Source of the DNA: Cloacibacterium sp. TD35
GTDB taxonomy: Bacteria; Bacteroidota; Bacteroidia; Flavobacteriales; Weeksellaceae
Length of the DNA stretch: 64,000 nt
Assembly (NCBI RefSeq): GCF_028864635.1
Contig: NZ_CP104850.1
Span: 1,804,001-1,868,000 of the forward strand
Direction of reading: 5' to 3'
In this document: positions 1 through 64,000 of the stretch, piece by piece
Layout: each line of letters begins with the position of its first letter
How positions within the stretch are numbered: position 1 is the stretch's first letter
The notes under the pieces: generated by a model
What the model was told of the DNA's origin: nothing
The model's input: only the letters and a program-made list of their open reading frames with translations
The model's database searches: none
Position numbers and translations under genes: made by a program

Positions 1-350
1 AAGGAAACAATTTTTCAGAATTTGGAGTATCTAAACTTTCGCCAAAACCAGAGCTGAAAGACTTTAGATTCAGAAGTTTTTATATCAATCCTATTATTCG
101 ATATAATCTAAATTTACCAAGATTAAGAAGTATAGAATTCTCTAACCGATATGAGTATCTAAATCCTAATTACCAATTAGAAGGGAATGTAAGAACTACT
201 TTTACACCTATGCTTACATTAGAATTTGCTGACCAATATTTTGCTTGTTTGCAAATAGGAGCCATGATTGATGATTACCAAAAAAATATTCCGCTTACTT
301 CAGAATATGACCATACTACAATGTTTATGCAAGTTCAGGCAAGATTTTAG
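1..350 (+). CDS. Outer-membrane beta-barrel protein, C-terminal fragment
   Basis: The reading frame is open from the left edge (codons begin at base 3) to a TAG at 348-350, giving about 115 residues. The fragment alternates polar and aromatic/hydrophobic residues in short strands, for example around FRSFYINPIIRYNLNL and FTPMLTLEFADQYFACLQIG, and it ends in Arg-Phe. A terminal aromatic residue is the usual C-terminus of outer-membrane barrels, read by the BAM machinery. The start and any signal peptide lie outside the window, so the substrate or role cannot be assigned. It is followed after 57 bases by another exported protein on the same strand. Confidence 0.6.
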   Translation, partial: GNNFSEFGVSKLSPKPELKDFRFRSFYINPIIRYNLNLPRLRSIEFSNRYEYLNPNYQLEGNVRTTFTPMLTLEFADQYFACLQIGAMIDDYQKNIPLTSEYDHTTMFMQVQARF

Positions 351-407
351 TGATAAAAAGCATTTTATAGTTTCTAAGAAAACCCTTATTTTTAGGAAAA
401 TTTTTAA

Positions 408-1400
408 ATGAAAAAACTGATAATCTTATTAACCATTCTAAGCAATTCTGTACTTTGGGCGCAATCGCAAGAAAATAATACTGTAAATTTTACTTTTGAA
501 AATACAGCCATTACTATTCCTCAATCTAGTTATTACAATACGATACAGATTTTAGATATTAGAAAGCAAAAAGAAGATGTAGGTTTTGTGAAATATGGAG
601 GTCAAAGTTCCAAGAAGAAACTTTTACTGTCTAAAACCATAGAAAATATTTTTATAGATTATTTTAATCAATTGTTACCGCAAAATTCTGCATCTAAGAA
701 TCTTACTTTTCTTTTGAGAGATTTCTATATTTCTGAGACGCCAAATCGAGCTAATTTTTTATTAAAAGGAGCATTTTTTAGTCAAGAAAATGATATTTAC
801 TATTTAGTCTCTAAAGTGGAAAAGAAAATATCATTTAATAGCACTGATAAACTCATATCACTTCAAAAACACGTTAATAATCTGATTTCTACTGAAATCA
901 AAACCGCTATGGAATCTAATACATTTCTAATGGAAAGAGCATTTACATTAAATGATATGATTTCCTATGATGATATAATGAAAAGTGAAATTCCACTGTA
1001 TAGTAATAATAAATATCCAGACGGTATTTACAAAAGTTTTGAGTCTCTTAAGCATCTGAAACCAGATTTTACTATTCAGGAAATTGCATTGTCGCCTTCA
1101 GGAATTAAAAAAATTAAATATAAGGACAATTCTGGAGAAATAGTCAATGCAAAACCTATTACTTATGCTATTATTAAAGACAATAATATTTATATCAAAG
1201 GACTTAATTTTTATGGAGTAATCAAAGAAAAAAATAACTTTTACTTCGTAGGAGAAGTTATTCAAGGTCCTTCTTTTGGTGATGTACTTCTAGGAACTGC
1301 AATTGGAGGAGTAGGAGGCGGAATCGCCATGTCACAATCTACTACACTTACCTATAAATACAGAATAGATTACGAAACTGGCGAGTTTGTAAGAGATTAA
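408..1400 (+). CDS. Secreted protein of unknown function
   Basis: 330 residues. Residues 1-19 (MKKLIILLTILSNSVLWAQ) form a typical Sec signal peptide with cleavage near AQ-S, so the protein is exported to the periplasm or envelope. I do not recognise a family. The mature part is mixed alpha/beta and rich in Ile, Asn and Lys. Near the C-terminus (about residues 295-308) there is a glycine-rich segment, LLGTAIGGVGGGIAM, resembling a glycine zipper or short membrane-inserting helix, followed by a short polar tail. It lies between an outer-membrane protein and deaD on the same strand, but deaD has its own promoter, so there is no reason to assume joint function. Confidence 0.7.
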   Translation: MKKLIILLTILSNSVLWAQSQENNTVNFTFENTAITIPQSSYYNTIQILDIRKQKEDVGFVKYGGQSSKKKLLLSKTIENIFIDYFNQLLPQNSASKNLTFLLRDFYISETPNRANFLLKGAFFSQENDIYYLVSKVEKKISFNSTDKLISLQKHVNNLISTEIKTAMESNTFLMERAFTLNDMISYDDIMKSEIPLYSNNKYPDGIYKSFESLKHLKPDFTIQEIALSPSGIKKIKYKDNSGEIVNAKPITYAIIKDNNIYIKGLNFYGVIKEKNNFYFVGEVIQGPSFGDVLLGTAIGGVGGGIAMSQSTTLTYKYRIDYETGEFVRD

Positions 1401-1425
1401 AATTTTAGCTCTATTTTAAAAATTG

Positions 1426-1433
1426 TATTTTTG
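1426..1433 (+). promoter_or_regulatory. -7 promoter element TATTTTTG of the helicase gene
   Basis: Exact match to the Bacteroidota -7 consensus TAnnTTTG. Only four bases (CCAA) separate it from the ATG at 1438, so the expected transcription start falls on or next to the start codon. The TTG inside the box (1423 frame) makes a spurious upstream start. Confidence 0.6.
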
Positions 1434-1437
1434 CCAA

Positions 1438-2790
1438 ATGAAAGTATCATTTGCAGATTTTGATTTGCCAAAACAACTCAACAGTGCTCTAGAAAAATTA
1501 GGAATTTCTGAGCCAACACCTATTCAGCTGAAATCTTTTTCGCCAATTATGTCTGGAAAAGACGTAATGGGAATTGCACAAACCGGAACCGGTAAAACAT
1601 TAGCTTATCTTCTTCCAGTTCTTAAAACTTGGAAATACAATAAAAACGGAAGTCCAACGGTACTTATTCTTGTTCCTACACGTGAATTGGTGGTGCAAGT
1701 TGCCGAAGTTGTAGAAAAACTGACAGAAGATATGTCAACAAGAGTTTTAGGCGTTTATGGAGGTGTAAATATCAATACTCAGAAACTTTTGGTTTACGAA
1801 GGTGTAGATATTTTGGTGGGAACTCCTGGAAGAGTAATGGATTTGATGAAAGATGCTGTTTTGAACTTGAAAGATTTGAAAAAACTGATTATAGATGAGT
1901 TTGATGAGATGCTTTCATTGGGTTTCAGAAGACAGTTAGAAGATATTTTCACGATGATGAGTGAGCGCAGACAAAACATTCTTTTCTCTGCAACCATGAC
2001 AGATGATGTAGATGCCATGCTAGACGAATATTTCAAAAATCCACAAGAAATTTCTTTAGCAAGAAGCGGAACTCCACTCGAAAAAATAGCTCAATCTGCT
2101 ATTCCTGTAAAGAATTTTAATACCAAATTAAATCTATTGGTTCACCTTTTAAGAACGCAAGATGAATTTGAAAAAATTCTAATTTTTGCTAATAATAAGA
2201 GACACGCCGATTTAATTTTTAATAAAATAGACGAAGAATTTCCTGGAGAATTTGGGGTTATTCACTCGAATAAATCTCAAAATTTCAGATTGAGAACGAT
2301 GAAATCTTTCTCAGACAATGAATTGAGAGGAATTATCACCACTGATGTAATGGCGAGAGGTCTTGATATACCAGATGTTTCTCACGTTTTTAACTTTGAA
2401 ATTCCAGAAATTCAGGAGCAATATATTCACAGAATTGGTAGAACGGGTAGAGCAGATAAAGACGGAATTGCGATTTCTTTTTATACGCCAAAAGAAGAAG
2501 AACGTTTCATAGAACTAGAAATGTTTATGAACAAGGAAGTGAAAAGAATAGAGTTTCCAGAAGAAGTGAAAGTTTCTGAGGTGAAAATTGCATCAGAAAA
2601 AGAAGTTGTAGTGATGAAAAATCCAGTTCAGTATAAGAAAATTGAACCGGGATCTGCTTTCCACGAGAAAAAAGACAAAAATAAGAAAGTGAATCTTGGT
2701 GGACCCAGCAAAAGAAAACCACCCAAAACCAAACCGGGAAACAGAGCTCAAGCTAAAGCAAAATCTATAGCGAAGAGAAAGAAGAAATAA
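1438..2790 (+). CDS. DEAD-box ATP-dependent RNA helicase
   Basis: 450 residues from ATG 1438; an in-frame TTG at 1423 overlaps the promoter box and is rejected as the start. All superfamily-2 helicase motifs are visible: Q motif (EPTPIQ), Walker A (AQTGTGKT), PTREL, TPGR, motif II, SAT, ARGLD and HRIGRTGR. Motif II reads DEFD rather than DEAD. The C-terminal 60-70 residues are a Lys/Pro-rich basic tail (KRKPPKTKPGNR and KRKKK), typical of helicases that bind structured RNA through an unstructured extension. It probably remodels rRNA or mRNA structure, as in ribosome assembly or cold adaptation. A strong hairpin terminator follows the stop codon. Confidence 0.9.
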   Translation: MKVSFADFDLPKQLNSALEKLGISEPTPIQLKSFSPIMSGKDVMGIAQTGTGKTLAYLLPVLKTWKYNKNGSPTVLILVPTRELVVQVAEVVEKLTEDMSTRVLGVYGGVNINTQKLLVYEGVDILVGTPGRVMDLMKDAVLNLKDLKKLIIDEFDEMLSLGFRRQLEDIFTMMSERRQNILFSATMTDDVDAMLDEYFKNPQEISLARSGTPLEKIAQSAIPVKNFNTKLNLLVHLLRTQDEFEKILIFANNKRHADLIFNKIDEEFPGEFGVIHSNKSQNFRLRTMKSFSDNELRGIITTDVMARGLDIPDVSHVFNFEIPEIQEQYIHRIGRTGRADKDGIAISFYTPKEEERFIELEMFMNKEVKRIEFPEEVKVSEVKIASEKEVVVMKNPVQYKKIEPGSAFHEKKDKNKKVNLGGPSKRKPPKTKPGNRAQAKAKSIAKRKKK

Positions 2791-2792
2791 TA

Positions 2793-2828
2793 AAAAAAAC
2801 CGCTCCGAATTTCGGAGCGTTTTTTTTA
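2793..2828. terminator. Bidirectional intrinsic terminator
   Basis: Perfect 9-bp arms CGCTCCGAA (2801-2809) and TTCGGAGCG (2811-2819), with an A-run on the left and a T-run on the right. It can end transcription of the helicase (rightward) and of the SGNH hydrolase (leftward). Confidence 0.85.
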
Positions 2829-3485
2829 TCTTAAATAAGGATACATCACTTTGGTCCAGATTCTATAGCCTTCAGGTTTCATGTGCAGCATGTCTTCTAA
2901 GTAAATGTCTTTTCTTACGTTGCCCTTTTCATCATTCATAGCTTTAGTAACGTCTATAAATCCTGCATTTTTCTTAGTATTCATGAAGTTTTTAATTTTT
3001 TTATTCACTTGCTTCATGGTTGGCCAATATTGTTCTCTACTTGGCGAATATTTGATGGAAACATAAACGATATTTGCTTCAGGATAATGAGCTCTTACCG
3101 TTTTATAAAATTGTTTAAATCTTTTAAATACGTCATTTGCAGAAGGTTTTTCATCATGTGCAATGTCATTTTCGCCGCAATAGATAACCACCTGTTTCGG
3201 TTGATAAGGATTCAGTAAATCTTCGGAATAGTAATTTAGATTAAGCAATCTAGAACCTCCAAAAGCTCTATTGATGATGGTTTTATCAGGAAAATAATCT
3301 GCTACGTCTTTCCACATGGTAAAAGATGAACTTCCTAAGAAAAGTATAGCGTCTTTTGGTGGTGTTTTTTCTGAATCTAATTTTTTAAAATGTTGAATGT
3401 CGTCATAAAAATCTGCTTTTTGAGCAAATAGACTACCAAAAATAAATACAAAAAAGAGGAATGAAATTTTAAGAAAATTCTTCAT
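2826..3485 (-). CDS. SGNH/GDSL-type hydrolase, secreted
   Basis: 219 residues with a signal peptide (residues 1-21, ending FAQ), so it acts in the periplasm or outside. The SGNH blocks are present: block I FLGSSSF with the presumed nucleophile Ser53, the Gly of block II in FGGS, Asn of block III in GEND, and the Asp-x-x-His pair of block V in DMLHMKPEGY near the C-terminus. This family hydrolyses ester bonds of lipids, acetylated sugars or peptidoglycan; the sequence does not say which. The promoter is a TAAATTTG box at 3518-3511. It is transcribed alone and ends at the shared terminator. Confidence 0.8.
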   Translation of the reverse strand: MKNFLKISFLFFVFIFGSLFAQKADFYDDIQHFKKLDSEKTPPKDAILFLGSSSFTMWKDVADYFPDKTIINRAFGGSRLLNLNYYSEDLLNPYQPKQVVIYCGENDIAHDEKPSANDVFKRFKQFYKTVRAHYPEANIVYVSIKYSPSREQYWPTMKQVNKKIKNFMNTKKNAGFIDVTKAMNDEKGNVRKDIYLEDMLHMKPEGYRIWTKVMYPYLR

Positions 3486-3530
3486 GATAAAAATATTAGG
3501 ATAAACTTTTCAAATTTAGGGAAACCTAAA

Positions 3531-4901
3531 TTACTTATTGAGCAATTCTCTCATGAAATTCATCAGTTTATCAATATCATTTTTAGTAGTGGCAATTCCT
3601 ACAGAAATTCTGGTTGCGCCACGCATTTTTCCTAAAAATTTAATCATGTCTTTGTAATCTCCTTGTTCGTGAGAAGAGTAGTAGGTTGCTAATTCACTGT
3701 CTGTTAGGCAGTTGTTGACTTCATCAATGCCTGGATTACAGAAACAGCCTGAACGAAGTGAAATGTTATGCTGATTCGCCATTTCTTCTATTTGCTCGAA
3801 TTCATAACGAACGCCTTCTTGGTTGTAAAACCCTAAAATAATGGTTCCTCCAAGATTTTGATGGTCTTTTGGCCCGAAAATCTGAATCAGTTTTCTACCA
3901 TTATCGTGTTGTAAACTTTCTAAATTTTCGAATAAATATTTTCTGAGAGAAGCTACACGTTCATTAATGCGTTGTATTCCTATATTTTCAATGTAATCTA
4001 AACCAATTTTTACCGCAGGAATGTCTAAATAATTGAGCGTTCCATCTTCGAATCTCTCATGGTTATTAATCAAGAAATGATGAATAGCATTCACCGAAAC
4101 CAAACTTACGGTTCCACCTGCAAACCACGGTTTTTGTAGTTTTTTAAACTTTTTTTTATTCACCAGAAGGCAACCAATTCCTGTAGGATAGCCAAAAATT
4201 TTATAAAAAGAAACACAAACAAAATCTGGTTTCACTTCCTTTAAATCCAATTGATTCGTTGGTACAAATGCTGCTGCATCTAGTAAAACATCCCAACCTA
4301 AATCTTGTGCTTTTTTAATCCAAGACAAATCGTGTTTCACTCCAGAAACATTTGACTGAGCAGGAAATGCGAAGAGTTTATTTTCAAAATTTTCAGATTC
4401 TTGAAGTTTTTCCATCACGAATTTTTCATCCATTCTTAAATCCTGATAATAAATAGGAGCGTAAGTTACTTTTCCACCTTTTGATAGACAAAACTGACGA
4501 ATTCCATTTACTGAATTATGGTTGTCTGCAAGAAGTAAGAAATGTGATTTTTCGTTGAATGGATAAGATTCTCCTACAATTTTCAATGCATTAGAAGCGT
4601 TTTGTGTAAAAATGCAGTAGTAATCTTCCGCATTGAAGTAGTCAATTACCTTTTGTCTCGCTTCTTCTACCAATTTTGTAGACAATTGAGATGTAGGATT
4701 GGTAGAATGCGGATTGCCGAGAATATTATTGATAAGCAAATCTTGATGTTCCAAAATCTGTGATTTAGCATAGAGATTTCCTCCTGTAAAATCTAGATAA
4801 ACTTGTTTGTGTGTATCTAAACGTTTGTATTCTACATTTCTCAGAATTTCGAAGAAATCATTGTGTGCTAAAACGGTCTTATTCTCTGCTAATGCATTCA
4901 T
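3531..4901 (-). CDS. Class V aminotransferase, molybdenum-cofactor-sulfurase-like
   Basis: 456 residues, cytoplasmic, fold type I PLP enzyme. The Schiff-base lysine is in SFYKIFGYPTG (Lys234), preceded by DAAAF, the usual PLP-contacting aspartate region. Residues 383-391 read RSGCFCNPG, close to the RTGCFCNPG persulfide-cysteine motif of the N-terminal domain of eukaryotic MOCOS/ABA3; Cys386 or Cys388 would be the sulfur carrier. The C-terminal MOSC domain of those proteins is absent. Family knowledge suggests a cysteine desulfurase-type reaction; the acceptor is unknown and no molybdoenzyme gene is in this window. The promoter (TATTTTTG, 4922-4915) lies within the T-run of the upstream terminator. 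Confidence 0.8.
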   Translation of the reverse strand: MNALAENKTVLAHNDFFEILRNVEYKRLDTHKQVYLDFTGGNLYAKSQILEHQDLLINNILGNPHSTNPTSQLSTKLVEEARQKVIDYFNAEDYYCIFTQNASNALKIVGESYPFNEKSHFLLLADNHNSVNGIRQFCLSKGGKVTYAPIYYQDLRMDEKFVMEKLQESENFENKLFAFPAQSNVSGVKHDLSWIKKAQDLGWDVLLDAAAFVPTNQLDLKEVKPDFVCVSFYKIFGYPTGIGCLLVNKKKFKKLQKPWFAGGTVSLVSVNAIHHFLINNHERFEDGTLNYLDIPAVKIGLDYIENIGIQRINERVASLRKYLFENLESLQHDNGRKLIQIFGPKDHQNLGGTIILGFYNQEGVRYEFEQIEEMANQHNISLRSGCFCNPGIDEVNNCLTDSELATYYSSHEQGDYKDMIKFLGKMRGATRISVGIATTKNDIDKLMNFMRELLNK

Positions 4902-4914
4902 TTTTACTTTTTTT

Positions 4915-4922
4915 CAAAAATA
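4915..4922 (-). promoter_or_regulatory. -7 element TATTTTTG fused to the preceding terminator
   Basis: On the minus strand the T-run of the yqhD terminator runs directly into TATTTTTG, 13 bases before the ATG of the class V aminotransferase. The last U-tract of one transcript and the promoter of the next share bases. Confidence 0.55.
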
Positions 4923-4950
4923 AAAAAAAAATCACAGAATTCTCTGTGAT
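4921..4950 (-). terminator. Intrinsic terminator of yqhD
   Basis: Arms ATCACAGA (4931-4938) and TCTGTGAT (4943-4950) with a 4-base loop; leftward transcription meets a run of T residues immediately after the stem. Confidence 0.8.
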
Positions 4951-4989
4951 TTTGTGAAAGTTATTTTGAGCATATAATGAACGAGTTCA

Positions 4990-6153
4990 TTAGTACGCCA
5001 TTTCTACTATTTTTTTAGCATCTTCAGGTTTTACAATACCTTTTTCACCAATTGCTAACCAGTTTCTAGCTATGAAAGCTTCTTGAATTTTTTCTGCTGT
5101 TCCTTGGTAGTTTTCGGTATACTCTGATAATTTGGTTTTTATACCTAAACTTTGGAAGAAAGCTTCCATTTTTTCTATTCCTTTCAGCGCTTTTTCTTCA
5201 GTAGTGCCTTCTGTTACATTCCAAACTCTTTCTGCATATTGTGCTAATTTTTCTTTTTTAGCATCAAAATTATAACGGTAATGAGAAGATGCAATAATGG
5301 CTAAAGTTCTGGCGTGGTCTATACCAAATTGAGCGGTTAATTCATGACCAATCCCGTGAATTGCCCAGTCAGAAATGACTCCTTTTTGAATCAATCCGTT
5401 TAAAGCCATGGTACAACTCCACATAAAATTAGCCGCTGAATCATAATCGAATTCTTCTTCCATCATTTTTGGAGCAATTTCTTGTAAAGTTTGTAAAATG
5501 CTTTCAGCAAAACGGTCTTGTAAAGTAGCAGAAGTTTTCACGGTCATATATTGCTCTAAAACGTGAGTGTAAGCATCTGTAATACCGTTTGCAATTTGTT
5601 TTTTAGGGATTGAACGAATCACTTCTGGGTCTAAAATTGAAAATTGAGGGAATAAGCCAGGACCTCCCATTCCTAATTTCTGACCTATTTCTCTTCTGGA
5701 AACTACTGCGCCAGAATTCATTTCAGAACCTGTTGCAGGAAGCGTAAGTACAGAAGCAAATGGTAAACCTTTTCCTTCTTCGGTTCTAATTCCTTTTTGT
5801 AGAATTTCCCATGGTTCTCCTTCGTAATTAGCTGCAGCAGAAAGGAATTTTACCCCGTCAATTACAGAACCACCACCTACTGCTAACATGTAAGTGATAT
5901 TTTTTTCTTTGATGATTTTTAAGGCTTCTAATAAAACTTCGTATTCTGGGTTTGCAGGAATTCCTCCGAATTCTTCCCAGTTGTAACCTTCTAATGCTGC
6001 TTTTACTTGATCGTAAACACCATTGGTTTTAATGCTTCCGCCTCCGTAAAGCACTAATATTTTTTCTGTTTTCGGAATTTCTCTAGAAATTTTAGCGATT
6101 TCGCCTTTACCGAAAATAATTTTTGTAGGATTTTTAAATTCAAAATTTAACAT
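4990..6153 (-). CDS. yqhD: NAD(P)H-dependent iron-containing alcohol dehydrogenase, YqhD type
   Basis: 387 residues, the same length as E. coli YqhD, and similar from end to end: FGKGEI near the start, the dinucleotide-binding YGGGSIKTNG and AVGGGSVIDG, LPATGSEMNSGAV, the metal-ligand region with DAYTHVLEQY, WAIHGIGHELTA and DHARTLAI, and YAERVWNVTEG. YqhD reduces short-chain and lipid-peroxidation aldehydes with NADPH, so a role in aldehyde detoxification is likely; the cofactor was not tested. It has its own promoter, TAATTTTG at 6178-6171, 17 bases before the ATG, and its own terminator. Confidence 0.9.
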   Translation of the reverse strand: MLNFEFKNPTKIIFGKGEIAKISREIPKTEKILVLYGGGSIKTNGVYDQVKAALEGYNWEEFGGIPANPEYEVLLEALKIIKEKNITYMLAVGGGSVIDGVKFLSAAANYEGEPWEILQKGIRTEEGKGLPFASVLTLPATGSEMNSGAVVSRREIGQKLGMGGPGLFPQFSILDPEVIRSIPKKQIANGITDAYTHVLEQYMTVKTSATLQDRFAESILQTLQEIAPKMMEEEFDYDSAANFMWSCTMALNGLIQKGVISDWAIHGIGHELTAQFGIDHARTLAIIASSHYRYNFDAKKEKLAQYAERVWNVTEGTTEEKALKGIEKMEAFFQSLGIKTKLSEYTENYQGTAEKIQEAFIARNWLAIGEKGIVKPEDAKKIVEMAY

Positions 6154-6264
6154 ATCAATAAATTTTTTTCCAAAATTACGAAATAAGATTCCGAAAGTGA
6201 TGAAAATTAATAAAAATTTAAGATTGAAAATTTCAATAATATGCTATAAATAAAGAGTTTTTAA

Positions 6265-6272
6265 TACCTTTG
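6265..6272 (+). promoter_or_regulatory. -7 element TACCTTTG of ppc
   Basis: Exact TAnnTTTG match four bases (TTTC) before the ATG at 6277; predicts a leaderless or nearly leaderless ppc mRNA. Confidence 0.6.
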
Positions 6273-6276
6273 TTTC

Positions 6277-8823
6277 ATGATTAATGAAGCCCGTTTAGAA
6301 AAATTTCGTCAGGTTGTAGAAAATAAATTTCAGATTTATAACAGCCTGTTTATGAGTCTTCCGTATGATAAAATGACCAACATCGGAATGCTTTTACCAT
6401 TTCTTTATGAAGAAAGTAGAGATGGTTATGAAGAAGGAAAATCTCCAGAAGAAATTGTTGAAGAATTCTTCAGGAAACATACAGAAGTTACTACAGAAGA
6501 ACAGAAGCAGGAACTGCTTTTTAAGATTATTCAATACATCGAAAGACAAGTAGTACTTTTTGACAGTATAGAAGATGCAGCTTTTCAACAGTTGCACTCA
6601 GAAAGTGATGCGGGAACAGTAATGCAGTTGCATGAAAGAGCTTTGCAAGAGCATAAATTAGGAAAAGTTAGAGAAAAGTTAAAAGATTTTGCCGTAAAAG
6701 TTGTTTTTACAGCGCACCCTACACAGTTTTATCCGAATGCTGTACAAAGAATTTTGCATGATTTACGTTCTGCTATTTTAAAAGATGATATCAATGAAAT
6801 AGATCTTTTACTTCAGCAGTTAGGGAAAACTCCTTTTGTAAATAAAGAGAGACCAACTCCGCTAGATGAAGCATTAAGCATTATTTTTTACTTGAGATAT
6901 GTGTATTATGACACAATTGGCGAATTGTATAAAAAACTGAAACAATCTTTCGGAAGTGAACATTTTGATATTCATCAAGACGTTTTTCAATTAGGTTTTT
7001 GGCCAGGAGGAGACAGAGATGGTAATCCTTTTGTGACGGCAGATGTTACGCTAAAAGTTGCCAATGAACTCAGAAATTCTATTCTCAAAAATTATTACAA
7101 TCATTTAAAAGATTTAAGGAGAAGATTAAGTTTCAGAGGGGTTTCAGAAGTTTTAGAAAAACTAAGCAATGAATTGTACAATAATATTTTCAAAAATGAA
7201 AATTCTATTTCAAGTGAAACGATTTTAAAATATTTATCAGAAGCTGAAAATATTCTGAAAACTCAGCATAATGGACTTTTTACCAATATATTGGTAGATT
7301 ACAGAGACCGAGTTAAGATTTTTGGAACTCACTTTGCAACTTTGGATATTCGTCAAGATAGCAGAATTCACCAAAAAGTGATAGATGAATTGGTGGCAAA
7401 ATATTCTAAGCAAAATGTGGCAGAGCTTACCAATTCTGAAAAAGTAAATATCTTGATTTCTGAACATATTCTGGCTAATCCGAATGATTTCGAAGATGAA
7501 ATCATTAGAGAAACGCTGAAAAGTGTCATCAATGTTAAAGAAATTCAGACCAATAATGGCGAAAGAGGGATGCACCGTTACATAATTTCTAATTCTGATA
7601 CGGTAGAAGATGTGATGAATGTTTTCGCTTTGTTCAAAGTTTGTGGTTATGAAGATGAAGACATCAACATAGATATTGTTCCGCTTTTTGAAACCATGGA
7701 AGGACTTGCCAATGCAGAAAAAGTGATGCAGGATTTATATAATGATGCAGTTTATCAAAAACATTTGGCGAAGAGAAAAAACGAGCAGACAATTATGCTT
7801 GGCTTTTCTGATGGAACCAAAGATGGTGGTTATTTAAAAGCCAATTGGGAAATTTATGCCACAAAAGAGAGACTTTCTAAAGTTTCTGAAGAGAATGATG
7901 TAAAAGTGATTTTCTTTGACGGTAGAGGAGGCCCTCCAGCTCGTGGTGGTGGTAAAACGCACCAGTTCTATGCAAGTCAAGGCAAAACAATTGCCAATAA
8001 CAAGATAGAATTAACCATTCAAGGTCAAACCATTACTTCGGTGTTTGGAAATAAAGATCAAGCAAAATATAATTTTGAGCAACTTTTGACTGCTGGAATC
8101 GAGAATGAAGTTTTTAAAAACCATAAAAAAGATTTAACCGAAAAAGAAAGAACTTTAATCGAAGAATTGGCAGAATTGAGTTATGTAAAATATGTTGATT
8201 TAAAAGAAAATCCACTATTTGTGCCTTACTTGCAAGAAATAAGTACGCTTCAATATTATGGTAAAACCAACATAGGAAGCAGACCTAGTAAACGTGGCGC
8301 AGGAAATGAATTGAAATTCGAGGATTTAAGAGCCATCCCGTTTGTGGGAAGTTGGAGCCAACTGAAGCAAAATGTACCAGGATTTTTTGGTTTTGGAACT
8401 GCAATTAAAAAATTAAAAGACGAAAGTAGAATAGAAGAAGTAAAAGATTTATTTAGAAATTCTGATTTCTTTAAAACATTGGTGCTTAATTCTATGATGG
8501 CGATGAATAAATCTTATTTTCCGCTTACGTATTACATGAAAAATCATCCTAAATTCGGGGCGTTTTGGCAAGTTTTGTTTAGTGAGTATGAATTGTCTAA
8601 AGAGATGATGTTCGAAATTACAGGTTTTCATAGTTTAATGGAAGAAGAACCTGTAGGAAGAAAATCCGTAAAAATTAGAGAAAAAATAGTTCTTCCGTTG
8701 TTAAGCATTCAGCAGTATGCGCTCATGAAATTACAGAAAAACGAAGATGATAGAGAAGTACTCGAAAAATTGGTTACTCGATCACTTTTTGGTAATATTA
8801 ATGCGAGTAGAAATTCAGCATAA
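6277..8823 (+). CDS. ppc: Phosphoenolpyruvate carboxylase
   Basis: 848 residues. It carboxylates PEP to oxaloacetate and so refills the TCA cycle. The family signatures are intact: VVFTAHPTQ with catalytic His at about residue 147, GGDRDGNPFVT at about 243-253, and FDGRGGPPARGGG at about 546-558, the mobile loop region. The C-terminus ends RNSA instead of the classical xNTG found in enteric and plant enzymes, as is common in the shorter Bacteroidota type. The ATG at 6277 is supported by the promoter box four bases upstream. It is monocistronic, followed by a strong hairpin. Confidence 0.95.
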   Translation: MINEARLEKFRQVVENKFQIYNSLFMSLPYDKMTNIGMLLPFLYEESRDGYEEGKSPEEIVEEFFRKHTEVTTEEQKQELLFKIIQYIERQVVLFDSIEDAAFQQLHSESDAGTVMQLHERALQEHKLGKVREKLKDFAVKVVFTAHPTQFYPNAVQRILHDLRSAILKDDINEIDLLLQQLGKTPFVNKERPTPLDEALSIIFYLRYVYYDTIGELYKKLKQSFGSEHFDIHQDVFQLGFWPGGDRDGNPFVTADVTLKVANELRNSILKNYYNHLKDLRRRLSFRGVSEVLEKLSNELYNNIFKNENSISSETILKYLSEAENILKTQHNGLFTNILVDYRDRVKIFGTHFATLDIRQDSRIHQKVIDELVAKYSKQNVAELTNSEKVNILISEHILANPNDFEDEIIRETLKSVINVKEIQTNNGERGMHRYIISNSDTVEDVMNVFALFKVCGYEDEDINIDIVPLFETMEGLANAEKVMQDLYNDAVYQKHLAKRKNEQTIMLGFSDGTKDGGYLKANWEIYATKERLSKVSEENDVKVIFFDGRGGPPARGGGKTHQFYASQGKTIANNKIELTIQGQTITSVFGNKDQAKYNFEQLLTAGIENEVFKNHKKDLTEKERTLIEELAELSYVKYVDLKENPLFVPYLQEISTLQYYGKTNIGSRPSKRGAGNELKFEDLRAIPFVGSWSQLKQNVPGFFGFGTAIKKLKDESRIEEVKDLFRNSDFFKTLVLNSMMAMNKSYFPLTYYMKNHPKFGAFWQVLFSEYELSKEMMFEITGFHSLMEEEPVGRKSVKIREKIVLPLLSIQQYALMKLQKNEDDREVLEKLVTRSLFGNINASRNSA

Positions 8824-8838
8824 AGAATCAAATAAAAA

Positions 8839-8870
8839 GTAAGCCTTCAGAAAATCCTGAAGGCTTTTTT
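8839..8870. terminator. Intrinsic terminator between ppc and the subtilase
   Basis: Ten-base arms AAGCCTTCAG (8841-8850) and CTGAAGGCTT (8857-8866) with a 6-base loop and a T-run; an A-rich left flank makes it plausible for the leftward gene as well. Confidence 0.85.
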
Positions 8871-8871
8871 A

Positions 8872-10467
8872 TTATTCTTTTATAAATTTTTCTACGGTTT
8901 CAGAAGTATTGGTTTTAATCTTCAAGAAATAAAGTCCTTTTTCTAATTTCTCTATATTGATTTTATTAAGTTTACTTTTAAATAAAAACTGACCTAAACC
9001 ATTATAAACAGATATGTCTTCAATTTTTTCAGTAGAAGAAATGTTGATTTCTTGTTTTGCAGGAATAGGATATATGGATATTTTATTTTTGGGAGTAGAT
9101 TCATTTGTTTTTAGGAAAGACGAAAGAACTTGTCCAAAATTTAAAATCCCATATCCCAACTGGTCAGTGTAGCTAGGAGCTAGTGAGGCAGTATATCTTA
9201 GGCTGTTTTTCAATAGTTCTCTATCGGTGGAACTTGGTACCGCTTGTAATAGGCATGCAAAACCGCCAGCTGAAAGTGGAGTAGCGTAAGACGTTCCATT
9301 TCCTGATGAAAAACCATTGTTAAATGCATAATAAGTGCCTGTTGCTCTGGCTGATGCGTCTGGTTTAACCTTTCCTGCAGAGTTTGGCCCAAGAGAAGTA
9401 AAAACTGATGGGTTTCCAGTACTATCTACGCCTCCTATAGTAAAGACTTTTTCATTATCTGCGGGGGTAACGATGTATCTCCAAGTTTTGTCTCCTTCAT
9501 TGCCTGCAGCTACTACTACAATTATACCTTTTTCTGCGGCAATTTGTGCTGCTCTTGCAATAAATGATGTAGTACCATTCATTTGAGAATAAGAGTAGTT
9601 ATATCTAGCATCATCAAAGAAGTTTCCATACCCTAAAGAGGTAGAAATAATGTCTACTCCTTTTCTATCTGCTTCTTCAGCGGCTTCTATCCAATACAGT
9701 TCCTCTTCAGGAATTTCTTTATCTCCTACTTCTGTAGCGTAGAGATAAAAATTTGCATCAGGAGCAGAACCTACAAAACTTCCATCTATATACCCACCGA
9801 TAATTCCTAGGCAATTGCTTCCATGATAGTTGAGAGATGTATTATAAACATCATTATTTTTTGAAATAAAATTATAAACATCTTTTATTTGCCCATTATT
9901 CCTCATTCTTGCAAATGCAGAACCTGTATTTACCGTAGGAAAACCTGTATCTATTACTGCAATGGAAACTCCTGCGCCTGTAAAACCTTGTACATGAAGT
10001 GTTCTCAGGTTTATTTGTTCTATTTGAGCTAAAGAATTTCCGTAATTAAAGTTAATTTTTGCAGATAAATTTTTTTGAAATTTTTCTTTTTTAGAAATTT
10101 TACCAGATGGGTTGCTTTTTACAAAACTTTCTACTTTTAACACATAAGGTTCAGCTTGTAATTGTGTAATTTGAGCTGCGGTAGCGTTTACAGCTACACC
10201 ATTTAGCCATTTTGATTGATCGGTAACGGTAAAACCTAAATTTTTAATATTCTGAATATACGTATTCTCTATAGGTGCATCTTGAGCGGTAATAGAAATC
10301 CCTAGATTGCTTCTTCTGTCAATTGCTTTTTGAGATAATTCAGAAAGAGGATTGGCTAAAAAAACTGTTGCATTTGGTTTATCTTTGAAATAAACAAATA
10401 CTAATTCAGTTTGAGAGAAAGTAAAACTAAAAAAGAATAAAAAATACAAATAAATAAATTTTTTCAT
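8872..10467 (-). CDS. Secreted subtilisin-like serine peptidase with T9SS sorting domain
   Basis: 531 residues. Signal peptide 1-19 (ends TFSQ), an N-terminal propeptide-like region (about 20-150), then an S8 catalytic domain with Asp173 (AVIDTGF), His215 (NYHGSNCLG), oxyanion Asn323 (AAGNEG) and Ser393 (GTSYATP). The last 75 residues form a type A C-terminal domain: SIYPIPAKQEINI, the ISVYNGLGQ strand and a LEKGLYFLKIKT ending, which directs proteins through the gliding-associated type IX secretion system to the cell surface or medium. Role: extracellular proteolysis. Upstream TAAATTCG is a one-mismatch -7 box. Confidence 0.93.
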   Translation of the reverse strand: MKKFIYLYFLFFFSFTFSQTELVFVYFKDKPNATVFLANPLSELSQKAIDRRSNLGISITAQDAPIENTYIQNIKNLGFTVTDQSKWLNGVAVNATAAQITQLQAEPYVLKVESFVKSNPSGKISKKEKFQKNLSAKINFNYGNSLAQIEQINLRTLHVQGFTGAGVSIAVIDTGFPTVNTGSAFARMRNNGQIKDVYNFISKNNDVYNTSLNYHGSNCLGIIGGYIDGSFVGSAPDANFYLYATEVGDKEIPEEELYWIEAAEEADRKGVDIISTSLGYGNFFDDARYNYSYSQMNGTTSFIARAAQIAAEKGIIVVVAAGNEGDKTWRYIVTPADNEKVFTIGGVDSTGNPSVFTSLGPNSAGKVKPDASARATGTYYAFNNGFSSGNGTSYATPLSAGGFACLLQAVPSSTDRELLKNSLRYTASLAPSYTDQLGYGILNFGQVLSSFLKTNESTPKNKISIYPIPAKQEINISSTEKIEDISVYNGLGQFLFKSKLNKINIEKLEKGLYFLKIKTNTSETVEKFIKE

Positions 10468-10571
10468 CGTTTTAAATTTTCTACGAATTTATAATATTTT
10501 GATAATATGTATTTTAAAAAATTCACTTATTTTTCCTTACAAATTCCGTATTTTTGCTAAAATTTTTAGAA

Positions 10572-11696
10572 ATGAAAAAAATCCAAATGGTTGACTTACA
10601 AAGTCAGTATCAAAAAATAAAAAATGAAGTTGATGAAAAAGTGCTAAACGTGATGCAAAGTGCACAATTCATCAATGGTCCAGAAGTTCAGAATTTTCAA
10701 AAAGAATTAGAACACTATCTTGGTGTAAAACACGTAATACCTTGTGCTAATGGTACAGATGCTTTACAAATAGCTCTGATGGCGCTAGATTTACAACCTG
10801 GTGATGAGGTAATCACAGCAGATTTTACTTTTGCAGCAACTGTAGAAGTTGTTCATCTTTTAAAATTAAAATCAGTTTTAGTAGATGTAGATTATGATAC
10901 TTTCAATATTGATATTGAAAAATTAAAAGCTGCGATTACCCCAAAAACGAAAGCGATTATTCCTGTACATTTATTTGGACAGTGTGCCAATATGGAAGCA
11001 GTTTTAGAGGTAGCAAAAGAACACAGTTTATTCGTAGTAGAAGACAATTGTCAAGGAATTGGTGCAGATTACACGTTTTCTGATGGTACAGTAAAAAAAT
11101 CTGGAACTATGGGAACTATTGGAACCACAAGTTTCTTCCCATCTAAAAATTTAGGTTGTTACGGAGATGGTGGTGCTATTTTTACCAATGATGATGAGTT
11201 GGCTTATAAAATGCGTGGAATTGTAAACCACGGAATGTACAAGCGTTATTATCACGATGAAGTAGGCGTAAATTCTAGATTAGACAGTGTTCAAGCTGCA
11301 GTTTTAAGAGTGAAACTTCCACTTTTAGATTCTTATAATGCTGCAAGAAGAAGTGCTGCAGATTATTATGACAAAGCTTTTGCGAATCATCCAAATATTT
11401 TAACACCTAAAAGAGCTGAAAACTCTACACACGTTTTCCATCAATATACACTTAGGATTTTAAACGGAAAAAGAAACGAATTACAAGCGTTTTTAGCAGA
11501 AAAAGAAATTCCAGCGATGATTTATTACCCAGTGGCTTTGAGAAAACAAAAAGCATATTACCAAGAGTCTAATGATGCAGATTTTGTTAACACAGATAAA
11601 TTATTAGATCAAGTGATTTCTTTGCCAATGCATACAGAATTAGATGAAGATCAATTGAAATTAATCACAGATTCTGTTTTAGAGTTTATGAAATAA
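10572..11696 (+). CDS. DegT/DnrJ/EryC1-type sugar aminotransferase
   Basis: 374 residues from ATG 10572. The in-frame TTG at 10554 lies in the -7 box (TATTTTTG, 10549-10556) and is rejected. PLP-dependent aminotransferase of nucleotide-sugar pathways: ANGTDAL phosphate-binding region, VVEDNCQGIGA with the PLP aspartate, and the Schiff-base lysine in SFFPSKNLGCYGDGGA. It is closest in style to WbpE/VioA-like enzymes that transaminate UDP- or dTDP-keto-sugars. It heads a cluster with galE and a cytidylyltransferase (36- and 6-base gaps), so a role in making an amino sugar for surface polysaccharide or LPS is likely; the exact sugar is not readable. Confidence 0.88.
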   Translation: MKKIQMVDLQSQYQKIKNEVDEKVLNVMQSAQFINGPEVQNFQKELEHYLGVKHVIPCANGTDALQIALMALDLQPGDEVITADFTFAATVEVVHLLKLKSVLVDVDYDTFNIDIEKLKAAITPKTKAIIPVHLFGQCANMEAVLEVAKEHSLFVVEDNCQGIGADYTFSDGTVKKSGTMGTIGTTSFFPSKNLGCYGDGGAIFTNDDELAYKMRGIVNHGMYKRYYHDEVGVNSRLDSVQAAVLRVKLPLLDSYNAARRSAADYYDKAFANHPNILTPKRAENSTHVFHQYTLRILNGKRNELQAFLAEKEIPAMIYYPVALRKQKAYYQESNDADFVNTDKLLDQVISLPMHTELDEDQLKLITDSVLEFMK

Positions 11697-11732
11697 ATCT
11701 AATTAGAATTCTGAAAGCATAACAAAATAATC

Positions 11733-12752
11733 ATGACAATACTCGTAACAGGCGGATTAGGATATATTGGCTCTCATACTGTGGTAGAACTGCTCCAAAA
11801 TAATTTTGAAGTAGTCATCATCGATGATTTATCCAATACCGAAAAATTTATCCTTAAAAATATTGAAGAAATCACGGGCAAAAAGCCCATTTTCTATCCT
11901 TTTGATTTAAAAAGAAAGGAATTATTGAAACAAGTTTTTGATGCTCATCAAATCGAAGGTTGTATTCATTTTGCAGCGTATAAAGCAGTGGGGGAATCTC
12001 AAGTAAAACCAATTGATTATTATGAAAATAATCTGTTTTCGCTCCTAAATCTTTTGCAAGAAATGAAAGAAAGAAATATTTCTAATTTCATTTTTAGCTC
12101 TAGTTGTACGGTTTACGGACAAGCGGATAAAATGCCAATCGATGAAAGCACACCACTGAAATTGCCAGAATCTTCATACGGGAAAACCAAACAAATGGGC
12201 GAAGAAATTCTAAAAGATTTTGCAACCGCTCATCACAAAAGAGTGACTTTGTTGAGGTATTTCAATCCAATTGGGGCGCATCCTTCTGCAAAACTAGGTG
12301 AACTGCCTATCGGAATTCCGAATAATTTGGTTCCTTATGTGATGCAAACCGCAGCTGGAGTTCGTGAGAAACTTTCTGTTTGGGGAGATGATTATCCTAC
12401 AGAAGATGGAACAGCGATTAGAGATTATATTTATGTAGTAGATTTGGCAAAAGCGCATTTAAAAGCTCTACAAAAGTTAATTTCTGAAAATTCTAACACA
12501 GTTATAGATATTTACAATTTAGGAACAGGAAAAGGAAGTTCTGTTTTAGAAGTAGTTCATGCTTTTGAAAAAGCCAATGATGTAGCGGTTCCTTACCAAA
12601 TTTGTGAAAGAAGAGCTGGAGATATTACCATCGCTTATGCGAATGCTGATAAAGCCGAAAAAGAACTCGGTTGGAAATCTGAAACTTCATTGGAAGAAGC
12701 ACTCAGAACGGTTTGGCAATGGCAGAAATATTTAGAAACCAGAGAAAAATAA
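11733..12752 (+). CDS. galE: UDP-glucose 4-epimerase
   Basis: 339 residues, short-chain dehydrogenase/reductase fold. NAD-binding TGGLGYIGSH at the N-terminus, IIDDLSN, FAAYKAVGES, SSSCTVYG and the catalytic Tyr/Lys in SSYGKTKQMGEE, then RYFNPIGAHPS and RDYIYVVDLAKAH. These are the signatures of GalE, which interconverts UDP-glucose and UDP-galactose (sometimes the N-acetylated forms). It is 36 bases after the DegT gene and 6 bases before the cytidylyltransferase, so the three are probably one transcript supplying sugars for envelope polysaccharides. Confidence 0.92.
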   Translation: MTILVTGGLGYIGSHTVVELLQNNFEVVIIDDLSNTEKFILKNIEEITGKKPIFYPFDLKRKELLKQVFDAHQIEGCIHFAAYKAVGESQVKPIDYYENNLFSLLNLLQEMKERNISNFIFSSSCTVYGQADKMPIDESTPLKLPESSYGKTKQMGEEILKDFATAHHKRVTLLRYFNPIGAHPSAKLGELPIGIPNNLVPYVMQTAAGVREKLSVWGDDYPTEDGTAIRDYIYVVDLAKAHLKALQKLISENSNTVIDIYNLGTGKGSSVLEVVHAFEKANDVAVPYQICERRAGDITIAYANADKAEKELGWKSETSLEEALRTVWQWQKYLETREK

Positions 12753-12758
12753 AATACT

Positions 12759-13196
12759 ATGAAAACTCAAAAAATAGGAATTACTTTTTCATCTTTTGAT
12801 TTGCTTCATGCAGGTCATATCAAGATGCTAGAAGAAGCAAAAACGGTTTGTGATTATTTGATTGTTGGGCTACAATTAGACCCAGCTTATGATAGACCTA
12901 CTAAAAATAAACCTACTCAAACGGTTGTAGAACGCTATATTCAGCTAAAAGCTGTGAATGCAGTAGATGAAATCGTTCCATATTATACAGAGCAGGATTT
13001 AGAGGATATTTTAAGGTCTTTTGTGATTGATGTGAGAATTATTGGTGACGAATATAAAGACAAAGATTTCACAGGAAAGCAATATTGCGAAGAAAAAGGA
13101 ATTGAAATTTTTTATAATAAGAGAGACCACCGATTTTCTTCCACCGATTTAAGAAAAAGAATCTTCGAAGCTGAAAAAGCGAAGTTAGATAAATAA
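12759..13196 (+). CDS. Nucleotidyltransferase, glycerol-3-phosphate cytidylyltransferase-like
   Basis: 145 residues, a single cytidylyltransferase-like Rossmann domain. The HxGH nucleotide-binding motif is HAGH at residues 17-20, and the late motif reads RFSSTDLR in place of the RTEGISTT sequence of TagD. This family couples CTP (or ATP) to a phosphorylated polyol or alcohol such as glycerol-3-phosphate, ethanolamine phosphate or a heptose phosphate. The position directly after galE suggests an activated head group or sugar for surface glycans. Substrate is not determined. It is followed by a hairpin terminator. Confidence 0.8.
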   Translation: MKTQKIGITFSSFDLLHAGHIKMLEEAKTVCDYLIVGLQLDPAYDRPTKNKPTQTVVERYIQLKAVNAVDEIVPYYTEQDLEDILRSFVIDVRIIGDEYKDKDFTGKQYCEEKGIEIFYNKRDHRFSSTDLRKRIFEAEKAKLDK

Positions 13197-13228
13197 AAAA
13201 ATCCGAGAAATTTTCTCGGATTTTGTTT
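13197..13228. terminator. Intrinsic terminator
   Basis: Arms AATCCGAGAAA (13200-13210) and TTTCTCGGATT (13212-13222) flanked by an A-run on the left and T residues on the right; serves the convergent genes on both sides. Confidence 0.8.
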
Positions 13229-13231
13229 TTA

Positions 13232-15763
13232 TTACATTGGTGGCATTTGGTCATCGCCGCCATTGTCATTATTGTTAATGTCTTTTTTACGTTTTTGACT
13301 TTCTACTTTTTCTCCTTGTTTAAATCTGTAGCTTAATGATACGGTAAATGTTCTTGGCATCATTTGCATATAAGAAGAGTTGGTATACGTCTCTGTGGTA
13401 AATGCAGTTTCTCTTGCTCTGGTATTGAAAATATCCTGTACATTGAAACTTAGTGTACCGTTTCCTTTCCAGATGGTTCTATTGGCACCTAAACTTACAG
13501 CATACATTGCTTTTTGTTCGTTACTTGCAGTTTTTTGTCCACCTCTAAAGAAAGATTGAATTTGGAAACTTGTATTTTTATCTGGTCTGAAAGTATTGGT
13601 AAGTCTCACTCTAGAAGAGAAACCATCTCCTGTATAATCTATTCCTTGATATTTACCATCAGTTTTATAACCGAATAAATCTAAATTACCCATTACTTTC
13701 CACCATTTGGTAATGTCTACACTTGCATTAAGGTCTAGACCATAGGTTTGTTCTGTTCCTAAGTTTATAGGTTTAGTCGTAATAACGGTGTTATTGTTTG
13801 CATCAAGAGTTCTTTCTTGATACATTTTAATATCATCTACAGTATTTCTATAGTATAATGTTGGAGTAATACTGAATTTATTTTTTTGTAAGCTGTACCC
13901 GAATTCATAAGAATGTACTAATGATGGATTCAAATCTGGATTTCCTTCGAATAAGTTTCTGTTATTGTTCAAGGACATAAACGGAATAAGGAAGAAAGAT
14001 CTTGGTCTTCTAATTCTCTCGGTATAGTTTAATAAGAATTGATTGTTTTTAGAAATATCATAACTTAAGAAAACTGTAGGAAATACATTAGTATAATCTT
14101 TTGGTACTTGCTTATTCAATCCATCTGCTCTGTCAAAACTTAAATCAATATTGGTGTTTTCTACTCTTAAACCTAATTGATAAGAAAGTTTATCATTTAT
14201 TTTACTCTTAAACTGAGTATATGCAGCAGAAATTTTTTCATCATAACTGGTAACACTAGTGTACATAGGTAAAATTGCTGCTGTTCCGCCATTTATACTT
14301 CTAGTAACTTCGTAGTCGTAATCATTTTTATTGGCATCAAATCTAGCGCCAGCCTCTAACTTAGATTTCTCACCAATAGGTAATTCATAATCTGTTTTTA
14401 AGAGAATTGTTCTGTTTTTAGAATTCTGAACACTTATATCATTGCTCGTAGCATTGTTAGAAGTGGTTTCTTTGATATCTGAACTGCTATCATTATTTGA
14501 AGTCTGGAAGCTTGCTGAAAATGAAATCAATTGACCTTTGTCGTCTATTTTATGGTCAAGACCTGCATCTGCCTGAAAAGATAAGTTTTCACCCTTTCCA
14601 TCACTATTACGATTGGTTTGTTGTAATACACTCGTGTTACCGTTATAAATATTCTCATCATAATCAGTATTAGATTCATTATTACTGTTAGAACCTCTAA
14701 GCATGATAGAAGAACTAATCGTAGTTTTCGGAGTGATGTCGTAAGATAAACCAGTATTTACGTTGTAAGATTTGTTATAATTATTGGTTTCACTTTCTTG
14801 GTGTGAGTTAAGGAGTGTTCCTGCAACAGGTGATACAACATTGGTGTTTAAAGCGTAGTCATTTCTCGAAGTAAATTTTCCTTCATTATAGCTGCCGCCA
14901 CCATTTAGATAGTATGTTAAATTTCCTTTTCTCCAGCTTAAGTTGGTATTTAATCGAGTAGTTGGTAAATAACCAAGAGTTCCTTCTACGCTACCATTAA
15001 AACCAGTTTTCTTGGTCTTTTTAAGGATGATATTTAAAATTCCAGCAGTTCCAGCAGATTCAAATTTAGATGAAGGATTGGTAATCACTTCTATTTTTTC
15101 TATTTGGTCAGCAGGAATAGATTGAAGAGCATTTGCATTATCATCAATCCCTAGCATAGAAGAAGGTTTACCATTAATTAAGAATCTTACATTAGAGTTT
15201 CCTCTCATCGAAACAGTTCCGTCTGTTTCTACTGAAACTGAAGGTACATTTTGTAAAACATCTTGAAGATTTCCGCCTTTTGTGGTAATATCTGCACTTA
15301 CATCATACGTTCTTTTGTCTAATTCTACTTTGTAAGGTTTTGCAGTAGAGGTAAGAGTTACACCTTCTATATCTTTGGTTTTAGCGTTGGTAACTTGTTG
15401 CTCAGATTCTATTTTGATATTTCCTAAATTAGGATTTTTACCTATGCTTTTGGTCACCACTAATTTTTTGAAATCTACTGCATCAATGGTGATTTCGTAG
15501 TTTCCAGGAATGAGATTGATGGTAAAGCTTCCTTTGTCATCCGTTAATGTAGCATCACTAAAGAGTGCAGCATTTTCTTTTACAGTTTTATTACTGAATG
15601 ATATAGAAGCATAGGGAACAGGATTATTTTGCGCATCTACAATTTTACCTGAAATTTGTTGTTTTTCTTGAGCAAAAGCAATTGCTGCAACAGAAAGAAC
15701 GAGGGTTAGACCTAATGTTTTTTTGGTAATTAAATTTAGAATTTCTGTTTGAATCATCTTCAT
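13232..15763 (-). CDS. TonB-dependent receptor-like outer-membrane beta-barrel protein
   Basis: 843 residues. A signal segment ends at about residue 31 (AIAFAQEK), followed by a carboxypeptidase regulatory-like Ig domain (ISGKIVDAQNNPVPYASI, about 36-125), a plug-like region (DLQ/VLQNVPSVSVETDGTVSMRGN, GKPSSMLG, and IEKIEVITNPSSKFE), then a long barrel. This architecture matches the flavobacterial 'outer membrane beta-barrel' family related to TonB receptors. The C-terminus carries an unusual polar, Asn/Asp/Gly-rich extension ending QMPPM after the last barrel strand. No substrate gene is nearby, so the ligand is unknown. ATG 15763 is used; Met at 15757 is an alternative. Confidence 0.85.
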   Translation of the reverse strand: MKMIQTEILNLITKKTLGLTLVLSVAAIAFAQEKQQISGKIVDAQNNPVPYASISFSNKTVKENAALFSDATLTDDKGSFTINLIPGNYEITIDAVDFKKLVVTKSIGKNPNLGNIKIESEQQVTNAKTKDIEGVTLTSTAKPYKVELDKRTYDVSADITTKGGNLQDVLQNVPSVSVETDGTVSMRGNSNVRFLINGKPSSMLGIDDNANALQSIPADQIEKIEVITNPSSKFESAGTAGILNIILKKTKKTGFNGSVEGTLGYLPTTRLNTNLSWRKGNLTYYLNGGGSYNEGKFTSRNDYALNTNVVSPVAGTLLNSHQESETNNYNKSYNVNTGLSYDITPKTTISSSIMLRGSNSNNESNTDYDENIYNGNTSVLQQTNRNSDGKGENLSFQADAGLDHKIDDKGQLISFSASFQTSNNDSSSDIKETTSNNATSNDISVQNSKNRTILLKTDYELPIGEKSKLEAGARFDANKNDYDYEVTRSINGGTAAILPMYTSVTSYDEKISAAYTQFKSKINDKLSYQLGLRVENTNIDLSFDRADGLNKQVPKDYTNVFPTVFLSYDISKNNQFLLNYTERIRRPRSFFLIPFMSLNNNRNLFEGNPDLNPSLVHSYEFGYSLQKNKFSITPTLYYRNTVDDIKMYQERTLDANNNTVITTKPINLGTEQTYGLDLNASVDITKWWKVMGNLDLFGYKTDGKYQGIDYTGDGFSSRVRLTNTFRPDKNTSFQIQSFFRGGQKTASNEQKAMYAVSLGANRTIWKGNGTLSFNVQDIFNTRARETAFTTETYTNSSYMQMMPRTFTVSLSYRFKQGEKVESQKRKKDINNNDNGGDDQMPPM

Positions 15764-15816
15764 TAATTTTTGTGTTGTGAAGCAAATTTTCGCTCCAGAT
15801 TATTTTTTTAATGTTT

Positions 15817-15857
15817 AATAAATAAAAAGATTTCTGTGGATTAGACGCAGAAATCTT
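15817..15857 (-). terminator. Intrinsic terminator of mltG
   Basis: Ten-base arms AAGATTTCTG (15827-15836) and CAGAAATCTT (15848-15857) with an 11-base loop; leftward transcription then reaches a T-rich stretch. Confidence 0.75.
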
Positions 15858-15895
15858 AATTATGTTAAAACTAAAAAAGTTAAAGTTTTGTTAAT

Positions 15896-16933
15896 TTATT
15901 GAGTAATGTTTTTAGAATTTAGCCAATCTTGATAAGCTTTTGCATTAGCAGCATGTTCTACATCATTGTCTGTAAATTTATGATAACCCATTCTTTTTGG
16001 GTCGGCACACATATAAATATAATTGTTATTTTCTGCGTTTAGAACAGCGTCCACAGAGTTTTTGTCAACCACGCAAATTGGTCCCGGTGGAATTCCTTTT
16101 ACTGCATAAGTATTGTAAGGAGAAGGGAAGGAAAGATGCTTGTAAAGTACTCTTTTTATATCTTGAGTAAAATTGTTTTCTTTATTAATAGCGTAAATCA
16201 CGGTAGGGTCAGATTGTAGTTTCATGCCTTTTCTTACACGATTAAGGTATAATCCTGCGATGGTTTTTTGCTCGTCTGTTTTACCGCCAGATTCTTTATA
16301 AACAATAGAAGCAAGGGCATAAATTTCTTCTCTAGAAAGGTTGAGTTTTCTCTCTTTGGCAAGTCTTTCTTCGTTCCAAAATTCTTGATATTGTTTTTCG
16401 AATTTATTAAAAAAATCTGCAGGTTTTACCGTCCAAAAGAATTGATAAGTATCTGCAAAGAAGTATTTTTTTAAGTCTTCGGCATTGTTAAGACCTTTTT
16501 CTGTAGCTATTTTATTGAATTCTTTTACAAAAGTTAAAGAATCTGCTTCCGTTTTTCTAGAAACTCTTCCTATCATTTGATAAACATCATTGAAATCTCC
16601 AATTCTAAAACTACTTTCTGTTTGGTTTCCAGCCTTAATCATGTTTACCAAGTCTGTGTTATCTGTTCCTGATTCAATTTTATAACGACCAGGCTTAATT
16701 TTTTGGTCAAGATTTTTCTTGAGCGCTACTTCTTTGAAGCTTTCTTTATTTTTAAGATAAGGAGAAATAGAATCAAGCACTTGTTCGAAATTTGCACCCG
16801 TTGGAACGAGAATATAGCCTTCTTTTGCTACGTTTCCGAGTTTATATTTTTTCAAAAAATTAAATGCAAAGTATCCGCCAACCAGAAAAGCGATTAGCAC
16901 AATAACAGCGATGATAGAACATCCTTTTTTCAT
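15896..16933 (-). CDS. mltG: Endolytic peptidoglycan transglycosylase MltG
   Basis: 345 residues. One N-terminal membrane anchor (about residues 6-27), then a periplasmic LysM-like region and the YceG catalytic domain with Glu214 in IVYKESGGKTDEQ and the conserved LYLNRVRKGMKLQSDPTVIYA and SPYNTYAVKGIPPGPI segments. MltG cleaves nascent glycan strands and is thought to set their length. It lies 39 bases downstream of dapF on the same strand, so it may be cotranscribed with this gene for a peptidoglycan precursor. A hairpin terminator follows. Confidence 0.92.
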   Translation of the reverse strand: MKKGCSIIAVIVLIAFLVGGYFAFNFLKKYKLGNVAKEGYILVPTGANFEQVLDSISPYLKNKESFKEVALKKNLDQKIKPGRYKIESGTDNTDLVNMIKAGNQTESSFRIGDFNDVYQMIGRVSRKTEADSLTFVKEFNKIATEKGLNNAEDLKKYFFADTYQFFWTVKPADFFNKFEKQYQEFWNEERLAKERKLNLSREEIYALASIVYKESGGKTDEQKTIAGLYLNRVRKGMKLQSDPTVIYAINKENNFTQDIKRVLYKHLSFPSPYNTYAVKGIPPGPICVVDKNSVDAVLNAENNNYIYMCADPKRMGYHKFTDNDVEHAANAKAYQDWLNSKNITQ

Positions 16934-16972
16934 ATAATTTTTAATTATTTTGAGATTTGAAGTTGATGAGAA

Positions 16973-17758
16973 TTAAAGATTGATTTTTCCTTTGAAAACT
17001 TGTTTTGCAGGACCTTCTAGCCAAACGTTTTTAAAACCGTTTTCAGTTTCTTCTGCGTATACTTTTAGAATGCCACCCAGAACTTTCACTTCTACTTTAT
17101 CTACATGATTTTGAAGCATGTAAACCAATGAACAAGCAGTTACACCAGTTCCACAACTGTAGGTTTCGTCTTCTACACCACGTTCATAAGTTCTTACGAA
17201 GATTTTATTTTCATCAGTTTTTTCTACAAAATTTACATTGATGCCTTCTTGAGCGTATCTTTCAGAATTTCTGATGGAATAACCATTTTTGTAAACATCG
17301 AAATTTTCTAGATTTTCTACATATTTCACAAAATGAGGAGAACCAGTATTGAGTTCAAAATCTTCATCAATGTTTTTAATGTTTTCTACATCTATCATTT
17401 TCAATTTAACCGTTCCGAAATTCATTTCAGCTTCATGTATTCCATCGATAGCGATAAAAGTACATTTATCTTCGAAAATGTCTAAAAAATGTGCAAATGC
17501 TACAATGCATCTTCCACCATTTCCACACATGGTAGATTCATTTCCGTCTGAATTGTAATACACCATTTTGAAATCTGTTTTGAAATCTCCTTCAGGTGCA
17601 TTTTCTAATAATATGAGGCCATCACCGCCAATTCCGAAACGTCTGTCGCAGAGATTTTTGATGATTTCTGTATCTTTTGGGAAACTCAAGTCACGATTGT
17701 CTATCATCACAAAATCGTTTCCTGTTCCTTGATATTTATAAAAATCTAGTGTTGTCAT
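16973..17758 (-). CDS. dapF: Diaminopimelate epimerase
   Basis: 261 residues, cytoplasmic. It converts LL- to meso-diaminopimelate for lysine and peptidoglycan synthesis without cofactor, using two cysteines. Both are present: Cys78 in GNESTMCGNGGRC and Cys202 in ETYSCGTGVTA. The N-terminal YQGTGNDFVMID signature is also intact. It has its own -7 box (TATATTTG, 17799-17792), 33 bases before the ATG, and lies upstream of mltG with a 39-base gap, linking precursor synthesis and glycan processing. Confidence 0.95.
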   Translation of the reverse strand: MTTLDFYKYQGTGNDFVMIDNRDLSFPKDTEIIKNLCDRRFGIGGDGLILLENAPEGDFKTDFKMVYYNSDGNESTMCGNGGRCIVAFAHFLDIFEDKCTFIAIDGIHEAEMNFGTVKLKMIDVENIKNIDEDFELNTGSPHFVKYVENLENFDVYKNGYSIRNSERYAQEGINVNFVEKTDENKIFVRTYERGVEDETYSCGTGVTACSLVYMLQNHVDKVEVKVLGGILKVYAEETENGFKNVWLEGPAKQVFKGKINL

Positions 17759-17818
17759 TAATTTTTAAAGTTGAAATAATGAATAAGTTTGCAAATATAT
17801 CTTAGATTATTAGAATTT

Positions 17819-18481
17819 TTACATTTTTTTGATTGATTTTTTCCATTCTAAATATCCTAGATAAGCCATTACCGTAAAAACCAAATATTGTACCGAAGTA
17901 ATTCCTAATCCTTTGTAGAGCATCATTGGGATGCAAATAAAATCGCCAATCATCCAAAAAATCCAGTTTTCTATTTTTCTCTTTGCCATAAACCACATTC
18001 CTACTAAAAATATAGAAGTGGTGAATACATCTAACCAATTTGCCCAATCGAGATGATGCAGTCCTAAATTTACATTTTCGGTAGAAAAATGATTGTCAAT
18101 TGCGGGTTTGTAATAATAAACAAGGGTAACCAATCCTAAACTGAAGACAAACAAAACTAACGCGAAAAGCCATTGTTTAAAATTTGCCCACGAAACTTCT
18201 ATGTGGATATTATCTTCTGAACTTGCTGACCAAAGAATCCAGCCATAAATGCTCATAATCGTATAATACACATTAATCATAGCATCTCCTAAAAGTCCAA
18301 AATTAAAAAGTATATACACATAAAGTGCCGTAGAAACAATGCCTGTAGGATAAACCCATATATTTTTTTTGATAGAAAAATAGACACTCAGCAACCCGAA
18401 AATAGCTGCAGTCGCTTCTAGAAAAATCTGGAAATTGTTATATGCTTCGTAGGGTTTGAGAAAAAGTTCGTAAAGATTCAT
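17819..18481 (-). CDS. pnuC: Nicotinamide riboside/mononucleotide transporter PnuC
   Basis: 220 residues with about seven hydrophobic helices. Family features include the N-terminal FLEATAAIFGLLSVYFSIKKNIWVYPTGIVS, the INVYYTIMSIYGWILW helix, and the late WANWLDVFTTSIFLVGMWFMAKRKIENWIFW followed by a helix near ISVQYLVFTVMAYLGYLEWK. PnuC proteins facilitate uptake of NAD precursors (nicotinamide riboside); some relatives carry thiamine or riboflavin, and no riboswitch is present here to decide. The -7 box TATCTTTG (18494-18487) stands five bases before the ATG, predicting almost no 5' leader. Confidence 0.88.
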   Translation of the reverse strand: MNLYELFLKPYEAYNNFQIFLEATAAIFGLLSVYFSIKKNIWVYPTGIVSTALYVYILFNFGLLGDAMINVYYTIMSIYGWILWSASSEDNIHIEVSWANFKQWLFALVLFVFSLGLVTLVYYYKPAIDNHFSTENVNLGLHHLDWANWLDVFTTSIFLVGMWFMAKRKIENWIFWMIGDFICIPMMLYKGLGITSVQYLVFTVMAYLGYLEWKKSIKKM

Positions 18482-18486
18482 CGTTT

Positions 18487-18494
18487 CAAAGATA
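18487..18494 (-). promoter_or_regulatory. -7 element TATCTTTG of pnuC
   Basis: Exact consensus match five bases from the ATG at 18481; near-leaderless mRNA expected. It leaves no room for a riboswitch. Confidence 0.55.
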
Positions 18495-18690
18495 AATATT
18501 TCATGATGAAAAATAGGAAGGTTATATAGAATTTAAAAATTCGCAAAAAAATAAATAAAAAAATGATAATCTTTCAATACTATTATTTACGGAAATCTAC
18601 CATCTCTGTTAAAAAATTGAATAAAAGTTCTTAATACTTCTAAAAAATTTATATTTTCGTGAATTCTAAAATGTAAAAAATTGATTTAAT

Positions 18691-20232
18691 ATGTCGAATA
18701 TTTGGATTAAAAAGCCGATGGAAGCTTATGAGGCAGACATCAAAAAGAGTCAGCTGAAAAGAGTTCTCGGGAAATGGAGTTTAACAGCCATAGGAATTGG
18801 AGCCATTATTGGTGGTGGTATTTTTGTGTTGACAGGAACTGGTGCTTATTATAATGCAGGTCCAGCTCTTGCACTTTCTTTCGTAATTGCTGGAATTGCT
18901 TGTGTATTTGCAGCACTGTGTTACGCAGAATTTGCATCAATTCTACCCGTAGAAGGATCTGCTTATGCGTATGCTTATGGAACAGTAGGAGAGATTTTTG
19001 CATGGATTATTGGATGGGGATTGATATTAGAATATGCAATGGGTTCTATGACTGTAGCGGTTTCTTGGTCAGGGTATTTTGGAAAATTACTCAAAATGTT
19101 TGGCTTGCATCTTCCAGCTTGGTTAACTACCGATCCTCAAACATATTTAGCAGCAGGAAACTCAGGTTTTTCTATGAATTTACCTGCGTTTTTCATTGTT
19201 CTAGTAGTTATTTCTATCTTATTGAGAGGAACCAAAGGTGCTGCAAAAGCTAATAATTTTATTGTAATGCTGAAAGTAGCTGCCATTATTTTCGTAATTG
19301 TAGCAGGAGCATTTTTTATTGATCCAGTTAACTGGACGCCTTTCATTCCAGAACCAACTGTAATTACTGAAAACGGAGTTTCGCACAGTGCTTATGGTTA
19401 TGCCGGAATTATTGCGGGTGCTTCTGCAATTTTCTTTGCTTACGTAGGTTTTGATGCGGTTTCTACACAAGCTGGTGAAGCTATTAATCCTAAAAAAGAT
19501 GTACCATTTGCAATTATTGCTTCTTTATTAATCTGTACTTTATTGTACATTTTAGTTTCATTGGTTTTAACGGGAATGATGCATTATACAGATTTCAATC
19601 CACTAGGTAAATATCCAGATGCGATTAAAGCTCCAGTAGCTTATGCGTTTGATATTGCTGGTCAAGCTTGGGCAGGATACATTATTACAATAGCTGCTAC
19701 AGTAGGTCTTATTTCTGTATTGATGGTAATGATTATGGGGCAGTCTAGAATTTTCTTAGGAATGTCTAAAGACGGTTTAATTCCTAAAACTTTCTCTAAA
19801 GTAAATGCAGAAACAGGTGTTCCAAGTAAAAATTTAATGATTTTAGGTGGTATTATATCAGTGGTTGCTTCTTTTACACCTATTAATGATTTAGCACATA
19901 TGACAAGTTTCGGAACGTTATTCGCATTTACAATGGTTTGTGTTGCGGTTTGGGTATTGAGAGTAAAACAACCTAATCTTCAAAGAAATTTTAGAGTTCC
20001 AGCACTTCCATTAATTGCTACTTTAGGAATTTTAATTAATATCTATTTAATTATTAATTTAAGTATAGAAGCGCAAACTTATTCAGCTGTTTGGTTACTA
20101 TTAGGTTTTGTGATTTACTTCTTATACAGTAGAAAAAATTCTAAACTTCAAAATGGTGGTTTCGGTGAAACTTTCAAAGCAGAACAAGAGCCTTTAGAAG
20201 AAATAGAAATAGATATCGATAATAAAGATTAA
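18691..20232 (+). CDS. Amino-acid permease, APC superfamily
   Basis: 513 residues with 12 or so predicted membrane helices. The N-terminal signature SLTAIGIGAIIGGGIFVLTGTGA is the substrate-backbone binding GIGxIIGxGIF motif of the APC (LeuT-fold) family, and AYVGFDAVSTQAGEAINPKKDVPFAI is the helix 6 region of cationic amino-acid transporter-like permeases. The C-terminal 30 residues are acidic and cytoplasmic. It probably takes up amino acids by proton symport or exchange. The upstream 208 bases hold a TATTTTCG box (18652-18659), 31 bases before the ATG, and divergent pnuC signals. A terminator follows. Confidence 0.9.
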   Translation: MSNIWIKKPMEAYEADIKKSQLKRVLGKWSLTAIGIGAIIGGGIFVLTGTGAYYNAGPALALSFVIAGIACVFAALCYAEFASILPVEGSAYAYAYGTVGEIFAWIIGWGLILEYAMGSMTVAVSWSGYFGKLLKMFGLHLPAWLTTDPQTYLAAGNSGFSMNLPAFFIVLVVISILLRGTKGAAKANNFIVMLKVAAIIFVIVAGAFFIDPVNWTPFIPEPTVITENGVSHSAYGYAGIIAGASAIFFAYVGFDAVSTQAGEAINPKKDVPFAIIASLLICTLLYILVSLVLTGMMHYTDFNPLGKYPDAIKAPVAYAFDIAGQAWAGYIITIAATVGLISVLMVMIMGQSRIFLGMSKDGLIPKTFSKVNAETGVPSKNLMILGGIISVVASFTPINDLAHMTSFGTLFAFTMVCVAVWVLRVKQPNLQRNFRVPALPLIATLGILINIYLIINLSIEAQTYSAVWLLLGFVIYFLYSRKNSKLQNGGFGETFKAEQEPLEEIEIDIDNKD

Positions 20233-20236
20233 AAAT

Positions 20237-20263
20237 TAAATCCCACTGTATAGTGGGATTTTT
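20237..20263 (+). terminator. Intrinsic terminator of the permease gene
   Basis: Arms TCCCACT (20241-20247) and AGTGGGA (20252-20258), extended by AAA/TTT pairs, 4-base loop, then T-run. The T-run continues directly into the -7 box of the next gene. Confidence 0.8.
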
Positions 20264-20271
20264 TATTTTTG
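20264..20271 (+). promoter_or_regulatory. -7 element TATTTTTG overlapping the terminator U-tract
   Basis: Exact consensus match, contiguous with the T-run of the preceding terminator and 13 bases before the ATG at 20285. End of one transcript and start of the next share this A/T run. Confidence 0.55.
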
Positions 20272-20284
20272 TAAAAAAGTAGAA

Positions 20285-21304
20285 ATGAAAAAATTAATAT
20301 TCACCTTTTGTTTATTGGTTCATGTCTTTGTAGTGGCTCAAAGTTTATCATTTACGGCTTTGGCAGATCATTACAACATGAGTGTAAGAGCAATTCAAAT
20401 ATGGCAAAACAAAGTGTATTATGCCGCCACAGATTCTAAATTTGGATACATTCATTTAAAAGAGCCGACAATTAGAAAGCAAATGAAATTGTCAGATGCG
20501 AATCTTCAATTCAGAACTCTTGCACAGACTAAAGATTTATTTTATACTGTAAATATCGAAAGTCCTGCTACTTTTTATAAAATATCCAAAAACACTTTTA
20601 CAGCAGAAGAAGTCTATACAGATACCATTAAAACTGCATTTTATGATGCTTTTATGTTTGATGAAAAAGGAAGAGGATTAGCAATTAGTGACCCAAGAAA
20701 AGAAGGAAGACCTCATTTTAGAATTATTTCCAGTAAAAATTTTAAAAACGAAGGCGGTATTATGCCGAAATATCAAGAGGGAGAAGCACATTTTGCAGCG
20801 AGCAATACCAATATTGAAATGAAAGGAAATACCGTTTGGATAGCAACAGGAGGAACCGTTTCCAGAATTTTTAAATTCAATTGGGATAAACCTTATTTTT
20901 GGAATGTTTATAATACACCTTTTGTCAACGGGAAATCTTCTACAGGAATTTATTCTATAGATTTCTATGACGAAAAATTCGGGATTGCGGTAGGCGGTGA
21001 TTATACCCAGCAATCAGATAATGTCAATAACATTGCAACGACTTCAGACGGTGGCGAAACATGGCAAATTCAAGCTTCTGGAAAAAATGGAGGCTATAAA
21101 ACTTGTGTGAAAATTCGTCCGAAATCTAAAGGCAAAGACATCATTGCGGTGGGAGACCAGAATATAGAATTTTCTAGCGATTATGGAAAAACTTGGAAAA
21201 CCATTTCTCAAGAAAAAAATCTTTACGTTTGCGAATGGATAGATGAAAATAGCCTCGTTTTTGCCGGGAAAAATAGAATTTTAAAAGCGGAATTTAAAGA
21301 TTAA
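20285..21304 (+). CDS. Secreted BNR/Ycf48-like beta-propeller protein
   Basis: 339 residues with a signal peptide (residues 1-19, ending VVAQ). The mature protein shows repeated beta-propeller blades; Asp-box (BNR) motifs of the form S-x-D-x-G-x-T-W appear as TSDGGETWQI and SSDYGKTWKTI near the C-terminus. Such proteins are annotated as 'oxidoreductase' or photosystem assembly-like in flavobacteria, but no catalytic residues can be assigned, and a structural or binding role in the periplasm is equally likely. It is between a permease and hemN, with promoters of its own. Confidence 0.7.
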   Translation: MKKLIFTFCLLVHVFVVAQSLSFTALADHYNMSVRAIQIWQNKVYYAATDSKFGYIHLKEPTIRKQMKLSDANLQFRTLAQTKDLFYTVNIESPATFYKISKNTFTAEEVYTDTIKTAFYDAFMFDEKGRGLAISDPRKEGRPHFRIISSKNFKNEGGIMPKYQEGEAHFAASNTNIEMKGNTVWIATGGTVSRIFKFNWDKPYFWNVYNTPFVNGKSSTGIYSIDFYDEKFGIAVGGDYTQQSDNVNNIATTSDGGETWQIQASGKNGGYKTCVKIRPKSKGKDIIAVGDQNIEFSSDYGKTWKTISQEKNLYVCEWIDENSLVFAGKNRILKAEFKD

Positions 21305-21381
21305 AAATTTCTATCAAAATTCCTACAAACAGTGGCAAATAAAATCCCTATTTTTGCAGTCTTAAATTTAAAATTACAGAA

Positions 21382-22740
21382 ATGAATTCTTTAATCGATA
21401 AATATAATATTCCGGGACCTAGATATACTTCTTATCCTACCGTTCCTTACTGGGACAATGATGGTTTTAATTCTGAGCAATGGCAAAAAACTGTTATTCA
21501 GTCTTTCAACGAGAGTAATGCTCAAGAAGGAATTTCTATTTATATTCACCTTCCTTTTTGTGAGCAATTGTGTACTTTTTGTGCTTGTCATAAACGTATT
21601 ACCAAGCAGCATTCTGTAGAAACACCTTATTTAGAAAGTGTTTTAAAAGAATGGAATCTTTATCTTAATCTTTTTGAAGAAAAACCAAAACTTAAAGAAT
21701 TGCATTTGGGCGGTGGAACTCCTACTTTTTTTTCACCAGAGAATTTGAGAATTTTATTAGAAGGAATTTTTAGCACCGTAGAAATTGCCGAAAATCCTGA
21801 ATTTTCTTTTGAAGGTCACCCGAATAATACTACAAAAGTACATTTGCAAACTTTGTATGATTTAGGTTTCAGAAGATGTAGTTTCGGAGTGCAAGATTAT
21901 GATGCAAAAGTTCAGAAAGCCATCAATAGAATTCAGCCTTTCGAAAATGTGAAAAACGTTACAGAATGGGCTAGAGAAATTGGTTATAAAAGTGTTTCTC
22001 ACGATTTGGTTTTTGGATTGCCGCACCAGACTTGGGATGCAATGGAGTTTACCATCAGAAAGACTTTGGAATTAAAACCAGATAGACTAGCGTTTTATTC
22101 TTATGCTCACGTTCCGTGGATTAAAGGTGTTGGTCAACGTGGTTTTGACGAAAATGATTTGCCAAGTGGCGAAGAAAAACGAAAACTCTACGAAAATGGC
22201 AAAAAATTGTTAGAAGAATTGGGTTATATAGAGGTAGGAATGGACCATTTTTCACTCGAAAAAGATGATTTATACCAATCTTTAATTCATAAAAAATTAC
22301 ACCGAAATTTCATGGGGTATACTTCAAGTAATACTCAATTGATGGTAGGTTTAGGAATGTCTGCGATTTCGGATTCTTGGTATGCTTTTGCTCAAAACGA
22401 AAAATCAGTAGAAGAATATCAAAAAAGAGTAGAAGAGGGAATTATTCCTGTGGTGAAAGGTCATATTTTAAACGAAGAAGATTTAAAATTAAGAAGACAT
22501 ATTCTCAATTTAATGTGTCAGTTAGAAACCACTTTTACATCCGAAAATTCTTTTGATGAATTACCTGAAGCATTGAAAAAATTAGAAGAAATGCAAGAAG
22601 ATGGATTGGTGGAAATTTCAGGAAATACCGTGAAAATTACTGAAAAAGGAAGAGTTTTTACCAGAAATGTTGCCATGGCTTTTGACTTAAGAATGATGAG
22701 AAAAATGCCAGAAACCAGATTGTTTTCGATGACGGTTTAA
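21382..22740 (+). CDS. hemN: Oxygen-independent coproporphyrinogen III oxidase
   Basis: 452 residues, radical SAM enzyme that decarboxylates coproporphyrinogen III to protoporphyrinogen IX in anaerobic haem synthesis. The cluster ligands are Cys60, Cys64, Cys67 with the HemN-typical extra Cys69 (FCEQLCTFCACHK). N-terminal GPRYTSYPTVPYW, LGGGTPTFF, GVQDYDAKVQKAINRIQP and the C-terminal HemN domain (about 355-450) are all present, which separates it from the HemW relatives. A TATTTTTG box lies upstream near 21350. It ends at a hairpin terminator. Confidence 0.93.
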   Translation: MNSLIDKYNIPGPRYTSYPTVPYWDNDGFNSEQWQKTVIQSFNESNAQEGISIYIHLPFCEQLCTFCACHKRITKQHSVETPYLESVLKEWNLYLNLFEEKPKLKELHLGGGTPTFFSPENLRILLEGIFSTVEIAENPEFSFEGHPNNTTKVHLQTLYDLGFRRCSFGVQDYDAKVQKAINRIQPFENVKNVTEWAREIGYKSVSHDLVFGLPHQTWDAMEFTIRKTLELKPDRLAFYSYAHVPWIKGVGQRGFDENDLPSGEEKRKLYENGKKLLEELGYIEVGMDHFSLEKDDLYQSLIHKKLHRNFMGYTSSNTQLMVGLGMSAISDSWYAFAQNEKSVEEYQKRVEEGIIPVVKGHILNEEDLKLRRHILNLMCQLETTFTSENSFDELPEALKKLEEMQEDGLVEISGNTVKITEKGRVFTRNVAMAFDLRMMRKMPETRLFSMTV

Positions 22741-22765
22741 TCTGTGAAATCCATTAAAATATATT

Positions 22766-22795
22766 GAAAAGACGCAAATCATTGCGTCTTTTTTG
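22766..22795 (+). terminator. Intrinsic terminator of hemN
   Basis: Arms AAGACGCAA (22769-22777) and TTGCGTCTT (22782-22790), 4-base loop, followed by a T-run. Confidence 0.85.
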
Positions 22796-22799
22796 TTTT

Positions 22800-22826
22800 C
22801 AAATTCACAAATTTTTTGTGAATTTG
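22800..22826. repeat. Perfect 12-bp inverted repeat upstream of secDF
   Basis: Arms CAAATTCACAAA (22800-22811) and TTTGTGAATTTG (22815-22826) with a 3-base loop, immediately after the hemN terminator. It has no T-run on its right, so it is not an obvious second terminator; it may be an operator or an RNA structure. It is 130 bases before the secDF ATG. Confidence 0.7.
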
Positions 22827-22913
22827 GGATTCCTTTGTCGCTTTATTACCTTAATTCTGTGAAATATCTTCAAAAATCATGTAAACAAAATTTTTATTTC
22901 AACTGATAATCAT

Positions 22914-22921
22914 TATATTTG
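22914..22921 (+). promoter_or_regulatory. -7 element TATATTTG of secDF
   Basis: Exact consensus match 35 bases before the secDF ATG, giving a leader of about 30 bases. Confidence 0.55.
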
Positions 22922-22956
22922 CCGACTATAATTTTAAATGTTGTAAACTATAAACA

Positions 22957-25848
22957 ATGCAAGGAAAAGGACTTATTACGATTGTAGCGATTGTTCTTGG
23001 GCTTATTTGTATCAACGAGTTGTTACCAACTTGGTATGCAAGTAAAATAGAAAACGAAGCCAAAGCTATTGCTGGTGAAGACGAAGCAAAATATAATAAA
23101 GAAATTGCACGTCTTTCTAAAGATACCATCCATTTAGGATTCACTCAACTGAACTATCCTGAAGCTAAGCAGAAAGAAATGAAGCTTGGTTTGGACTTAA
23201 AAGGTGGTATTAACGTTCTATTAGAAATTAACCAAAGAGATTTAGTAAATGATTTAACCAATTATTCTACTAATCCTATCGTTATAGAAGCGCTAGACAG
23301 AGCTGACAAAGTTCAGAAACAGTCTACAAAACCTTATATTGAAGATTTTTTCACTCAGTTTGACTTAGTTAATCAAGAGAAAAAAGCTGGTCTTAAATTG
23401 GCTAGCCCAGAAGTTTTTGGAACTCAAAAATTAAGTGGTCAAATTAAATTCAATACTACAGATGAGCAAGTAAAATCTATTATTAGAAATAAAATTGATG
23501 CTTCTGTAGGAACTGCATTCGAAGTAATTAGAACCAGAATTGATAAAATGGGAGCGGTACAACCAAACGTACAGCGTGTTCCAGGAACTGGTAGAATTGC
23601 GGTAGAAATGCCAGGTATTAAAGATAAAGACAAAGTGAAAAAAATGCTTTCTACTTCTGCTAAATTGCAGTTCTGGGAAGTACAACAAATCAATGAAGTT
23701 GCTCCTTATCTAGAAACGCTTTCTAAAATTGTTCCAGCAAAAGCAGATTCTCTTGGTGTTGCTAAAAACACTAATTTAATCAACATGCTTCAGCTGAATA
23801 CCCTAAGACAAGCTGGTATTGGTAATATTAAGTTATCTGATACAGCTGCAATGAACAAAATTCTAAATAGCGAAATTGCAATAAAACTAAGACCAGCAAA
23901 TCTTAAATTTACTAAATTTATGTGGGGTTACAAGCCAGATGCTGCAGATCCAGATAATTTAGTACTTTATGCTATCAGAGGAAATATCAACCAGAAAGCT
24001 CCAGTAGATGGTGCTGTAGAAACTGCTAGAATTAACTATGATAATCTTGGTAGAATTGTAGTAGACATGCAAATGGATACTGAAGGTACTAGAGACTGGA
24101 AAACACTTACAGAGAAAAACGTAGGAAAACCAGTTGCAGTAACTTTAGATAATATTGTTTACACTGCTCCAAATGTAAATGAGCCAATTCCTTCTGGTAG
24201 ATCTCAGATTTCGGGAAGTTTTACTCAAGAAGAAGCTAAAGACCTTACAGACGTATTAAGTGCAGGTAAATTACCAGCTTCTGCTAAAGTAGTTCAGGCT
24301 GATGTAGTAGGACCTTCTCTTGGTCAAGAATCTATTTCTGCAGGACTTTGGTCTTTCTTTATTGCATTCTTAATTATTGTAGCATATATCATTTTCTACT
24401 ACGGTGGTGCTGGTGTTTATGCGATTATAGCAATGATATTTAACCTATTCTACCTTTTCGGAATTATGGACTCTATCAATGCTACGCTTACCCTTCCTGG
24501 TATTGCAGGTATTGTATTAACCATGGCAATTGCGGTAGATACAAACGTAATCATCTACGAAAGAACTAAGGAAGAATTATTCGCTGGTAAATCTATTAAG
24601 CAAGCATATACAGACGGTTTCAAACATGCATTAAATGCTATTGTAGATGGTCACCTTACTTCGTTATTAACAGCATTGGTTTTATTTATCTTCGGTACAG
24701 GACCTATTAAAGGTTTCGCAGTAACTACAGGTATTGGTCTTATCATGACTTTCTTTACTTCTGTATTGTTATCTAGAGTAATGATTTTCCAAAGATTAAA
24801 TAAAGGAAAAGGACTTTCTGTATGGACTCCAATTACTAAAAACTGGTTCAGAAATATCTGGATTGATTTTATCGGTAAAAGAAAATATTCTTACATCGTT
24901 TCTACAATTCTTACTGTTGCGAGTTTATTCTCAATTTTCAACTATGGTTTCAAAACTGGGGTAGACTTCAAAGGTGGTAGAAGCTATGTAGTAAGATTTG
25001 ATAAAGATGTAGAAGCTACTAAAGCTCATGAATCTCTTGCTAAAGTATTTGTTTTAAATGGAGAATCTCAAGCGGTAGATGTTAAAACTTTTGGTAATGC
25101 AGACCAATTGAAAATTACAACTGACTATAAAATTGATGATGAATCAATCGAAGCTGACCAAGATATTGAGAAAAAATTATACGAAGGTCTAAAACCTTTC
25201 TTATCTCCTAATACTACATTAGCAGATTTCAAAGATGCACACGGTTCAGAATTAGGAATTGTTTCTTCTTCTAAAGTAGGACCTACGGTAGCAGATGATA
25301 TTAAAACAGGTGGTACTTATGCAGTATTAGCATCATTATTAGGAATCTTCATTTATATCTTATTTAGATTTAATAAATGGCAATTCTCATTAGGTGCTGT
25401 AGCAGCTTTAGCTCACGATGCGATTATCATTCTTGGGGTATTCTCATTCTTTAAAAATATCATGCCATTCAACATGGAGATTAACCAAGACTTTATCGCT
25501 GCGATTCTTACAGTCCTCGGTTACTCGATAAATGATACCGTAATTGTATTCGACAGAATTAGAGAATACTTGAGAGAGAAAAAATCTCTTACTCTAGCAG
25601 GATTGTTTGATGACTCTATTTCTAGTACACTAGGTAGAACTTTCAACACCTCTATTACTGTATTATTAGTAATTATGGCTATTTTCTTCTTCGGAGGAGA
25701 TAACCTAAAAGGATTTATGTTCGCATTATTCTTAGGTATTTTCTTCGGAACTTATTCTTCCGTATTCATTGCATCAGCAATTGCATACGATTTCTTAAAA
25801 ACAGGAAAAGAAGAAGCTCCACACGAAAGAACAACTACAGAAAAATAA
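22957..25848 (+). CDS. secDF: Fused protein translocase subunit SecDF
   Basis: 963 residues joining SecD (about 1-640) and SecF (about 650-963) in one chain, as is usual in Bacteroidota. Visible features: an N-terminal transmembrane helix, the LGLDLKGGINVLLEI motif, the large periplasmic P1 domain with VIRTRIDKMGAVQPNVQRVPGTGRIAVEMPG, helix 4 with AIAVDTNVIIYERTKEEL, then the SecF start GFKTGVDFKGGRSY and NDTVIVFDRIREYL. It uses the proton gradient to complete export through SecYEG. A 35-base distance from a TATATTTG box and a downstream hairpin indicate a single-gene transcript. Confidence 0.96.
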   Translation: MQGKGLITIVAIVLGLICINELLPTWYASKIENEAKAIAGEDEAKYNKEIARLSKDTIHLGFTQLNYPEAKQKEMKLGLDLKGGINVLLEINQRDLVNDLTNYSTNPIVIEALDRADKVQKQSTKPYIEDFFTQFDLVNQEKKAGLKLASPEVFGTQKLSGQIKFNTTDEQVKSIIRNKIDASVGTAFEVIRTRIDKMGAVQPNVQRVPGTGRIAVEMPGIKDKDKVKKMLSTSAKLQFWEVQQINEVAPYLETLSKIVPAKADSLGVAKNTNLINMLQLNTLRQAGIGNIKLSDTAAMNKILNSEIAIKLRPANLKFTKFMWGYKPDAADPDNLVLYAIRGNINQKAPVDGAVETARINYDNLGRIVVDMQMDTEGTRDWKTLTEKNVGKPVAVTLDNIVYTAPNVNEPIPSGRSQISGSFTQEEAKDLTDVLSAGKLPASAKVVQADVVGPSLGQESISAGLWSFFIAFLIIVAYIIFYYGGAGVYAIIAMIFNLFYLFGIMDSINATLTLPGIAGIVLTMAIAVDTNVIIYERTKEELFAGKSIKQAYTDGFKHALNAIVDGHLTSLLTALVLFIFGTGPIKGFAVTTGIGLIMTFFTSVLLSRVMIFQRLNKGKGLSVWTPITKNWFRNIWIDFIGKRKYSYIVSTILTVASLFSIFNYGFKTGVDFKGGRSYVVRFDKDVEATKAHESLAKVFVLNGESQAVDVKTFGNADQLKITTDYKIDDESIEADQDIEKKLYEGLKPFLSPNTTLADFKDAHGSELGIVSSSKVGPTVADDIKTGGTYAVLASLLGIFIYILFRFNKWQFSLGAVAALAHDAIIILGVFSFFKNIMPFNMEINQDFIAAILTVLGYSINDTVIVFDRIREYLREKKSLTLAGLFDDSISSTLGRTFNTSITVLLVIMAIFFFGGDNLKGFMFALFLGIFFGTYSSVFIASAIAYDFLKTGKEEAPHERTTTEK

Positions 25849-25850
25849 TA

Positions 25851-25877
25851 AGAAGCGCTCGAAAGAGCGCTTTTTTT
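25851..25877 (+). terminator. Intrinsic terminator of secDF
   Basis: Eight-base arms AAGCGCTC (25853-25860) and GAGCGCTT (25865-25872) closed by a GAAA tetraloop, then T residues. Confidence 0.88.
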
Positions 25878-25948
25878 ATGAGATAAATAGATATATAAAA
25901 GTTAAAAAATTTCTAGAAAATCGAAAAAGATGTATCTTCGCTTTCTGT

Positions 25949-27196
25949 ATGAAAAATTCAAATAAGACAGCTGCCATTTGGTTTATATTTCTCACCTTAA
26001 TTATTGATATTACAGGGTGGGGAATTGTAATCCCAGTAGTTCCTAAATTAATAGAAGAATTGATTAATGGAGATGTAAGCGAAGCTTCTAAATACGGAGG
26101 TTGGCTGAGTTTTCTATATGCTTTCATGCAATTTCTTTTTGCGCCAGTTTTGGGTAATTTGAGTGACAAATATGGTAGAAGACCTGTGATTTTATTTTCA
26201 CTTTTAGGATTTTCTATTAACTTTTTTATTCAAGCTTGGGCGCCTACTATTTTTTGGCTTTTTGTAGGTCGTATTTTTTCTGGAATTACGGGAGCAAGTG
26301 TTACTACTGCTTCAGCATATATTGCAGATATTTCAGATGATAGCAATCGTTCTAAAAACTTTGGAATGATAGGTGCAGCTTTTGGATTGGGATTTATCAT
26401 TGGGCCTGTAATTGGTGGATTATTAGGGCAATTCGGTTCTAGAGTTCCATTTTATGCAGCCGCTGTTTTATGTTTGGTGAATTTCGCTTACGGATACTTT
26501 ATATTGCCAGAAAGTTTAGGAAAAGAGCACAGAAGACCTTTTGAATGGAAAAAAGCCAATCCTGTGGGTTCATTATTAAAAGTAAGAACACATCCCGAAA
26601 TTTTTAAACTTTTCATTGCTTGGTTTTTGGTGTATTTGGCAAGCCATGCGGTACAAACCAATTGGGCATACTTTACGATGTACAAATTTGCCTGGGACGA
26701 AAAAACTGTAGGGATTTCTCTAGGAGTAATGGGAGCTTTTACTGCATTTGTTCAAGGTTTTTTAATTAGAAAGGTTCATCCTAAATTGGGTAGTGAAAGA
26801 AGTATTTTATACGGGATTATGTTTTACTGTACTGGAATGTTGCTTTTTGCATTCGCTCAAAAAGAATGGATGATGTACGCTATTCTAGCCATTTATTGTC
26901 TTGGTGGAATTGCAGGGCCAGCTTTACAGTCAGTCATCTCCTCTAAAGTTTCACCGAAAGAACAGGGAGATTTACAAGGAGCTTTAACAAGTGTAATCAG
27001 TATTACGTCTATTATCGGACCATTATTGATGACTCAAATTTTCTATTTTTTCACTCATCCAGATGCTAAAATTAAACTTTTAACCTTAGAATTAAAACCT
27101 CCATTTCAGTTTTCTGGAGTGCCCTTTTTCTTAGGATTTGCATTGATGGCAGTGAGTGCTTATTTTGTTTATTATGTTTTTCACAGAAAAAAGTAA
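25949..27196 (+). CDS. MFS drug/metabolite efflux transporter, TCR/Tet-like
   Basis: 415 residues with 12 hydrophobic segments. Motif A between helices 2 and 3 reads GNLSDKYGRRPVILFS, the proton-coupled MFS signature, and the helix 5 motif C appears in GAAFGLGFIIGPVIGGLLG, typical of exporters. The pattern DITGWGIVIPVVPKLIEEL at the N-terminus matches the TetA-related group. Many chromosomal relatives in flavobacteria are not resistance genes, so a tetracycline phenotype should not be assumed. A degenerate box TATCTTCG lies eight bases before the ATG. Confidence 0.85.
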   Translation: MKNSNKTAAIWFIFLTLIIDITGWGIVIPVVPKLIEELINGDVSEASKYGGWLSFLYAFMQFLFAPVLGNLSDKYGRRPVILFSLLGFSINFFIQAWAPTIFWLFVGRIFSGITGASVTTASAYIADISDDSNRSKNFGMIGAAFGLGFIIGPVIGGLLGQFGSRVPFYAAAVLCLVNFAYGYFILPESLGKEHRRPFEWKKANPVGSLLKVRTHPEIFKLFIAWFLVYLASHAVQTNWAYFTMYKFAWDEKTVGISLGVMGAFTAFVQGFLIRKVHPKLGSERSILYGIMFYCTGMLLFAFAQKEWMMYAILAIYCLGGIAGPALQSVISSKVSPKEQGDLQGALTSVISITSIIGPLLMTQIFYFFTHPDAKIKLLTLELKPPFQFSGVPFFLGFALMAVSAYFVYYVFHRKK

Positions 27197-27216
27197 ATAG
27201 TTATTAATTAATAATT

Positions 27217-27224
27217 TAAATTTG
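27217..27224 (+). promoter_or_regulatory. -7 element TAAATTTG of tatA
   Basis: Exact consensus match, four bases (CAGA) before the ATG at 27229, in a 32-base gap after the MFS gene. Predicts a leaderless tatA-PAP2 transcript. Confidence 0.6.
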
Positions 27225-27228
27225 CAGA

Positions 27229-27588
27229 ATGGAACTAAGTTTTGGAGAAATGCTGATGATTGCTTTGGTAATCGTCGTTTTATTTGGACCTAATAAAATC
27301 CCTGAAATTGCAAGAGGATTAGGACAAGGAGTGCGTAAAATGAAAGATGCGATGGAAGATGTAAAATCGGAAATCATGAAGGAAACAGATAACCCAGTCT
27401 CGGAAATAAAGCGTGAAATAGAAAAAGTAAAAAAAGCGGCTCAAGAATACGATCCTACCGAAAAAATAAAACAAGAATTAGATTTAAGAAAACAAATCGA
27501 AGGTCAATCTTCTGATGAATTAATTCAAGAGTCTAAAGAAGAAATCAATAAATTAAGCGACGAATATCAAGGCCCAGTTTCAAGATAA
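27229..27588 (+). CDS. tatA: Twin-arginine translocase subunit TatA/E family
   Basis: 119 residues. A short N-terminal transmembrane helix (residues 5-19), the hinge FGPNKIPEIARGLGQG with the conserved Phe-Gly-Pro and the amphipathic helix, then a charged coil. TatA oligomers form the conduit for folded proteins with twin-arginine signals. No tatC is in the window. The tail is longer and more charged than in TatE, which fits TatA or TatB-like function in organisms that use one protein for both. Its stop overlaps the start of the PAP2 gene by one base (TAATG), indicating translational coupling. Confidence 0.88.
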   Translation: MELSFGEMLMIALVIVVLFGPNKIPEIARGLGQGVRKMKDAMEDVKSEIMKETDNPVSEIKREIEKVKKAAQEYDPTEKIKQELDLRKQIEGQSSDELIQESKEEINKLSDEYQGPVSR

Positions 27589-28163
27589 TGGAAGAAATTA
27601 TTCTAGAAGACAAACAAGCCATGATTTTCCTAAATAATTTAGGAAGTTCTACTTTTGATCCTTTTTGGATTTTAGTCTCTGAAAAGTGGTTCTGGATTCC
27701 GCTTTATGTTATTTTTTTATATTTTCTTTATAAAAATTTCAATAAAAAATCATTGTTCTACATATTGCTTTTTGTAGCATTAGGAATTACTGCTTCTGAC
27801 CAAATCGCCAATATTTTTAAATTTGGATTTGAGCGATTAAGACCTTGCCATGACCCATCATTAGAAGGTTTGTTGAGAGAAGTAAAATGCGGTGGTAAGT
27901 TCGGGTTTTATTCTGCACACTCTTCTAATTCTTTTTTTGTAGCTACTTATCTTACCATTCTTTTAGGCAAAAAAATAAAACAATTGCCTTATTTTCTATA
28001 TGTTTGGGCAGCTGTAGTTGCATACAGTAGAGTATATCTTGGGATGCATTTTCCTGGAGATATTATTGTAGGCGCCATCATGGGAATTTTATTGGCTTTA
28101 TTCTTTGGGACTTTAGCAAAAAAAGTAATCAGGAAATCAGAAGTTTTTACTCAAGACTCATAA
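27588..28163 (+). CDS. PAP2-family membrane phosphatase
   Basis: 191 residues with about five membrane helices. The three phosphatase motifs are present: K-x6-RP in KFGFERLRP, the central Ser-x-His in YSAHSSN, and SR-x5-H-x3-D in SRVYLGMHFPGD. These form the phosphohistidine active site that dephosphorylates lipid phosphates such as undecaprenyl pyrophosphate, phosphatidate or phosphatidylglycerol phosphate. The substrate is not readable. It is translationally coupled to tatA. Confidence 0.88.
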   Translation: MEEIILEDKQAMIFLNNLGSSTFDPFWILVSEKWFWIPLYVIFLYFLYKNFNKKSLFYILLFVALGITASDQIANIFKFGFERLRPCHDPSLEGLLREVKCGGKFGFYSAHSSNSFFVATYLTILLGKKIKQLPYFLYVWAAVVAYSRVYLGMHFPGDIIVGAIMGILLALFFGTLAKKVIRKSEVFTQDS

Positions 28164-28167
28164 CTCA

Positions 28168-28641
28168 TTAGTCATTATGATATGGTTTTCCTTGTAGGAT
28201 TTGGTCTGCCCGGTAAATCTGTTCTACAAAGAATAATCTAATCATTTGATGCGTAAAAGTCATTTTAGAAATGGATATTTTTTCTTGGGCTCTTTGATAC
28301 ATTTCTTCCGAAAAACCATAAGCTCCGCCAACTAAAAAACAGATTTTTTTGATAGAATTGTTTTGATAAGAATCTAATTTTTGCGCAAATTCTCTGCTGG
28401 TAAATTGTTTTCCTTTTTCGTCTAAAAGCACTACCAAATCTGTATTTTCTATAATATTGAGGAATAATTTGGCTTCTTCTTTTTTAAGTAAATCAGGTGT
28501 GAGATTTCTGGCATTTTTAACATCTGGAATTTCTGTAATTTCAAAATTCCAATGTCTAGGAAGTCTTGTAAGATAGTAATTGATGAGATTTTTAATTTCT
28601 TTATCATCCGTTTTTCCTATGCAGAGTAAATTAATTTTCAT
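28168..28641 (-). CDS. rlmH: 23S rRNA (pseudouridine1915-N3)-methyltransferase RlmH
   Basis: 157 residues, the full family length. SPOUT-class methyltransferase that methylates pseudouridine 1915 in helix 69 of 23S rRNA. The SAM-binding knot region is clear: VVLLDEKGKQFTS, FLVGGAYGFSEE and the C-terminal SKMTFTHQMIRLFFVEQIYRA, ending ILQGKPYHND, the C-terminal signature that reaches the RNA. Its -7 box TATATTTG (28663-28656) is interlocked with the promoter of the divergent BrkB-type gene. Confidence 0.94.
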   Translation of the reverse strand: MKINLLCIGKTDDKEIKNLINYYLTRLPRHWNFEITEIPDVKNARNLTPDLLKKEEAKLFLNIIENTDLVVLLDEKGKQFTSREFAQKLDSYQNNSIKKICFLVGGAYGFSEEMYQRAQEKISISKMTFTHQMIRLFFVEQIYRADQILQGKPYHND

Positions 28642-28645
28642 TCCT

Positions 28646-28663
28646 TATCTTTGTACAAATATA
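28646..28663. promoter_or_regulatory. Interlocked divergent promoters (rlmH / BrkB-type gene)
   Basis: TATCTTTG on the plus strand (28646-28653) and TATATTTG on the minus strand (28663-28656) face each other with two bases between, creating the palindrome TTTGTACAAA. Each predicted start site falls within or beside the other promoter's -7 box, so simultaneous use is unlikely. Confidence 0.55.
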
Positions 28664-28674
28664 AAATAACGATT

Positions 28675-29679
28675 TTGAAACTTCCTACTTTCCTTAGAAA
28701 AATTCATCGTTTTTTAGATGGCATACATTTGCCCATGTTAGGCATTTCTCTCTGGGAAATGTTTGATATTTATGTAAGAGGAGTTTTTAAAAACCGTTTA
28801 ATCGCGAAAGCTTCTGCCATTTCGTGGAGTTTCTTTTTAAGTTTATTTCCGTTTTTATTGTTTTTGCTTTCCATTTTACCTTATTTACCGCATTATGATA
28901 AGCTTCAGTTTTATATTTTTGAAGTATTGATGCATAATGTTTTTCCTGCGCACATGCATGCAGATGTGACGAATTATATTACCAAAAGTATTGTTCCGAA
29001 TATGAAGAGCATCAGTAATTTTACCATTATTTTTGCTTTGATTTTTGCAACCAACGGAACTTTTTCCTTAATTGATGGATTTAATGATTATACAGAAGAA
29101 AAACGCTCAGATGTTTATGAGTATATTTTGTCTTTTTTCATTACCATAGGTTTTATTGCGATTATCTTTTTAGCGCTTTTCGGAGTGTATTATTCTGAGG
29201 TGGTTCTTAAGCTTTTTACACCAGCTTATGATATTTCTTGGTTTGTAGATAATTTATCGAAAATCATTGGTTTTGTTTCTTTTCCATTGTTTTATTTTCT
29301 ATTGTTGGCGTTATTTTATTGGGTAGGAACTGCTAAGATTATCAGATTCAGACAAGCGCTTCCAGGGGCTTTCTTTACCACTATTGTATTTGTGATAACT
29401 ACATACTTCTTTGCAGTTTATGTGAGTGATTTTGCTAAATATAATGTTTTATATGGCTCAATTGGTTCGTTTATTTTATTGATGGTTTGGGTGAATTTAA
29501 ATGTGATTTTGCTTCTTTTGGGTAATGAATTAAACCTTGCCATTAGAAAACTCAGAATAGAGAAAATTTTGGCAGATGAAATGAAACACGAAATAGAAGA
29601 ATATCATCAAGATATCGAAAACTTACCTGAAGCAAGTTCTGAACATACCATCAAATTAGATTCTGATAAAAATTCATAA
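28675..29679 (+). CDS. YihY/BrkB-family inner-membrane protein
   Basis: 334 residues from a TTG at 28675 (reads MKLPTFLRK). The other in-frame TTG at 28651 lies in the -7 box and is rejected; the next ATG is inside the conserved N-terminus. Six hydrophobic helices, with the family's early SAISWSFFLSLFPFLLFLLS, GTFSLIDGFND, and the late RFRQALPGAFFTTIVF and YGSIGSFILLMVWVNLNVILLLLGNELN. The family was once called ribonuclease BN in error; its function is an uncharacterised membrane role. The C-terminal 45 residues are acidic and cytoplasmic. Confidence 0.85.
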   Translation: MKLPTFLRKIHRFLDGIHLPMLGISLWEMFDIYVRGVFKNRLIAKASAISWSFFLSLFPFLLFLLSILPYLPHYDKLQFYIFEVLMHNVFPAHMHADVTNYITKSIVPNMKSISNFTIIFALIFATNGTFSLIDGFNDYTEEKRSDVYEYILSFFITIGFIAIIFLALFGVYYSEVVLKLFTPAYDISWFVDNLSKIIGFVSFPLFYFLLLALFYWVGTAKIIRFRQALPGAFFTTIVFVITTYFFAVYVSDFAKYNVLYGSIGSFILLMVWVNLNVILLLLGNELNLAIRKLRIEKILADEMKHEIEEYHQDIENLPEASSEHTIKLDSDKNS

Positions 29680-29707
29680 AAAAACTTCAGCAAATAAATT
29701 GCTGAAG
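29678..29707 (-). terminator. Intrinsic terminator of btuB
   Basis: Nine-base arms CTTCAGCAA (29685-29693) and TTGCTGAAG (29699-29707), loop ATAAA; leftward transcription runs into seven T residues. Confidence 0.8.
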
Positions 29708-29741
29708 CTCGAAACACAAGTGGAATAATAAAAATTAATCT

Positions 29742-31658
29742 TTAAAATTTATATTCTACTCCTAAAGTTATATTCCTAGGTTTTGTAGTAAAACCGATGA
29801 CGTCTGTGTAACTGTTATTCAATACGTTTCCTACGTTTAAATAAGTATCTAGAGATTTAGTGATTTTCTGATTGATATTGAGGTTAAATAAATGAAACGC
29901 GTCTAATTCTACATTTTTTGTACTGTAATTGGTTGAATCAAAGTACGCATCATTTCTTTTTGACGTATATTGATAAGAAATGTTGATTCTATTATTTTTA
30001 AGTGGTAAAATTTCTAAAAAAGCATTTGCTCTTTGTTTCGGTGAGCGTAATCTTGTTGCAGGATTGTCTTTTTCAGCGAAAGAGAAATTACCTCCTATAT
30101 TTACTTTTTCATTGAAATGATATTGAACTCCTAGTTCTACACCCTTTACTTTATTGCTTTCTACGTTTAAGAATTTCCCAGCATAAGTATTAAAATCTAC
30201 AATATTATACACGAAAACATCTTTTTCTTTTCTACTGAAAATACTTGCATTCACCACAAAAGTTCTGTCTTTCTTTCCAAAACTGAAATCCAATTCATGC
30301 GAAGCATTGGTTTCTGGTTTTAAATCAAAATTTGGTAAAACATAAGGCAGTGAACCGTAAGATTGATATAGAGTAGGCGCGATAAATGCCGTAGCATAAG
30401 AATAGCCTATTTTTAAGAAGTTATCGTCTAAATCCGTTAAAATAAATGGATTTACGCTGTAAACAAAGTGATTATCATATTTAGAATGATTGTTTAATCG
30501 AACTCCTAAATCCAAATGAAAAATTTGATATTCTAAATTTGCATTGGCAAAAACATCAAAATTACGAATTTCTGTTTCGCCTAGAGTCATTACATTTTGC
30601 ATAGAAGTTCCGCCCCAAGGTAAAGATTTAGAACCTAAATTCTGAGTTTCATACTGAATTCCCGCTACTAAATTAATATGCTCAGAAAATTGAGTTTGAT
30701 TGTACAATTCTGCAAAAATATTTTGACCTTGATAGCTGTATTGGTCTTGATATTTGTTATTGTTGAGATTTCTCACGATTCTTTCATTGGCAGAAATTCT
30801 AGAATTGAACGTGATACTTCCTTTGTCGTATGAATATTGAGCATTGACTCCGCTAAATTTTTGCGTGTCATTGCCTTTGTATTTTCCATCTTCAAAAGCA
30901 CCATTGTCAAAATCATAATAATGATGTTGATAACCAGCGTTTACATTTACATTGAAATTTTGAGTGCTGTAACCAACAGTAGCATTTGCATTTTGCTTTT
31001 CAAAACCATCTTTATCGAAATTTTCTCCAAGAGCTGCCGAAATTCCGTCTGATTTTTCATTAGAACCAGAGAATTGATAATTCCATTGATTGATTTTTCC
31101 TTGAGCACTAATATTTTGTCCAAAAGTTCCGAAACTGCCAATTCTTGCTCCAATTCTTCCTTCTAAAGCTTGTTGCGAAGATTTTTTAGTTTTAATGTTA
31201 ATCACAGAAACGGTAGCATTAGAACCATATAAAACCGAAGATGCTCCATTCAGAATTTCTATAGATTCTATGTTTTCTGAAGCAAAAAGTCTAAGGTCTG
31301 TAGCGGTATAATCATTTCCGGTAACATCTTTTAACGGAATTCCATCTACTAAAATCAAAACATTGGCTAATTTCCCACCTCTTATTTTTAGAGATTTCGG
31401 TTCAGAACCGTTGTTGAAATTTCCAGTGATTTGATAACCAGATACTTGATTAAGGATTTCTGCTGCATTTTGTCCTTTGAATTTTTCTAAATCTTTAGAA
31501 GTAATGAGTTGAACATTTTTACCTGTTTTGTGAAGCTGCTGCTTAGCTTTTGCAGCGATGGTTACTTCTGGAATTAATTTTTCTTCTTTTTCTTGAGCTT
31601 TTAATTGTGAAATTCCCGTCACAAAAAGCATTCCTGCGAAGATTAAGTTTTTCTTCAT
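29742..31658 (-). CDS. btuB: TonB-dependent vitamin B12 (cobalamin) outer-membrane receptor
   Basis: 638 residues. Signal peptide 1-21 (LKAQ), then a plug domain with IPEVTIAAKAKQQLHKTGKN, LEKFKGQNAAEILNQVSGYQI, the RGGKLANVLILVDGIPL strand and VLYGSNATVSVINIKTKK, and a beta-barrel ending in LGVEYKF with a terminal Phe. The ligand assignment rests mainly on the cobalamin riboswitch in its leader; the length and plug also match BtuB. It imports corrinoids across the outer membrane with TonB energy. The leader is about 310 bases long and includes the aptamer and a possible attenuator hairpin. Confidence 0.92.
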   Translation of the reverse strand: MKKNLIFAGMLFVTGISQLKAQEKEEKLIPEVTIAAKAKQQLHKTGKNVQLITSKDLEKFKGQNAAEILNQVSGYQITGNFNNGSEPKSLKIRGGKLANVLILVDGIPLKDVTGNDYTATDLRLFASENIESIEILNGASSVLYGSNATVSVINIKTKKSSQQALEGRIGARIGSFGTFGQNISAQGKINQWNYQFSGSNEKSDGISAALGENFDKDGFEKQNANATVGYSTQNFNVNVNAGYQHHYYDFDNGAFEDGKYKGNDTQKFSGVNAQYSYDKGSITFNSRISANERIVRNLNNNKYQDQYSYQGQNIFAELYNQTQFSEHINLVAGIQYETQNLGSKSLPWGGTSMQNVMTLGETEIRNFDVFANANLEYQIFHLDLGVRLNNHSKYDNHFVYSVNPFILTDLDDNFLKIGYSYATAFIAPTLYQSYGSLPYVLPNFDLKPETNASHELDFSFGKKDRTFVVNASIFSRKEKDVFVYNIVDFNTYAGKFLNVESNKVKGVELGVQYHFNEKVNIGGNFSFAEKDNPATRLRSPKQRANAFLEILPLKNNRINISYQYTSKRNDAYFDSTNYSTKNVELDAFHLFNLNINQKITKSLDTYLNVGNVLNNSYTDVIGFTTKPRNITLGVEYKF

Positions 31659-31711
31659 TGTTAAATTTTAAAGTTAATGACTGCTATCAACAACTTTTGG
31701 AAAAGAAATAA

Positions 31712-31740
31712 AGAAAAACCACAGAAGAACTGTGTTTTTT
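31712..31740 (-). terminator. Possible attenuator hairpin in the btuB leader
   Basis: On the minus strand, CACAG (31734-31730) pairs with CTGTG (31724-31720) around a 5-base loop, flanked by A and T runs that extend the stem, then a T-rich stretch. It lies between the riboswitch and the ATG, as expected for a transcription-terminating expression platform; the short stem makes this tentative. Confidence 0.4.
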
Positions 31741-31787
31741 ACAGGATTTCTCTACTTTTCCTCCGAAAGTATTGATAATGAATGTTT

Positions 31788-31967
31788 TTGGCAGGTCTCC
31801 TGACTTTCGCATTTTTTGCGCCTTCTCATCTTTTCAAATAAGATAATGGCTTTTTTTGCAAAAAATTCCTTCGATTTTCACCGAAGCACGATTTACAGTT
31901 GCGGGGACAGTTTCGGATTTTCACCGAATTCCCATTTTAATTCCGACAAACATCGGAAACCAAAAGC
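31788..31967 (-). promoter_or_regulatory. Cobalamin (AdoCbl-type) riboswitch
   Basis: Read on the minus strand, the conserved core appears in order: GGTGAAAATCCG, ACTGTCCCCGCAACTGT, and the B12 box AGTCAGGAGACCTGCC at 31805-31790. A second GGTGAAAATC-containing arm sits between them. These are the invariant parts of the cobalamin aptamer. It lies upstream of btuB in the same direction and is expected to shut off btuB when cobalamin is plentiful. Confidence 0.95.
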
Positions 31968-31971
31968 GTGA

Positions 31972-31979
31972 CAAATGTA
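31972..31979 (-). promoter_or_regulatory. -7 element TACATTTG of the btuB leader
   Basis: Exact consensus match on the minus strand, a few bases before the riboswitch 5' end. Confidence 0.55.
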
Positions 31980-32022
31980 CGTTTAAACCAGAAATTGTGA
32001 AAATTTTTGGTCTATATATTTC

Positions 32023-32055
32023 AAAAAAAATAGAAAACCCTGAGGTTTTCTATTT
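32023..32055 (-). terminator. Intrinsic terminator of cdd
   Basis: Arms AAATAGAAAACC (32028-32039) and GGTTTTCTATTT (32044-32055) with a 4-base loop; leftward transcription then meets T residues. Confidence 0.8.
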
Positions 32056-32060
32056 AGATT

Positions 32061-32540
32061 TTATAAAAAAGAAGCATCAAACGAGAACGGAAGTAAATCT
32101 TTAATTGAATCACATTTATAAACCGCTCCATCAATTCCAGAAAAATAAATTTCTATCGGCTCATTTTGCTTCGTCTCATATTCTAGTAAACTCTGTCTGC
32201 ATGCACCACAAGGTGGAGTAGCGGTAGTAAAAGTCTCTTCTCTAGATGGACCACCGATAACGTATAGTTTTTTAATTTTTACATTCGGATAATTGGCACC
32301 TATATTAAAAACAGTGACTCTTTCTGCACATAAACCAGAAGGATAAGCTGCGTTTTCTTGGTTGTTACCTGTAACAATTTCTCCGTTTTCCAGAAGAACT
32401 GCGCAACCTACATTGAAATGAGAATAGGGAGCATAAGCGTTTTTTCTAGCATTGATAGCTGCTTCATGAAGGGTTTTCTCTATATCTGAAAGTTCGTTTC
32501 TTTCTATTTGAGAAAATTTAATTCTTAATTCTTTTTCCAT
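32061..32540 (-). CDS. cdd: Cytidine deaminase
   Basis: 159 residues, homotetramer type. Zinc ligands Cys71 (in GLCAERV, with catalytic Glu73), Cys111 and Cys114 (PPCGACRQSL) are all present, as is the NVGCAVLLENGEIVTGNN substrate-binding segment. It deaminates cytidine and deoxycytidine to uridine forms in pyrimidine salvage. It is a single gene with its own terminator, upstream of but separate from the btuB riboswitch transcript. The -7 box is weak (TAATTTTA on the minus strand). Confidence 0.95.
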   Translation of the reverse strand: MEKELRIKFSQIERNELSDIEKTLHEAAINARKNAYAPYSHFNVGCAVLLENGEIVTGNNQENAAYPSGLCAERVTVFNIGANYPNVKIKKLYVIGGPSREETFTTATPPCGACRQSLLEYETKQNEPIEIYFSGIDGAVYKCDSIKDLLPFSFDASFL

Positions 32541-32648
32541 TTTAAAAAAATCGGAGAGTAAAATTACAAAAATTTTGTGAAACCAAAGAATTAATCGTGA
32601 TTTTCTGCGTAAAATTGATAAATTTGGGGTTAAATAAATGTTGTAAAT

Positions 32649-33701
32649 ATGAGACTTTTTACCCCAATTAAGTTTAGAAATTTAGAAATAAAAAACAGAG
32701 TAGTGATGGCGCCTATGTGTATGTATTCTGCGAAAAATGGCGTAGTGAATGATTTTCATTTGGTGCATTATGCAACTCGTGCTTTTGGTGGAGTAGGATT
32801 AATCATTGCAGAAGCTACTGGTGTAGTTCCAGAAGGTAGAATTACTGATAAATGTGCCGGAATTTGGAATGATGAACAAGCTGAAGCATGGAAAAAAATA
32901 GTAGAATTTATCCATCAAAACACAGAAACCAAAATTGGGATTCAATTAGGTCATGCTGGTAGAAAAGCTTCTACTTGGAATGGCAAACAAACTTCTTTGG
33001 AAGAAAACGGATGGATTACGGTTGCTCCTTCAGAAATTCCTTATCTAGAAGGTGAAAGAAAGCCTCATGCTTTAACAAAATCTGAAATTTCTGAATTGGT
33101 AAACGCTTTTAAAGAAGCTGCAATAAGAAGTTTGAAAGCAGGTTTTGATGTGATTGAAATTCATGCGGCGCATGGTTATCTTATTTCTCAGTTTTTATCT
33201 CCTTTAAGTAATATGAGAACAGATGAATATGGAGGAAGTATAGAGAACAGAGCGAGAATTTTACTAGAAATTGTAGATGCTGTAAATGAAGTTTTAAACG
33301 AAAATGTTCCTTTGTTTGTGAGGATTTCTGCAACAGAATACGCTGAAAACGGTTGGAATGTAGAGGATTCTGTTGTGCTTTCTAAAATCTTAAAAGAAAG
33401 AGGTGTAGATTTAATTGATGTTTCTAGTGGTGGAAATATTTCTGGTGCTAAAATCAATGTTTTTTCTGGTTATCAAGTTCCTTTTTCTCATCAAATAAAG
33501 CAAGAAGCAGAAGTGAAAACAGGTGCAGTTGGCTTGATTACAACTGCAACTCAAGCCGAAGAAATTTTGCAAAAAGAAGAAGCAGATGTAATTTTGTTAG
33601 CAAGAGAGCTTCTTAGAAATCCATATTTTGTGGCAAAAAGCTCTTGGGAAAATCATGAAGAAAGTTTCTTTCCACCACAATACGAAAGAGGTAAGCCTTA
33701 A
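32649..33701 (+). CDS. NADPH dehydrogenase, old yellow enzyme family (NamA/YqjM type)
   Basis: 350 residues, FMN-dependent TIM barrel. NRVVMAPMCMYSA at the N-terminus carries the Cys of the YqjM group, HYATRAFGGVGLIIAEAT and QLGHAGRKA bind the flavin, IEIHAAHGYLISQFLSPLSNMRTDEYGG is the substrate/FMN region with the active Tyr neighbourhood, and VILLARELLRNPYF the C-terminal phosphate site. The enzyme reduces activated C=C bonds such as enones and nitro compounds; the physiological substrate is unknown. A TAAATTTG box lies upstream, and a convergent terminator follows. Confidence 0.9.
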   Translation: MRLFTPIKFRNLEIKNRVVMAPMCMYSAKNGVVNDFHLVHYATRAFGGVGLIIAEATGVVPEGRITDKCAGIWNDEQAEAWKKIVEFIHQNTETKIGIQLGHAGRKASTWNGKQTSLEENGWITVAPSEIPYLEGERKPHALTKSEISELVNAFKEAAIRSLKAGFDVIEIHAAHGYLISQFLSPLSNMRTDEYGGSIENRARILLEIVDAVNEVLNENVPLFVRISATEYAENGWNVEDSVVLSKILKERGVDLIDVSSGGNISGAKINVFSGYQVPFSHQIKQEAEVKTGAVGLITTATQAEEILQKEEADVILLARELLRNPYFVAKSSWENHEESFFPPQYERGKP

Positions 33702-33704
33702 AAT

Positions 33705-33741
33705 AAAAAAGGGTTTCTATATTTTAGGAACCCTTTTTTTA
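33705..33741. terminator. Intrinsic terminator between the OYE and nhaA genes
   Basis: Arms GGGTTTCT (33711-33718) and AGGAACCC (33726-33733, one G-U pair), flanked by A-run and T-run on the two sides. Confidence 0.75.
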
Positions 33742-33743
33742 TT

Positions 33744-34916
33744 TTAAATATTTTCTTTATAATCAGAAATTGTGACCTTCTTTTTAGCTAAAAGTTTTAG
33801 TAAAAAATAACCAGAAAATCCAGAAATAGCAGAAGCGACAAGAATCGCAAATTTGGCTTCGTCTTGTATTTCGGTGTGTCCTTTGTAAGAAAGCAACGCA
33901 ATGAAAATAGACATGGTAAAACCAATTCCTGCCAATAAACCTGCCCCAATCATTTGAGACCAATTGCTATTTTTTGGTAAGTCACTTAATTTTAATTTGA
34001 TGGCAATCAAGGAAAATAGATTGATTCCTATTACTTTTCCTACAACTAAACCTAGAATAATTCCGTAGCCGAAATTGCTAAATAATCCTTCTATCATTCC
34101 GCTTTTAAATTGAATATTGGTATTCGCTAATGCGAAAATCGGCATGATGAAATAATTAACGGGTAAGTGTAATTTTTCTTCTAATTTTTCTAAAGGCGAA
34201 ATTTCTGTAGAACTCTCATTCGTAGGAATTGTAAATGCCAATAAAACCCCTGCAATAGTAGCATGAATGCCACTGTGATGCATAAAATACCATAAAAATA
34301 ATCCCGGAATGATATAGAAAATATGCTTTTTAACTTTGAAGAAATTCAAAAGAATCAAAAGGAGTAAAATAGCACCACTCAAAGCTAAATAAGTGGATTC
34401 TAATTTTTCTGTGTAGAAAATTGCAATCACTACAATTGCTCCTAAATCATCTACAATTGCAAGAGCAGTAAGGAAAATCTTAACAGAAGCGGGAACTCTT
34501 TTCCCTAGCATAGAAATGATGGCGAGAGAAAAAGCAATATCTGTAGCCATAGGAATTCCCCAACCATTTTGGTATTCTGTTCCGTAATTAAAAAAAGTGA
34601 AGATTAATGCAGGAACCAGCATTCCGCCAATCGCTGCAAAAATAGGAAGAGAAGCGTTTTTAAGGCTAGAAAGCTCTCCTTCTACCAATTCACGTTTAAT
34701 TTCTAAACCTACCAATAAGAAGAAAATGGCCATTAAACCATCATTAATCCAGAGGCTTGTGGAATATGGTCCTATTTGATAATCTAATGCATTTTGAAAA
34801 TCATCTCCTAAGCTAGAGTTAGCAATCATTAATGAAACGATGACGCAGATAATCAATAAATTTCCTGAAGATTGAGCTATTTGGAAAAATTTTCTAAAAT
34901 AATTGGTAATCAGCAT
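33744..34916 (-). CDS. nhaA: Na+/H+ antiporter NhaA
   Basis: 390 residues, 12 hydrophobic segments. The NhaA hallmarks are present: WINDGLMAIFFLLVGLEIKRE (helix 2), PMATDIAFSLAIISMLG with the conserved Thr-Asp of the unwound helix 4, and ALAIVDDLGAIVVIA with the Asp-Asp ion-binding pair of helix 5. It exchanges external protons for cytoplasmic sodium in alkaline or salty conditions. It begins two bases after the stop of the RelA/SpoT gene, so the two are almost certainly cotranscribed. Confidence 0.94.
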   Translation of the reverse strand: MLITNYFRKFFQIAQSSGNLLIICVIVSLMIANSSLGDDFQNALDYQIGPYSTSLWINDGLMAIFFLLVGLEIKRELVEGELSSLKNASLPIFAAIGGMLVPALIFTFFNYGTEYQNGWGIPMATDIAFSLAIISMLGKRVPASVKIFLTALAIVDDLGAIVVIAIFYTEKLESTYLALSGAILLLLILLNFFKVKKHIFYIIPGLFLWYFMHHSGIHATIAGVLLAFTIPTNESSTEISPLEKLEEKLHLPVNYFIMPIFALANTNIQFKSGMIEGLFSNFGYGIILGLVVGKVIGINLFSLIAIKLKLSDLPKNSNWSQMIGAGLLAGIGFTMSIFIALLSYKGHTEIQDEAKFAILVASAISGFSGYFLLKLLAKKKVTISDYKENI

Positions 34917-34918
34917 GT

Positions 34919-37123
34919 TTATAATCTTTTTACTTGGGTTACACTCAGTACATTTCTGAGTTGTTTTAGTGTTTCTTCTAGTTGGCTTTTGTTTTTAACT
35001 TCTAGAGTGATGGTTCCTAAGAAAATACCGTCATTACTTTCGATAGAAATACTTTTCATGTCAATATTCATGGCATTGCTAATCACTTCAGTAATATCGT
35101 TGACTAATCCTTTTCTGTCGATTCCTTCGATTTCTATTCTTACTCTGCTGCTGTAACGCTGTTCATTTACCCATTTTGCAGGCATTACTCTGTAATCGTA
35201 ATTGGCTCTAAGGTTAATCGCGTTCGGACAGTTGTCATTATGAACTTTAATTCCGTCTGAAATGGTGATAAATCCAAAAATTTTATCGCCTGGAATTACG
35301 GTACAACACTTGGCAAAGCTGTAATTCAGTTTTTCTTCATCTTTACCGAAAACGATTAAGTCTAAATCTGTGGTTGGACTTTCTTCGTAAGCGGTATTGA
35401 TATTAGGTGACTTTCTAAATCTCTGGAAGAAGTTTTTCAGTGCACTTTTAGAATCGGCATATTTTTTTAAATCTGTGGTATCATAAGTGCCATCGTAGAA
35501 TTTTAAAAATAAATCTTGAGAGGTTTTATGATTGAAAAATTTCTGAATATTATTCACTTCTTCCTCTGAAAAGGTGAGTTTTGCATGTCTTAATTTTCTT
35601 TGGAAAATCTCTTTTCCTTCTGCAACTTGACTGTTTTTTTCGGAATTAAGAGCAGCTTTAATTCTAGACTTTGCTTTAGATGTGATGACAATATCTAGCC
35701 AATCTTGTTTTGGTTTTTGATTTTGAGAAGAAAGAATATCTATTTGGTCTCCGTTTTGTAAAACGTAAGAAATAGGAACCAGTTTTCCATTGATTTTTGC
35801 ACCTAAACATTTCATACCCAAATCAGTGTGAACCGAAAACGCAAAATCTAAAGCTGTAGAGCCTACTGGTAAAATTTTAATTTCTCCTTTTGGAGTGAAA
35901 ACAAAAACTTCTTTGGAATAAAGATTAAGTTTAATATTGTCAAGAAGTTCTGTGGTAGAAAGGTTTTGTTGTTGTTCGATGACTTCTCTAATCTGAGAAA
36001 CCCATTGTTCAAAATTCTTATCGTCACTGCTTTGTTTGAAGCCTTCTTTGTATTTATAATGTGCTGCAACACCTTTTTCAGCGATTTCGTCCATTCTTTC
36101 GGAGCGAATTTGAACTTCAATCCATTTTTTGTCAGGACCTAAAACGGTCAAATGTAAGCTTTCGTAGCCTGTAGAACGCGGATTGGTAATCCAGTCACGC
36201 ATCCTTTGCGGATTGCTGTGGTATAAATCAGTAACGATGGAATAGATTTTCCAAGCAATGAATTTTTCGTTTTTAGCATCTGATTTATAAATAATTCTAA
36301 TTGCGTAATTGTCAAAAACCTCTTCAAAAGGTACGTTTTGCTTCAGCATTTTTCTATAAATAGAATTAATGGCTTTCGCTCTACCTTTGATGGTGAAATT
36401 AAGATGCTCTTCTTTAAGTTGTTCTGAAACTTCTTTTTTAAATTCTTCTACATACTTTTCACGAGTGTCTTTGGCAAGTTCTAATTTATTGGCAATGTCA
36501 TAATATACTTCAGGATTATTGTATCTAAGAGATAAATCTTCAAGTTCAGATTTTATGTTGTAAAGGCCTAATCTATGAGCAAGAGGAGCGTAGATATAAA
36601 CGGTTTCTGAGGCGATTTTCTTTTGTTTGTCATCTCTCATGCTCTCTAGTGTTCTCATATTATGCAATCTGTCTGCAATTTTGATGAGAATTACACGGAA
36701 GTCTTCAGAAAGTGTAAGGAGTAGTTTTCTGTAATTTTCAGACTGAACCGAAATGTTTTGATGGTTCATTACCGAAATTTTAGTCAATCCATTGACGATA
36801 TCTGCTATTTTTTGACCAAAAATTTTCTTGATGTCTTCATAGGTGTATTCAGAATCTTCTATTACGTCATGAAGTAATGCGCAAGCAATAGAAGTAGCTC
36901 CTAATCCTATTTCATTTGCGACAATTTTTGCCACTTCAATAGGGTGGTAAATATAGGGTTCGCCAGTTTTTCTTCTTTGGTCTTTGTGAGCATCTAAAGC
37001 AATATCAAATGCTTTCCTGATGAGTTTATTCTGTTCTTCATCAAGAGTTCTGTATGTATTAGAGATTAAATCTTTATAGCGATACTGAATTTCTTTATTT
37101 TCTTTTTCTAAATCATAAACCAT
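34919..37123 (-). CDS. Bifunctional (p)ppGpp synthetase/hydrolase, RelA/SpoT family
   Basis: 734 residues with the full long-RSH layout: HD hydrolase domain (about 30-190) with YHPIEVAKI and ALLHDVIEDSEYTYEDI intact, synthetase domain (about 230-350) with GRAKAINSIYRKM, DNYAIRII, TGYESLHLTV and VEQVQ-like VEVQIRSERMDEIAEKGVAAH, TGS domain (about 395-455), a helical region and a C-terminal ACT domain (about 660-734). The synthetase charge motif reads RMRD, like the basic RxKD of bifunctional Mn-dependent enzymes rather than the acidic RelA type. It sets ppGpp level in starvation. TATTTTCG serves as -7 box; nhaA follows directly. Confidence 0.93.
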   Translation of the reverse strand: MVYDLEKENKEIQYRYKDLISNTYRTLDEEQNKLIRKAFDIALDAHKDQRRKTGEPYIYHPIEVAKIVANEIGLGATSIACALLHDVIEDSEYTYEDIKKIFGQKIADIVNGLTKISVMNHQNISVQSENYRKLLLTLSEDFRVILIKIADRLHNMRTLESMRDDKQKKIASETVYIYAPLAHRLGLYNIKSELEDLSLRYNNPEVYYDIANKLELAKDTREKYVEEFKKEVSEQLKEEHLNFTIKGRAKAINSIYRKMLKQNVPFEEVFDNYAIRIIYKSDAKNEKFIAWKIYSIVTDLYHSNPQRMRDWITNPRSTGYESLHLTVLGPDKKWIEVQIRSERMDEIAEKGVAAHYKYKEGFKQSSDDKNFEQWVSQIREVIEQQQNLSTTELLDNIKLNLYSKEVFVFTPKGEIKILPVGSTALDFAFSVHTDLGMKCLGAKINGKLVPISYVLQNGDQIDILSSQNQKPKQDWLDIVITSKAKSRIKAALNSEKNSQVAEGKEIFQRKLRHAKLTFSEEEVNNIQKFFNHKTSQDLFLKFYDGTYDTTDLKKYADSKSALKNFFQRFRKSPNINTAYEESPTTDLDLIVFGKDEEKLNYSFAKCCTVIPGDKIFGFITISDGIKVHNDNCPNAINLRANYDYRVMPAKWVNEQRYSSRVRIEIEGIDRKGLVNDITEVISNAMNIDMKSISIESNDGIFLGTITLEVKNKSQLEETLKQLRNVLSVTQVKRL

Positions 37124-37191
37124 CTTTGAGCCTCTTTAATATCACGAAAATACAAAAAAAAGCTTTATAATAAAAGCTTTACCGCAATTCA

Positions 37192-37222
37192 CAAAAATAA
37201 AACCCGAAATTTATTTTCGGGT
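37192..37222 (-). terminator. Terminator of the stress-protein-like gene, merging with a TATTTTTG box
   Basis: Arms AACCCGAAA (37201-37209) and TTTCGGGTT (37214-37222) with an ATTTATTTT-type loop region; the leftward T-run reads straight into TATTTTTG (37199-37192), the third such terminator-promoter merger in the window. Confidence 0.7.
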
Positions 37223-37253
37223 TTAGTCTGAAAAATTAATTTGATATGAAGAA

Positions 37254-37694
37254 TTATGTGTTTGAACTTACCTCGGAATTTATTCCTATACTGATTCCTG
37301 TATGAGAAGTTCTAATTTCTGGCATTGCGTAAATAAGCGCTTTTGCTTTTAAAGCCACTACTTTTTTTATGTAATCTAAATCTACCGCTTTTGCAAAATC
37401 TACTTCTTGTAACTCATAAGTGTTTATTACTTTGTTTTCGTTGAAGGCGTCTTTTGCTAATTGCGATTCGGTTTCATTATTAATAGCCACACTAGTAATC
37501 AAGGAGTCTACAGAAGTAGCTTCTTGGTCTATTTCATCTGTAAAAATTTTGCTCCAAAAAGATTTTGATACTGGCTTATTTTGACTAAGGTAAATAATGT
37601 AGTCAGAATTTTTAAATCCTTTTTTTTCTAAACTTTCAGAAACTGCCTTTGCTTGATCTTGGCTTGCGAACAAGCCTACAATTGTGTATGACAT
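37254..37694 (-). CDS. Small unknown protein, GspM/YflT-like N-terminal fold
   Basis: 146 residues, no signal peptide or membrane helix. Residues 1-40 (YTIVGLFASQDQAKAVSESLEKKGF) look like the N-terminal beta-alpha half of the heat-induced stress protein YflT domain (general stress protein 17M), in which a short strand is followed by an Asp/Gln-Gln-Ala helix. The remainder is Lys/Glu-rich and mixed. Similarity is to the fold only and no function is assigned. It has a TATATTTG box (37735-37728) and its own terminator. Confidence 0.5.
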   Translation of the reverse strand: MSYTIVGLFASQDQAKAVSESLEKKGFKNSDYIIYLSQNKPVSKSFWSKIFTDEIDQEATSVDSLITSVAINNETESQLAKDAFNENKVINTYELQEVDFAKAVDLDYIKKVVALKAKALIYAMPEIRTSHTGISIGINSEVSSNT

Positions 37695-37735
37695 AATTTT
37701 AAAAATTTTATTCTGTTAATTATGATGCAAATATA

Positions 37736-37909
37736 TGCTTAAAAAATAATAATAAAATGTTAAAAAATAAAAATTTAATATAAAATTGATAAAAATCATT
37801 CTTTATTTTATTAATTAGATAATTGTTTAAAATATTTAAATTGTTAAAAAAACATTTATTTCTTTGTTTTTTTAATTTTTTAGGAAGAAGTAAACAATTT
37901 TATTTTCTT
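37736..37909. other. Extreme A+T intergenic stretch
   Basis: About 170 bases between a divergent pair with only a handful of G or C, full of A- and T-tracts in near-helical phase. No ORF or RNA gene seen. Such DNA is often intrinsically curved and can enhance promoters or bind nucleoid proteins. Confidence 0.5.
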
Positions 37910-37917
37910 TATATTTG
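37910..37917 (+). promoter_or_regulatory. -7 element TATATTTG of dacB
   Basis: Exact consensus match 18 bases before the ATG at 37936; an in-frame TTG lies inside the box. Confidence 0.55.
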
Positions 37918-37935
37918 AAAAAACAATTATTCTTT

Positions 37936-39285
37936 ATGAAGAAATTTTTTGCTTTTATAACGGTTTTTTGCTTACAAATATTTTATTCCCAGTCGGTTAT
38001 ACAAAATTTAGATAAGGCAGTTCAGTCACTTTTGGCTTCGTCTCCTATGTATTCTGGGAATCTCTCTTTTTATGTAGCAGATGAAAGCGGAAACTTTGTT
38101 TATGAATATCAAGGAAACAAAGGATTGTCTACCGCTTCTACTATGAAGATTTTTACGGCTGCAGCGGCTTTGGAAACTTTAGGGAAGAATTATCAATATA
38201 AAACTCAGATAGCATTAGATAAAAATCTCTATATTTTTTCTAATGGAGATCCTACTTTGGGAAGTTGGCGGTATGATGATTATAAACCTGAGCACTTCAT
38301 TTCAAAAATTATACAAAGTCTGAAATCTATAAACATCAAAGAAATTTCTGGAGATTTGGTGATAGATGACACGTATTTTGATTTTCAGAAAATTCCTGGA
38401 GGATGGCCTTATAATGACATTGGAAATTATTATGGAGCTGGAGTTTGGGGTGTAAATTGGCGAGAAAACCAATTTGATATTAATACCTTTGGCAAGGATT
38501 TTAAAAATTTTAATATCAATTTAGAAGGTGTACATTTTGTGAATGATGCAAGAACGGAAGGAACTTCAGACAGAAGCATCATTTTTACTACTCCTTATAA
38601 TGATGTGGCGCATGTAATGGGCACGCTTCCTGCAAAAAATTTGACGATTTCTGGAGCTACACCTAATCCGCCAAAACAATTGGCGCTAGAAATTATAGCA
38701 GAATTAAAGAAGCAAAATATCGCTTTTAGCGGAAAAATCATCATCAATTCTGAGAGATTAATTGAAGGGCAAAATCCTTTAGTATTTCCTAAAAATAAAG
38801 TGATTTTAGAATATTTATCGCCTACTTTAGATAAAATGGTCTTTTGGTTTTTGAAAAAAAGCATCAATTTCTATGGGGAAACTTTCGTGAAAACAATGGC
38901 TAAAGAAAAAACAGGAAATTCTTCTTTTGAAAGTGGAATGAAATACCTTAAAAATTTTTGGAAACAGCGCGGGATAGACGAAAGAATGATTAATTTTGTA
39001 GATGGTAGTGGATTGTCTCCGCAAAATTATGCAGCAGCTAGAGCCGAAGTTTTAGCTTTGATTTGGGCGAAAAAACAACCATGGTTTGCTGAATATTTTG
39101 AGGGGTTTCCGGTGCAAGGAAATGGTATGAAAATGAAAAGCGGAAGTATAAAAGATTGTAGAGCTTTTGCTGGTTATCATACTTCTAAATTTGGTCAGAA
39201 ATATGTTTTTGCGATTATTATGAATAATTATCAGGCCAATGATTTGAGTGATGCGCTGTATAAAGTTTTGAATCACTTGAAATAA
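37936..39285 (+). CDS. dacB: D-alanyl-D-alanine carboxypeptidase/endopeptidase, PBP4 (S13) type
   Basis: 449 residues from ATG 37936, which sits after the -7 box; the TTG at 37915 is rejected. Signal peptide 1-19 (ends FYSQ). S13 serine peptidase with SxxK at Ser68-Lys71 (TASTMKI), the SxN-type motif in VDGSGLSPQN, and KSGS near the C-terminus as the KTG equivalent. It trims or cuts peptidoglycan cross-links in the periplasm. The histidine kinase gene follows 30 bases later, probably in one transcript, so a link between cell-wall state and signalling is possible but not shown. Confidence 0.9.
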   Translation: MKKFFAFITVFCLQIFYSQSVIQNLDKAVQSLLASSPMYSGNLSFYVADESGNFVYEYQGNKGLSTASTMKIFTAAAALETLGKNYQYKTQIALDKNLYIFSNGDPTLGSWRYDDYKPEHFISKIIQSLKSINIKEISGDLVIDDTYFDFQKIPGGWPYNDIGNYYGAGVWGVNWRENQFDINTFGKDFKNFNINLEGVHFVNDARTEGTSDRSIIFTTPYNDVAHVMGTLPAKNLTISGATPNPPKQLALEIIAELKKQNIAFSGKIIINSERLIEGQNPLVFPKNKVILEYLSPTLDKMVFWFLKKSINFYGETFVKTMAKEKTGNSSFESGMKYLKNFWKQRGIDERMINFVDGSGLSPQNYAAARAEVLALIWAKKQPWFAEYFEGFPVQGNGMKMKSGSIKDCRAFAGYHTSKFGQKYVFAIIMNNYQANDLSDALYKVLNHLK

Positions 39286-39315
39286 TTCAAAAAAAAGATT
39301 TTAAATTATAAATTC

Positions 39316-40467
39316 TTGAGAAACAACTTTATTTCTAAGATAAACAACTGGTTTGTGTTTGTGCTATTAACCATAATAGTTGCAGGATTGGCTATTTCCT
39401 CTAACTTTTTAATCAATCATCTTAGAAAAAAAGAAACAGATAGGATAAAATCTCTTGCTACGGCTGTTAAATATCTTCAAGACAATAATGTAGATTCTCG
39501 ATTGAATGACTTGTCACTCAATGTTATTGACGAAAATAAAGATATTCCGATTATTATCACTGATAAAAAGAGAAATCTGATTGATAGCAAAAACATCGAC
39601 GAAGAAATCTTAAATAATCCCGAAAAACTGAAACAGAAAATCGCAGAAATGGATGATAAATATCCTCCGTTTGAGATTCAGTTGCCTCATTTTAATAACC
39701 AATTTGTTTTTTATGATAATTCAGACTTTCTTAATTATCTTAGATATTATCCTTATGCATTAGGTTTGTTCATCGGGTTATATCTTTTGTTTTCTTTTTG
39801 GTTTTTGCGTACCATCAAAAAATCAGATGAATCTATGCTGTGGGCTGGTTTAGCTAAAGAAACTGCACACCAAATCGGAACTCCGCTTTCTTCTATGATT
39901 GGTTGGGTAGAAGTGATGAAACTCGATGCCAATAGAAATGACGATGGTTTACTTGAAATCAATAAGGATATCAATCGTTTAAAAACCATTTCTGAGCGTT
40001 TTTCGAAAATTGGTTCGGTTCCAGAACTAAATGACTTGAATTTAAAGGAAACAGTTCAACAAAATTTTGATTATCTGAAATCTAGAATTTCCAGAAAAGT
40101 AAATTTTGAACTCAAAGTTCCCGCAAGAGAAATATTAATTCCTCACAATAGAATTTTGATGAGTTGGGTGATTGAAAACCTTGTGAAAAATGCGGTAGAT
40201 GCGATGAAAGGAGAGGGTAAACTGGAAATTTCTCTTTATTCTAAGAATAATTACGTGTTGATAGATATAAAAGATTCTGGCTCTGGAATGACTAATACGC
40301 AAATGCGAAGTGCTTTCAAACCGGGTTATTCTACCAAAAAAAGAGGTTGGGGTTTAGGTTTGTCTTTGGCAAAACGTGTCATCAACGAATATCACAATGG
40401 CGACATCAAAATCGCAGAATCTGAAGTAGGAAAGGGAACCACTTTTAGAATTGCGCTGAAATCTTAA
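39316..40467 (+). CDS. Membrane sensor histidine kinase
   Basis: 383 residues, starting with TTG 39316 since no ATG precedes the first helix. Topology: helix 1 (about 12-34), a periplasmic sensor of about 105 residues, helix 2 (about 145-165), then HisKA with His185 in KETAHQIGTPLSS, N box ENLVKNAVDAM, G1 DSGSGM, and G2 GWGLGLSLAKRV. A HAMP domain is not evident. No response regulator is next to it; an NtrC-like regulator is 3 kb away on the opposite strand. It is likely cotranscribed with dacB. Confidence 0.88.
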   Translation: MRNNFISKINNWFVFVLLTIIVAGLAISSNFLINHLRKKETDRIKSLATAVKYLQDNNVDSRLNDLSLNVIDENKDIPIIITDKKRNLIDSKNIDEEILNNPEKLKQKIAEMDDKYPPFEIQLPHFNNQFVFYDNSDFLNYLRYYPYALGLFIGLYLLFSFWFLRTIKKSDESMLWAGLAKETAHQIGTPLSSMIGWVEVMKLDANRNDDGLLEINKDINRLKTISERFSKIGSVPELNDLNLKETVQQNFDYLKSRISRKVNFELKVPAREILIPHNRILMSWVIENLVKNAVDAMKGEGKLEISLYSKNNYVLIDIKDSGSGMTNTQMRSAFKPGYSTKKRGWGLGLSLAKRVINEYHNGDIKIAESEVGKGTTFRIALKS

Positions 40468-40501
40468 AAAAAAAGAGCTTAGAAATCATGTTTCCAAACT
40501 C
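40466..40501 (-). terminator. Intrinsic terminator of the M1 peptidase gene
   Basis: Eleven-base arms 40475-40485 and 40491-40501 with two G-U pairs when read leftward, loop of 5, then nine T residues on the minus strand. Confidence 0.75.
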
Positions 40502-40527
40502 TTGTATTCTTTAAATTTTTTTGAATC

Positions 40528-42135
40528 TTAAATCTTCATGAAATTTACGAAGTAATTATCATTAAACTTTACCTCTTTTTTGTCTTTCAGTTTAATGGTT
40601 TGCCATTCTTTAGTTGGGGTTAGAGTTGTGTTTTCTATTCTGATAGGTAAGTTGAAACCTTCTACAGTATTTGTCCATCTGTATTTTAACGTTTTTCCGT
40701 TTTGAGAAAATTCTAAAGTTGGGATTTGAGTGGTTCTTAAATATTGTTCAAAAACAGTGGTGAAATCTATTCCCGATTTTTCAGAAATATAATTTTCAAT
40801 TTGCTGAGTAGTTACCGTTTGATGATAAAAATCTTTACCGATTCCTCTTAAAATTTGTCTGAATTTTTCATCATCGTTTATGGCAGTTCTAATCGTGTGA
40901 AGCATATTGGCACCTTTGTAGTACATGTCACCACTTCCTTCGTTTCTTACTCCATATTTTCCAATAATAGGCTTGTCATTATCAATATTTTGTCTGATTC
41001 CTTTAATGTACAATTCTGCTTTTTCTTTGTTTAAATAGTTTTGAGTAAAAAGTGTTTCTGAGTAGCACGTAAAACCTTCGTGAACCCACATATCAGCTTG
41101 GTCTTTTGCGGTAATATTGTTAGCAAACCATTCGTGACCAGATTCGTGAATAATAATAAAATCCCACTCTAAGCCTACACCAGTTTGAGATAAATCCCTA
41201 CCTAGATAACCATTCAGATAATGATTTCCATAGGCTACATTAGACTGATGTTCCATTCCTAAATAGGGAGTTTCTACCAATTTATATCCGTCTTCGTAGA
41301 AAGGATAAGGTCCAAACCAATATTCAAACGCCTGAAGCATTGGTTTTACCTGTGTAAATTGTTTTTTTGCTTTGTCTAAATTGTATGAAAGTACATAATA
41401 ATCACAATCTAGCTTGCCATTTTCGCCATTATAGATTTCAGAAAAATGTTCAAATTTCCCAATGGTAGGAACAATGCTGTACAGATTGATTGGGTTTTTA
41501 ACTTCCCAAGTGAAAACATTTTTGCCTTTTTCTATGGTTTGAGAAATTAATTTGCCATTTCCTACACCAGTTAAATTTTTTGGCGTAATAATTTTCATTT
41601 CTATGCCTTCATCTGGCTCATCACTCCAAATATCTTTTGAGGGTAACCAAAGGCTGGTTCCGTCTCCTTCTTGTGCTACAGAAATCCAAGGATTTCCTTT
41701 TTCATCTTGGGTAAATACCCAGCCTCCATCCCAAGGTGCGTGTTTTGCGATTCTAGGATTCCCGAAATATTCTAAAATCATGTAAAAGCGTTCTCCTTTT
41801 TTGAAACTTTGTTGAGTTTCTATAAAAATGAAATCGTCTTCGGTTTTTACATTGGTGTAATTAAAATTTCCCATGAAGTTTTTAGAATTCATAGGCTTTT
41901 GAAGGTCTAATTGAAACGTAGGATTTTCTACATCTTTGGTAATTTCAAAAAAAATGGTGTTTTTTCCGCTGACTGATTGATCCTGAATATTAGGTTCTAC
42001 AGTGAGCTCGTATTTTTTGACATCCCAAAAATTTCTAAATGCCGTATCAGAACCTTTTAAAGTATCTTTTTTGGTAAAAGTTTGTGCAAAGATTATTTGA
42101 CTAAAAACTAAAAGAAATAAACAGATTTTTTTCAT
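40528..42135 (-). CDS. M1-family zinc metallopeptidase
   Basis: 535 residues with a signal peptide (residues 1-18, ending FAQ), so it is exported. Zinc site HEXXH at 330-334 (IIIHESGHEW) and the third ligand Glu353 in WVHEGFTCYSE. The substrate-binding motif that reads GAMEN in aminopeptidase N is GMEHQ at 293-297, as in several Bacteroidota M1 enzymes. The N-terminal half is the M1 beta-domain. The chain is short and lacks the C-terminal helical domain of aminopeptidase N. It probably degrades peptides outside the inner membrane. Confidence 0.9.
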   Translation of the reverse strand: MKKICLFLLVFSQIIFAQTFTKKDTLKGSDTAFRNFWDVKKYELTVEPNIQDQSVSGKNTIFFEITKDVENPTFQLDLQKPMNSKNFMGNFNYTNVKTEDDFIFIETQQSFKKGERFYMILEYFGNPRIAKHAPWDGGWVFTQDEKGNPWISVAQEGDGTSLWLPSKDIWSDEPDEGIEMKIITPKNLTGVGNGKLISQTIEKGKNVFTWEVKNPINLYSIVPTIGKFEHFSEIYNGENGKLDCDYYVLSYNLDKAKKQFTQVKPMLQAFEYWFGPYPFYEDGYKLVETPYLGMEHQSNVAYGNHYLNGYLGRDLSQTGVGLEWDFIIIHESGHEWFANNITAKDQADMWVHEGFTCYSETLFTQNYLNKEKAELYIKGIRQNIDNDKPIIGKYGVRNEGSGDMYYKGANMLHTIRTAINDDEKFRQILRGIGKDFYHQTVTTQQIENYISEKSGIDFTTVFEQYLRTTQIPTLEFSQNGKTLKYRWTNTVEGFNLPIRIENTTLTPTKEWQTIKLKDKKEVKFNDNYFVNFMKI

Positions 42136-42164
42136 GAATAAATTTTTTCAGTGTTTAAAAATAA

Positions 42165-42191
42165 CAAAAACCACGCTATTTTGCGTGGTTT
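42165..42191 (-). terminator. Intrinsic terminator of the NtrC-like gene
   Basis: Arms AAACCACGC (42168-42176) and GCGTGGTTT (42183-42191) with a 6-base loop and a T-rich tail for leftward transcription. Confidence 0.75.
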
Positions 42192-42243
42192 ATAATATAA
42201 TTTTAATTTTTAATTTTTTTTGAGTTTTCCATCATCCATTTTA

Positions 42244-43428
42244 CTATTTTCTTACGAAAGCTGCTACATCTTCTTCGCTTACAGGATTTCCGCCCAAAAT
42301 AATTAAACGTTCTACTACGTTTCTCAGTTCACGAATGTTTCCTGTCCATGAGAAATTTTGCAATGCTTTTATTGCTTTATCATCAAATTTTCTAACTGTA
42401 TTTCCTTGTTCATCTGCAATGATTTGAGCAAAATGTTCTACCAAAAGCGGAATGTCTTCCTTTCTAGCATTTAATGGTGGTACATAAATTTCAATGACAG
42501 AAAGTCTGTGATATAAATCTTCTCTAAACTTGCCAGCTTCTATTTCTTTTTGTAAATTTTTATTGGTTGCAGCTACCACTCTTACATCTACTTTTATTTC
42601 TTTATCACTTCCTACAGGTGAAACTCTGCTTTCCTGAAGTGCACGAAGAACTTTGGCTTGTGCAACCAAACTCATATCCCCAATTTCGTCAAGGAAAATA
42701 GTTCCTCCATTTGCTAATTCAAATTTACCTTGTTTGTCTTTTATAGCACCTGTAAATGAGCCTTTTACGTGACCGAAAAGTTCAGATTCTATTAATTCTG
42801 ATGGAATGGCCGCGCAGTTTACCTCAATCATTGGTCCTCTACTTCTTTCACTTTGTGCATGAATAGAGTGGGCTACCAACTCTTTACCAGCACCATTAGG
42901 ACCTGTAATCAAAACTCTAGCATCTGTAGCCGCTACTTTTTCAATCATATTCTGAATTTTAGTAAGCGCTTCAGAAGCCCCAATCATTTGATATTTTTTA
43001 TTAACTTTTTTCTTCAGTTGGGTATTCTCTTTTTGAAGAACTTTAGTAGTTTGAACTAGATTTTTACGGTCAAGAGCATTTCTTACGCTGGTAATCAATC
43101 TATTGATGTCTATAGGTTTTGAAATAAAATCATAAGCACCATCTTTAAGAGAATTTACTGCGGTGTCTATATCAGCATGACCAGAAATCATTACAAAAGT
43201 GGTATCTGGTTTTAATTGAAGTGCTTGTTTTAACAATTCAGTACCTGATAGTTTTGGCATTTTTATATCTGAAATCACCAATGCGAAATCATCTTTTTCA
43301 ATGAGTTTGTAGGCTTCTAAACCATCTTCTGCTACCAAAACTTCGTAATTGGTTAATTCATCTGATAAAATACTGTGCAGTACACCAGAAATTGCTTTTT
43401 CGTCTTCTACGATTAATACTTTTTGCAT
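42244..43428 (-). CDS. Sigma-54 activator-type response regulator lacking a DNA-binding domain
   Basis: 394 residues. Receiver domain (1-120) with phospho-acceptor Asp54 (LVISDIKMPK) and FISKPI, then an AAA+ activator domain (about 145-385). Walker A reads GPNGAGKE rather than GESGTGKE; the sigma-54 loop is GSFTGA rather than GAFTGA; Walker B is GTIFLDEIGDMS; arginine finger region HRLSVIEIYVPPL and NIRELRNVVERL are intact. The protein stops right after this domain, with no Fis-type helix-turn-helix, as in Helicobacter FlgR. It may activate from solution or work with another DNA-binding partner. The -7 box is four bases from its ATG. Confidence 0.88.
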   Translation of the reverse strand: MQKVLIVEDEKAISGVLHSILSDELTNYEVLVAEDGLEAYKLIEKDDFALVISDIKMPKLSGTELLKQALQLKPDTTFVMISGHADIDTAVNSLKDGAYDFISKPIDINRLITSVRNALDRKNLVQTTKVLQKENTQLKKKVNKKYQMIGASEALTKIQNMIEKVAATDARVLITGPNGAGKELVAHSIHAQSERSRGPMIEVNCAAIPSELIESELFGHVKGSFTGAIKDKQGKFELANGGTIFLDEIGDMSLVAQAKVLRALQESRVSPVGSDKEIKVDVRVVAATNKNLQKEIEAGKFREDLYHRLSVIEIYVPPLNARKEDIPLLVEHFAQIIADEQGNTVRKFDDKAIKALQNFSWTGNIRELRNVVERLIILGGNPVSEEDVAAFVRK

Positions 43429-43432
43429 AAGG

Positions 43433-43440
43433 CAAATTTA
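43433..43440 (-). promoter_or_regulatory. -7 element TAAATTTG of the NtrC-like gene
   Basis: Exact match on the minus strand, four bases (CCTT) from the ATG at 43428; leaderless mRNA expected. Confidence 0.6.
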
Positions 43441-43514
43441 ATGATTTATATTCAGTTTTAGTCTTACAGAATTTTGATTAAATTTTTCAAGTATATAATG
43501 AAAAATATAAGATT

Positions 43515-44168
43515 TTAATAGTTTCTAGCCCCGAAAATTGCAGAACCAATTCTTACAGAAGTAGAACCACATTCTATTGCAAGAGCAAAATCGTCACTCA
43601 TTCCCATAGAGAGTGTTTCTAGTTTTCTGAAGGTAGAAAGTTCATCAAATAAAGATTTGAGTATCAAAAATTCAGATTTTACTTGAGTTTTGTTGTCTGT
43701 AAAAGTAGCCATCCCCATCAATCCTAGAATTTCAATATTTGGATATTGATGTTCTAAATAATTACTGAAAATTTCTTTAGCTTCTGAGATTTCAAGACCA
43801 TACTTGGTTTCTTCTTCGGCAATTTTTACTTGAAGTAAAACTTTAATTATCCTATTGTTTTTTACTGCTTCTTTATTAATTTCTAATAATAATTTTTCAG
43901 AATCTACACTTTGTATGGTATCTATAAAAGGAGCAATGTATTTTACTTTATTGGTTTGTAAATGCCCGATTAAATGCCATTTAATATCAGCGGGGAGTTC
44001 ATTTACTTTCGATAAAAGTTCTTGTACTTTATTTTCTCCAAAAACTTTTTGTCCGCAATCATAAACTTCTTTAATTTTTTCAACAGGATGAAATTTAGAA
44101 ACGGCTACTAGTTCTACGTTTTCTGGAATTTGAGCTTTTATTTTATGGTAATTTTCTTGAATAGACAT
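43515..44168 (-). CDS. yggS: YggS/PLPBP-family pyridoxal-phosphate homeostasis protein
   Basis: 217 residues from ATG 44168. The longer reading frame upstream (to 44285) crosses the TAAATTTG promoter (44194-44187) and the divergent ars promoter, and is rejected. PLP lysine Lys25 in LVAVSKFHP; the conserved HLIGHLQTNK, the GLEISEA region and LSMGMSDDFALAIECGSTSVRIGSAIFG are present. This small alanine-racemase-like barrel binds PLP but has no known enzymatic activity; it balances PLP supply. It is divergent from the arsenic operon and not obviously linked to it. Confidence 0.92.
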   Translation of the reverse strand: MSIQENYHKIKAQIPENVELVAVSKFHPVEKIKEVYDCGQKVFGENKVQELLSKVNELPADIKWHLIGHLQTNKVKYIAPFIDTIQSVDSEKLLLEINKEAVKNNRIIKVLLQVKIAEEETKYGLEISEAKEIFSNYLEHQYPNIEILGLMGMATFTDNKTQVKSEFLILKSLFDELSTFRKLETLSMGMSDDFALAIECGSTSVRIGSAIFGARNY

Positions 44169-44228
44169 GATTTTGAATTTCTTTTTCAAATTTATGAAGA
44201 ATATTTTGGTTTTGAAAATTATATATCG

Positions 44229-44236
44229 TAATATTG
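44229..44236 (+). promoter_or_regulatory. -7-like element TAATATTG of the ars operon
   Basis: One mismatch to TAnnTTTG, 20 bases before the arsR ATG; it overlaps the palindromic operator. Confidence 0.45.
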
Positions 44237-44242
44237 CAATAT
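44231..44242. promoter_or_regulatory. Probable ArsR operator, palindrome ATATTGCAATAT
   Basis: Perfect 12-bp palindrome between yggS and arsR, lying on the -7 element, so bound ArsR would block RNA polymerase. ArsR/SmtB proteins commonly bind such A+T inverted repeats next to their own gene. Not experimentally known here. Confidence 0.6.
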
Positions 44243-44256
44243 GAAAATATAAAAAT

Positions 44257-44586
44257 ATGGGAATTTCTAAAACTGAACATTTCACAGAAGAACAAAATGA
44301 AGTCGCAAAATTGATGAAAGCGCTTTCTCATCCTGCTAGGATTGCGATTGTAGAATATTTACTTTCTGTAGATTCATGTATTTGTAATGATATTGTAGAA
44401 GAGATAAAATTGGCCCAACCTACTGTTTCTCAACATTTGAAGGAATTGAAGAACGTAGGGATTATTCAGGGTGAAATAGACGGGAAAGCCATTTGTTACT
44501 GCATCAATCCAGAAACATTGAAAAAAATGGAACATTTTATTTCTGAAATTTTCCAAAAAATAGAAAAACAAAATAACTGTTGCTAA
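44257..44586 (+). CDS. arsR: ArsR-family metalloregulator
   Basis: 109 residues, winged helix-turn-helix repressor. ALSHPARIAIVEYL, VDSCICNDIVEEI and AQPTVSQHLKELKNVGII with GKAICYCINPE are the family core. The metal-sensing cysteines would be Cys in DSCICND (a C-x-C pair in helix alpha 3), as in As(III) sensors of the ArsR type, plus the C-terminal CC. It heads a five-gene operon for arsenic handling, ends 23 bases before arsM, and probably represses the operon through the palindrome upstream until As(III) binds. Confidence 0.9.
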   Translation: MGISKTEHFTEEQNEVAKLMKALSHPARIAIVEYLLSVDSCICNDIVEEIKLAQPTVSQHLKELKNVGIIQGEIDGKAICYCINPETLKKMEHFISEIFQKIEKQNNCC

Positions 44587-44609
44587 ATAAAAATCTAAAA
44601 ATATTAATT

Positions 44610-45449
44610 ATGAATTCTAACGAAGAAATCAAAGAAATGGTAAAGCAAAAATATGCAGAAATCGCTTTACAAAACCAGGATACTAACGCTTCATCTTGCT
44701 GTGGTAGTGGCGGTTGTAGTACAGAAGTGTACAATATTATGACTGATGATTATGACCATTTGGAAGGATATAATCCAGATGCAGACCTTAAATTAGGTTG
44801 CGGTTTGCCTACAGAATTTGCCAAAATTAAAAAAGGAGATTATGTAGTAGATTTAGGAAGTGGAGCGGGGAATGACTGTTTCGTAGCTCGTGCAGAAACT
44901 GGCGAATCTGGAAAAGTGGTTGGGATAGATTTCACTCCTGAAATGATAGAAAAAGCCAGAAATAATGCAGATAAATTAGGTTTCAATAATGTAGAATTCC
45001 GTTTGGGAGATATCGAGAACATCCCTTTAATGAGCAATGTTGCTGATGTTGTGGTAAGCAACTGCGTAATGAATTTGGTGCCTAACAAACCAAAAGCTTT
45101 TGCAGAAGTTCAACGAATTCTGAAACCAACTGGTCATTTTTCTATTTCAGATATTGTTTTGGTGGGAGATTTGCCAGAGAAAATTAAAAATGCTGCAGAA
45201 ATGTACGCTGGATGTGTAGCTTCGGCCATTCAAATGGAAGATTATTTGAAAATCATCGAAAATTCTGGTTTCAAAAACATTACTTTACAGAAGAAAAAAC
45301 CGATTATCGTTCCCGATGATATTCTAAAAAATTACCTGAACGAAGAAGAAATTCAGCAGTATAAAGATTCTACAACTAGAATTTACAGTATCACTGTTTA
45401 CGCAGAGAAAGTAGTTGGTTGTTGTACTCCAAATACTGGGTGTTGTTAA
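44610..45449 (+). CDS. arsM: Arsenite S-adenosylmethionine methyltransferase
   Basis: 279 residues from ATG 44610; a TTG at 44580 in the end of arsR is rejected. SAM-binding VVDLGSGAGNDCFVA and GIDFTPEMIEKA; three cysteines typical of ArsM are found in KLGCGLP, VSNCVMNLV and YAGCVAS. The N-terminal stretch has CCGSGGCS at residues 30-37, and the C-terminus ends CCTPNTGCC, giving extra thiols that could hold As(III) before methylation. ArsM adds methyl groups to arsenite, producing volatile or more easily exported species. Second gene of the ars operon. Confidence 0.92.
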   Translation: MNSNEEIKEMVKQKYAEIALQNQDTNASSCCGSGGCSTEVYNIMTDDYDHLEGYNPDADLKLGCGLPTEFAKIKKGDYVVDLGSGAGNDCFVARAETGESGKVVGIDFTPEMIEKARNNADKLGFNNVEFRLGDIENIPLMSNVADVVVSNCVMNLVPNKPKAFAEVQRILKPTGHFSISDIVLVGDLPEKIKNAAEMYAGCVASAIQMEDYLKIIENSGFKNITLQKKKPIIVPDDILKNYLNEEEIQQYKDSTTRIYSITVYAEKVVGCCTPNTGCC

Positions 45450-45461
45450 AAAATTGAAAAC

Positions 45462-46082
45462 ATGGAGTTTGACAAAAAACAACATTGGGAAAATGTTTTC
45501 GCCACAAAAAAAGAAACGGAAGTAAGTTGGTATCAAAAAAAACCTGAAACCTCTCTACAGTTTTTTGAAAGAAATGAAATTCCAAAAAACGCCAAAATTT
45601 TAGAAATTGGCGGCGGAGATAGTTATTTGATTGACAATCTTTTAGAGCAAGGTTATGAAAGTATTACTTTACTTGATATTTCAGAAAATGCGATAGAAAG
45701 AATCAAGAAAAGACTAGGCGAGAAAGCAGAAAAAGTACATTTTGTAGTGTCTGATATTTTAGATTTTTCTCCTTCAGAAAAATTTGATGTGATAAATGAT
45801 AGAGCGAGTTTTCATTTTTTGACCAAAGAAGAAGATATTCAAAAATATGCTACTTTGATGAGCGAAATTTTAGGAGAAAACGGACTGTATTTTGTGGGAA
45901 CCTTTTCAGAATCAGGACCTCTGAAATGTAGTGGTTTAGAAATTACGCAATACAGCAAAGAGAAGTTCTTGAAAATTTTCGGAACTCATTTTTCGCAGCT
46001 CCATAGTTTTGAAGAAGTACATAAAACACCTTTTGAAACTACTCAAAACTTTATTTTCTGCGAATTCCAAAAGAAAATGTAA
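45462..46082 (+). CDS. Class I SAM-dependent methyltransferase in the ars operon
   Basis: 206 residues. Rossmann-fold methyltransferase: motif I ILEIGGGDSYLIDNLL, LLDISENAIERIKKRLG, and the acidic DILDFSPSEKFDVINDRASFHFLTKEED. The opening HWENVFATKKETEVSWYQKKPETSL matches a widespread family of small methyltransferases with unknown substrate. It lies 12 bases after arsM. I do not know its substrate; arsenic or another metalloid or a thiol is possible from context. Shorter than ArsM and without its cysteine set, so not a second ArsM. Confidence 0.78.
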   Translation: MEFDKKQHWENVFATKKETEVSWYQKKPETSLQFFERNEIPKNAKILEIGGGDSYLIDNLLEQGYESITLLDISENAIERIKKRLGEKAEKVHFVVSDILDFSPSEKFDVINDRASFHFLTKEEDIQKYATLMSEILGENGLYFVGTFSESGPLKCSGLEITQYSKEKFLKIFGTHFSQLHSFEEVHKTPFETTQNFIFCEFQKKM

Positions 46083-46091
46083 TTTTATGTG

Positions 46092-46880
46092 ATGAAAAAG
46101 TCCAAATTCAAAATCCATAAAATGGATTGCCCTTCAGAAGAGCAAATCATCAGAATGAAGCTTCAGAATTTTACATCGATTGAAGCCTTGGATTTTGATA
46201 TTCCCAATCGAGAATTATTGGTTTTTCATCATGAAAATGAAGAAGAAATTTTCAAACAATTAGAAACGCTAAATTTTGATACACAGCATATTTCTACAGA
46301 ATTTACCCAAGAAAAACTCCAAGAACACAAAAATCAAACACAATTGCTTTGGAGTGTTTTAGGAATCAATTTTTTCTTTTTTTTGTTAGAAATTTTCTAT
46401 GGTTTTTGGTCTAATTCTATGGGATTAGTTGCCGATAGTCTAGATATGTTGGCAGATAGTTTTGTGTATTTATTGGCTTTATTTGCAGTAGGAAAAGCCA
46501 TTGAAAGAAAGAAAAATGTTGCCAAAATCAGCGGATATTTTCAGTTGATTTTGGCAATTTTAGGTTTAACAGAAGTTTTGCGAAGGTTTTTTGTGAAAAC
46601 AGAAGTTCCAGAATTTCAAATGATGATGCTTATTTCGTTTTTTGCATTATTAGGAAACGCAGCTTGTCTTTATCTTTTGCAAAAAAGTAAAAGCAAAGAA
46701 GCTCATATTCAGGCGAGTGTAATCTTTACCAATAATGATGTGATGATCAACCTGGGTGTGATAATTGCTGGGATTTTAGTCTATTTTACACATAGCAAAA
46801 TGCCAGATTTAGCCATTGGAACTCTTATTTTTATCTTGGTGACGAGAGGTGCTTTTTCGATTTTAAAACTATCAAAATAA
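46092..46880 (+). CDS. HMA-like/CDF-like hybrid cation transporter
   Basis: 262 residues from ATG 46092 (GTG 46089 is the alternative). Residues 1-75 form a ferredoxin-like heavy-metal-associated domain with MDCPSEEQIIRMKL in place of the usual GMxCxxC, so one cysteine. Residues 90-260 carry about five transmembrane helices of the cation diffusion facilitator type. Helix 2 holds DMLAD (D-x3-D, like HxxxD of CDF site A), but helix 5 reads FTNND where CDFs have HVLGD, so the metal-binding His is Phe. It lacks the C-terminal cytoplasmic domain of CDFs. It is inside the ars operon between a methyltransferase and arsC; substrate unknown. Confidence 0.7.
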   Translation: MKKSKFKIHKMDCPSEEQIIRMKLQNFTSIEALDFDIPNRELLVFHHENEEEIFKQLETLNFDTQHISTEFTQEKLQEHKNQTQLLWSVLGINFFFFLLEIFYGFWSNSMGLVADSLDMLADSFVYLLALFAVGKAIERKKNVAKISGYFQLILAILGLTEVLRRFFVKTEVPEFQMMMLISFFALLGNAACLYLLQKSKSKEAHIQASVIFTNNDVMINLGVIIAGILVYFTHSKMPDLAIGTLIFILVTRGAFSILKLSK

Positions 46881-46884
46881 TCAA

Positions 46885-47499
46885 ATGAACTTAAAAATTA
46901 GAGAAATAATTGCTCAACTTTCCACGGAAAGAATTTCTGAGGAACGAAAAATAATACTTCAACCTTTAATTCAATTTATATCTTCTAAATTATCTAAAAA
47001 TGAAGAAGTTAGATTAAATTTTATTTGTACTCATAATTCCAGAAGGAGTCATCTTTCACAGATTTGGGCGCAAACGATGGCTTATTATTATCAAATTGAA
47101 AATGTTTTTTGTTATTCTGGTGGAACAGAAGCGACAGCAATGTTTCCGAAAGTAGCAGAAACGCTTGCAAATCAAGGTTTTGAAATTTTAAAATTATCAG
47201 AAACTGAGAATCCTGTTTATGCTGTAAAATTTGCCGAAAATGAACATGCTGTGATTTGTTTTTCTAAAAAATATGATGATAATTTCAACCCAAAATCAGA
47301 ATTTGCTGCTATTCTCACGTGTGATTCTGCAGACGAAAATTGCCCGATTGTTTACGGTGCAGAAGCCAGAATTCCCATAAAATATGAAGATCCAAAAAAA
47401 TCTGACGGAATAGCTGAAATGAATGAAACGTATTTCAATAGAAGTTTAGAAATCGCTACAGAAATGAAATTTATTTTTGAAAATATAAGAAAATCATAA
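46885..47499 (+). CDS. arsC: Arsenate reductase, low-molecular-weight phosphatase type
   Basis: 204 residues. P-loop Cys48-x5-Arg54 ([11 protein letters not shown]), the LMW phosphatase/thioredoxin-coupled ArsC signature, and a later CDSADENCP that can supply the resolving cysteine. An approximately 40-residue N-terminal helical extension precedes the catalytic domain. It reduces As(V) to As(III), which Acr3 then exports. Starts four bases after the HMA-CDF gene; part of the operon. Confidence 0.85.
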
Positions 47500-47519
47500 A
47501 TCAAACTCATAAAATTAAC

Positions 47520-48551
47520 ATGAAACCCAAACTAAAATTTCTTGACAGATATTTAACATTATGGATTTTTTCAGCAATGATTTTTGGAGTTTTGCTAGGG
47601 AAATTTGTGCCAGCGATTCCAGAAACCATCAATCAGTTTTCTAGTGGGACGACTAATATTCCATTGGCGATTGGTTTGATTCTCATGATGTTTCCGCCTT
47701 TAGCTAAAGTAGATTATAGTCTTTTGCCTATGGCTTTTAAAGACCGTAAAACGATGGGAGTTTCTTTGCTTCTGAATTGGATTATTGGTCCGATTTTGAT
47801 GTTCGTTTTGGCGATTATTTTTCTGAAAGACGAACCCAATTATATGGTTGGGCTGATTTTGATAGGTTTGGCAAGATGTATCGCGATGGTTATCGTGTGG
47901 AATGATTTGGCTTCTGGAAATCGTGAATATGCCGCAATGTTGGTGGCACTTAACAGTATTTTTCAAGTGTTTACGTACAGTTTTTACGCTTGGTTGTTTA
48001 TTAATTTTTTACCACAATATTTAGGTTTTGGAAATTTTGAAATCTCAGTTCCCATGAAAGATGTAGCGATAAGTGTTGCCATTTATTTGGGAATTCCTTT
48101 TGTTGCAGGTTTTTTGACAAGATATTTCTTAATTCAACAAAAAGGAAAAGAGTGGTACAATAGAGTTTTCGTTCCGAAAATTTCGCCCATTACGTTATAT
48201 GCTTTGCTGTTTACAATAGTGGTAATGTTCAGTTTAAAAGGCGATAAAATTGTAGAATTGCCTTTTGATGTGCTTAAAATAGCAGTTACATTGGTGATTT
48301 ATTTTGTTTTGATGTTTTTCACCAGTTTCTTTATCAATTATAAATTAGGAATTGATTATGATAAAAACGCTTCGGTTTCTTTCACCGCCACTGGAAATAA
48401 TTTTGAACTCGCGATTGCTGTTGCCATTGCTGTTTTTGGGATTCATTCTAAAGAGGCTTTTGCAGGAGTAATTGGACCACTCATAGAAGTTCCTGTGCTT
48501 ATTTTACTGGTAAAAGCAAGTCTTTGGTTAAAGAAAAAATGGTATAAATAA
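47520..48551 (+). CDS. acr3: Arsenite efflux transporter Acr3
   Basis: 343 residues with about ten hydrophobic helices. Acr3-type signatures: [39 protein letters not shown], and the key [17 protein letters not shown] with the conserved Cys and the acidic residue required for As(III) transport, then [21 protein letters not shown]. It extrudes As(OH)3 using the proton gradient. Last gene of the ars operon, and a hairpin terminator follows. Confidence 0.94.
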
Positions 48552-48578
48552 AGCGAGAAAAAATCTCGCTTTTTATTT
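48549..48578. terminator. Intrinsic terminator of the ars operon
   Basis: Eight-base arms AAGCGAGA (48551-48558) and TCTCGCTT (48564-48571) with an A5 loop, then T residues; A-rich left flank serves the convergent sirtuin gene. Confidence 0.8.
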
Positions 48579-49253
48579 TAATAATCGTTCTCTTAAAATC
48601 CTCATTCCTTCTGTAGCAGATGTTTTTAAGAAATTTTCGTGTTTGGTGAACTGGTTTTCTAAATGTGGATCAATCACAAAAATTTCACAATTTTTAGGAA
48701 CGTAATGTATCAATCCAGCAGCTGGATACACTTGCAAAGAAGTACCTATGACAATGAAAATATCAGCTTCAGAAGCAATTTCGGTGGCATGATCCATTTC
48801 TGGAACCATTTCGCCAAACCAAACAATATGCGGACGAAGTTGATCTCCAAATTCATCTAAATCACCTAAATTACAGTCATTTTCCCAGTCGTAAATTTTC
48901 GTTTCATCATTTACCGAACGTACTTTTTTCAATTCTCCGTGTAGATGTATCACTTTATTAGACCCTGCTCTTTCGTGCAAATCATCTACATTTTGAGTAA
49001 TGATGTGTACGTCAAAATGTTGTTCTAAATCTGCAAGAATTTCGTGAGCGAGATTGGGTTTTACTTCTTTCAGTTGTCTTCGTCTCAAATTATAAAAATC
49101 TAATACCAACTGAGGATTTCTTGCAAAACCTTCTGGCGAAGCCACATCTTCTATTCTGTGATTTTCCCAAAGTCCGTTAGAATCTCTAAATGTAGAAATT
49201 CCGCTTTCTGCCGAAATTCCTGCACCAGATAAAACGACGAGTTTCTTTTTCAT
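48573..49253 (-). CDS. Sir2-family NAD-dependent protein deacylase, class III-like
   Basis: 226 residues. NAD-binding SGAGISAESGISTFRD, TQNVDDLHERAGS with catalytic His in HLHGEL, and VIGTSLQVYPAAG are intact. Residues Tyr54 and Arg57 (FYNLRRR) give the Tyr-x-x-Arg pair that marks SIRT5/CobB desuccinylases, so it may remove succinyl or malonyl groups from lysine. The four cysteines of the zinc ribbon are missing (only one Cys, in NDCNLG), leaving the small domain without obvious zinc. Its ATG overlaps the stop of the upstream gene by four bases (ATGA). Confidence 0.87.
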   Translation of the reverse strand: MKKKLVVLSGAGISAESGISTFRDSNGLWENHRIEDVASPEGFARNPQLVLDFYNLRRRQLKEVKPNLAHEILADLEQHFDVHIITQNVDDLHERAGSNKVIHLHGELKKVRSVNDETKIYDWENDCNLGDLDEFGDQLRPHIVWFGEMVPEMDHATEIASEADIFIVIGTSLQVYPAAGLIHYVPKNCEIFVIDPHLENQFTKHENFLKTSATEGMRILRERLLK

Positions 49254-49576
49254 TCCTCAATTTTTTTCTTACTTAATTTCTTTCTAAATTCTAGTTTTTG
49301 AAGTTGTCTTTCGATAATTAATTTGGCAATGGTTTTGCCAGAACTGATGGTTTTGTCTTCATTTTGAAGGGCAATTTTCAGTTTTTGTTCGCTGATGTCA
49401 ATTCGGTATAATAAGTTGATTAATTTATTGAAGTCTTTGTCTATCAATTCATTAATATAAACGGCGAGATTGTTTTCTAGATCTTCTGCGGAATATTTTT
49501 CCAAAACTTCAGGAAACTCGTGAGAAATGAGTTTGTTCATTAATTGCTCGGGATTATATTTCTGAATATCAGACAT
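49250..49576 (-). CDS. Small helical protein of unknown function
   Basis: 108 residues, all predicted helix, charged, no cysteine, signal peptide or membrane segment. The middle (INELIDKDFNKLINLLYRIDISEQKLKIAL) resembles a short adaptor-like helical pair; the C-terminus is Lys/Arg-rich (EFRKKLSKKKIEE). I do not recognise the family with confidence. It lies four bases after the amidase stop and overlaps the sirtuin start by ATGA, so amidase, this protein and the sirtuin form one transcript, and the protein may belong with the sirtuin functionally. Confidence 0.65.
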   Translation of the reverse strand: MSDIQKYNPEQLMNKLISHEFPEVLEKYSAEDLENNLAVYINELIDKDFNKLINLLYRIDISEQKLKIALQNEDKTISSGKTIAKLIIERQLQKLEFRKKLSKKKIEE

Positions 49577-49580
49577 TTTC

Positions 49581-51140
49581 CTAATTTTTGAATTGTGGAA
49601 CTAATCTCTGTGGATTTTTTTGCTCAAAAGTATACGCCATGTTGATGAGTTTTCCCTCGCTCCAAGCTTCTGCGTAAAACAAAATTCCAACCGGTAATCC
49701 ATCAATGTTTCCCATAGGAACGGTAATGCTAGGATAACCAGCAATCGCAGCAGCGCCAGAACCTTCAAAAATATAATTGTCGCCATTTACCATATCCGTT
49801 TTCCAAGCTGGACTGGTAGAAGCGGCGATAAGAGCGTCTAATTGATATTTTTTCAGTGTGGCATCAATTCCGTTTTTGCGGCTTCCTTCCTGAATTTCTT
49901 TTAATAATTTAGCGTAATTTTCATCTTGCATTCCTTTTGTAGCCTGTGTCATTTCTAGAAATTCTTGTTTGAAATATTTCATTTCTTCAGGATTGTTTTT
50001 ATTGAATTCAATCAATTCTTCAACTGATTTTATTTTTGCATTCTGTCCTAAAGATTTGAAATAATTGTTCAATCCATCTTTGTATTCCAATATCATTAAA
50101 TCAAAAGATTTTCCTTGAATTTCATTTGCAACGGGCTCCTCTGAAATTTCAACTAAAATAGCGCCTTCTTTTTCCAAAAATTTCAAATTTTCTTGAAAAA
50201 GTGCATCTACTTTTACATTTCCGCTTGATTTTTTAGAATAACCAATTCGTTTTCCTTTTAAACCGTCTAGTTTTAAGAAAGAAGTATAATCTGTTTTTGC
50301 TATATTTTTGGAAGCTAAAGTATGCGCGTCTTTTTCGTCAACACCTGTCAAAATTCCAAGTGCAATCGCAGCATCTTTTACCGTTCTCGTCATTGGTCCT
50401 GCTGTATCTTGCGAAACAGAAATTGGGATAATTCCGCTTCTGCTCACTAAACCAACCGTAGGTTTTAAACCCACAATTCCGTTTACGCTACTCGGACAAA
50501 TAATAGAGCCGTTGGTTTCGGTTCCAATGGCAAAAATTCCCAAATTTGCAGAAATGGCAGCACCAGAACCTGCACTAGAACCACATGTATTTCTCGTTAA
50601 ATCATAAGGATTTTTAGTTAAACCACCATTTCCACTCCAGCCAGAAACAGACATCATTCCACGGAAATTGGCCCATTCTGAAAGATTGGTTTTTCCGATG
50701 ATAATGGCACCAGATTTTCTTAATTTTTCAACCAAAAATGCATCATGCAGCGGAAAAGAATCTTTCATAGCCAAAGAACCTGCTGTATTAGGCATTTTGT
50801 CTTTGGTGTCAATATTATCTTTCAGCAAAACAGGAACGCCAAAAAGTGCACCTTTCCTTAATTGCAAAGGGACTTGGTCTAAACTGTCTGCAATCTTCAT
50901 TGCATCAGGATTTATTGTAATTACTGAATTGAGTTTTGCTCCATTTTTATCAACTTTTTCTATTCTTTCCAAGTAAGATTTTACAACATCTGTAATTTTA
51001 TATTCTTTCTTTTGATAGCCTTTTTGAAGCTTTTCGATGTCGTATTCTAAGAATTTAAAATCTTTGTTATAATCTGTATTTTGAGCTTTCATTAAGAAGA
51101 ATGAAGCTACTGAAAGCAGTGATAAAAGTTTTCTTTTCAT
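49581..51140 (-). CDS. Exported amidase-signature hydrolase
   Basis: 519 residues with a signal peptide (1-19, ending LMKAQ), so it acts in the periplasm or outside. Amidase signature triad: Lys107 (VLLKDNID), the Ser-rich loop CGSSAGSGAAI at 186-196, and the nucleophile Ser212 in TETNGSIICPSS (typical TGGS becomes TNGS). This family hydrolyses amide bonds of small substrates or peptides; unlike GatA it is secreted, so it is not the tRNA amidotransferase. Promoter TATCTTTG at 51166-51159, 18 bases before the ATG. First gene of the amidase/unknown/sirtuin transcript. Confidence 0.85.
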   Translation of the reverse strand: MKRKLLSLLSVASFFLMKAQNTDYNKDFKFLEYDIEKLQKGYQKKEYKITDVVKSYLERIEKVDKNGAKLNSVITINPDAMKIADSLDQVPLQLRKGALFGVPVLLKDNIDTKDKMPNTAGSLAMKDSFPLHDAFLVEKLRKSGAIIIGKTNLSEWANFRGMMSVSGWSGNGGLTKNPYDLTRNTCGSSAGSGAAISANLGIFAIGTETNGSIICPSSVNGIVGLKPTVGLVSRSGIIPISVSQDTAGPMTRTVKDAAIALGILTGVDEKDAHTLASKNIAKTDYTSFLKLDGLKGKRIGYSKKSSGNVKVDALFQENLKFLEKEGAILVEISEEPVANEIQGKSFDLMILEYKDGLNNYFKSLGQNAKIKSVEELIEFNKNNPEEMKYFKQEFLEMTQATKGMQDENYAKLLKEIQEGSRKNGIDATLKKYQLDALIAASTSPAWKTDMVNGDNYIFEGSGAAAIAGYPSITVPMGNIDGLPVGILFYAEAWSEGKLINMAYTFEQKNPQRLVPQFKN

Positions 51141-51189
51141 TCGAGATATTATTTAACTCAAAGATACATTTTTAGACTAAAAAATCAAG

Positions 51190-53745
51190 TTAAATTTTCA
51201 ATTTTACGTTGTTCAATCTCAAAGAATTAGCAATTACAGAAACAGAAGAAAAACTCATTGCCGCCGCAGCAAACATTGGTGATAATAAAACGCCAAAAAT
51301 AGGGTAGAGCAAACCTGCAGCAATCGGAATTCCGAGCGTATTGTATGCAAAAGCAAAAAACAAGTTTTCTTTTACGTTTTTCATCATTTTTTCACTCAAA
51401 ATTTTAGATTTAGCCACTCCAGAAATATCGCCTTTCAATAAAGTAATTTCTGCAGAATTCATTGCGATGTCTGTTCCTGTTCCCATAGCAATACCCACAT
51501 TGGCTTGTGCAAGTGCAGGAGCGTCATTAATTCCATCGCCAGTCATGGCAACAATTTTTCCTTGATTTTGGAGGTTTTTAACCTCGTTTATTTTATCTTG
51601 AGGGAGACAATTTGCATAGAATTTTTTAATTCCGAGATTTTCAGCAACATGTTTTGCAGTAGCTTCGTTGTCGCCAGTCATCATGATGATTTCGATGCCT
51701 CTGTTTTGTAAAAATACTATAGCAGATTTAGCATTGTCTTTGATTTTATCTTTAAATCCGAAAACAGTAACTGCTTTTCCATCAATCGTTAAGTAAGAAA
51801 CAGTATTCGCTTCGTTTTCTAAAATTTGGGATTTTTGAAGTAGATTTTCAGATATTTCAAAGTTATTTTCTTTGAGATAATGAATATTTCCTAGGAACAA
51901 TTTTTTGCCATCAATTTCGCCCAAAATTCCTCTACCTGAAATGTTTTCAAAGTTTTTAACCTCTTTTAAACCCAAATCTTTAGCTTTATTTAAAATAGCT
52001 TGAGAAAGCGGATGTTCTGAATTTTTATTAAGAGAAGCTGCCAGTTGCAATGCTTCATTTTCATCAATATTTTCAGTTAAAATTTGAGTCAAAGAAGGCT
52101 TTCCTTCGGTTAAAGTTCCAGTTTTATCGGTGATAATTACGTTTACTTTCTGCATTTCTTCCAAGGCTTCTGCATTTTTAATCAAAATTCCGTTTCTGGC
52201 GCCTTTGCCAATTCCTACCATTACAGACATTGGTGTTGCTAAACCAAGAGCACACGGACAAGCCACTATCAATACTGCTAAAGCATTCACCAAAGCAAAA
52301 ATCGCACGATTTTCTCCTCCGAAAAAGTACCAGAAAATGAAAGTTAACACTGAAATAGCAATCACCACTGGAACAAAAATTTTAGAAACTTTATCCGTTA
52401 ATTTTTGAATGGGTGCTTTACTTCGGCTTGCAGAATTGACCATTTCTATAATTTGTGAAAGAAGCGTGTCTTTGCCAATTTTCTCTGTTTTCATGAGGAA
52501 AACTTGGTTTCCGTTGATGGTTCCAGAAGTGACTTTATCTCCCAATTTTTTTTCCGAAGGAATCGGTTCTCCAGTAATCATACTTTCGTCTATCGTGGTA
52601 TTTCCTTCGATAATTTCTCCGTCAACTGGAATTTTTTCTCCTGGTTTTACTTTTAAAATATTACCAATTTTCACTTCTGAAATCGGAATGTTTTTTTCTG
52701 AATTATTTTGAATGAGATGTGCTTCTTTTGGAGACAAATTCATGAGTTCTTTGATGGCGTTTCCTGTTTTTTGATGGGCTTTTGCTTCCAACATCTGTCC
52801 AAAAATGACCAACGTTAAAATCACCGCTACCGCTTCGAAATATAGCGGAACTTCGTGATGATTTTGCATAAATTCATGCGGAATTAAACTTGGAAAAGTG
52901 AGTGCGAAAATGCTGTAAACAAAAGCTGCACTTGCTCCCAAACCAATCAGTGAAAACATATTAAGATTCCAAGATTTAAAAGAAATCCAAGCTCTTTTGA
53001 ACAAAAACCAACCCGTGAAAAATACGACTGGAAGGGTGAAAATTAATTGTAAAATTCCAGAAACTCTTGAACTAAAAGGAAATTCAAAAAACATTCCGCC
53101 CATAGATAATAGGAAAACGGGAAGGGTAAAAGCTACAGAAATCCAGAATTTCTTTTTCAAATTTTTATAGGTATCGTCTTCAGATTCATCATCATTTCCT
53201 GTGATTTTCACCAAATCCATTCCGCAAACTGGGCAACCTACATTTTCGGGATAGGTTTTATCTCCTTCACAAAACATCGGACAATAATATTCTCCCAATT
53301 TTTCTGAAAAAGTTTCCACATGATGCTCATGTTTGGTTTCGTGGTGATGCTGATGCATTCCTTTCTTGCGATTTTCTTCTTTTTCTTCAATCGGTACACA
53401 GTACATATTACAAACTGGGCAACGTTTACCTTGCACGAAATAGACTTTGTCGCCTTCGCATTCCATCGGGCAATAATAGACAGAACTCATCGAAACTCTG
53501 TCTTGAGGTGGAATAAATTCTGTAGATTTCGGTTTTTCTGGGTCTTCTAAAACGTAGTTTCCTGCATTTTTAAGCTCAGAATTAAGTTTTTCTAAGTCGA
53601 TTTCTTGTTCAGAAGTGATTTCAACGAAATTTCCTGCGAGGTTTACATCTGCTTTTATTCCTTCTAAATCATTTAAAGTAGAAGAAATTTTTTTCTGACA
53701 GCCTTCGCAAGACATTCCTAGAACATTATATTTTTTGGTATTCAT
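51190..53745 (-). CDS. copA: Copper-translocating P-type ATPase
   Basis: 851 residues from Met at 53745 (an upstream Met at 53772 precedes a TAATTTTG box and is rejected). Layout: HMA domain with GMSCEGC (Cys13, Cys16), two heavy-metal-binding cysteine modules (YYCPMECEGDK and CPVCNMYC; YYCPMFCEGDK and CPVCGMD) joined by a His-rich linker, eight membrane helices with the CPC transport site (VACPCALGLATP), TGEP actuator, DKTGTLTEG phosphorylation site, HPLS and GDGINDAPALA. It expels Cu(I). It is 110 bases downstream of the HMA-AraC regulator. No gene for a copper chaperone is present. Confidence 0.93.
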   Translation of the reverse strand: MNTKKYNVLGMSCEGCQKKISSTLNDLEGIKADVNLAGNFVEITSEQEIDLEKLNSELKNAGNYVLEDPEKPKSTEFIPPQDRVSMSSVYYCPMECEGDKVYFVQGKRCPVCNMYCVPIEEKEENRKKGMHQHHHETKHEHHVETFSEKLGEYYCPMFCEGDKTYPENVGCPVCGMDLVKITGNDDESEDDTYKNLKKKFWISVAFTLPVFLLSMGGMFFEFPFSSRVSGILQLIFTLPVVFFTGWFLFKRAWISFKSWNLNMFSLIGLGASAAFVYSIFALTFPSLIPHEFMQNHHEVPLYFEAVAVILTLVIFGQMLEAKAHQKTGNAIKELMNLSPKEAHLIQNNSEKNIPISEVKIGNILKVKPGEKIPVDGEIIEGNTTIDESMITGEPIPSEKKLGDKVTSGTINGNQVFLMKTEKIGKDTLLSQIIEMVNSASRSKAPIQKLTDKVSKIFVPVVIAISVLTFIFWYFFGGENRAIFALVNALAVLIVACPCALGLATPMSVMVGIGKGARNGILIKNAEALEEMQKVNVIITDKTGTLTEGKPSLTQILTENIDENEALQLAASLNKNSEHPLSQAILNKAKDLGLKEVKNFENISGRGILGEIDGKKLFLGNIHYLKENNFEISENLLQKSQILENEANTVSYLTIDGKAVTVFGFKDKIKDNAKSAIVFLQNRGIEIIMMTGDNEATAKHVAENLGIKKFYANCLPQDKINEVKNLQNQGKIVAMTGDGINDAPALAQANVGIAMGTGTDIAMNSAEITLLKGDISGVAKSKILSEKMMKNVKENLFFAFAYNTLGIPIAAGLLYPIFGVLLSPMFAAAAMSFSSVSVIANSLRLNNVKLKI

Positions 53746-53854
53746 CTTTCTTAATTTTGATACAAATTTCAAAATTAATCAAATAAAAACCATTATCAAA
53801 TCTTGGCAGAATGTTATGAAATTTAGATTTTTAAGATTTTGTGAAAAGAAAATT

Positions 53855-54415
53855 TTAAATCAAATCAATAGGAAGTCTCTTTTTTTCTTTGAGTTCCTGA
53901 AATTGTGATGGCGAAAATCCAGTGATTTTTTTGAACTGTTGAGAAAGATGTTGAACTGTTTTATAACCTAGTTTGTCTGCAATCTGAGAAAGGGTAAGTT
54001 CGCGATAAATCAAAAGCTCCTTTACTTTTTCAATTTTCTGAAGAATGAAATATTGTTCTAAAGTGATGTTTTCTGTTTGTGAAAAAACCTTAGAAATACT
54101 GCTGTATTCTTTGTTAAGTTGATCTGAAAGGTATTTAGAAAGCAAGAAATCTTCATTAATATCAAGATTTTGAACTTTTTCTAAAATCAGTTTTTTGATG
54201 TTTTCGATTTGTTTCTGTGAAGCATCTTCTAGAATTTCAAAACCTATTTTTTTTAGGATTTCGTTGAGTTTTTCAAGTTGATTTTTTGAAATTTCTGTAG
54301 AAATATCCACCCATCCCAAATTCACAGAAACGAAATCAATTTCAGAATTTCGGAAAACATCTTCCACTGCAGTGATACAGCGGTTACAAACCATATTTTT
54401 AATAAAAATTTGCAT
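53855..54415 (-). CDS. HMA-AraC fusion regulator, probable copper sensor
   Basis: 186 residues. N-terminal metal-binding ferredoxin-like domain (1-70) with MVCNRC (Cys10, Cys13), the metallochaperone motif CxxC; a linker of helices; then an AraC/XylS helix-turn-helix (about 115-180): LTLSQIADKLGYKTVQHLSQQFKKITGFSPSQF. Only the second of the two HTH halves is well conserved. A CopZ-like sensor fused to AraC suits direct metal sensing, and it lies upstream of copA on the same strand. The start codon overlaps the thioesterase stop by one base (TAATG), so the two are translationally coupled. Confidence 0.85.
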   Translation of the reverse strand: MQIFIKNMVCNRCITAVEDVFRNSEIDFVSVNLGWVDISTEISKNQLEKLNEILKKIGFEILEDASQKQIENIKKLILEKVQNLDINEDFLLSKYLSDQLNKEYSSISKVFSQTENITLEQYFILQKIEKVKELLIYRELTLSQIADKLGYKTVQHLSQQFKKITGFSPSQFQELKEKKRLPIDLI

Positions 54416-54807
54416 TATCCTTTGCCTAATCGGTCTTCTACATATTCCACTTCGGTTTTTCCGTGTGGTTGTGGATTTCCATTTTCATCCAAAGATACAA
54501 AAACAATTTTGTCAATAGTAATAATGGTTTGGTGAGTCATTTTGTTTCTTACCTCGCAGCTAAGTGTTATAGAAGTTCTCCCGAAATTGGCTACTTCAAT
54601 TCCGATTTCTATAATATCTCCTTGTTTTGCAGAATTTACGAAATTAATCTCGGAAATATATTTGGTAACTGTTCTAGGATTTTCTAATTGGATAATAGCG
54701 TACAAAGCGGCTTCTTCGTCTATCCATTGTAATAATTTGCCTCCAAAAAGAGTATGATTGGCGTTTAAATCTTCTGGTTTAATCCATTTTCTTGTGTGAT
54801 AATTCAT
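54415..54807 (-). CDS. Acyl-CoA thioesterase, YciA-like hotdog fold
   Basis: 130 residues. Single hotdog domain: KWIKPEDLNANHTLFGGKLLQWIDEEAALYA with the catalytic Asp in the helix, SEINFVNSAKQGDIIEIGIEVANFGRTSI, and VFVSLDENGNPQPH. YciA/ACOT-type proteins hydrolyse acyl-CoA thioesters. It is the first gene of a transcript with the HMA-AraC regulator and copA; it is not clear whether this is functional or a local promoter accident. No promoter box was identified with confidence. Confidence 0.85.
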   Translation of the reverse strand: MNYHTRKWIKPEDLNANHTLFGGKLLQWIDEEAALYAIIQLENPRTVTKYISEINFVNSAKQGDIIEIGIEVANFGRTSITLSCEVRNKMTHQTIITIDKIVFVSLDENGNPQPHGKTEVEYVEDRLGKG

Positions 54808-54968
54808 CTACATTATTTTTTCAAGCCACAAAATTATGCTATAAATATGAACTGAGCGTTAGTTTAAAATACTTTCTTTTCATTGATTTTATTGAAGGAA
54901 ACTATAATTGTTTTGATGTGAATCTTCTGTTTTTACGAATAATTGCTTCAAAATTGAAGAGATAATTT

Positions 54969-54976
54969 TAACTTTG
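54969..54976 (+). promoter_or_regulatory. -7 element TAACTTTG of the aldo/keto reductase gene
   Basis: Exact consensus match 15 bases before the ATG at 54992; the TTG inside the box is a spurious start. Confidence 0.55.
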
Positions 54977-54991
54977 ATAAAAATTAAAATT

Positions 54992-55858
54992 ATGGATTTT
55001 TCAAAAATTATCATTGGGGTAATGCGATGGGGAGTTTGGGGAGCCAATCATTCTGTAAGTGGCGTTCAAAAATTAATAGAAAGCTCATTAGAAGAAGGTT
55101 TGTATACTTTTGACCATGCAGATATTTATGGTGGTTATACTACAGAAGAGTTATTTGGAAACGCTTTTTCTGATATGAAAATTGAGCGTGAAAAAATTCA
55201 GTTGATTACCAAATGTGGAATTTGTATGCCTTCTGAAAAGAAGAATTTTCCGCTGAAATACTATAATTATTCTAAAGAATATATTCTAAATCAGGTAGAT
55301 GAAAGTTTGAAAAATCTAAAAACAGATTATATAGATTTGTTATTGTTACACAGACCATCCCCATTGATGAATCCTGAAGAAATAGCTGCTGCATTTGGGA
55401 TTTTAAGAAGTTCTGGAAAAGTTAGAGATTTCGGGGTGAGCAATTTTTCTGTGACTCAGTTTGATTTAATTTCTAAATATTTTCCTCAATTGGTAACCAA
55501 TCAAGTAGAAATTTCTTTGACGGAAACCAAAGCTTTTTACGATGGAACGATTAATCAAATGATGATGAAAAAGTTGCAACCTATGGCTTGGAGTGTGATG
55601 GGAAGTTATTTCGCAGAAGATTCTGAAAGAACAGCGAGAATAAAGTCTGTTTTGTCTGATTTGTCTAAAAAATATAATGCAGACGAAGCACAACTTTTGG
55701 TGGCGTTTCTTCTAAAACATCCTGCTAAAATTTTACCGATTATAGGAACGTCTAAAGCAGAAAGCATAAAATCTCTTAGAAAATCTCTTGAAATAGATTT
55801 AACTGTAGAAGATTGGTTTACTCTTTTAGAAGCCAGTTTAGGACATAAAGTGCCGTAG
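54992..55858 (+). CDS. Aldo/keto reductase, YdhF-like
   Basis: 288 residues, TIM barrel. Catalytic Asp-Tyr-Lys-His set: DHADIYGGY (Asp, Tyr), LITKCGI (Lys) and LLLLHRPSPLM (His). KVRDFGVSNFS and the NADPH-binding IIGTSKAESIKSLRKSL at the C-terminus complete the family. NADPH-dependent reduction of aldehydes or ketones; substrate unknown. A single-gene transcript; the ATG at 54992 is chosen because the promoter box lies just before it. A 317-base intergenic region follows. Confidence 0.9.
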   Translation: MDFSKIIIGVMRWGVWGANHSVSGVQKLIESSLEEGLYTFDHADIYGGYTTEELFGNAFSDMKIEREKIQLITKCGICMPSEKKNFPLKYYNYSKEYILNQVDESLKNLKTDYIDLLLLHRPSPLMNPEEIAAAFGILRSSGKVRDFGVSNFSVTQFDLISKYFPQLVTNQVEISLTETKAFYDGTINQMMMKKLQPMAWSVMGSYFAEDSERTARIKSVLSDLSKKYNADEAQLLVAFLLKHPAKILPIIGTSKAESIKSLRKSLEIDLTVEDWFTLLEASLGHKVP

Positions 55859-55904
55859 TGAAAAGTAGATATAAAGGTTAATATATTTCACTGAGGTTTA
55901 TTTT

Positions 55905-56036
55905 AGAACCTAAGTTTTTGCGTGAGTACGAAGCGATTTGTCTGAGCTCTCCCGAAAATTTATTTTCGGGAAGCGAGTGAGCGTAGAACGACCTATTTTT
56001 CAGGGATTTAGGCTTTTGGAAATAGAGCACGCCAAA
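55905..56036. other. GC-rich structured intergenic element (REP-like or RNA candidate)
   Basis: About half G+C over 55921-55990 against roughly a third in the neighbourhood. A perfect hairpin with arms TCCCGAAAA (55950-55958) and TTTTCGGGA (55963-55971) is nested in longer imperfect arms: CCTAA near 55910 pairs with TTAGG near 56010, and CTC with GAG beside the hairpin. No T-run, so not a standard terminator. The sequence style (GAGCG...CGAAGCG) resembles dispersed flavobacterial REP palindromes. Could also be a small RNA. Confidence 0.5.
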
Positions 56037-56043
56037 ATAAAAA

Positions 56044-56080
56044 TTGTTTATGTCATTTATTGTTGTATCTTGCGCAAGAT
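56044..56080 (+). promoter_or_regulatory. Promoter and palindrome upstream of the RRM gene
   Basis: TTG (56044-56046), 19 bases, then TATCTTGC (56066-56073), a one-mismatch -33/-7 pair. A perfect 14-bp palindrome ATCTTGCGCAAGAT (56067-56080) overlaps the -7 element. The predicted leader is about 95 bases and T-rich. Confidence 0.5.
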
Positions 56081-56175
56081 TTCTTATAAATGTTTTTCAA
56101 AATAATGTTCATTCGTTTTTTGTCTTCTTTTATAATTCATCATTTAGGACAATTTTAATTTAATTTTTTTTAACA

Positions 56176-56523
56176 ATGAACATTTTTGTTTCAAACATCA
56201 ATTACGTAACTAAAGATTATCAGTTACAAGATTTATTTTCAGAATTTGGCGAAGTTACTTCGTGCAAAATTATTACAGACAGAGAAACGGGAAGAAGTAG
56301 AGGATTCGGATTCGTAGAAATGAATAACGATGAAGGACAACAAGCGATTGACGCTCTAAACGGTAAAGAATTTAACGGAAAAGAGCTTAACGTTTCTGAA
56401 GCTAAACCAAGAGAAGAAAAACCAAGAAGAAGTTTCGATAGCAACAGAGGTGGTGGTTACGGAAACAGAGGTGGTTACGGAAATAACAGAGGTGGAAACG
56501 ATAGAGGTGGAAGCCGTTGGTAA
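56176..56523 (+). CDS. RRM RNA-binding protein with glycine-rich tail
   Basis: 115 residues. One RNA recognition motif (1-78): RNP2 NIFVSNI and RNP1 GRSRGFGFVEM, with the canonical aromatic residues, followed by a basic linker and an RGG-type tail (residues 86-115) of RGG, YGN and NRGG repeats. This layout matches the bacterial glycine-rich RBPs of cyanobacteria and Bacteroidota, which bind single-stranded RNA and rise in cold. A 95-base T-rich leader before the ATG is long for this window and could respond to temperature. Monocistronic, with a bidirectional terminator. Confidence 0.9.
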   Translation: MNIFVSNINYVTKDYQLQDLFSEFGEVTSCKIITDRETGRSRGFGFVEMNNDEGQQAIDALNGKEFNGKELNVSEAKPREEKPRRSFDSNRGGGYGNRGGYGNNRGGNDRGGSRW

Positions 56524-56547
56524 ACAATCTTTTTTCAAAGAAAAAAA

Positions 56548-56578
56548 TGAAGCGACTCAGTAATGAGTCGCTTTTTTA
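56548..56578. terminator. Intrinsic terminator after the RRM gene
   Basis: Arms GCGACTCA (56552-56559) and TGAGTCGC (56564-56571) with a 4-base loop, A-run left and T-run right; shared by the convergent DUF4153 gene. Confidence 0.85.
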
Positions 56579-56594
56579 TTGGTCTATTTCGAAA

Positions 56595-58394
56595 TTATTT
56601 TTTCTTGATTAAGATGACCATCTCTTTCGTGAAAATGTTATCTTTTTTATTGATTTTGTTATTGGTAATTTCTGAAAAATATACTTTGAAATGATACTGG
56701 TGCAGATCAAATTCTGTAGAAATTTCTTCCAATGGAGTATTGAGTTGGTCTGCATTATCTTTTTCTAATTGTTTTTTGAGAAAAGGAGTTAAATCATAAG
56801 ATTGAGTAACTTTGGTAGGTGATTCTAAATCAATGATATATCCTGAGAAAATGTAACCATCTCTGATAGGTCTAGTTTGCAACATATAATCGTCAATATG
56901 TTCTTCATTTTGAATGTCAGTATTGCTAAAAACAATAAGTTTTTCGTAGTTCTGAATGTCATAATTTCTTTTGTTAGAAAACACACCTTGGTAATCGTTC
57001 TGGTAATTATTCTTTTCCTTAGATTTAATGGTGTTTTTGAAAGAAATTCTTATTTCTGAATTAGCCAAATATCTTTCTTGTTCAAATATTTTTTTGAATT
57101 TAGAAAAATGAGTTTCCGGGATATAACTTAGGAGAAAAGTCTGTTGTTTTCTTTCGTTTAGAAATTGAAATTTATTAGCAATTTCCAAAACTACAGAATC
57201 TTGAGTAGCTTTTTCGAAATTGATTTTTCCTTTTTCTAGAAGGTGATTTTTGGTTAGAATCTGTATTAATTCTGTTTTTTGACTTCTTTTAGCGGTAGAA
57301 AAAGCATTAACATAAGGGAAAATCAATGCAAATACACCGAAGGCAAACAGTGAAATTGGTACAAATTTAATAGTAGCTTTTCTATAAAAGATAGAATAGA
57401 AAACGACTGTGGTAAGCCAAAGTGCCAATAGCAAAACGAAATATCTAGGTTCTGTGTAGCCATATTGTAAAATTCTGGTAAAAATAGCTACAAATAATAA
57501 AACCAATAATGGAATAAGTGTGTAATAGAAAATTTTGGAGAAAACTTTTACCCAAGATTTTGCAGAAGCTTCTTTCAGAGGATGGACCAACAGCAAGGCT
57601 AAAATTCCGACCACTGAATAAATTAAGATGAGATAAGAAACCCACCCTCTTGGTAGTTCCCAATTAATCAATATTTTACCAGCGTAAAAATATAAAATGG
57701 TTACATAAATTAATAAAAGGGGAATAAGAACAAACTGTGTGAAGAATTTTAGGATTTGTGGGTAGCTTCCGTCTTTTTCAAGTTGAAAAATTCCTTTATC
57801 ATTAAATATTAAAAATATAAAAGTACTTCCTAAAATGGCTAAAAATAGCATAGTTTTAGGATAAAGATTATTATTAAAATTAAAGTCAAATAATTTATCT
57901 ACCGCTAAAATTGCTAAAACAACTCCTAAAACTAAAACGCCCGTAAAAACTGCAGTCAGGAAAATATTGATGAATAAATTTTTATTGAATTGCCAAAAAT
58001 TAAGTTCAGGCTTTTTATTTAGAAATCCTGAAAACGAGACGAATAAATGTAATAAAATGACTAATGAAAAAATAACATAACCATTTACTACAGTAAAATT
58101 TTTCTCAGAATCTGGTAAATAAAAATAAAACCAAACCAAGAATGCAGCTCCCAAAATTTCTATAAAAAAACCTCTGCCAATTCTTTGGGAAAGCATTTTG
58201 ATACCAAACATAAGCGAAATTCCCAAACAGCCAGCAAAAGCTAATTTGGTTACCAAAAATTGATTGGCTTGATGGTCAATTTCTATTGCAACAACCGAAG
58301 AAATAGCTGCAATAAGTGCTGCGGTAAGCACCATAGGATATCTTAAAACGACATCGTCGGTTTTCCCCCAGATTTCTTTAAATTTTGTAATCAT
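56595..58394 (-). CDS. DUF4153 membrane protein
   Basis: 599 residues from ATG 58394 (the longer frame to 58457 has no support). About ten transmembrane helices in residues 20-380, then a cytoplasmic or periplasmic C-terminal domain of about 215 residues, mostly beta with ELIQILTKNHLLEKGKINFEKA. The domain DUF4153 is known only by membership; function unknown. It follows the BlaI-type regulator gene with a 79-base gap, so the two are probably one transcript: BlaI is usually paired with a membrane sensor or protease, and here this protein sits in that place. Confidence 0.75.
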   Translation of the reverse strand: MITKFKEIWGKTDDVVLRYPMVLTAALIAAISSVVAIEIDHQANQFLVTKLAFAGCLGISLMFGIKMLSQRIGRGFFIEILGAAFLVWFYFYLPDSEKNFTVVNGYVIFSLVILLHLFVSFSGFLNKKPELNFWQFNKNLFINIFLTAVFTGVLVLGVVLAILAVDKLFDFNFNNNLYPKTMLFLAILGSTFIFLIFNDKGIFQLEKDGSYPQILKFFTQFVLIPLLLIYVTILYFYAGKILINWELPRGWVSYLILIYSVVGILALLLVHPLKEASAKSWVKVFSKIFYYTLIPLLVLLFVAIFTRILQYGYTEPRYFVLLLALWLTTVVFYSIFYRKATIKFVPISLFAFGVFALIFPYVNAFSTAKRSQKTELIQILTKNHLLEKGKINFEKATQDSVVLEIANKFQFLNERKQQTFLLSYIPETHFSKFKKIFEQERYLANSEIRISFKNTIKSKEKNNYQNDYQGVFSNKRNYDIQNYEKLIVFSNTDIQNEEHIDDYMLQTRPIRDGYIFSGYIIDLESPTKVTQSYDLTPFLKKQLEKDNADQLNTPLEEISTEFDLHQYHFKVYFSEITNNKINKKDNIFTKEMVILIKKK

Positions 58395-58473
58395 GATTGT
58401 GTATAGTTTGAAATTGGAAAAAGGTATTCTATTACATAAACTTATCACATGTAACATCTATTATCCAAGAGAA

Positions 58474-58863
58474 TTATTTTTTCTTTTTCTTTTTCTTCTT
58501 TTTCTCCTTATCCTTATCCTTATCTTTTTCGGGTACAGAGAGTTTTACCATTCCTTCATTCATTAAGTCCATTAATAAAGCATTAGGATTATTATCGTAA
58601 AAATTAAGAATGAAGTTCTTTAAAAGTGTTTTTTTATAATTATCCTGAGTTACAGAGATTTCATACTTATGAATTCTTCCTTCAGAAAGAGGTTTTAGGT
58701 AGTTTTTGGTAACCAGGTTTTTCAAAAAAGTAGAAACGGTATTTTGGTGTGGCTTCGGCTCCGGAAAAGCAAGCATGATGTCTTTAAGATAAGTAGGGCC
58801 AAGTTTCCAAATAATTTTCATGACTTGTTCTTCGCCAGAAGTCAAGGATTTTAGATTTTCCAT
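58474..58863 (-). CDS. BlaI/MecI-family transcriptional regulator with poly-lysine tail
   Basis: 129 residues. Winged helix-turn-helix (about 5-75): LTSGEEQVMKIIWKLGPTYLKDIMLAFPEPKPHQNTVSTFLKNLVTKNYL, with the recognition helix in NTVSTFLKNL, then a dimerisation helix region. The last 20 residues are Asp-Lys repeats and a run of nine Lys (KDKDKDKE, KKKKKKKKK), an unusual addition that may bind nucleic acid or membranes. No M56/BlaR1 sensor gene is next to it. Upstream TACATTTA is a one-mismatch -7 box. Confidence 0.85.
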   Translation of the reverse strand: MENLKSLTSGEEQVMKIIWKLGPTYLKDIMLAFPEPKPHQNTVSTFLKNLVTKNYLKPLSEGRIHKYEISVTQDNYKKTLLKNFILNFYDNNPNALLMDLMNEGMVKLSVPEKDKDKDKEKKKKKKKKK

Positions 58864-58904
58864 ATTCTTGAAATTGAATTATAAATGTAGTAAAAATTTT
58901 AAGA

Positions 58905-59402
58905 TTATAGAAATGTCTGAATATTAAAATATAGATAAGATAAAGATACTACTGTGCCTATGAAGGCTCCCATGATGACTTCTTTCGGGGTGTGTCTATT
59001 GAGGATGATTCTAGAAATAACTACAAATGAAGTGAGAACGAGCCAAATAATGCCCAAAGTAGGACTTAAAGAAAAGAATAATGCCGTTACAAAAACATTA
59101 AAAGCGGTATGCATAGAACTTTTGATGAAAAAATTACTGATGTGCATAATCAGCATGAGTATAAACAAGAAAACAATTATGAAAAGCAAGTCAGTTCTTT
59201 GTTTAGTATAATACAAAACTCCAGTATAAATGGTAATGACTATAAAATTAAAGAGATAAAGACTGTTTCTCTGTTTTCGGTCAGACACATCCATGTTGGT
59301 GTAGTTTCCTTTCTTCACATTCCAGCCAATCCATGAGAAAATAGGAATAACTACTAAACCAATCATTAATAAAATATTGACTAAAGATTCTTCCCAGGTC
59401 AT
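58905..59402 (-). pseudogene. PAP2-like membrane protein with stop at codon 3 of the full frame
   Basis: From ATG 59402, 165 residues with five or so helices. PAP2-type remnants: SDRKQR (K-x6-RP position), SSMHTAFN (the Ser-x-His site) and SRIILNRHTPKEVIMGA (C-terminal motif with His, and Glu where Asp is usual). The frame continues upstream for 34 sense codons (through LLNPLFSLLIFFVCFAYVK, an N-terminal helix) to ATG 59513, except that codon 3 is TAG (ATG TCT TAG AAA AGT). A TATTTTTG promoter (59540-59533) points to 59513 as the original start. Either it is a recent nonsense mutation or a sequencing error, or translation restarts at 59402. Confidence 0.6.
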
Positions 59403-59532
59403 TTTTACGTATGCAAAACAAACAAAGAAAATTAATAAAGAAAAAAGTGGATTGAGTAGATTAGAAATTACTTTAGAAAGGGATACAACCGCAGAAAAAC
59501 TTTTCTAAGACATGGATTTATAAATGTTTTTT

Positions 59533-59540
59533 CAAAAATA
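59533..59540 (-). promoter_or_regulatory. -7 element TATTTTTG of the PAP2-like gene
   Basis: Exact consensus match on the minus strand, 19 bases before ATG 59513, supporting that ATG as the original start. Confidence 0.55.
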
Positions 59541-59610
59541 CTTTATTTAAAGAAACAAATATCATCATTATTTGTGACATAAGTTTTCTTATAAACAAAA
59601 GAATTTTACT

Positions 59611-59618
59611 ATTTTTGC
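59611..59618 (+). promoter_or_regulatory. -7 element TATTTTTG of pdhA
   Basis: Exact match, about 70 bases before the pdhA ATG. A hairpin with arms AAAATGC (59632-59638) and GCATTTT (59648-59654) lies in the leader, followed by A/T residues. Confidence 0.5.
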
Positions 59619-59687
59619 ATATTATTCAGAAAAATGCTCTCAACAGGCATTTTAAATTTTGAAAAATCAACAAATTAAAACTTATCA

Positions 59688-60689
59688 ATGAAAGAGTTTT
59701 CTAAAGAAGTTTATTTGCAATGGTATGCAGATATGACAATGTGGAGAAGGTTTGAAGACAAATGCCGTTCTCTTTATCTAAAACAAAAAATTAGAGGTTT
59801 TTTACACTTATACAATGGCCAAGAAGCAATTCCAGCAGGATTTGCCCATGCTATGGATCTTACTAAAGATGCTATGATTACAGCATACAGATGTCACGTG
59901 CATCCTATGGCAATGGGAGTAGATCCTAAGAGAATTATGGCAGAGTTATGTGGTAAAGCAACTGGAACTTCTAACGGATTAGGTGGTTCTATGCACATTT
60001 TCTCAAAAGAGCATAGATTCTATGGAGGTCACGGAATTGTAGGTGGTCAGATTCCATTAGGAGCAGGTATAGCATTCGCAGATAAGTATTTTGAAAGAGG
60101 TGGAGTTACCATTTGTTATTTTGGTGATGGAGCTGTAAGACAAGGTGCTTTACATGAAACCTTTAACATGGCAATGAACTGGAAACTTCCAGTAGTTTTC
60201 GTGGTAGAAAATAACCAATATGCTATGGGAACATCAGTTTCTAGAACAGCAAACCACGAAGACATTTACAAATTAGGTTTAGGTTACGAAATGCCTTGTA
60301 TGCCTGTAGATGCTATGGACCCTGAAAAAGTTGCAGAAGTAGCTTACGAAGCTGTAGAAAGAGCAAGAAGAGGAGACGGGCCTACTTTCATAGAAGCTAG
60401 AACTTACAGATTTAGAGGTCACTCTATGTCAGATGCTGAACCTTATAGAACTAAAGAAGAAGTAGCTCTTAAAAAAGAAGAAGACCCAATCGTTTTAGTT
60501 AAAAACAGAATTTTAGAAAACAAATGGGCTACTGAAGAAGAATTAGAAGCTATCGAAGAAAAATCTAAAATGTTCGTAGAAGAATGCGAAGCTTTTGCAG
60601 AAGAGTCTCCATATCCAAATGCTGAAAAAGTATATGAATATGTATATTCTGAACCAAACTATCCATTCTTAGATAAATTAGAAAATTAA
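59688..60689 (+). CDS. pdhA: Pyruvate dehydrogenase E1 component alpha subunit
   Basis: 333 residues, thiamine-diphosphate dependent. Features: N-terminal YADMTMWRRFEDKC, RCHVHPMAMGV, GLGGSMHIF, GHGIVGGQIPLGAG, the ThDP motif GDGAVRQGALHETFNMAMNWKLPVVFVVENNQYAMGTS and phosphorylatable loop region RFRGHSMSDAEPYR. It decarboxylates pyruvate in a heterotetramer with E1 beta. The beta gene and E3 are not in this window, so they must be elsewhere. It lies in front of pdhC with a 96-base gap holding heptad repeats. Confidence 0.95.
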   Translation: MKEFSKEVYLQWYADMTMWRRFEDKCRSLYLKQKIRGFLHLYNGQEAIPAGFAHAMDLTKDAMITAYRCHVHPMAMGVDPKRIMAELCGKATGTSNGLGGSMHIFSKEHRFYGGHGIVGGQIPLGAGIAFADKYFERGGVTICYFGDGAVRQGALHETFNMAMNWKLPVVFVVENNQYAMGTSVSRTANHEDIYKLGLGYEMPCMPVDAMDPEKVAEVAYEAVERARRGDGPTFIEARTYRFRGHSMSDAEPYRTKEEVALKKEEDPIVLVKNRILENKWATEEELEAIEEKSKMFVEECEAFAEESPYPNAEKVYEYVYSEPNYPFLDKLEN

Positions 60690-60700
60690 TTTTAAATTCA

Positions 60701-60771
60701 TTTGAAATTTGAAATTTGAGTTTGAAATTCTTTGAGTTTTAAATCTCGAATCTCGAATCTCGAATCTCAAA
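60701..60771. repeat. Heptad repeats between pdhA and pdhC
   Basis: Heptamers TTTGAAA (60701-60707, 60708-60714) and TTTGAGT (60715-60721), then after a spacer TCTCGAA three times (60744-60764) and TCTCAAA (60765-60771). The right set is roughly the reverse complement of the left (TTTGAGA), so the RNA or DNA could fold. Confidence 0.7.
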
Positions 60772-60785
60772 TCAATATAAAAATT

Positions 60786-62399
60786 ATGGCTGAAGTAATT
60801 ACAATGCCCAGACTTTCTGATACAATGACCGAGGGAAAAGTATCAAAATGGCATAAAAAAGTAGGTGATACAGTAAAAGAAGGCGATGTTTTAGCCGAAA
60901 TCGAAACAGATAAAGCCGTTCAAGATTTTGAATCAGAATTTAACGGTACTCTTTTATACATTGGTACAGAAGAAGGAAGTAATTCTCCTGTAGATAGCGT
61001 TTTAGCAATTATAGGAAATGCCGGAGAAGATATTTCTGGTTTAGTTTCAGGAGGTAGTTCTGCTCCTCAAACAGAAGAAAAGAAAGAAGAAGTTGCAGTT
61101 TCTGCACCAGAAGTTTCGGCCGTTTCAGCAGAGATTCCTGCAGGTGTAGAAGTAATTACTATGCCTAGACTTTCTGATACCATGACTGAAGGAAAAGTAG
61201 CTAAATGGCACAAAAATGTAGGAGATGATATAAAAGAAGGTGATATTCTTGCAGAAATCGAAACAGATAAAGCGGTTCAAGATTTTGAATCAGAATTTAA
61301 AGGAACGCTTCTTTACCAAGGTGTTTCAGAAGGAAATGCCACTAAAGTTGATGAAATTTTAGCTATTATTGGTCCTGCTGGAACAGATGTTTCTGCAATT
61401 GTTGCAGGTGGCGGAAAAGTTGCTGCTCCAGTTGCTCCAGAAGCTCCAAAAACAGAATCTGCACCAGCGGTAAATGCTACAGTTTCTACTACAACTTCTA
61501 CTGGCGGAAGAATCAATATCTCTCCTTTAGCTAAAAAAATGGCTTCAGAAAAAGGAATTGATATCTCAACCGTTAAAGGAAGTGGTGATAACGGAAGAAT
61601 CGTTAAAAAAGATATTGAAAATTATCAACCAAGTGCAGCTCCAGTTCAGCAAACTGCTGCGGTTTCTACAAGCGTAGCTTCAGCTCCTGCTGCTCAAGTT
61701 GCTATGAATTTCGTTGCAGGTGAAACTACAGAAACAGTAAACTCACAAGTAAGAAATATTATTGCAAAAAGACTTTCTGAAAGTAAATTTACTGCACCTC
61801 ACTACTATTTAATGGTAGAAATCAACATGGACAAAGCTATCGAAGCTAGAAAAGAGCTTAATAGTTTACCAGATACTAAGGTTTCTTTCAATGATATGGT
61901 TATTAAAGCTACTGCTTTAGCATTGAGAAAACACCCACAAGTAAATTCTTCTTGGGCTGGTGATAAAATTATTCACCACGGAAATATCAACGTAGGTGTA
62001 GCAGTTGCAATTCCAGATGGTTTAGTAGTTCCTGTTCTTAAAAATGCAGATTATATGAATTATAATCAAATTTCTGCATCTGTAAAAGACATGGCTTCTA
62101 GAGCGAAATCAAAAGGTCTTAAAGCTAATGAAATGGAAGGTTCTACTTTCTCTATCTCTAACCTTGGTATGTTTGGAATCGAAACATTTACTTCGATTAT
62201 TAACCAACCGAATTCTTGTATCCTTTCAGTAGGTGCAATTATTGAAAAACCAGTGGTTAAAAATGGCCAAATCGTGGTAGGAAATACTATGAAACTTTCT
62301 TTAGCTTGTGATCATAGAGTAGTAGATGGCGCTACAGGTGCACAGTTCTTACAAACGCTTAGAACATACCTAGAAAGTCCATTAACAATGTTACTGTAA
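60786..62399 (+). CDS. pdhC: Pyruvate dehydrogenase E2, dihydrolipoamide acetyltransferase
   Basis: 537 residues from ATG 60786; an in-frame ATG at 60732 falls among the heptad repeats and lacks support. Two lipoyl domains: lipoyl-lysines Lys43 and Lys162 in ETDKAVQDF, separated by Ala/Pro/Glu linkers. Peripheral subunit-binding domain at 242-280 (INISPLAKKMASEKGIDISTVKGSG). Catalytic domain with HRVVDGATGAQFL near the C-terminus. It transfers the acetyl group to CoA and forms the core of the complex. Cotranscribed with pdhA; ends at a hairpin terminator. Confidence 0.95.
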   Translation: MAEVITMPRLSDTMTEGKVSKWHKKVGDTVKEGDVLAEIETDKAVQDFESEFNGTLLYIGTEEGSNSPVDSVLAIIGNAGEDISGLVSGGSSAPQTEEKKEEVAVSAPEVSAVSAEIPAGVEVITMPRLSDTMTEGKVAKWHKNVGDDIKEGDILAEIETDKAVQDFESEFKGTLLYQGVSEGNATKVDEILAIIGPAGTDVSAIVAGGGKVAAPVAPEAPKTESAPAVNATVSTTTSTGGRINISPLAKKMASEKGIDISTVKGSGDNGRIVKKDIENYQPSAAPVQQTAAVSTSVASAPAAQVAMNFVAGETTETVNSQVRNIIAKRLSESKFTAPHYYLMVEINMDKAIEARKELNSLPDTKVSFNDMVIKATALALRKHPQVNSSWAGDKIIHHGNINVGVAVAIPDGLVVPVLKNADYMNYNQISASVKDMASRAKSKGLKANEMEGSTFSISNLGMFGIETFTSIINQPNSCILSVGAIIEKPVVKNGQIVVGNTMKLSLACDHRVVDGATGAQFLQTLRTYLESPLTMLL

Positions 62400-62419
62400 A
62401 ATTTTACAATTTTATATAA

Positions 62420-62455
62420 TAAAAATCCTTTCATTTTTTTGAAAGGATTTTTTAT
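62420..62455 (+). terminator. Intrinsic terminator of pdhA-pdhC
   Basis: Ten-base arms AAATCCTTTC (62423-62432) and GAAAGGATTT (62441-62450), loop ATTTTTTT, then T-run. Confidence 0.85.
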
Positions 62456-62480
62456 TTGTGGTTTTAGAATATTTAAAAAA

Positions 62481-62515
62481 TCTCATGTCTCATATCTTGT
62501 ATCTCACATCTATTT
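62481..62515. repeat. Heptad repeats upstream of the LolD-type gene
   Basis: Five consecutive heptamers: TCTCATG, TCTCATA, TCTTGTA, TCTCACA, TCTATTT. Same TCTCnnn pattern and same 7-base period as the pdhA-pdhC gap, 1.7 kb away. They end three bases before the -7 element at 62518. Confidence 0.65.
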
Positions 62516-62517
62516 AC

Positions 62518-62525
62518 TATTTTTG
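62518..62525 (+). promoter_or_regulatory. -7 element TATTTTTG of the LolD-type gene
   Basis: Exact match four bases (AACT) before the ATG at 62530; leaderless mRNA expected. Confidence 0.6.
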
Positions 62526-62529
62526 AACT

Positions 62530-63195
62530 ATGATTAAAGCGAAAAATATTCACAAATCTTACGGTGATTTAGAAGTTCTAAAGGGAGTAGACTTAGAAAT
62601 AAAAACAGGAGAAATTGTTTCAATTGTTGGGGAATCAGGAGCTGGTAAATCTACTTTGTTGCACATTCTGGGAACTTTAGATTTACCTTCACATATTGAT
62701 AAATACGGAACTGAATTAACGATAGGTGATCAATCGTTTCTAAAAATGAATGACAGAGAGATTTCTAAGTTTAGAAATGAAAACATAGGATTCGTATTTC
62801 AGCATCATCAATTATTACCAGAATTTACAGCTTTAGAAAATGTACTGATGCCAACGAGAATTTCTGGGAAAAACGAAAAAGAATCTATGGATAAAGCATT
62901 TCTGTTGTTCGAAGAATTACACATTGCGCATAGAATTCAGCATAAACCGAAAGAACTATCTGGTGGTGAAGCGCAGCGTGTAGCCGTAGCCAGAGCTTTA
63001 ATCAATTCTCCGAAAATTATTTTTGCAGACGAACCCACTGGAAACTTAGATTCTAAAAATGCAGATGCACTACATCAACTTTTCTTTGATTTAAGAGACA
63101 GATATAATCAGACTTTTGTGATTGTAACACACAATAAAGAACTGGCAGAAAGTACTGATAGAAAATTAGTGATGAAAGACGGACTTATTTTATAA
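62530..63195 (+). CDS. ABC transporter ATP-binding protein, LolD-like
   Basis: 221 residues. Walker A GESGAGKST (34-42), Q-loop VFQHHQLLPEFTALENV, signature LSGGEAQRVAVARAL, Walker B IIFADEPTGNLD and H-loop VIVTHN. The LLPEFTALENVLMP segment and length match LolD/MacB-type ATPases that extract lipoproteins from the inner membrane (LolCDE). The permease genes are not in the window, so partnership is not proven. Regulated by heptad repeats immediately upstream of its promoter is possible. Confidence 0.85.
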   Translation: MIKAKNIHKSYGDLEVLKGVDLEIKTGEIVSIVGESGAGKSTLLHILGTLDLPSHIDKYGTELTIGDQSFLKMNDREISKFRNENIGFVFQHHQLLPEFTALENVLMPTRISGKNEKESMDKAFLLFEELHIAHRIQHKPKELSGGEAQRVAVARALINSPKIIFADEPTGNLDSKNADALHQLFFDLRDRYNQTFVIVTHNKELAESTDRKLVMKDGLIL

Positions 63196-63223
63196 AAGAA
63201 CCAAGTTTAGCTTAACCTAAAGA

Positions 63224-63901
63224 ATGTCCATAAAATTCCTTTCAGAAGATGATAGACCAAGAGAAAAGTTTCTTTTGAAGGGTAAATCTGCGCTTTCAGA
63301 TTCAGAATTATTAGCGATTATTTTAGGAAGCGGGAATACAGAAGAATCTGCGGTAGAACTGGCTCAGAAAATTTTGAAAAGTGTAGGTAATAACTGGCAA
63401 AACCTGAGTTTACTTTCTATAAAAGATTTAATGAAATTCAAGGGAATTGGTGAAGCGAAAGCCATTTCTATTGCTACTGCACTGGAAATTGGCAGAAGAA
63501 AAGCTTCACAAGAAATTCCAGAAAAATTAGTTATAAAAAGTTCTGAACAAGCCTATAAAATACTTTTACCACATCTTTCTGACCTCAGAACAGAAGAGTT
63601 TTGGGTAATTTTTTTGAACCAGAAAAATCAACTGATTAAAAAATCACAAATTTCAAAAGGTGGTATTTCTGCAACTCATGTAGATGTGAGAGTGCTCTTT
63701 AAAGAAGCTTTAGATAATTTTTCTACCAGTATCATTGTAGCACATAATCATCCTACTGGTGTTCTCACGCCTAGTGAAGCAGACATTAGAATGACTAAAA
63801 ATATTCAACATGCTGGTGAAATTTTAGACATTAAATTATTTGACCATATCATCATTGGCGAAAATTCATTTTACAGTTTTGCAGAAGTAGGTTTATTATG
63901 A
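63224..63901 (+). CDS. radC: RadC-family JAB-domain protein
   Basis: 225 residues. N-terminal helix-hairpin-helix region (LMKFKGIGEAKAISIATALEIGRR), then a JAB/MPN metalloprotease-like domain with the zinc motif HNHPTG...SEAD, preceded by THVDVRVLFKEALDNFSTSIIVAHNHPTG. Historically called a DNA-repair protein, but that role is doubtful and the molecular function is unknown. Its stop overlaps the next start by ATGA. Confidence 0.92.
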   Translation: MSIKFLSEDDRPREKFLLKGKSALSDSELLAIILGSGNTEESAVELAQKILKSVGNNWQNLSLLSIKDLMKFKGIGEAKAISIATALEIGRRKASQEIPEKLVIKSSEQAYKILLPHLSDLRTEEFWVIFLNQKNQLIKKSQISKGGISATHVDVRVLFKEALDNFSTSIIVAHNHPTGVLTPSEADIRMTKNIQHAGEILDIKLFDHIIIGENSFYSFAEVGLL

Positions 63902-64000
63902 TAAAGCAACTGAAATATGAAGAAATAGACTGGCTGAAATATCAAAATTGTTTAGATAATTCTGAACAAAAAATATATTCTGCTGAAAAAAAATTTCTAG
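63898..64000 (+). CDS. Start of an unidentified gene (right edge)
   Basis: ATG at 63898 overlaps the radC stop (ATGA), and the frame is open for 34 codons to the window edge. The visible sequence, MIKQLKYEEIDWLKYQNCL and onward, is a soluble acidic/basic mix with no signal peptide. Tight coupling with radC suggests one transcript. Too little is visible to assign a family. Confidence 0.7.
   Translation, partial: MIKQLKYEEIDWLKYQNCLDNSEQKIYSAEKKFL

Follow-up and report, generated by a model that had tools for sequence, protein, structure and literature searches.

What does a CDF protein with an HMA-like domain do inside an arsenic resistance operon? The question is raised by one gene in the window, a 64,000-nucleotide stretch of the genome of Cloacibacterium sp. 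TD35, which is a single contig of 2.6 Mb. As the original prediction had it, this gene stands in an ars operon: arsR, arsM, a second methyltransferase gene (MT2), the CDF gene, an arsC-like gene and acr3 follow one another on the forward strand (Table 1). Against the arsenate reductase model the arsC-like protein scores 34 bits (cut-off 174.3). The CDF reading frame starts at the ATG at 46092, with the GTG at 46089 as a possible alternative, and ends at 46880. Both terminator-like sites (3 in the region, where shuffles predict 2.6) and promoter-like sites (22 against 18.8 expected) are near chance in number.

Table 1. The ars operon of the window and the parts of its CDF gene.
Feature	Position	Strand	Basis or remark
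arsR-type regulator, first operon gene	44257..44586	+	
arsM, arsenite methyltransferase	44610..45449	+	355.2 bits, cut-off 263
MT2, second SAM methyltransferase	45462..46082	+	ends 9 bases before the CDF start
HMA-CDF protein, 262 aa, without C-terminal domain	46092..46880	+	ORF, Pfam, AlphaFold model
N-terminal HMA-fold domain, residues 1-72, MDCPSEE, PbrA-type	46092..46307	+	predicted fold, 2kkh match, PbrA comparison
Six-helix CDF membrane domain, residues 73-262	46308..46877	+	Pfam, predicted fold
Helix-2 DMLAD (D118, D122; residues 118-122)	46443..46457	+	invariant in 144/144
Helix-5 FTNND (F212, D216; residues 212-216)	46725..46739	+	F in 142/144, D216 in 144/144
arsC-like protein	46885..47499	+	starts 4 bases past the CDF stop; weak thioredoxin-type arsenate reductase match
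acr3, arsenite efflux	47520..48551	+	447.3 bits, cut-off 282.8
Terminator-like hairpin, operon end	48550..48572	+	consensus match only

An HMA domain joined to a CDF membrane domain

The protein had been described as an HMA-CDF hybrid that ends without the C-terminal domain, and the reading frame, the family matches and a structural model all agree with this. The match to Pfam Cation_efflux, PF01545 (68.4 bits), is above its cut-off of 26.6, and the scores for TIGR01297, a CDF model (76.6 bits, cut-off 82.35), and for Pfam HMA, PF00403 (14 bits, cut-off 24.8), are below theirs. PF00403 scores 21.6 bits in the relative encoded by ISPpu12 and 45.4 bits in a two-domain Acinetobacter relative. An AlphaFold2 model was built from 55 sequences (best model mean pLDDT 86.8, pTM 0.71; the five models ranged from 72.5 to 86.8) and compared with known structures by Foldseek and VIA-align. 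Residues 1-72 of the model form a complete HMA fold (best row Z 13.3, rmsd 1.1, 71 residues) and residues 73-262 the CDF membrane fold (Z 21.4, rmsd 2.2, 186 residues against ZnT8). The best structural rows for the membrane domain are zinc transporters; SLC30A10, Mn-bound in the entries listed, is also among the matches. The last helix of the model ends at residue 260 of 262, so that the C-terminal metal-binding domain, which is typical of CDFs if not universal, is absent. MDCPSEE occupies residues 11-17, where the HMA domain has CxxE and no CxxC of the copper type. There are two cysteines in the protein, C13 and C192, and C13 alone is invariant among relatives. A protein of Cloacibacterium normanense is 99% identical over the full length.

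A transport site shared across a subfamily

The metal selectivity of CDFs is usually explained by a set of His and Asp residues in helices 2 and 5. The original prediction saw the helix-5 His replaced by Phe and the helix-2 residues kept. The first part stands, since F212 aligns in HMMER with the helix-5 His of the ZnT8 HxxxD motif; as to the second, D118 and D122 align with the helix-2 His/Asp pair of ZnT8. Judged by alignment, two His and not one are changed relative to the ordinary CDFs compared, that of helix 2 to Asp and that of helix 5 to Phe. These 12 ordinary CDFs all have a C-terminal domain; one is encoded on a plasmid, and eleven come from loci that the first genome search had turned up. 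In 12 of 12 cases 118 and 212 are both His, with HxxxD in both helices, and the sequence runs on for 95-109 residues past the aligned end, where the window protein has 0; pWW0 MrdH, an extra control, fails to align at the site and stands outside the 12. Site A of CDFs typically, though not strictly by definition, reads (H/D)xxxD in helix 2 and HxxxD or DxxxD in helix 5; the window protein fits in helix 2 and departs from the pattern in helix 5 with FxxxD. The canonical CDF ZnT8 has, by alignment, a helix-5 His, and also a C-terminal domain, and the window protein has neither. It shares with ZnT8 and YiiP/FieF the membrane fold and the helix-5 Asp, and differs from both in having an HMA domain. 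YiiP combines DxxxD in helix 2, as found here, with a helix-5 His and a C-terminal domain.

Relatives were collected as 161 ORFs from loci of genome contigs, from genomes, from plasmids and from the window, of which 144 are distinct. M11, D12, C13, N93, E100, D118, D122, Q151, H205, D216 and N220 are invariant in all 144, E16 is kept in 143 and E17 in 142, and position 212 is Phe in 142 and Cys in the other two. Because Phe is so nearly fixed, the site was not rebuilt inside the Cloacibacterium operon, as had originally been proposed. The same DxxxD and FxxxD motifs, again without a C-terminal domain, occur in three short HMA-less CDFs from Xanthomonas, Sulfitobacter and Sphingobium plasmids, which run on for 11-12 residues past that end. 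As far as so small a comparison goes, the altered site accompanies loss of the C-terminal domain and is not bound to the HMA fusion. We refer to CDFs with these three features (no C-terminal domain, DxxxD in helix 2, FxxxD in helix 5) as the DD-FD subfamily, a grouping defined in the present analysis; the window protein, the ISPpu12 protein and the three short CDFs all have them.

Within the genus, dN/dS of the CDF gene is 0.014-0.184 in 10 of 10 pairs, which indicates purifying selection. Together with site residues that are invariant in 144 of 144 sequences, values so far below 1 argue that the site is under selection. Chance or degeneration as the origin of the motif is ruled out by the 144 relatives and by dN/dS below 0.2.

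An HMA domain of the PbrA type

A profile built from 25 HMA domains, one of them a fragment, found as its best solved match 2kkh (E 0.0039), with DCPSE aligned to CCTSE; the next matches are copper chaperones for superoxide dismutase at E 0.25 or more. The search output labels 2kkh a "putative heavy metal transporter", and we take it to be the zinc-binding domain of plant HMA4. The N-terminal domain of plant HMA4/HMA2 is described as an HMA fold with CxxE (PMC3411818, where it treats this domain). Fold and CxxE are common to that domain and the one in the window, whereas the plant domain has a CC pair in place of DC and belongs to an ATPase.

When the window HMA domain alone was searched against 72,556 plasmid records, 997 of them matched, and among the matches listed (40 of the 997 records) were 23 heavy metal P-type ATPases, 14 cation transporters or CDFs and 3 unannotated proteins. 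The pMOL30 ATPase is flanked by lspA on one side and by cadR, then an FTR1 protein, on the other. Since these neighbors fit the pbr locus of pMOL30 as set out in PMC1526738, in its section on that locus, we have taken this ATPase, whose record has no gene name, for PbrA by gene order. It carries two MDCPTEE HMA domains, homologous to the single MDCPSEE domain of the window protein (hhalign probability 98.6), and the same two domains are found in two further cadR-ATPase-lspA operons, on Citrobacter and Shewanella plasmids. An HMA fold with MDCP[ST]EE, which marks the PbrA type, is what the window protein has. The proteins otherwise differ: PbrA is an ATP-driven P-type ATPase for Pb(II) efflux in which we found no CDF domain, whereas the window protein is a CDF.

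The two protein types also meet in one operon plan. ISPpu12 on pWW0 carries cadR-CDF-lspA, the CDF being an HMA-CDF of the DD-FD subfamily, and this is the cadR-ATPase-lspA plan with a CDF in place of the ATPase. This "CzcD" cation transporter (WP_004364974) resembles the window protein in its MDCPSEE HMA domain, LDxxxD in helix 2, IFSAND in helix 5 and lack of a C-terminal domain, and differs from it in an N-terminal extension and in having cadR and lspA instead of ars genes around it. On plasmids more widely, cadR is annotated beside 4 of the 11 members examined, all 4 proteobacterial; it was not seen beside the other 7, among which the Deinococcus member has an ArsR/SmtB regulator. A member on an Acinetobacter plasmid (L109:5005-8874) has feoA and feoB behind it and a divergent cadR in front.

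Relatives outside and inside ars operons

The best 80 of at least 541 relatives were surveyed up to 10 kb on each side, many loci being cut by contig ends. Seven of these loci contain acr3, 1 contains arsM and 3 contain MT2, each count including the Cloacibacterium locus. Other nearby clusters, named from scanned clusters only, are TonB receptors (21), RND adaptors (17), P-type ATPases, Fur-type regulators and MerTP (13 each), and an ArsR-like regulator and RND pumps (12 each). A small Cys-rich protein, weakly like DUF6660 and below its cut-off, is encoded in 14 of the best 80 loci; it precedes the TonB receptor, and these two with the CDF form a three-gene module of Bacteroidota. Counted over all 144 members, CusB-like adaptors lie within 5 kb of 22, CusA-like pumps of 20, P-ATPases of 21 and MerTP of 13; a TonB receptor gene lies upstream within 1 kb in 24, often a few bases before the CDF gene (L038, L042, L044 and others). 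A relative of MT2, 45-50% identical, is found near the CDF gene in L068 and L075 too.

An even sample of the phylum gave 61 places; 57 remain once the one in the window and three that are partial (G040, G163, G427) are set aside. Measured start to start, acr3 lies within 10 kb for 3 of the 57, counted over 43 of 46 rows (those of G427 and G040, whose CDF matches were dropped, and the partial one of G133 were left out). MerTP does so for 6, counted over all 22 rows, and a TIGR01511 ATPase for at least 11, a lower bound since its rows were counted in part. If about 45 acr3 genes were spread uniformly over 56 genomes, each of about 4 Mb, we estimate that about 0.2 such cases would be expected, against the 3 observed; metal-resistance genes tend to cluster in general. 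The expectation that homologs keep company with ars genes is therefore mostly contradicted, with relatives largely elsewhere (acr3 at 3 of 57 places and in 7 of the best 80 loci), and what survives of it is that the linkage recurs.

On a tree of the 144 sequences, a quick one in which 58 of 141 inner branches are open, the 9 ars-linked rows (five from Cloacibacterium, L190, L042, L128 and L077) need 5 changes, which may be gains or losses. A single ars-linked clade is not supported by these 5 changes. The acr3 neighbors in L152 and L154 were weak paralogs (27-29% identity), dropped before the count. In L128, from a genome of another family, the CDF gene lies between DUF6428 and acr3, inside an ars operon; in L190, L042 and L077 it belongs to a neighboring module on the same strand as the ars genes. 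The CDF gene is truly inside an ars operon in two groups only, Cloacibacterium and L128. Repeated linkage suggests co-regulation of metal and metalloid resistance. The Cloacibacterium copies form one group (SH-aLRT 100). Its stem measures 0.607 changes per site, where the median end branch has 0.048, although long stems can also mean missing sampling.

A probable guest in the Cloacibacterium operon

Five of seven Cloacibacterium genomes, the window's included, have the CDF gene within the ars operon. The operon of G001 reads arsR-arsM-MT2-arsC-acr3 without it, the MT2 stop lying one base before the arsC start, and no acr3 was found in G004 at E 0.001; the pattern may reflect gain in five or loss in G001. 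Over the 10 pairs of the five genomes, synonymous divergence of the CDF gene (0.026-0.110, by our own Nei-Gojobori script) is lower than that of every other operon gene: 0.178-0.419 for arsM, 0.129-0.303 for MT2, 0.160-0.389 for arsC, 0.192-0.363 for acr3 (cut short in G003) and 0.379-1.022 for arsR. Compared with the window in sliding steps, the other four are likewise 96.5-98.5% identical across the CDF gene and 81.5-97.0% in the flanking steps, the broken acr3 end of G003 being left out. Since its synonymous divergence is low next to that of its neighbors, exchange of the CDF gene within the genus is probably of later date than any exchange of theirs, and the gene has the look of a recent guest in this operon. 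In G003 a DDE transposase ORF breaks acr3 and the CDF gene of the same ars operon is kept (L173:4949-6262). G002 has a second, different ars group, of arsR, DUF6428, a phosphoesterase-like gene and acr3, without a CDF gene (L191:7527-11703).

Which metal, and in which direction

We favor, with modest confidence, a model in which the window protein is an exporter of the Zn/Cd/Pb class under arsenic control; the original prediction was right to name a companion metal as one option. Export of such a metal is the best reading on three grounds: the CDF fold, the type of HMA domain, and the cadR found next to 4 of 11 plasmid members. We envision a scenario in which the PbrA-type HMA domain (Cys13 with Asp12 and Glu16/Glu17) would collect or sense the metal and pass it to a three-carboxylate transport site (D118, D122, D216), from which the CDF, lacking a C-terminal domain, would export a divalent metal of this class from the cytoplasm by proton antiport. 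As a guest in the ars operon, the CDF should be made when arsenite releases ArsR, and would then confer co-resistance to metals that accompany arsenic. What the sequences show is the layout of domains, the invariant residues, the kinship within the family, the place in the operon, a congeneric operon without the gene and its low synonymous divergence; the direction of export, proton antiport, substrate class and metal hand-over are steps that we infer, as is induction by arsenite, for which the evidence is operon position. A narrower version, which we think unlikely, holds that a CDF exporter combining this three-carboxylate site with a PbrA-type HMA domain moves Pb(II) (or Cd/Pb) and that its gene was captured several times by ars operons, arsenite thereby inducing efflux of a metal found with arsenic in the environment. 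We know of no proven CDF with Pb(II) as its cargo. Among the titles listed by searches of open-licence literature, none dealt with an HMA-CDF inside an ars operon or with the CPSEE/CPTEE motif.

Described systems bear on this model in different ways. CdfX of Cupriavidus metallidurans (Rmet_2299) is similar by description, being a CDF of six helices without a C-terminal domain encoded near cad genes; its account reports a zinc exporter near cadA for which no role in cadmium resistance could be demonstrated, gives it a much smaller cytoplasmic domain and, in the passages on CdfX, mentions no HMA domain (PMC11580412). The CH34 genome paper, in its treatment of this cluster, puts it under Pb (PMC2864759). 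For the CZC module of ISPpu12a, the one subfamily element for which we found a substrate test, none of the strains tested gained resistance to Cd, Co or Zn, and a lower MIC was seen in a few instances with it or another CZC module; that it corresponds to the ISPpu12 protein of pWW0 we take from the name of the element only; as far as the test descriptions in PMC4447125 go, Pb is not among the ten ions listed. For CDFs on pWW0, cadmium was predicted from their CadR neighbors in the relevant section of PMC1526738, whose authors say that they found no primary experimental evidence.

The surroundings in Bacteroidota do not single out the Zn/Cd/Pb class, since relatives there adjoin genes for RND systems, copper-type P-ATPases, MerTP and TonB receptors, and both site His are missing, unlike in the zinc CDFs compared. 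The same absence of both site-A His would fit an all-carboxylate site shifted away from Zn and export of another divalent metal (Mn, Fe, Co, Ni, Cu or Hg), as would the CusB-like, CusA-like, P-ATPase and MerTP genes within 5 kb of members, feoA/feoB beside the Acinetobacter member and Mn-bound SLC30A10 among the structural matches. We consider this rather unlikely: a PbrA-type HMA domain with CxxE instead of CxxC speaks against Cu(I), and cadR stands beside several proteobacterial members. It is less probable still that the protein does not export at all and is a metal importer, a sensor, a chaperone-like membrane receptor or an inactive CDF. A Phe at one transport-site position and the ISPpu12a module without Cd, Co or Zn resistance (PMC4447125, as above) point that way, and a TonB receptor so often directly upstream in Bacteroidota could fit uptake. 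However, no TonB receptor adjoins the CDF gene in the window, and invariance of D118, D122, D216, N93, E100, H205 and N220 in all relatives, with dN/dS well below 1, indicates that the site is under selection.

Transport of an arsenic species, be it As(III), MAs(III) or a thiol conjugate, has in its favor the place of the CDF gene between arsM/MT2 and arsC/acr3, the five linkage changes on the tree and the position between DUF6428 and acr3 in L128. Trivalent arsenic is bound by three-thiolate sites, however, and two cysteines, with C13 the sole invariant one, are too few for such a site; with so few conserved thiols we regard arsenic transport as very improbable. Relatives lie mostly away from ars genes, and the congeneric G001 operon does without the CDF gene. 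No homology to the arsenic carriers Acr3, ArsB, ArsP or ArsJ was found in Pfam and NCBIfam at an E-value limit of 1, where Pfam returned Cation_efflux and HMA alone and NCBIfam CDF-type models alone. The arsenic option of the original prediction is thus disfavored by the cysteine count and by the PbrA-type HMA domain. As a leading reading it was set aside on these two grounds and on the placement of relatives.

Occurrence in the phylum and on plasmids

The subfamily was found in 57 of 395 sampled genomes of the phylum at E 1e-40, and on plasmids 691 records match the HMA-CDF protein, 393 of them across 80% of its length or more; HMA-less CDFs or ATPases account for some of these records. It is thus common, and it has been little studied; the DD-FD site together with a PbrA-type HMA domain makes it a clean test of metal choice by CDFs. 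Four proteobacterial members (L109, L111, L114 and L115) carry two HMA domains, with DCPSEE or DCSAEE, and those from Acinetobacter and Vibrio have a Cys-rich N-terminus in addition; the ISPpu12 and A. johnsonii members have one HMA domain.
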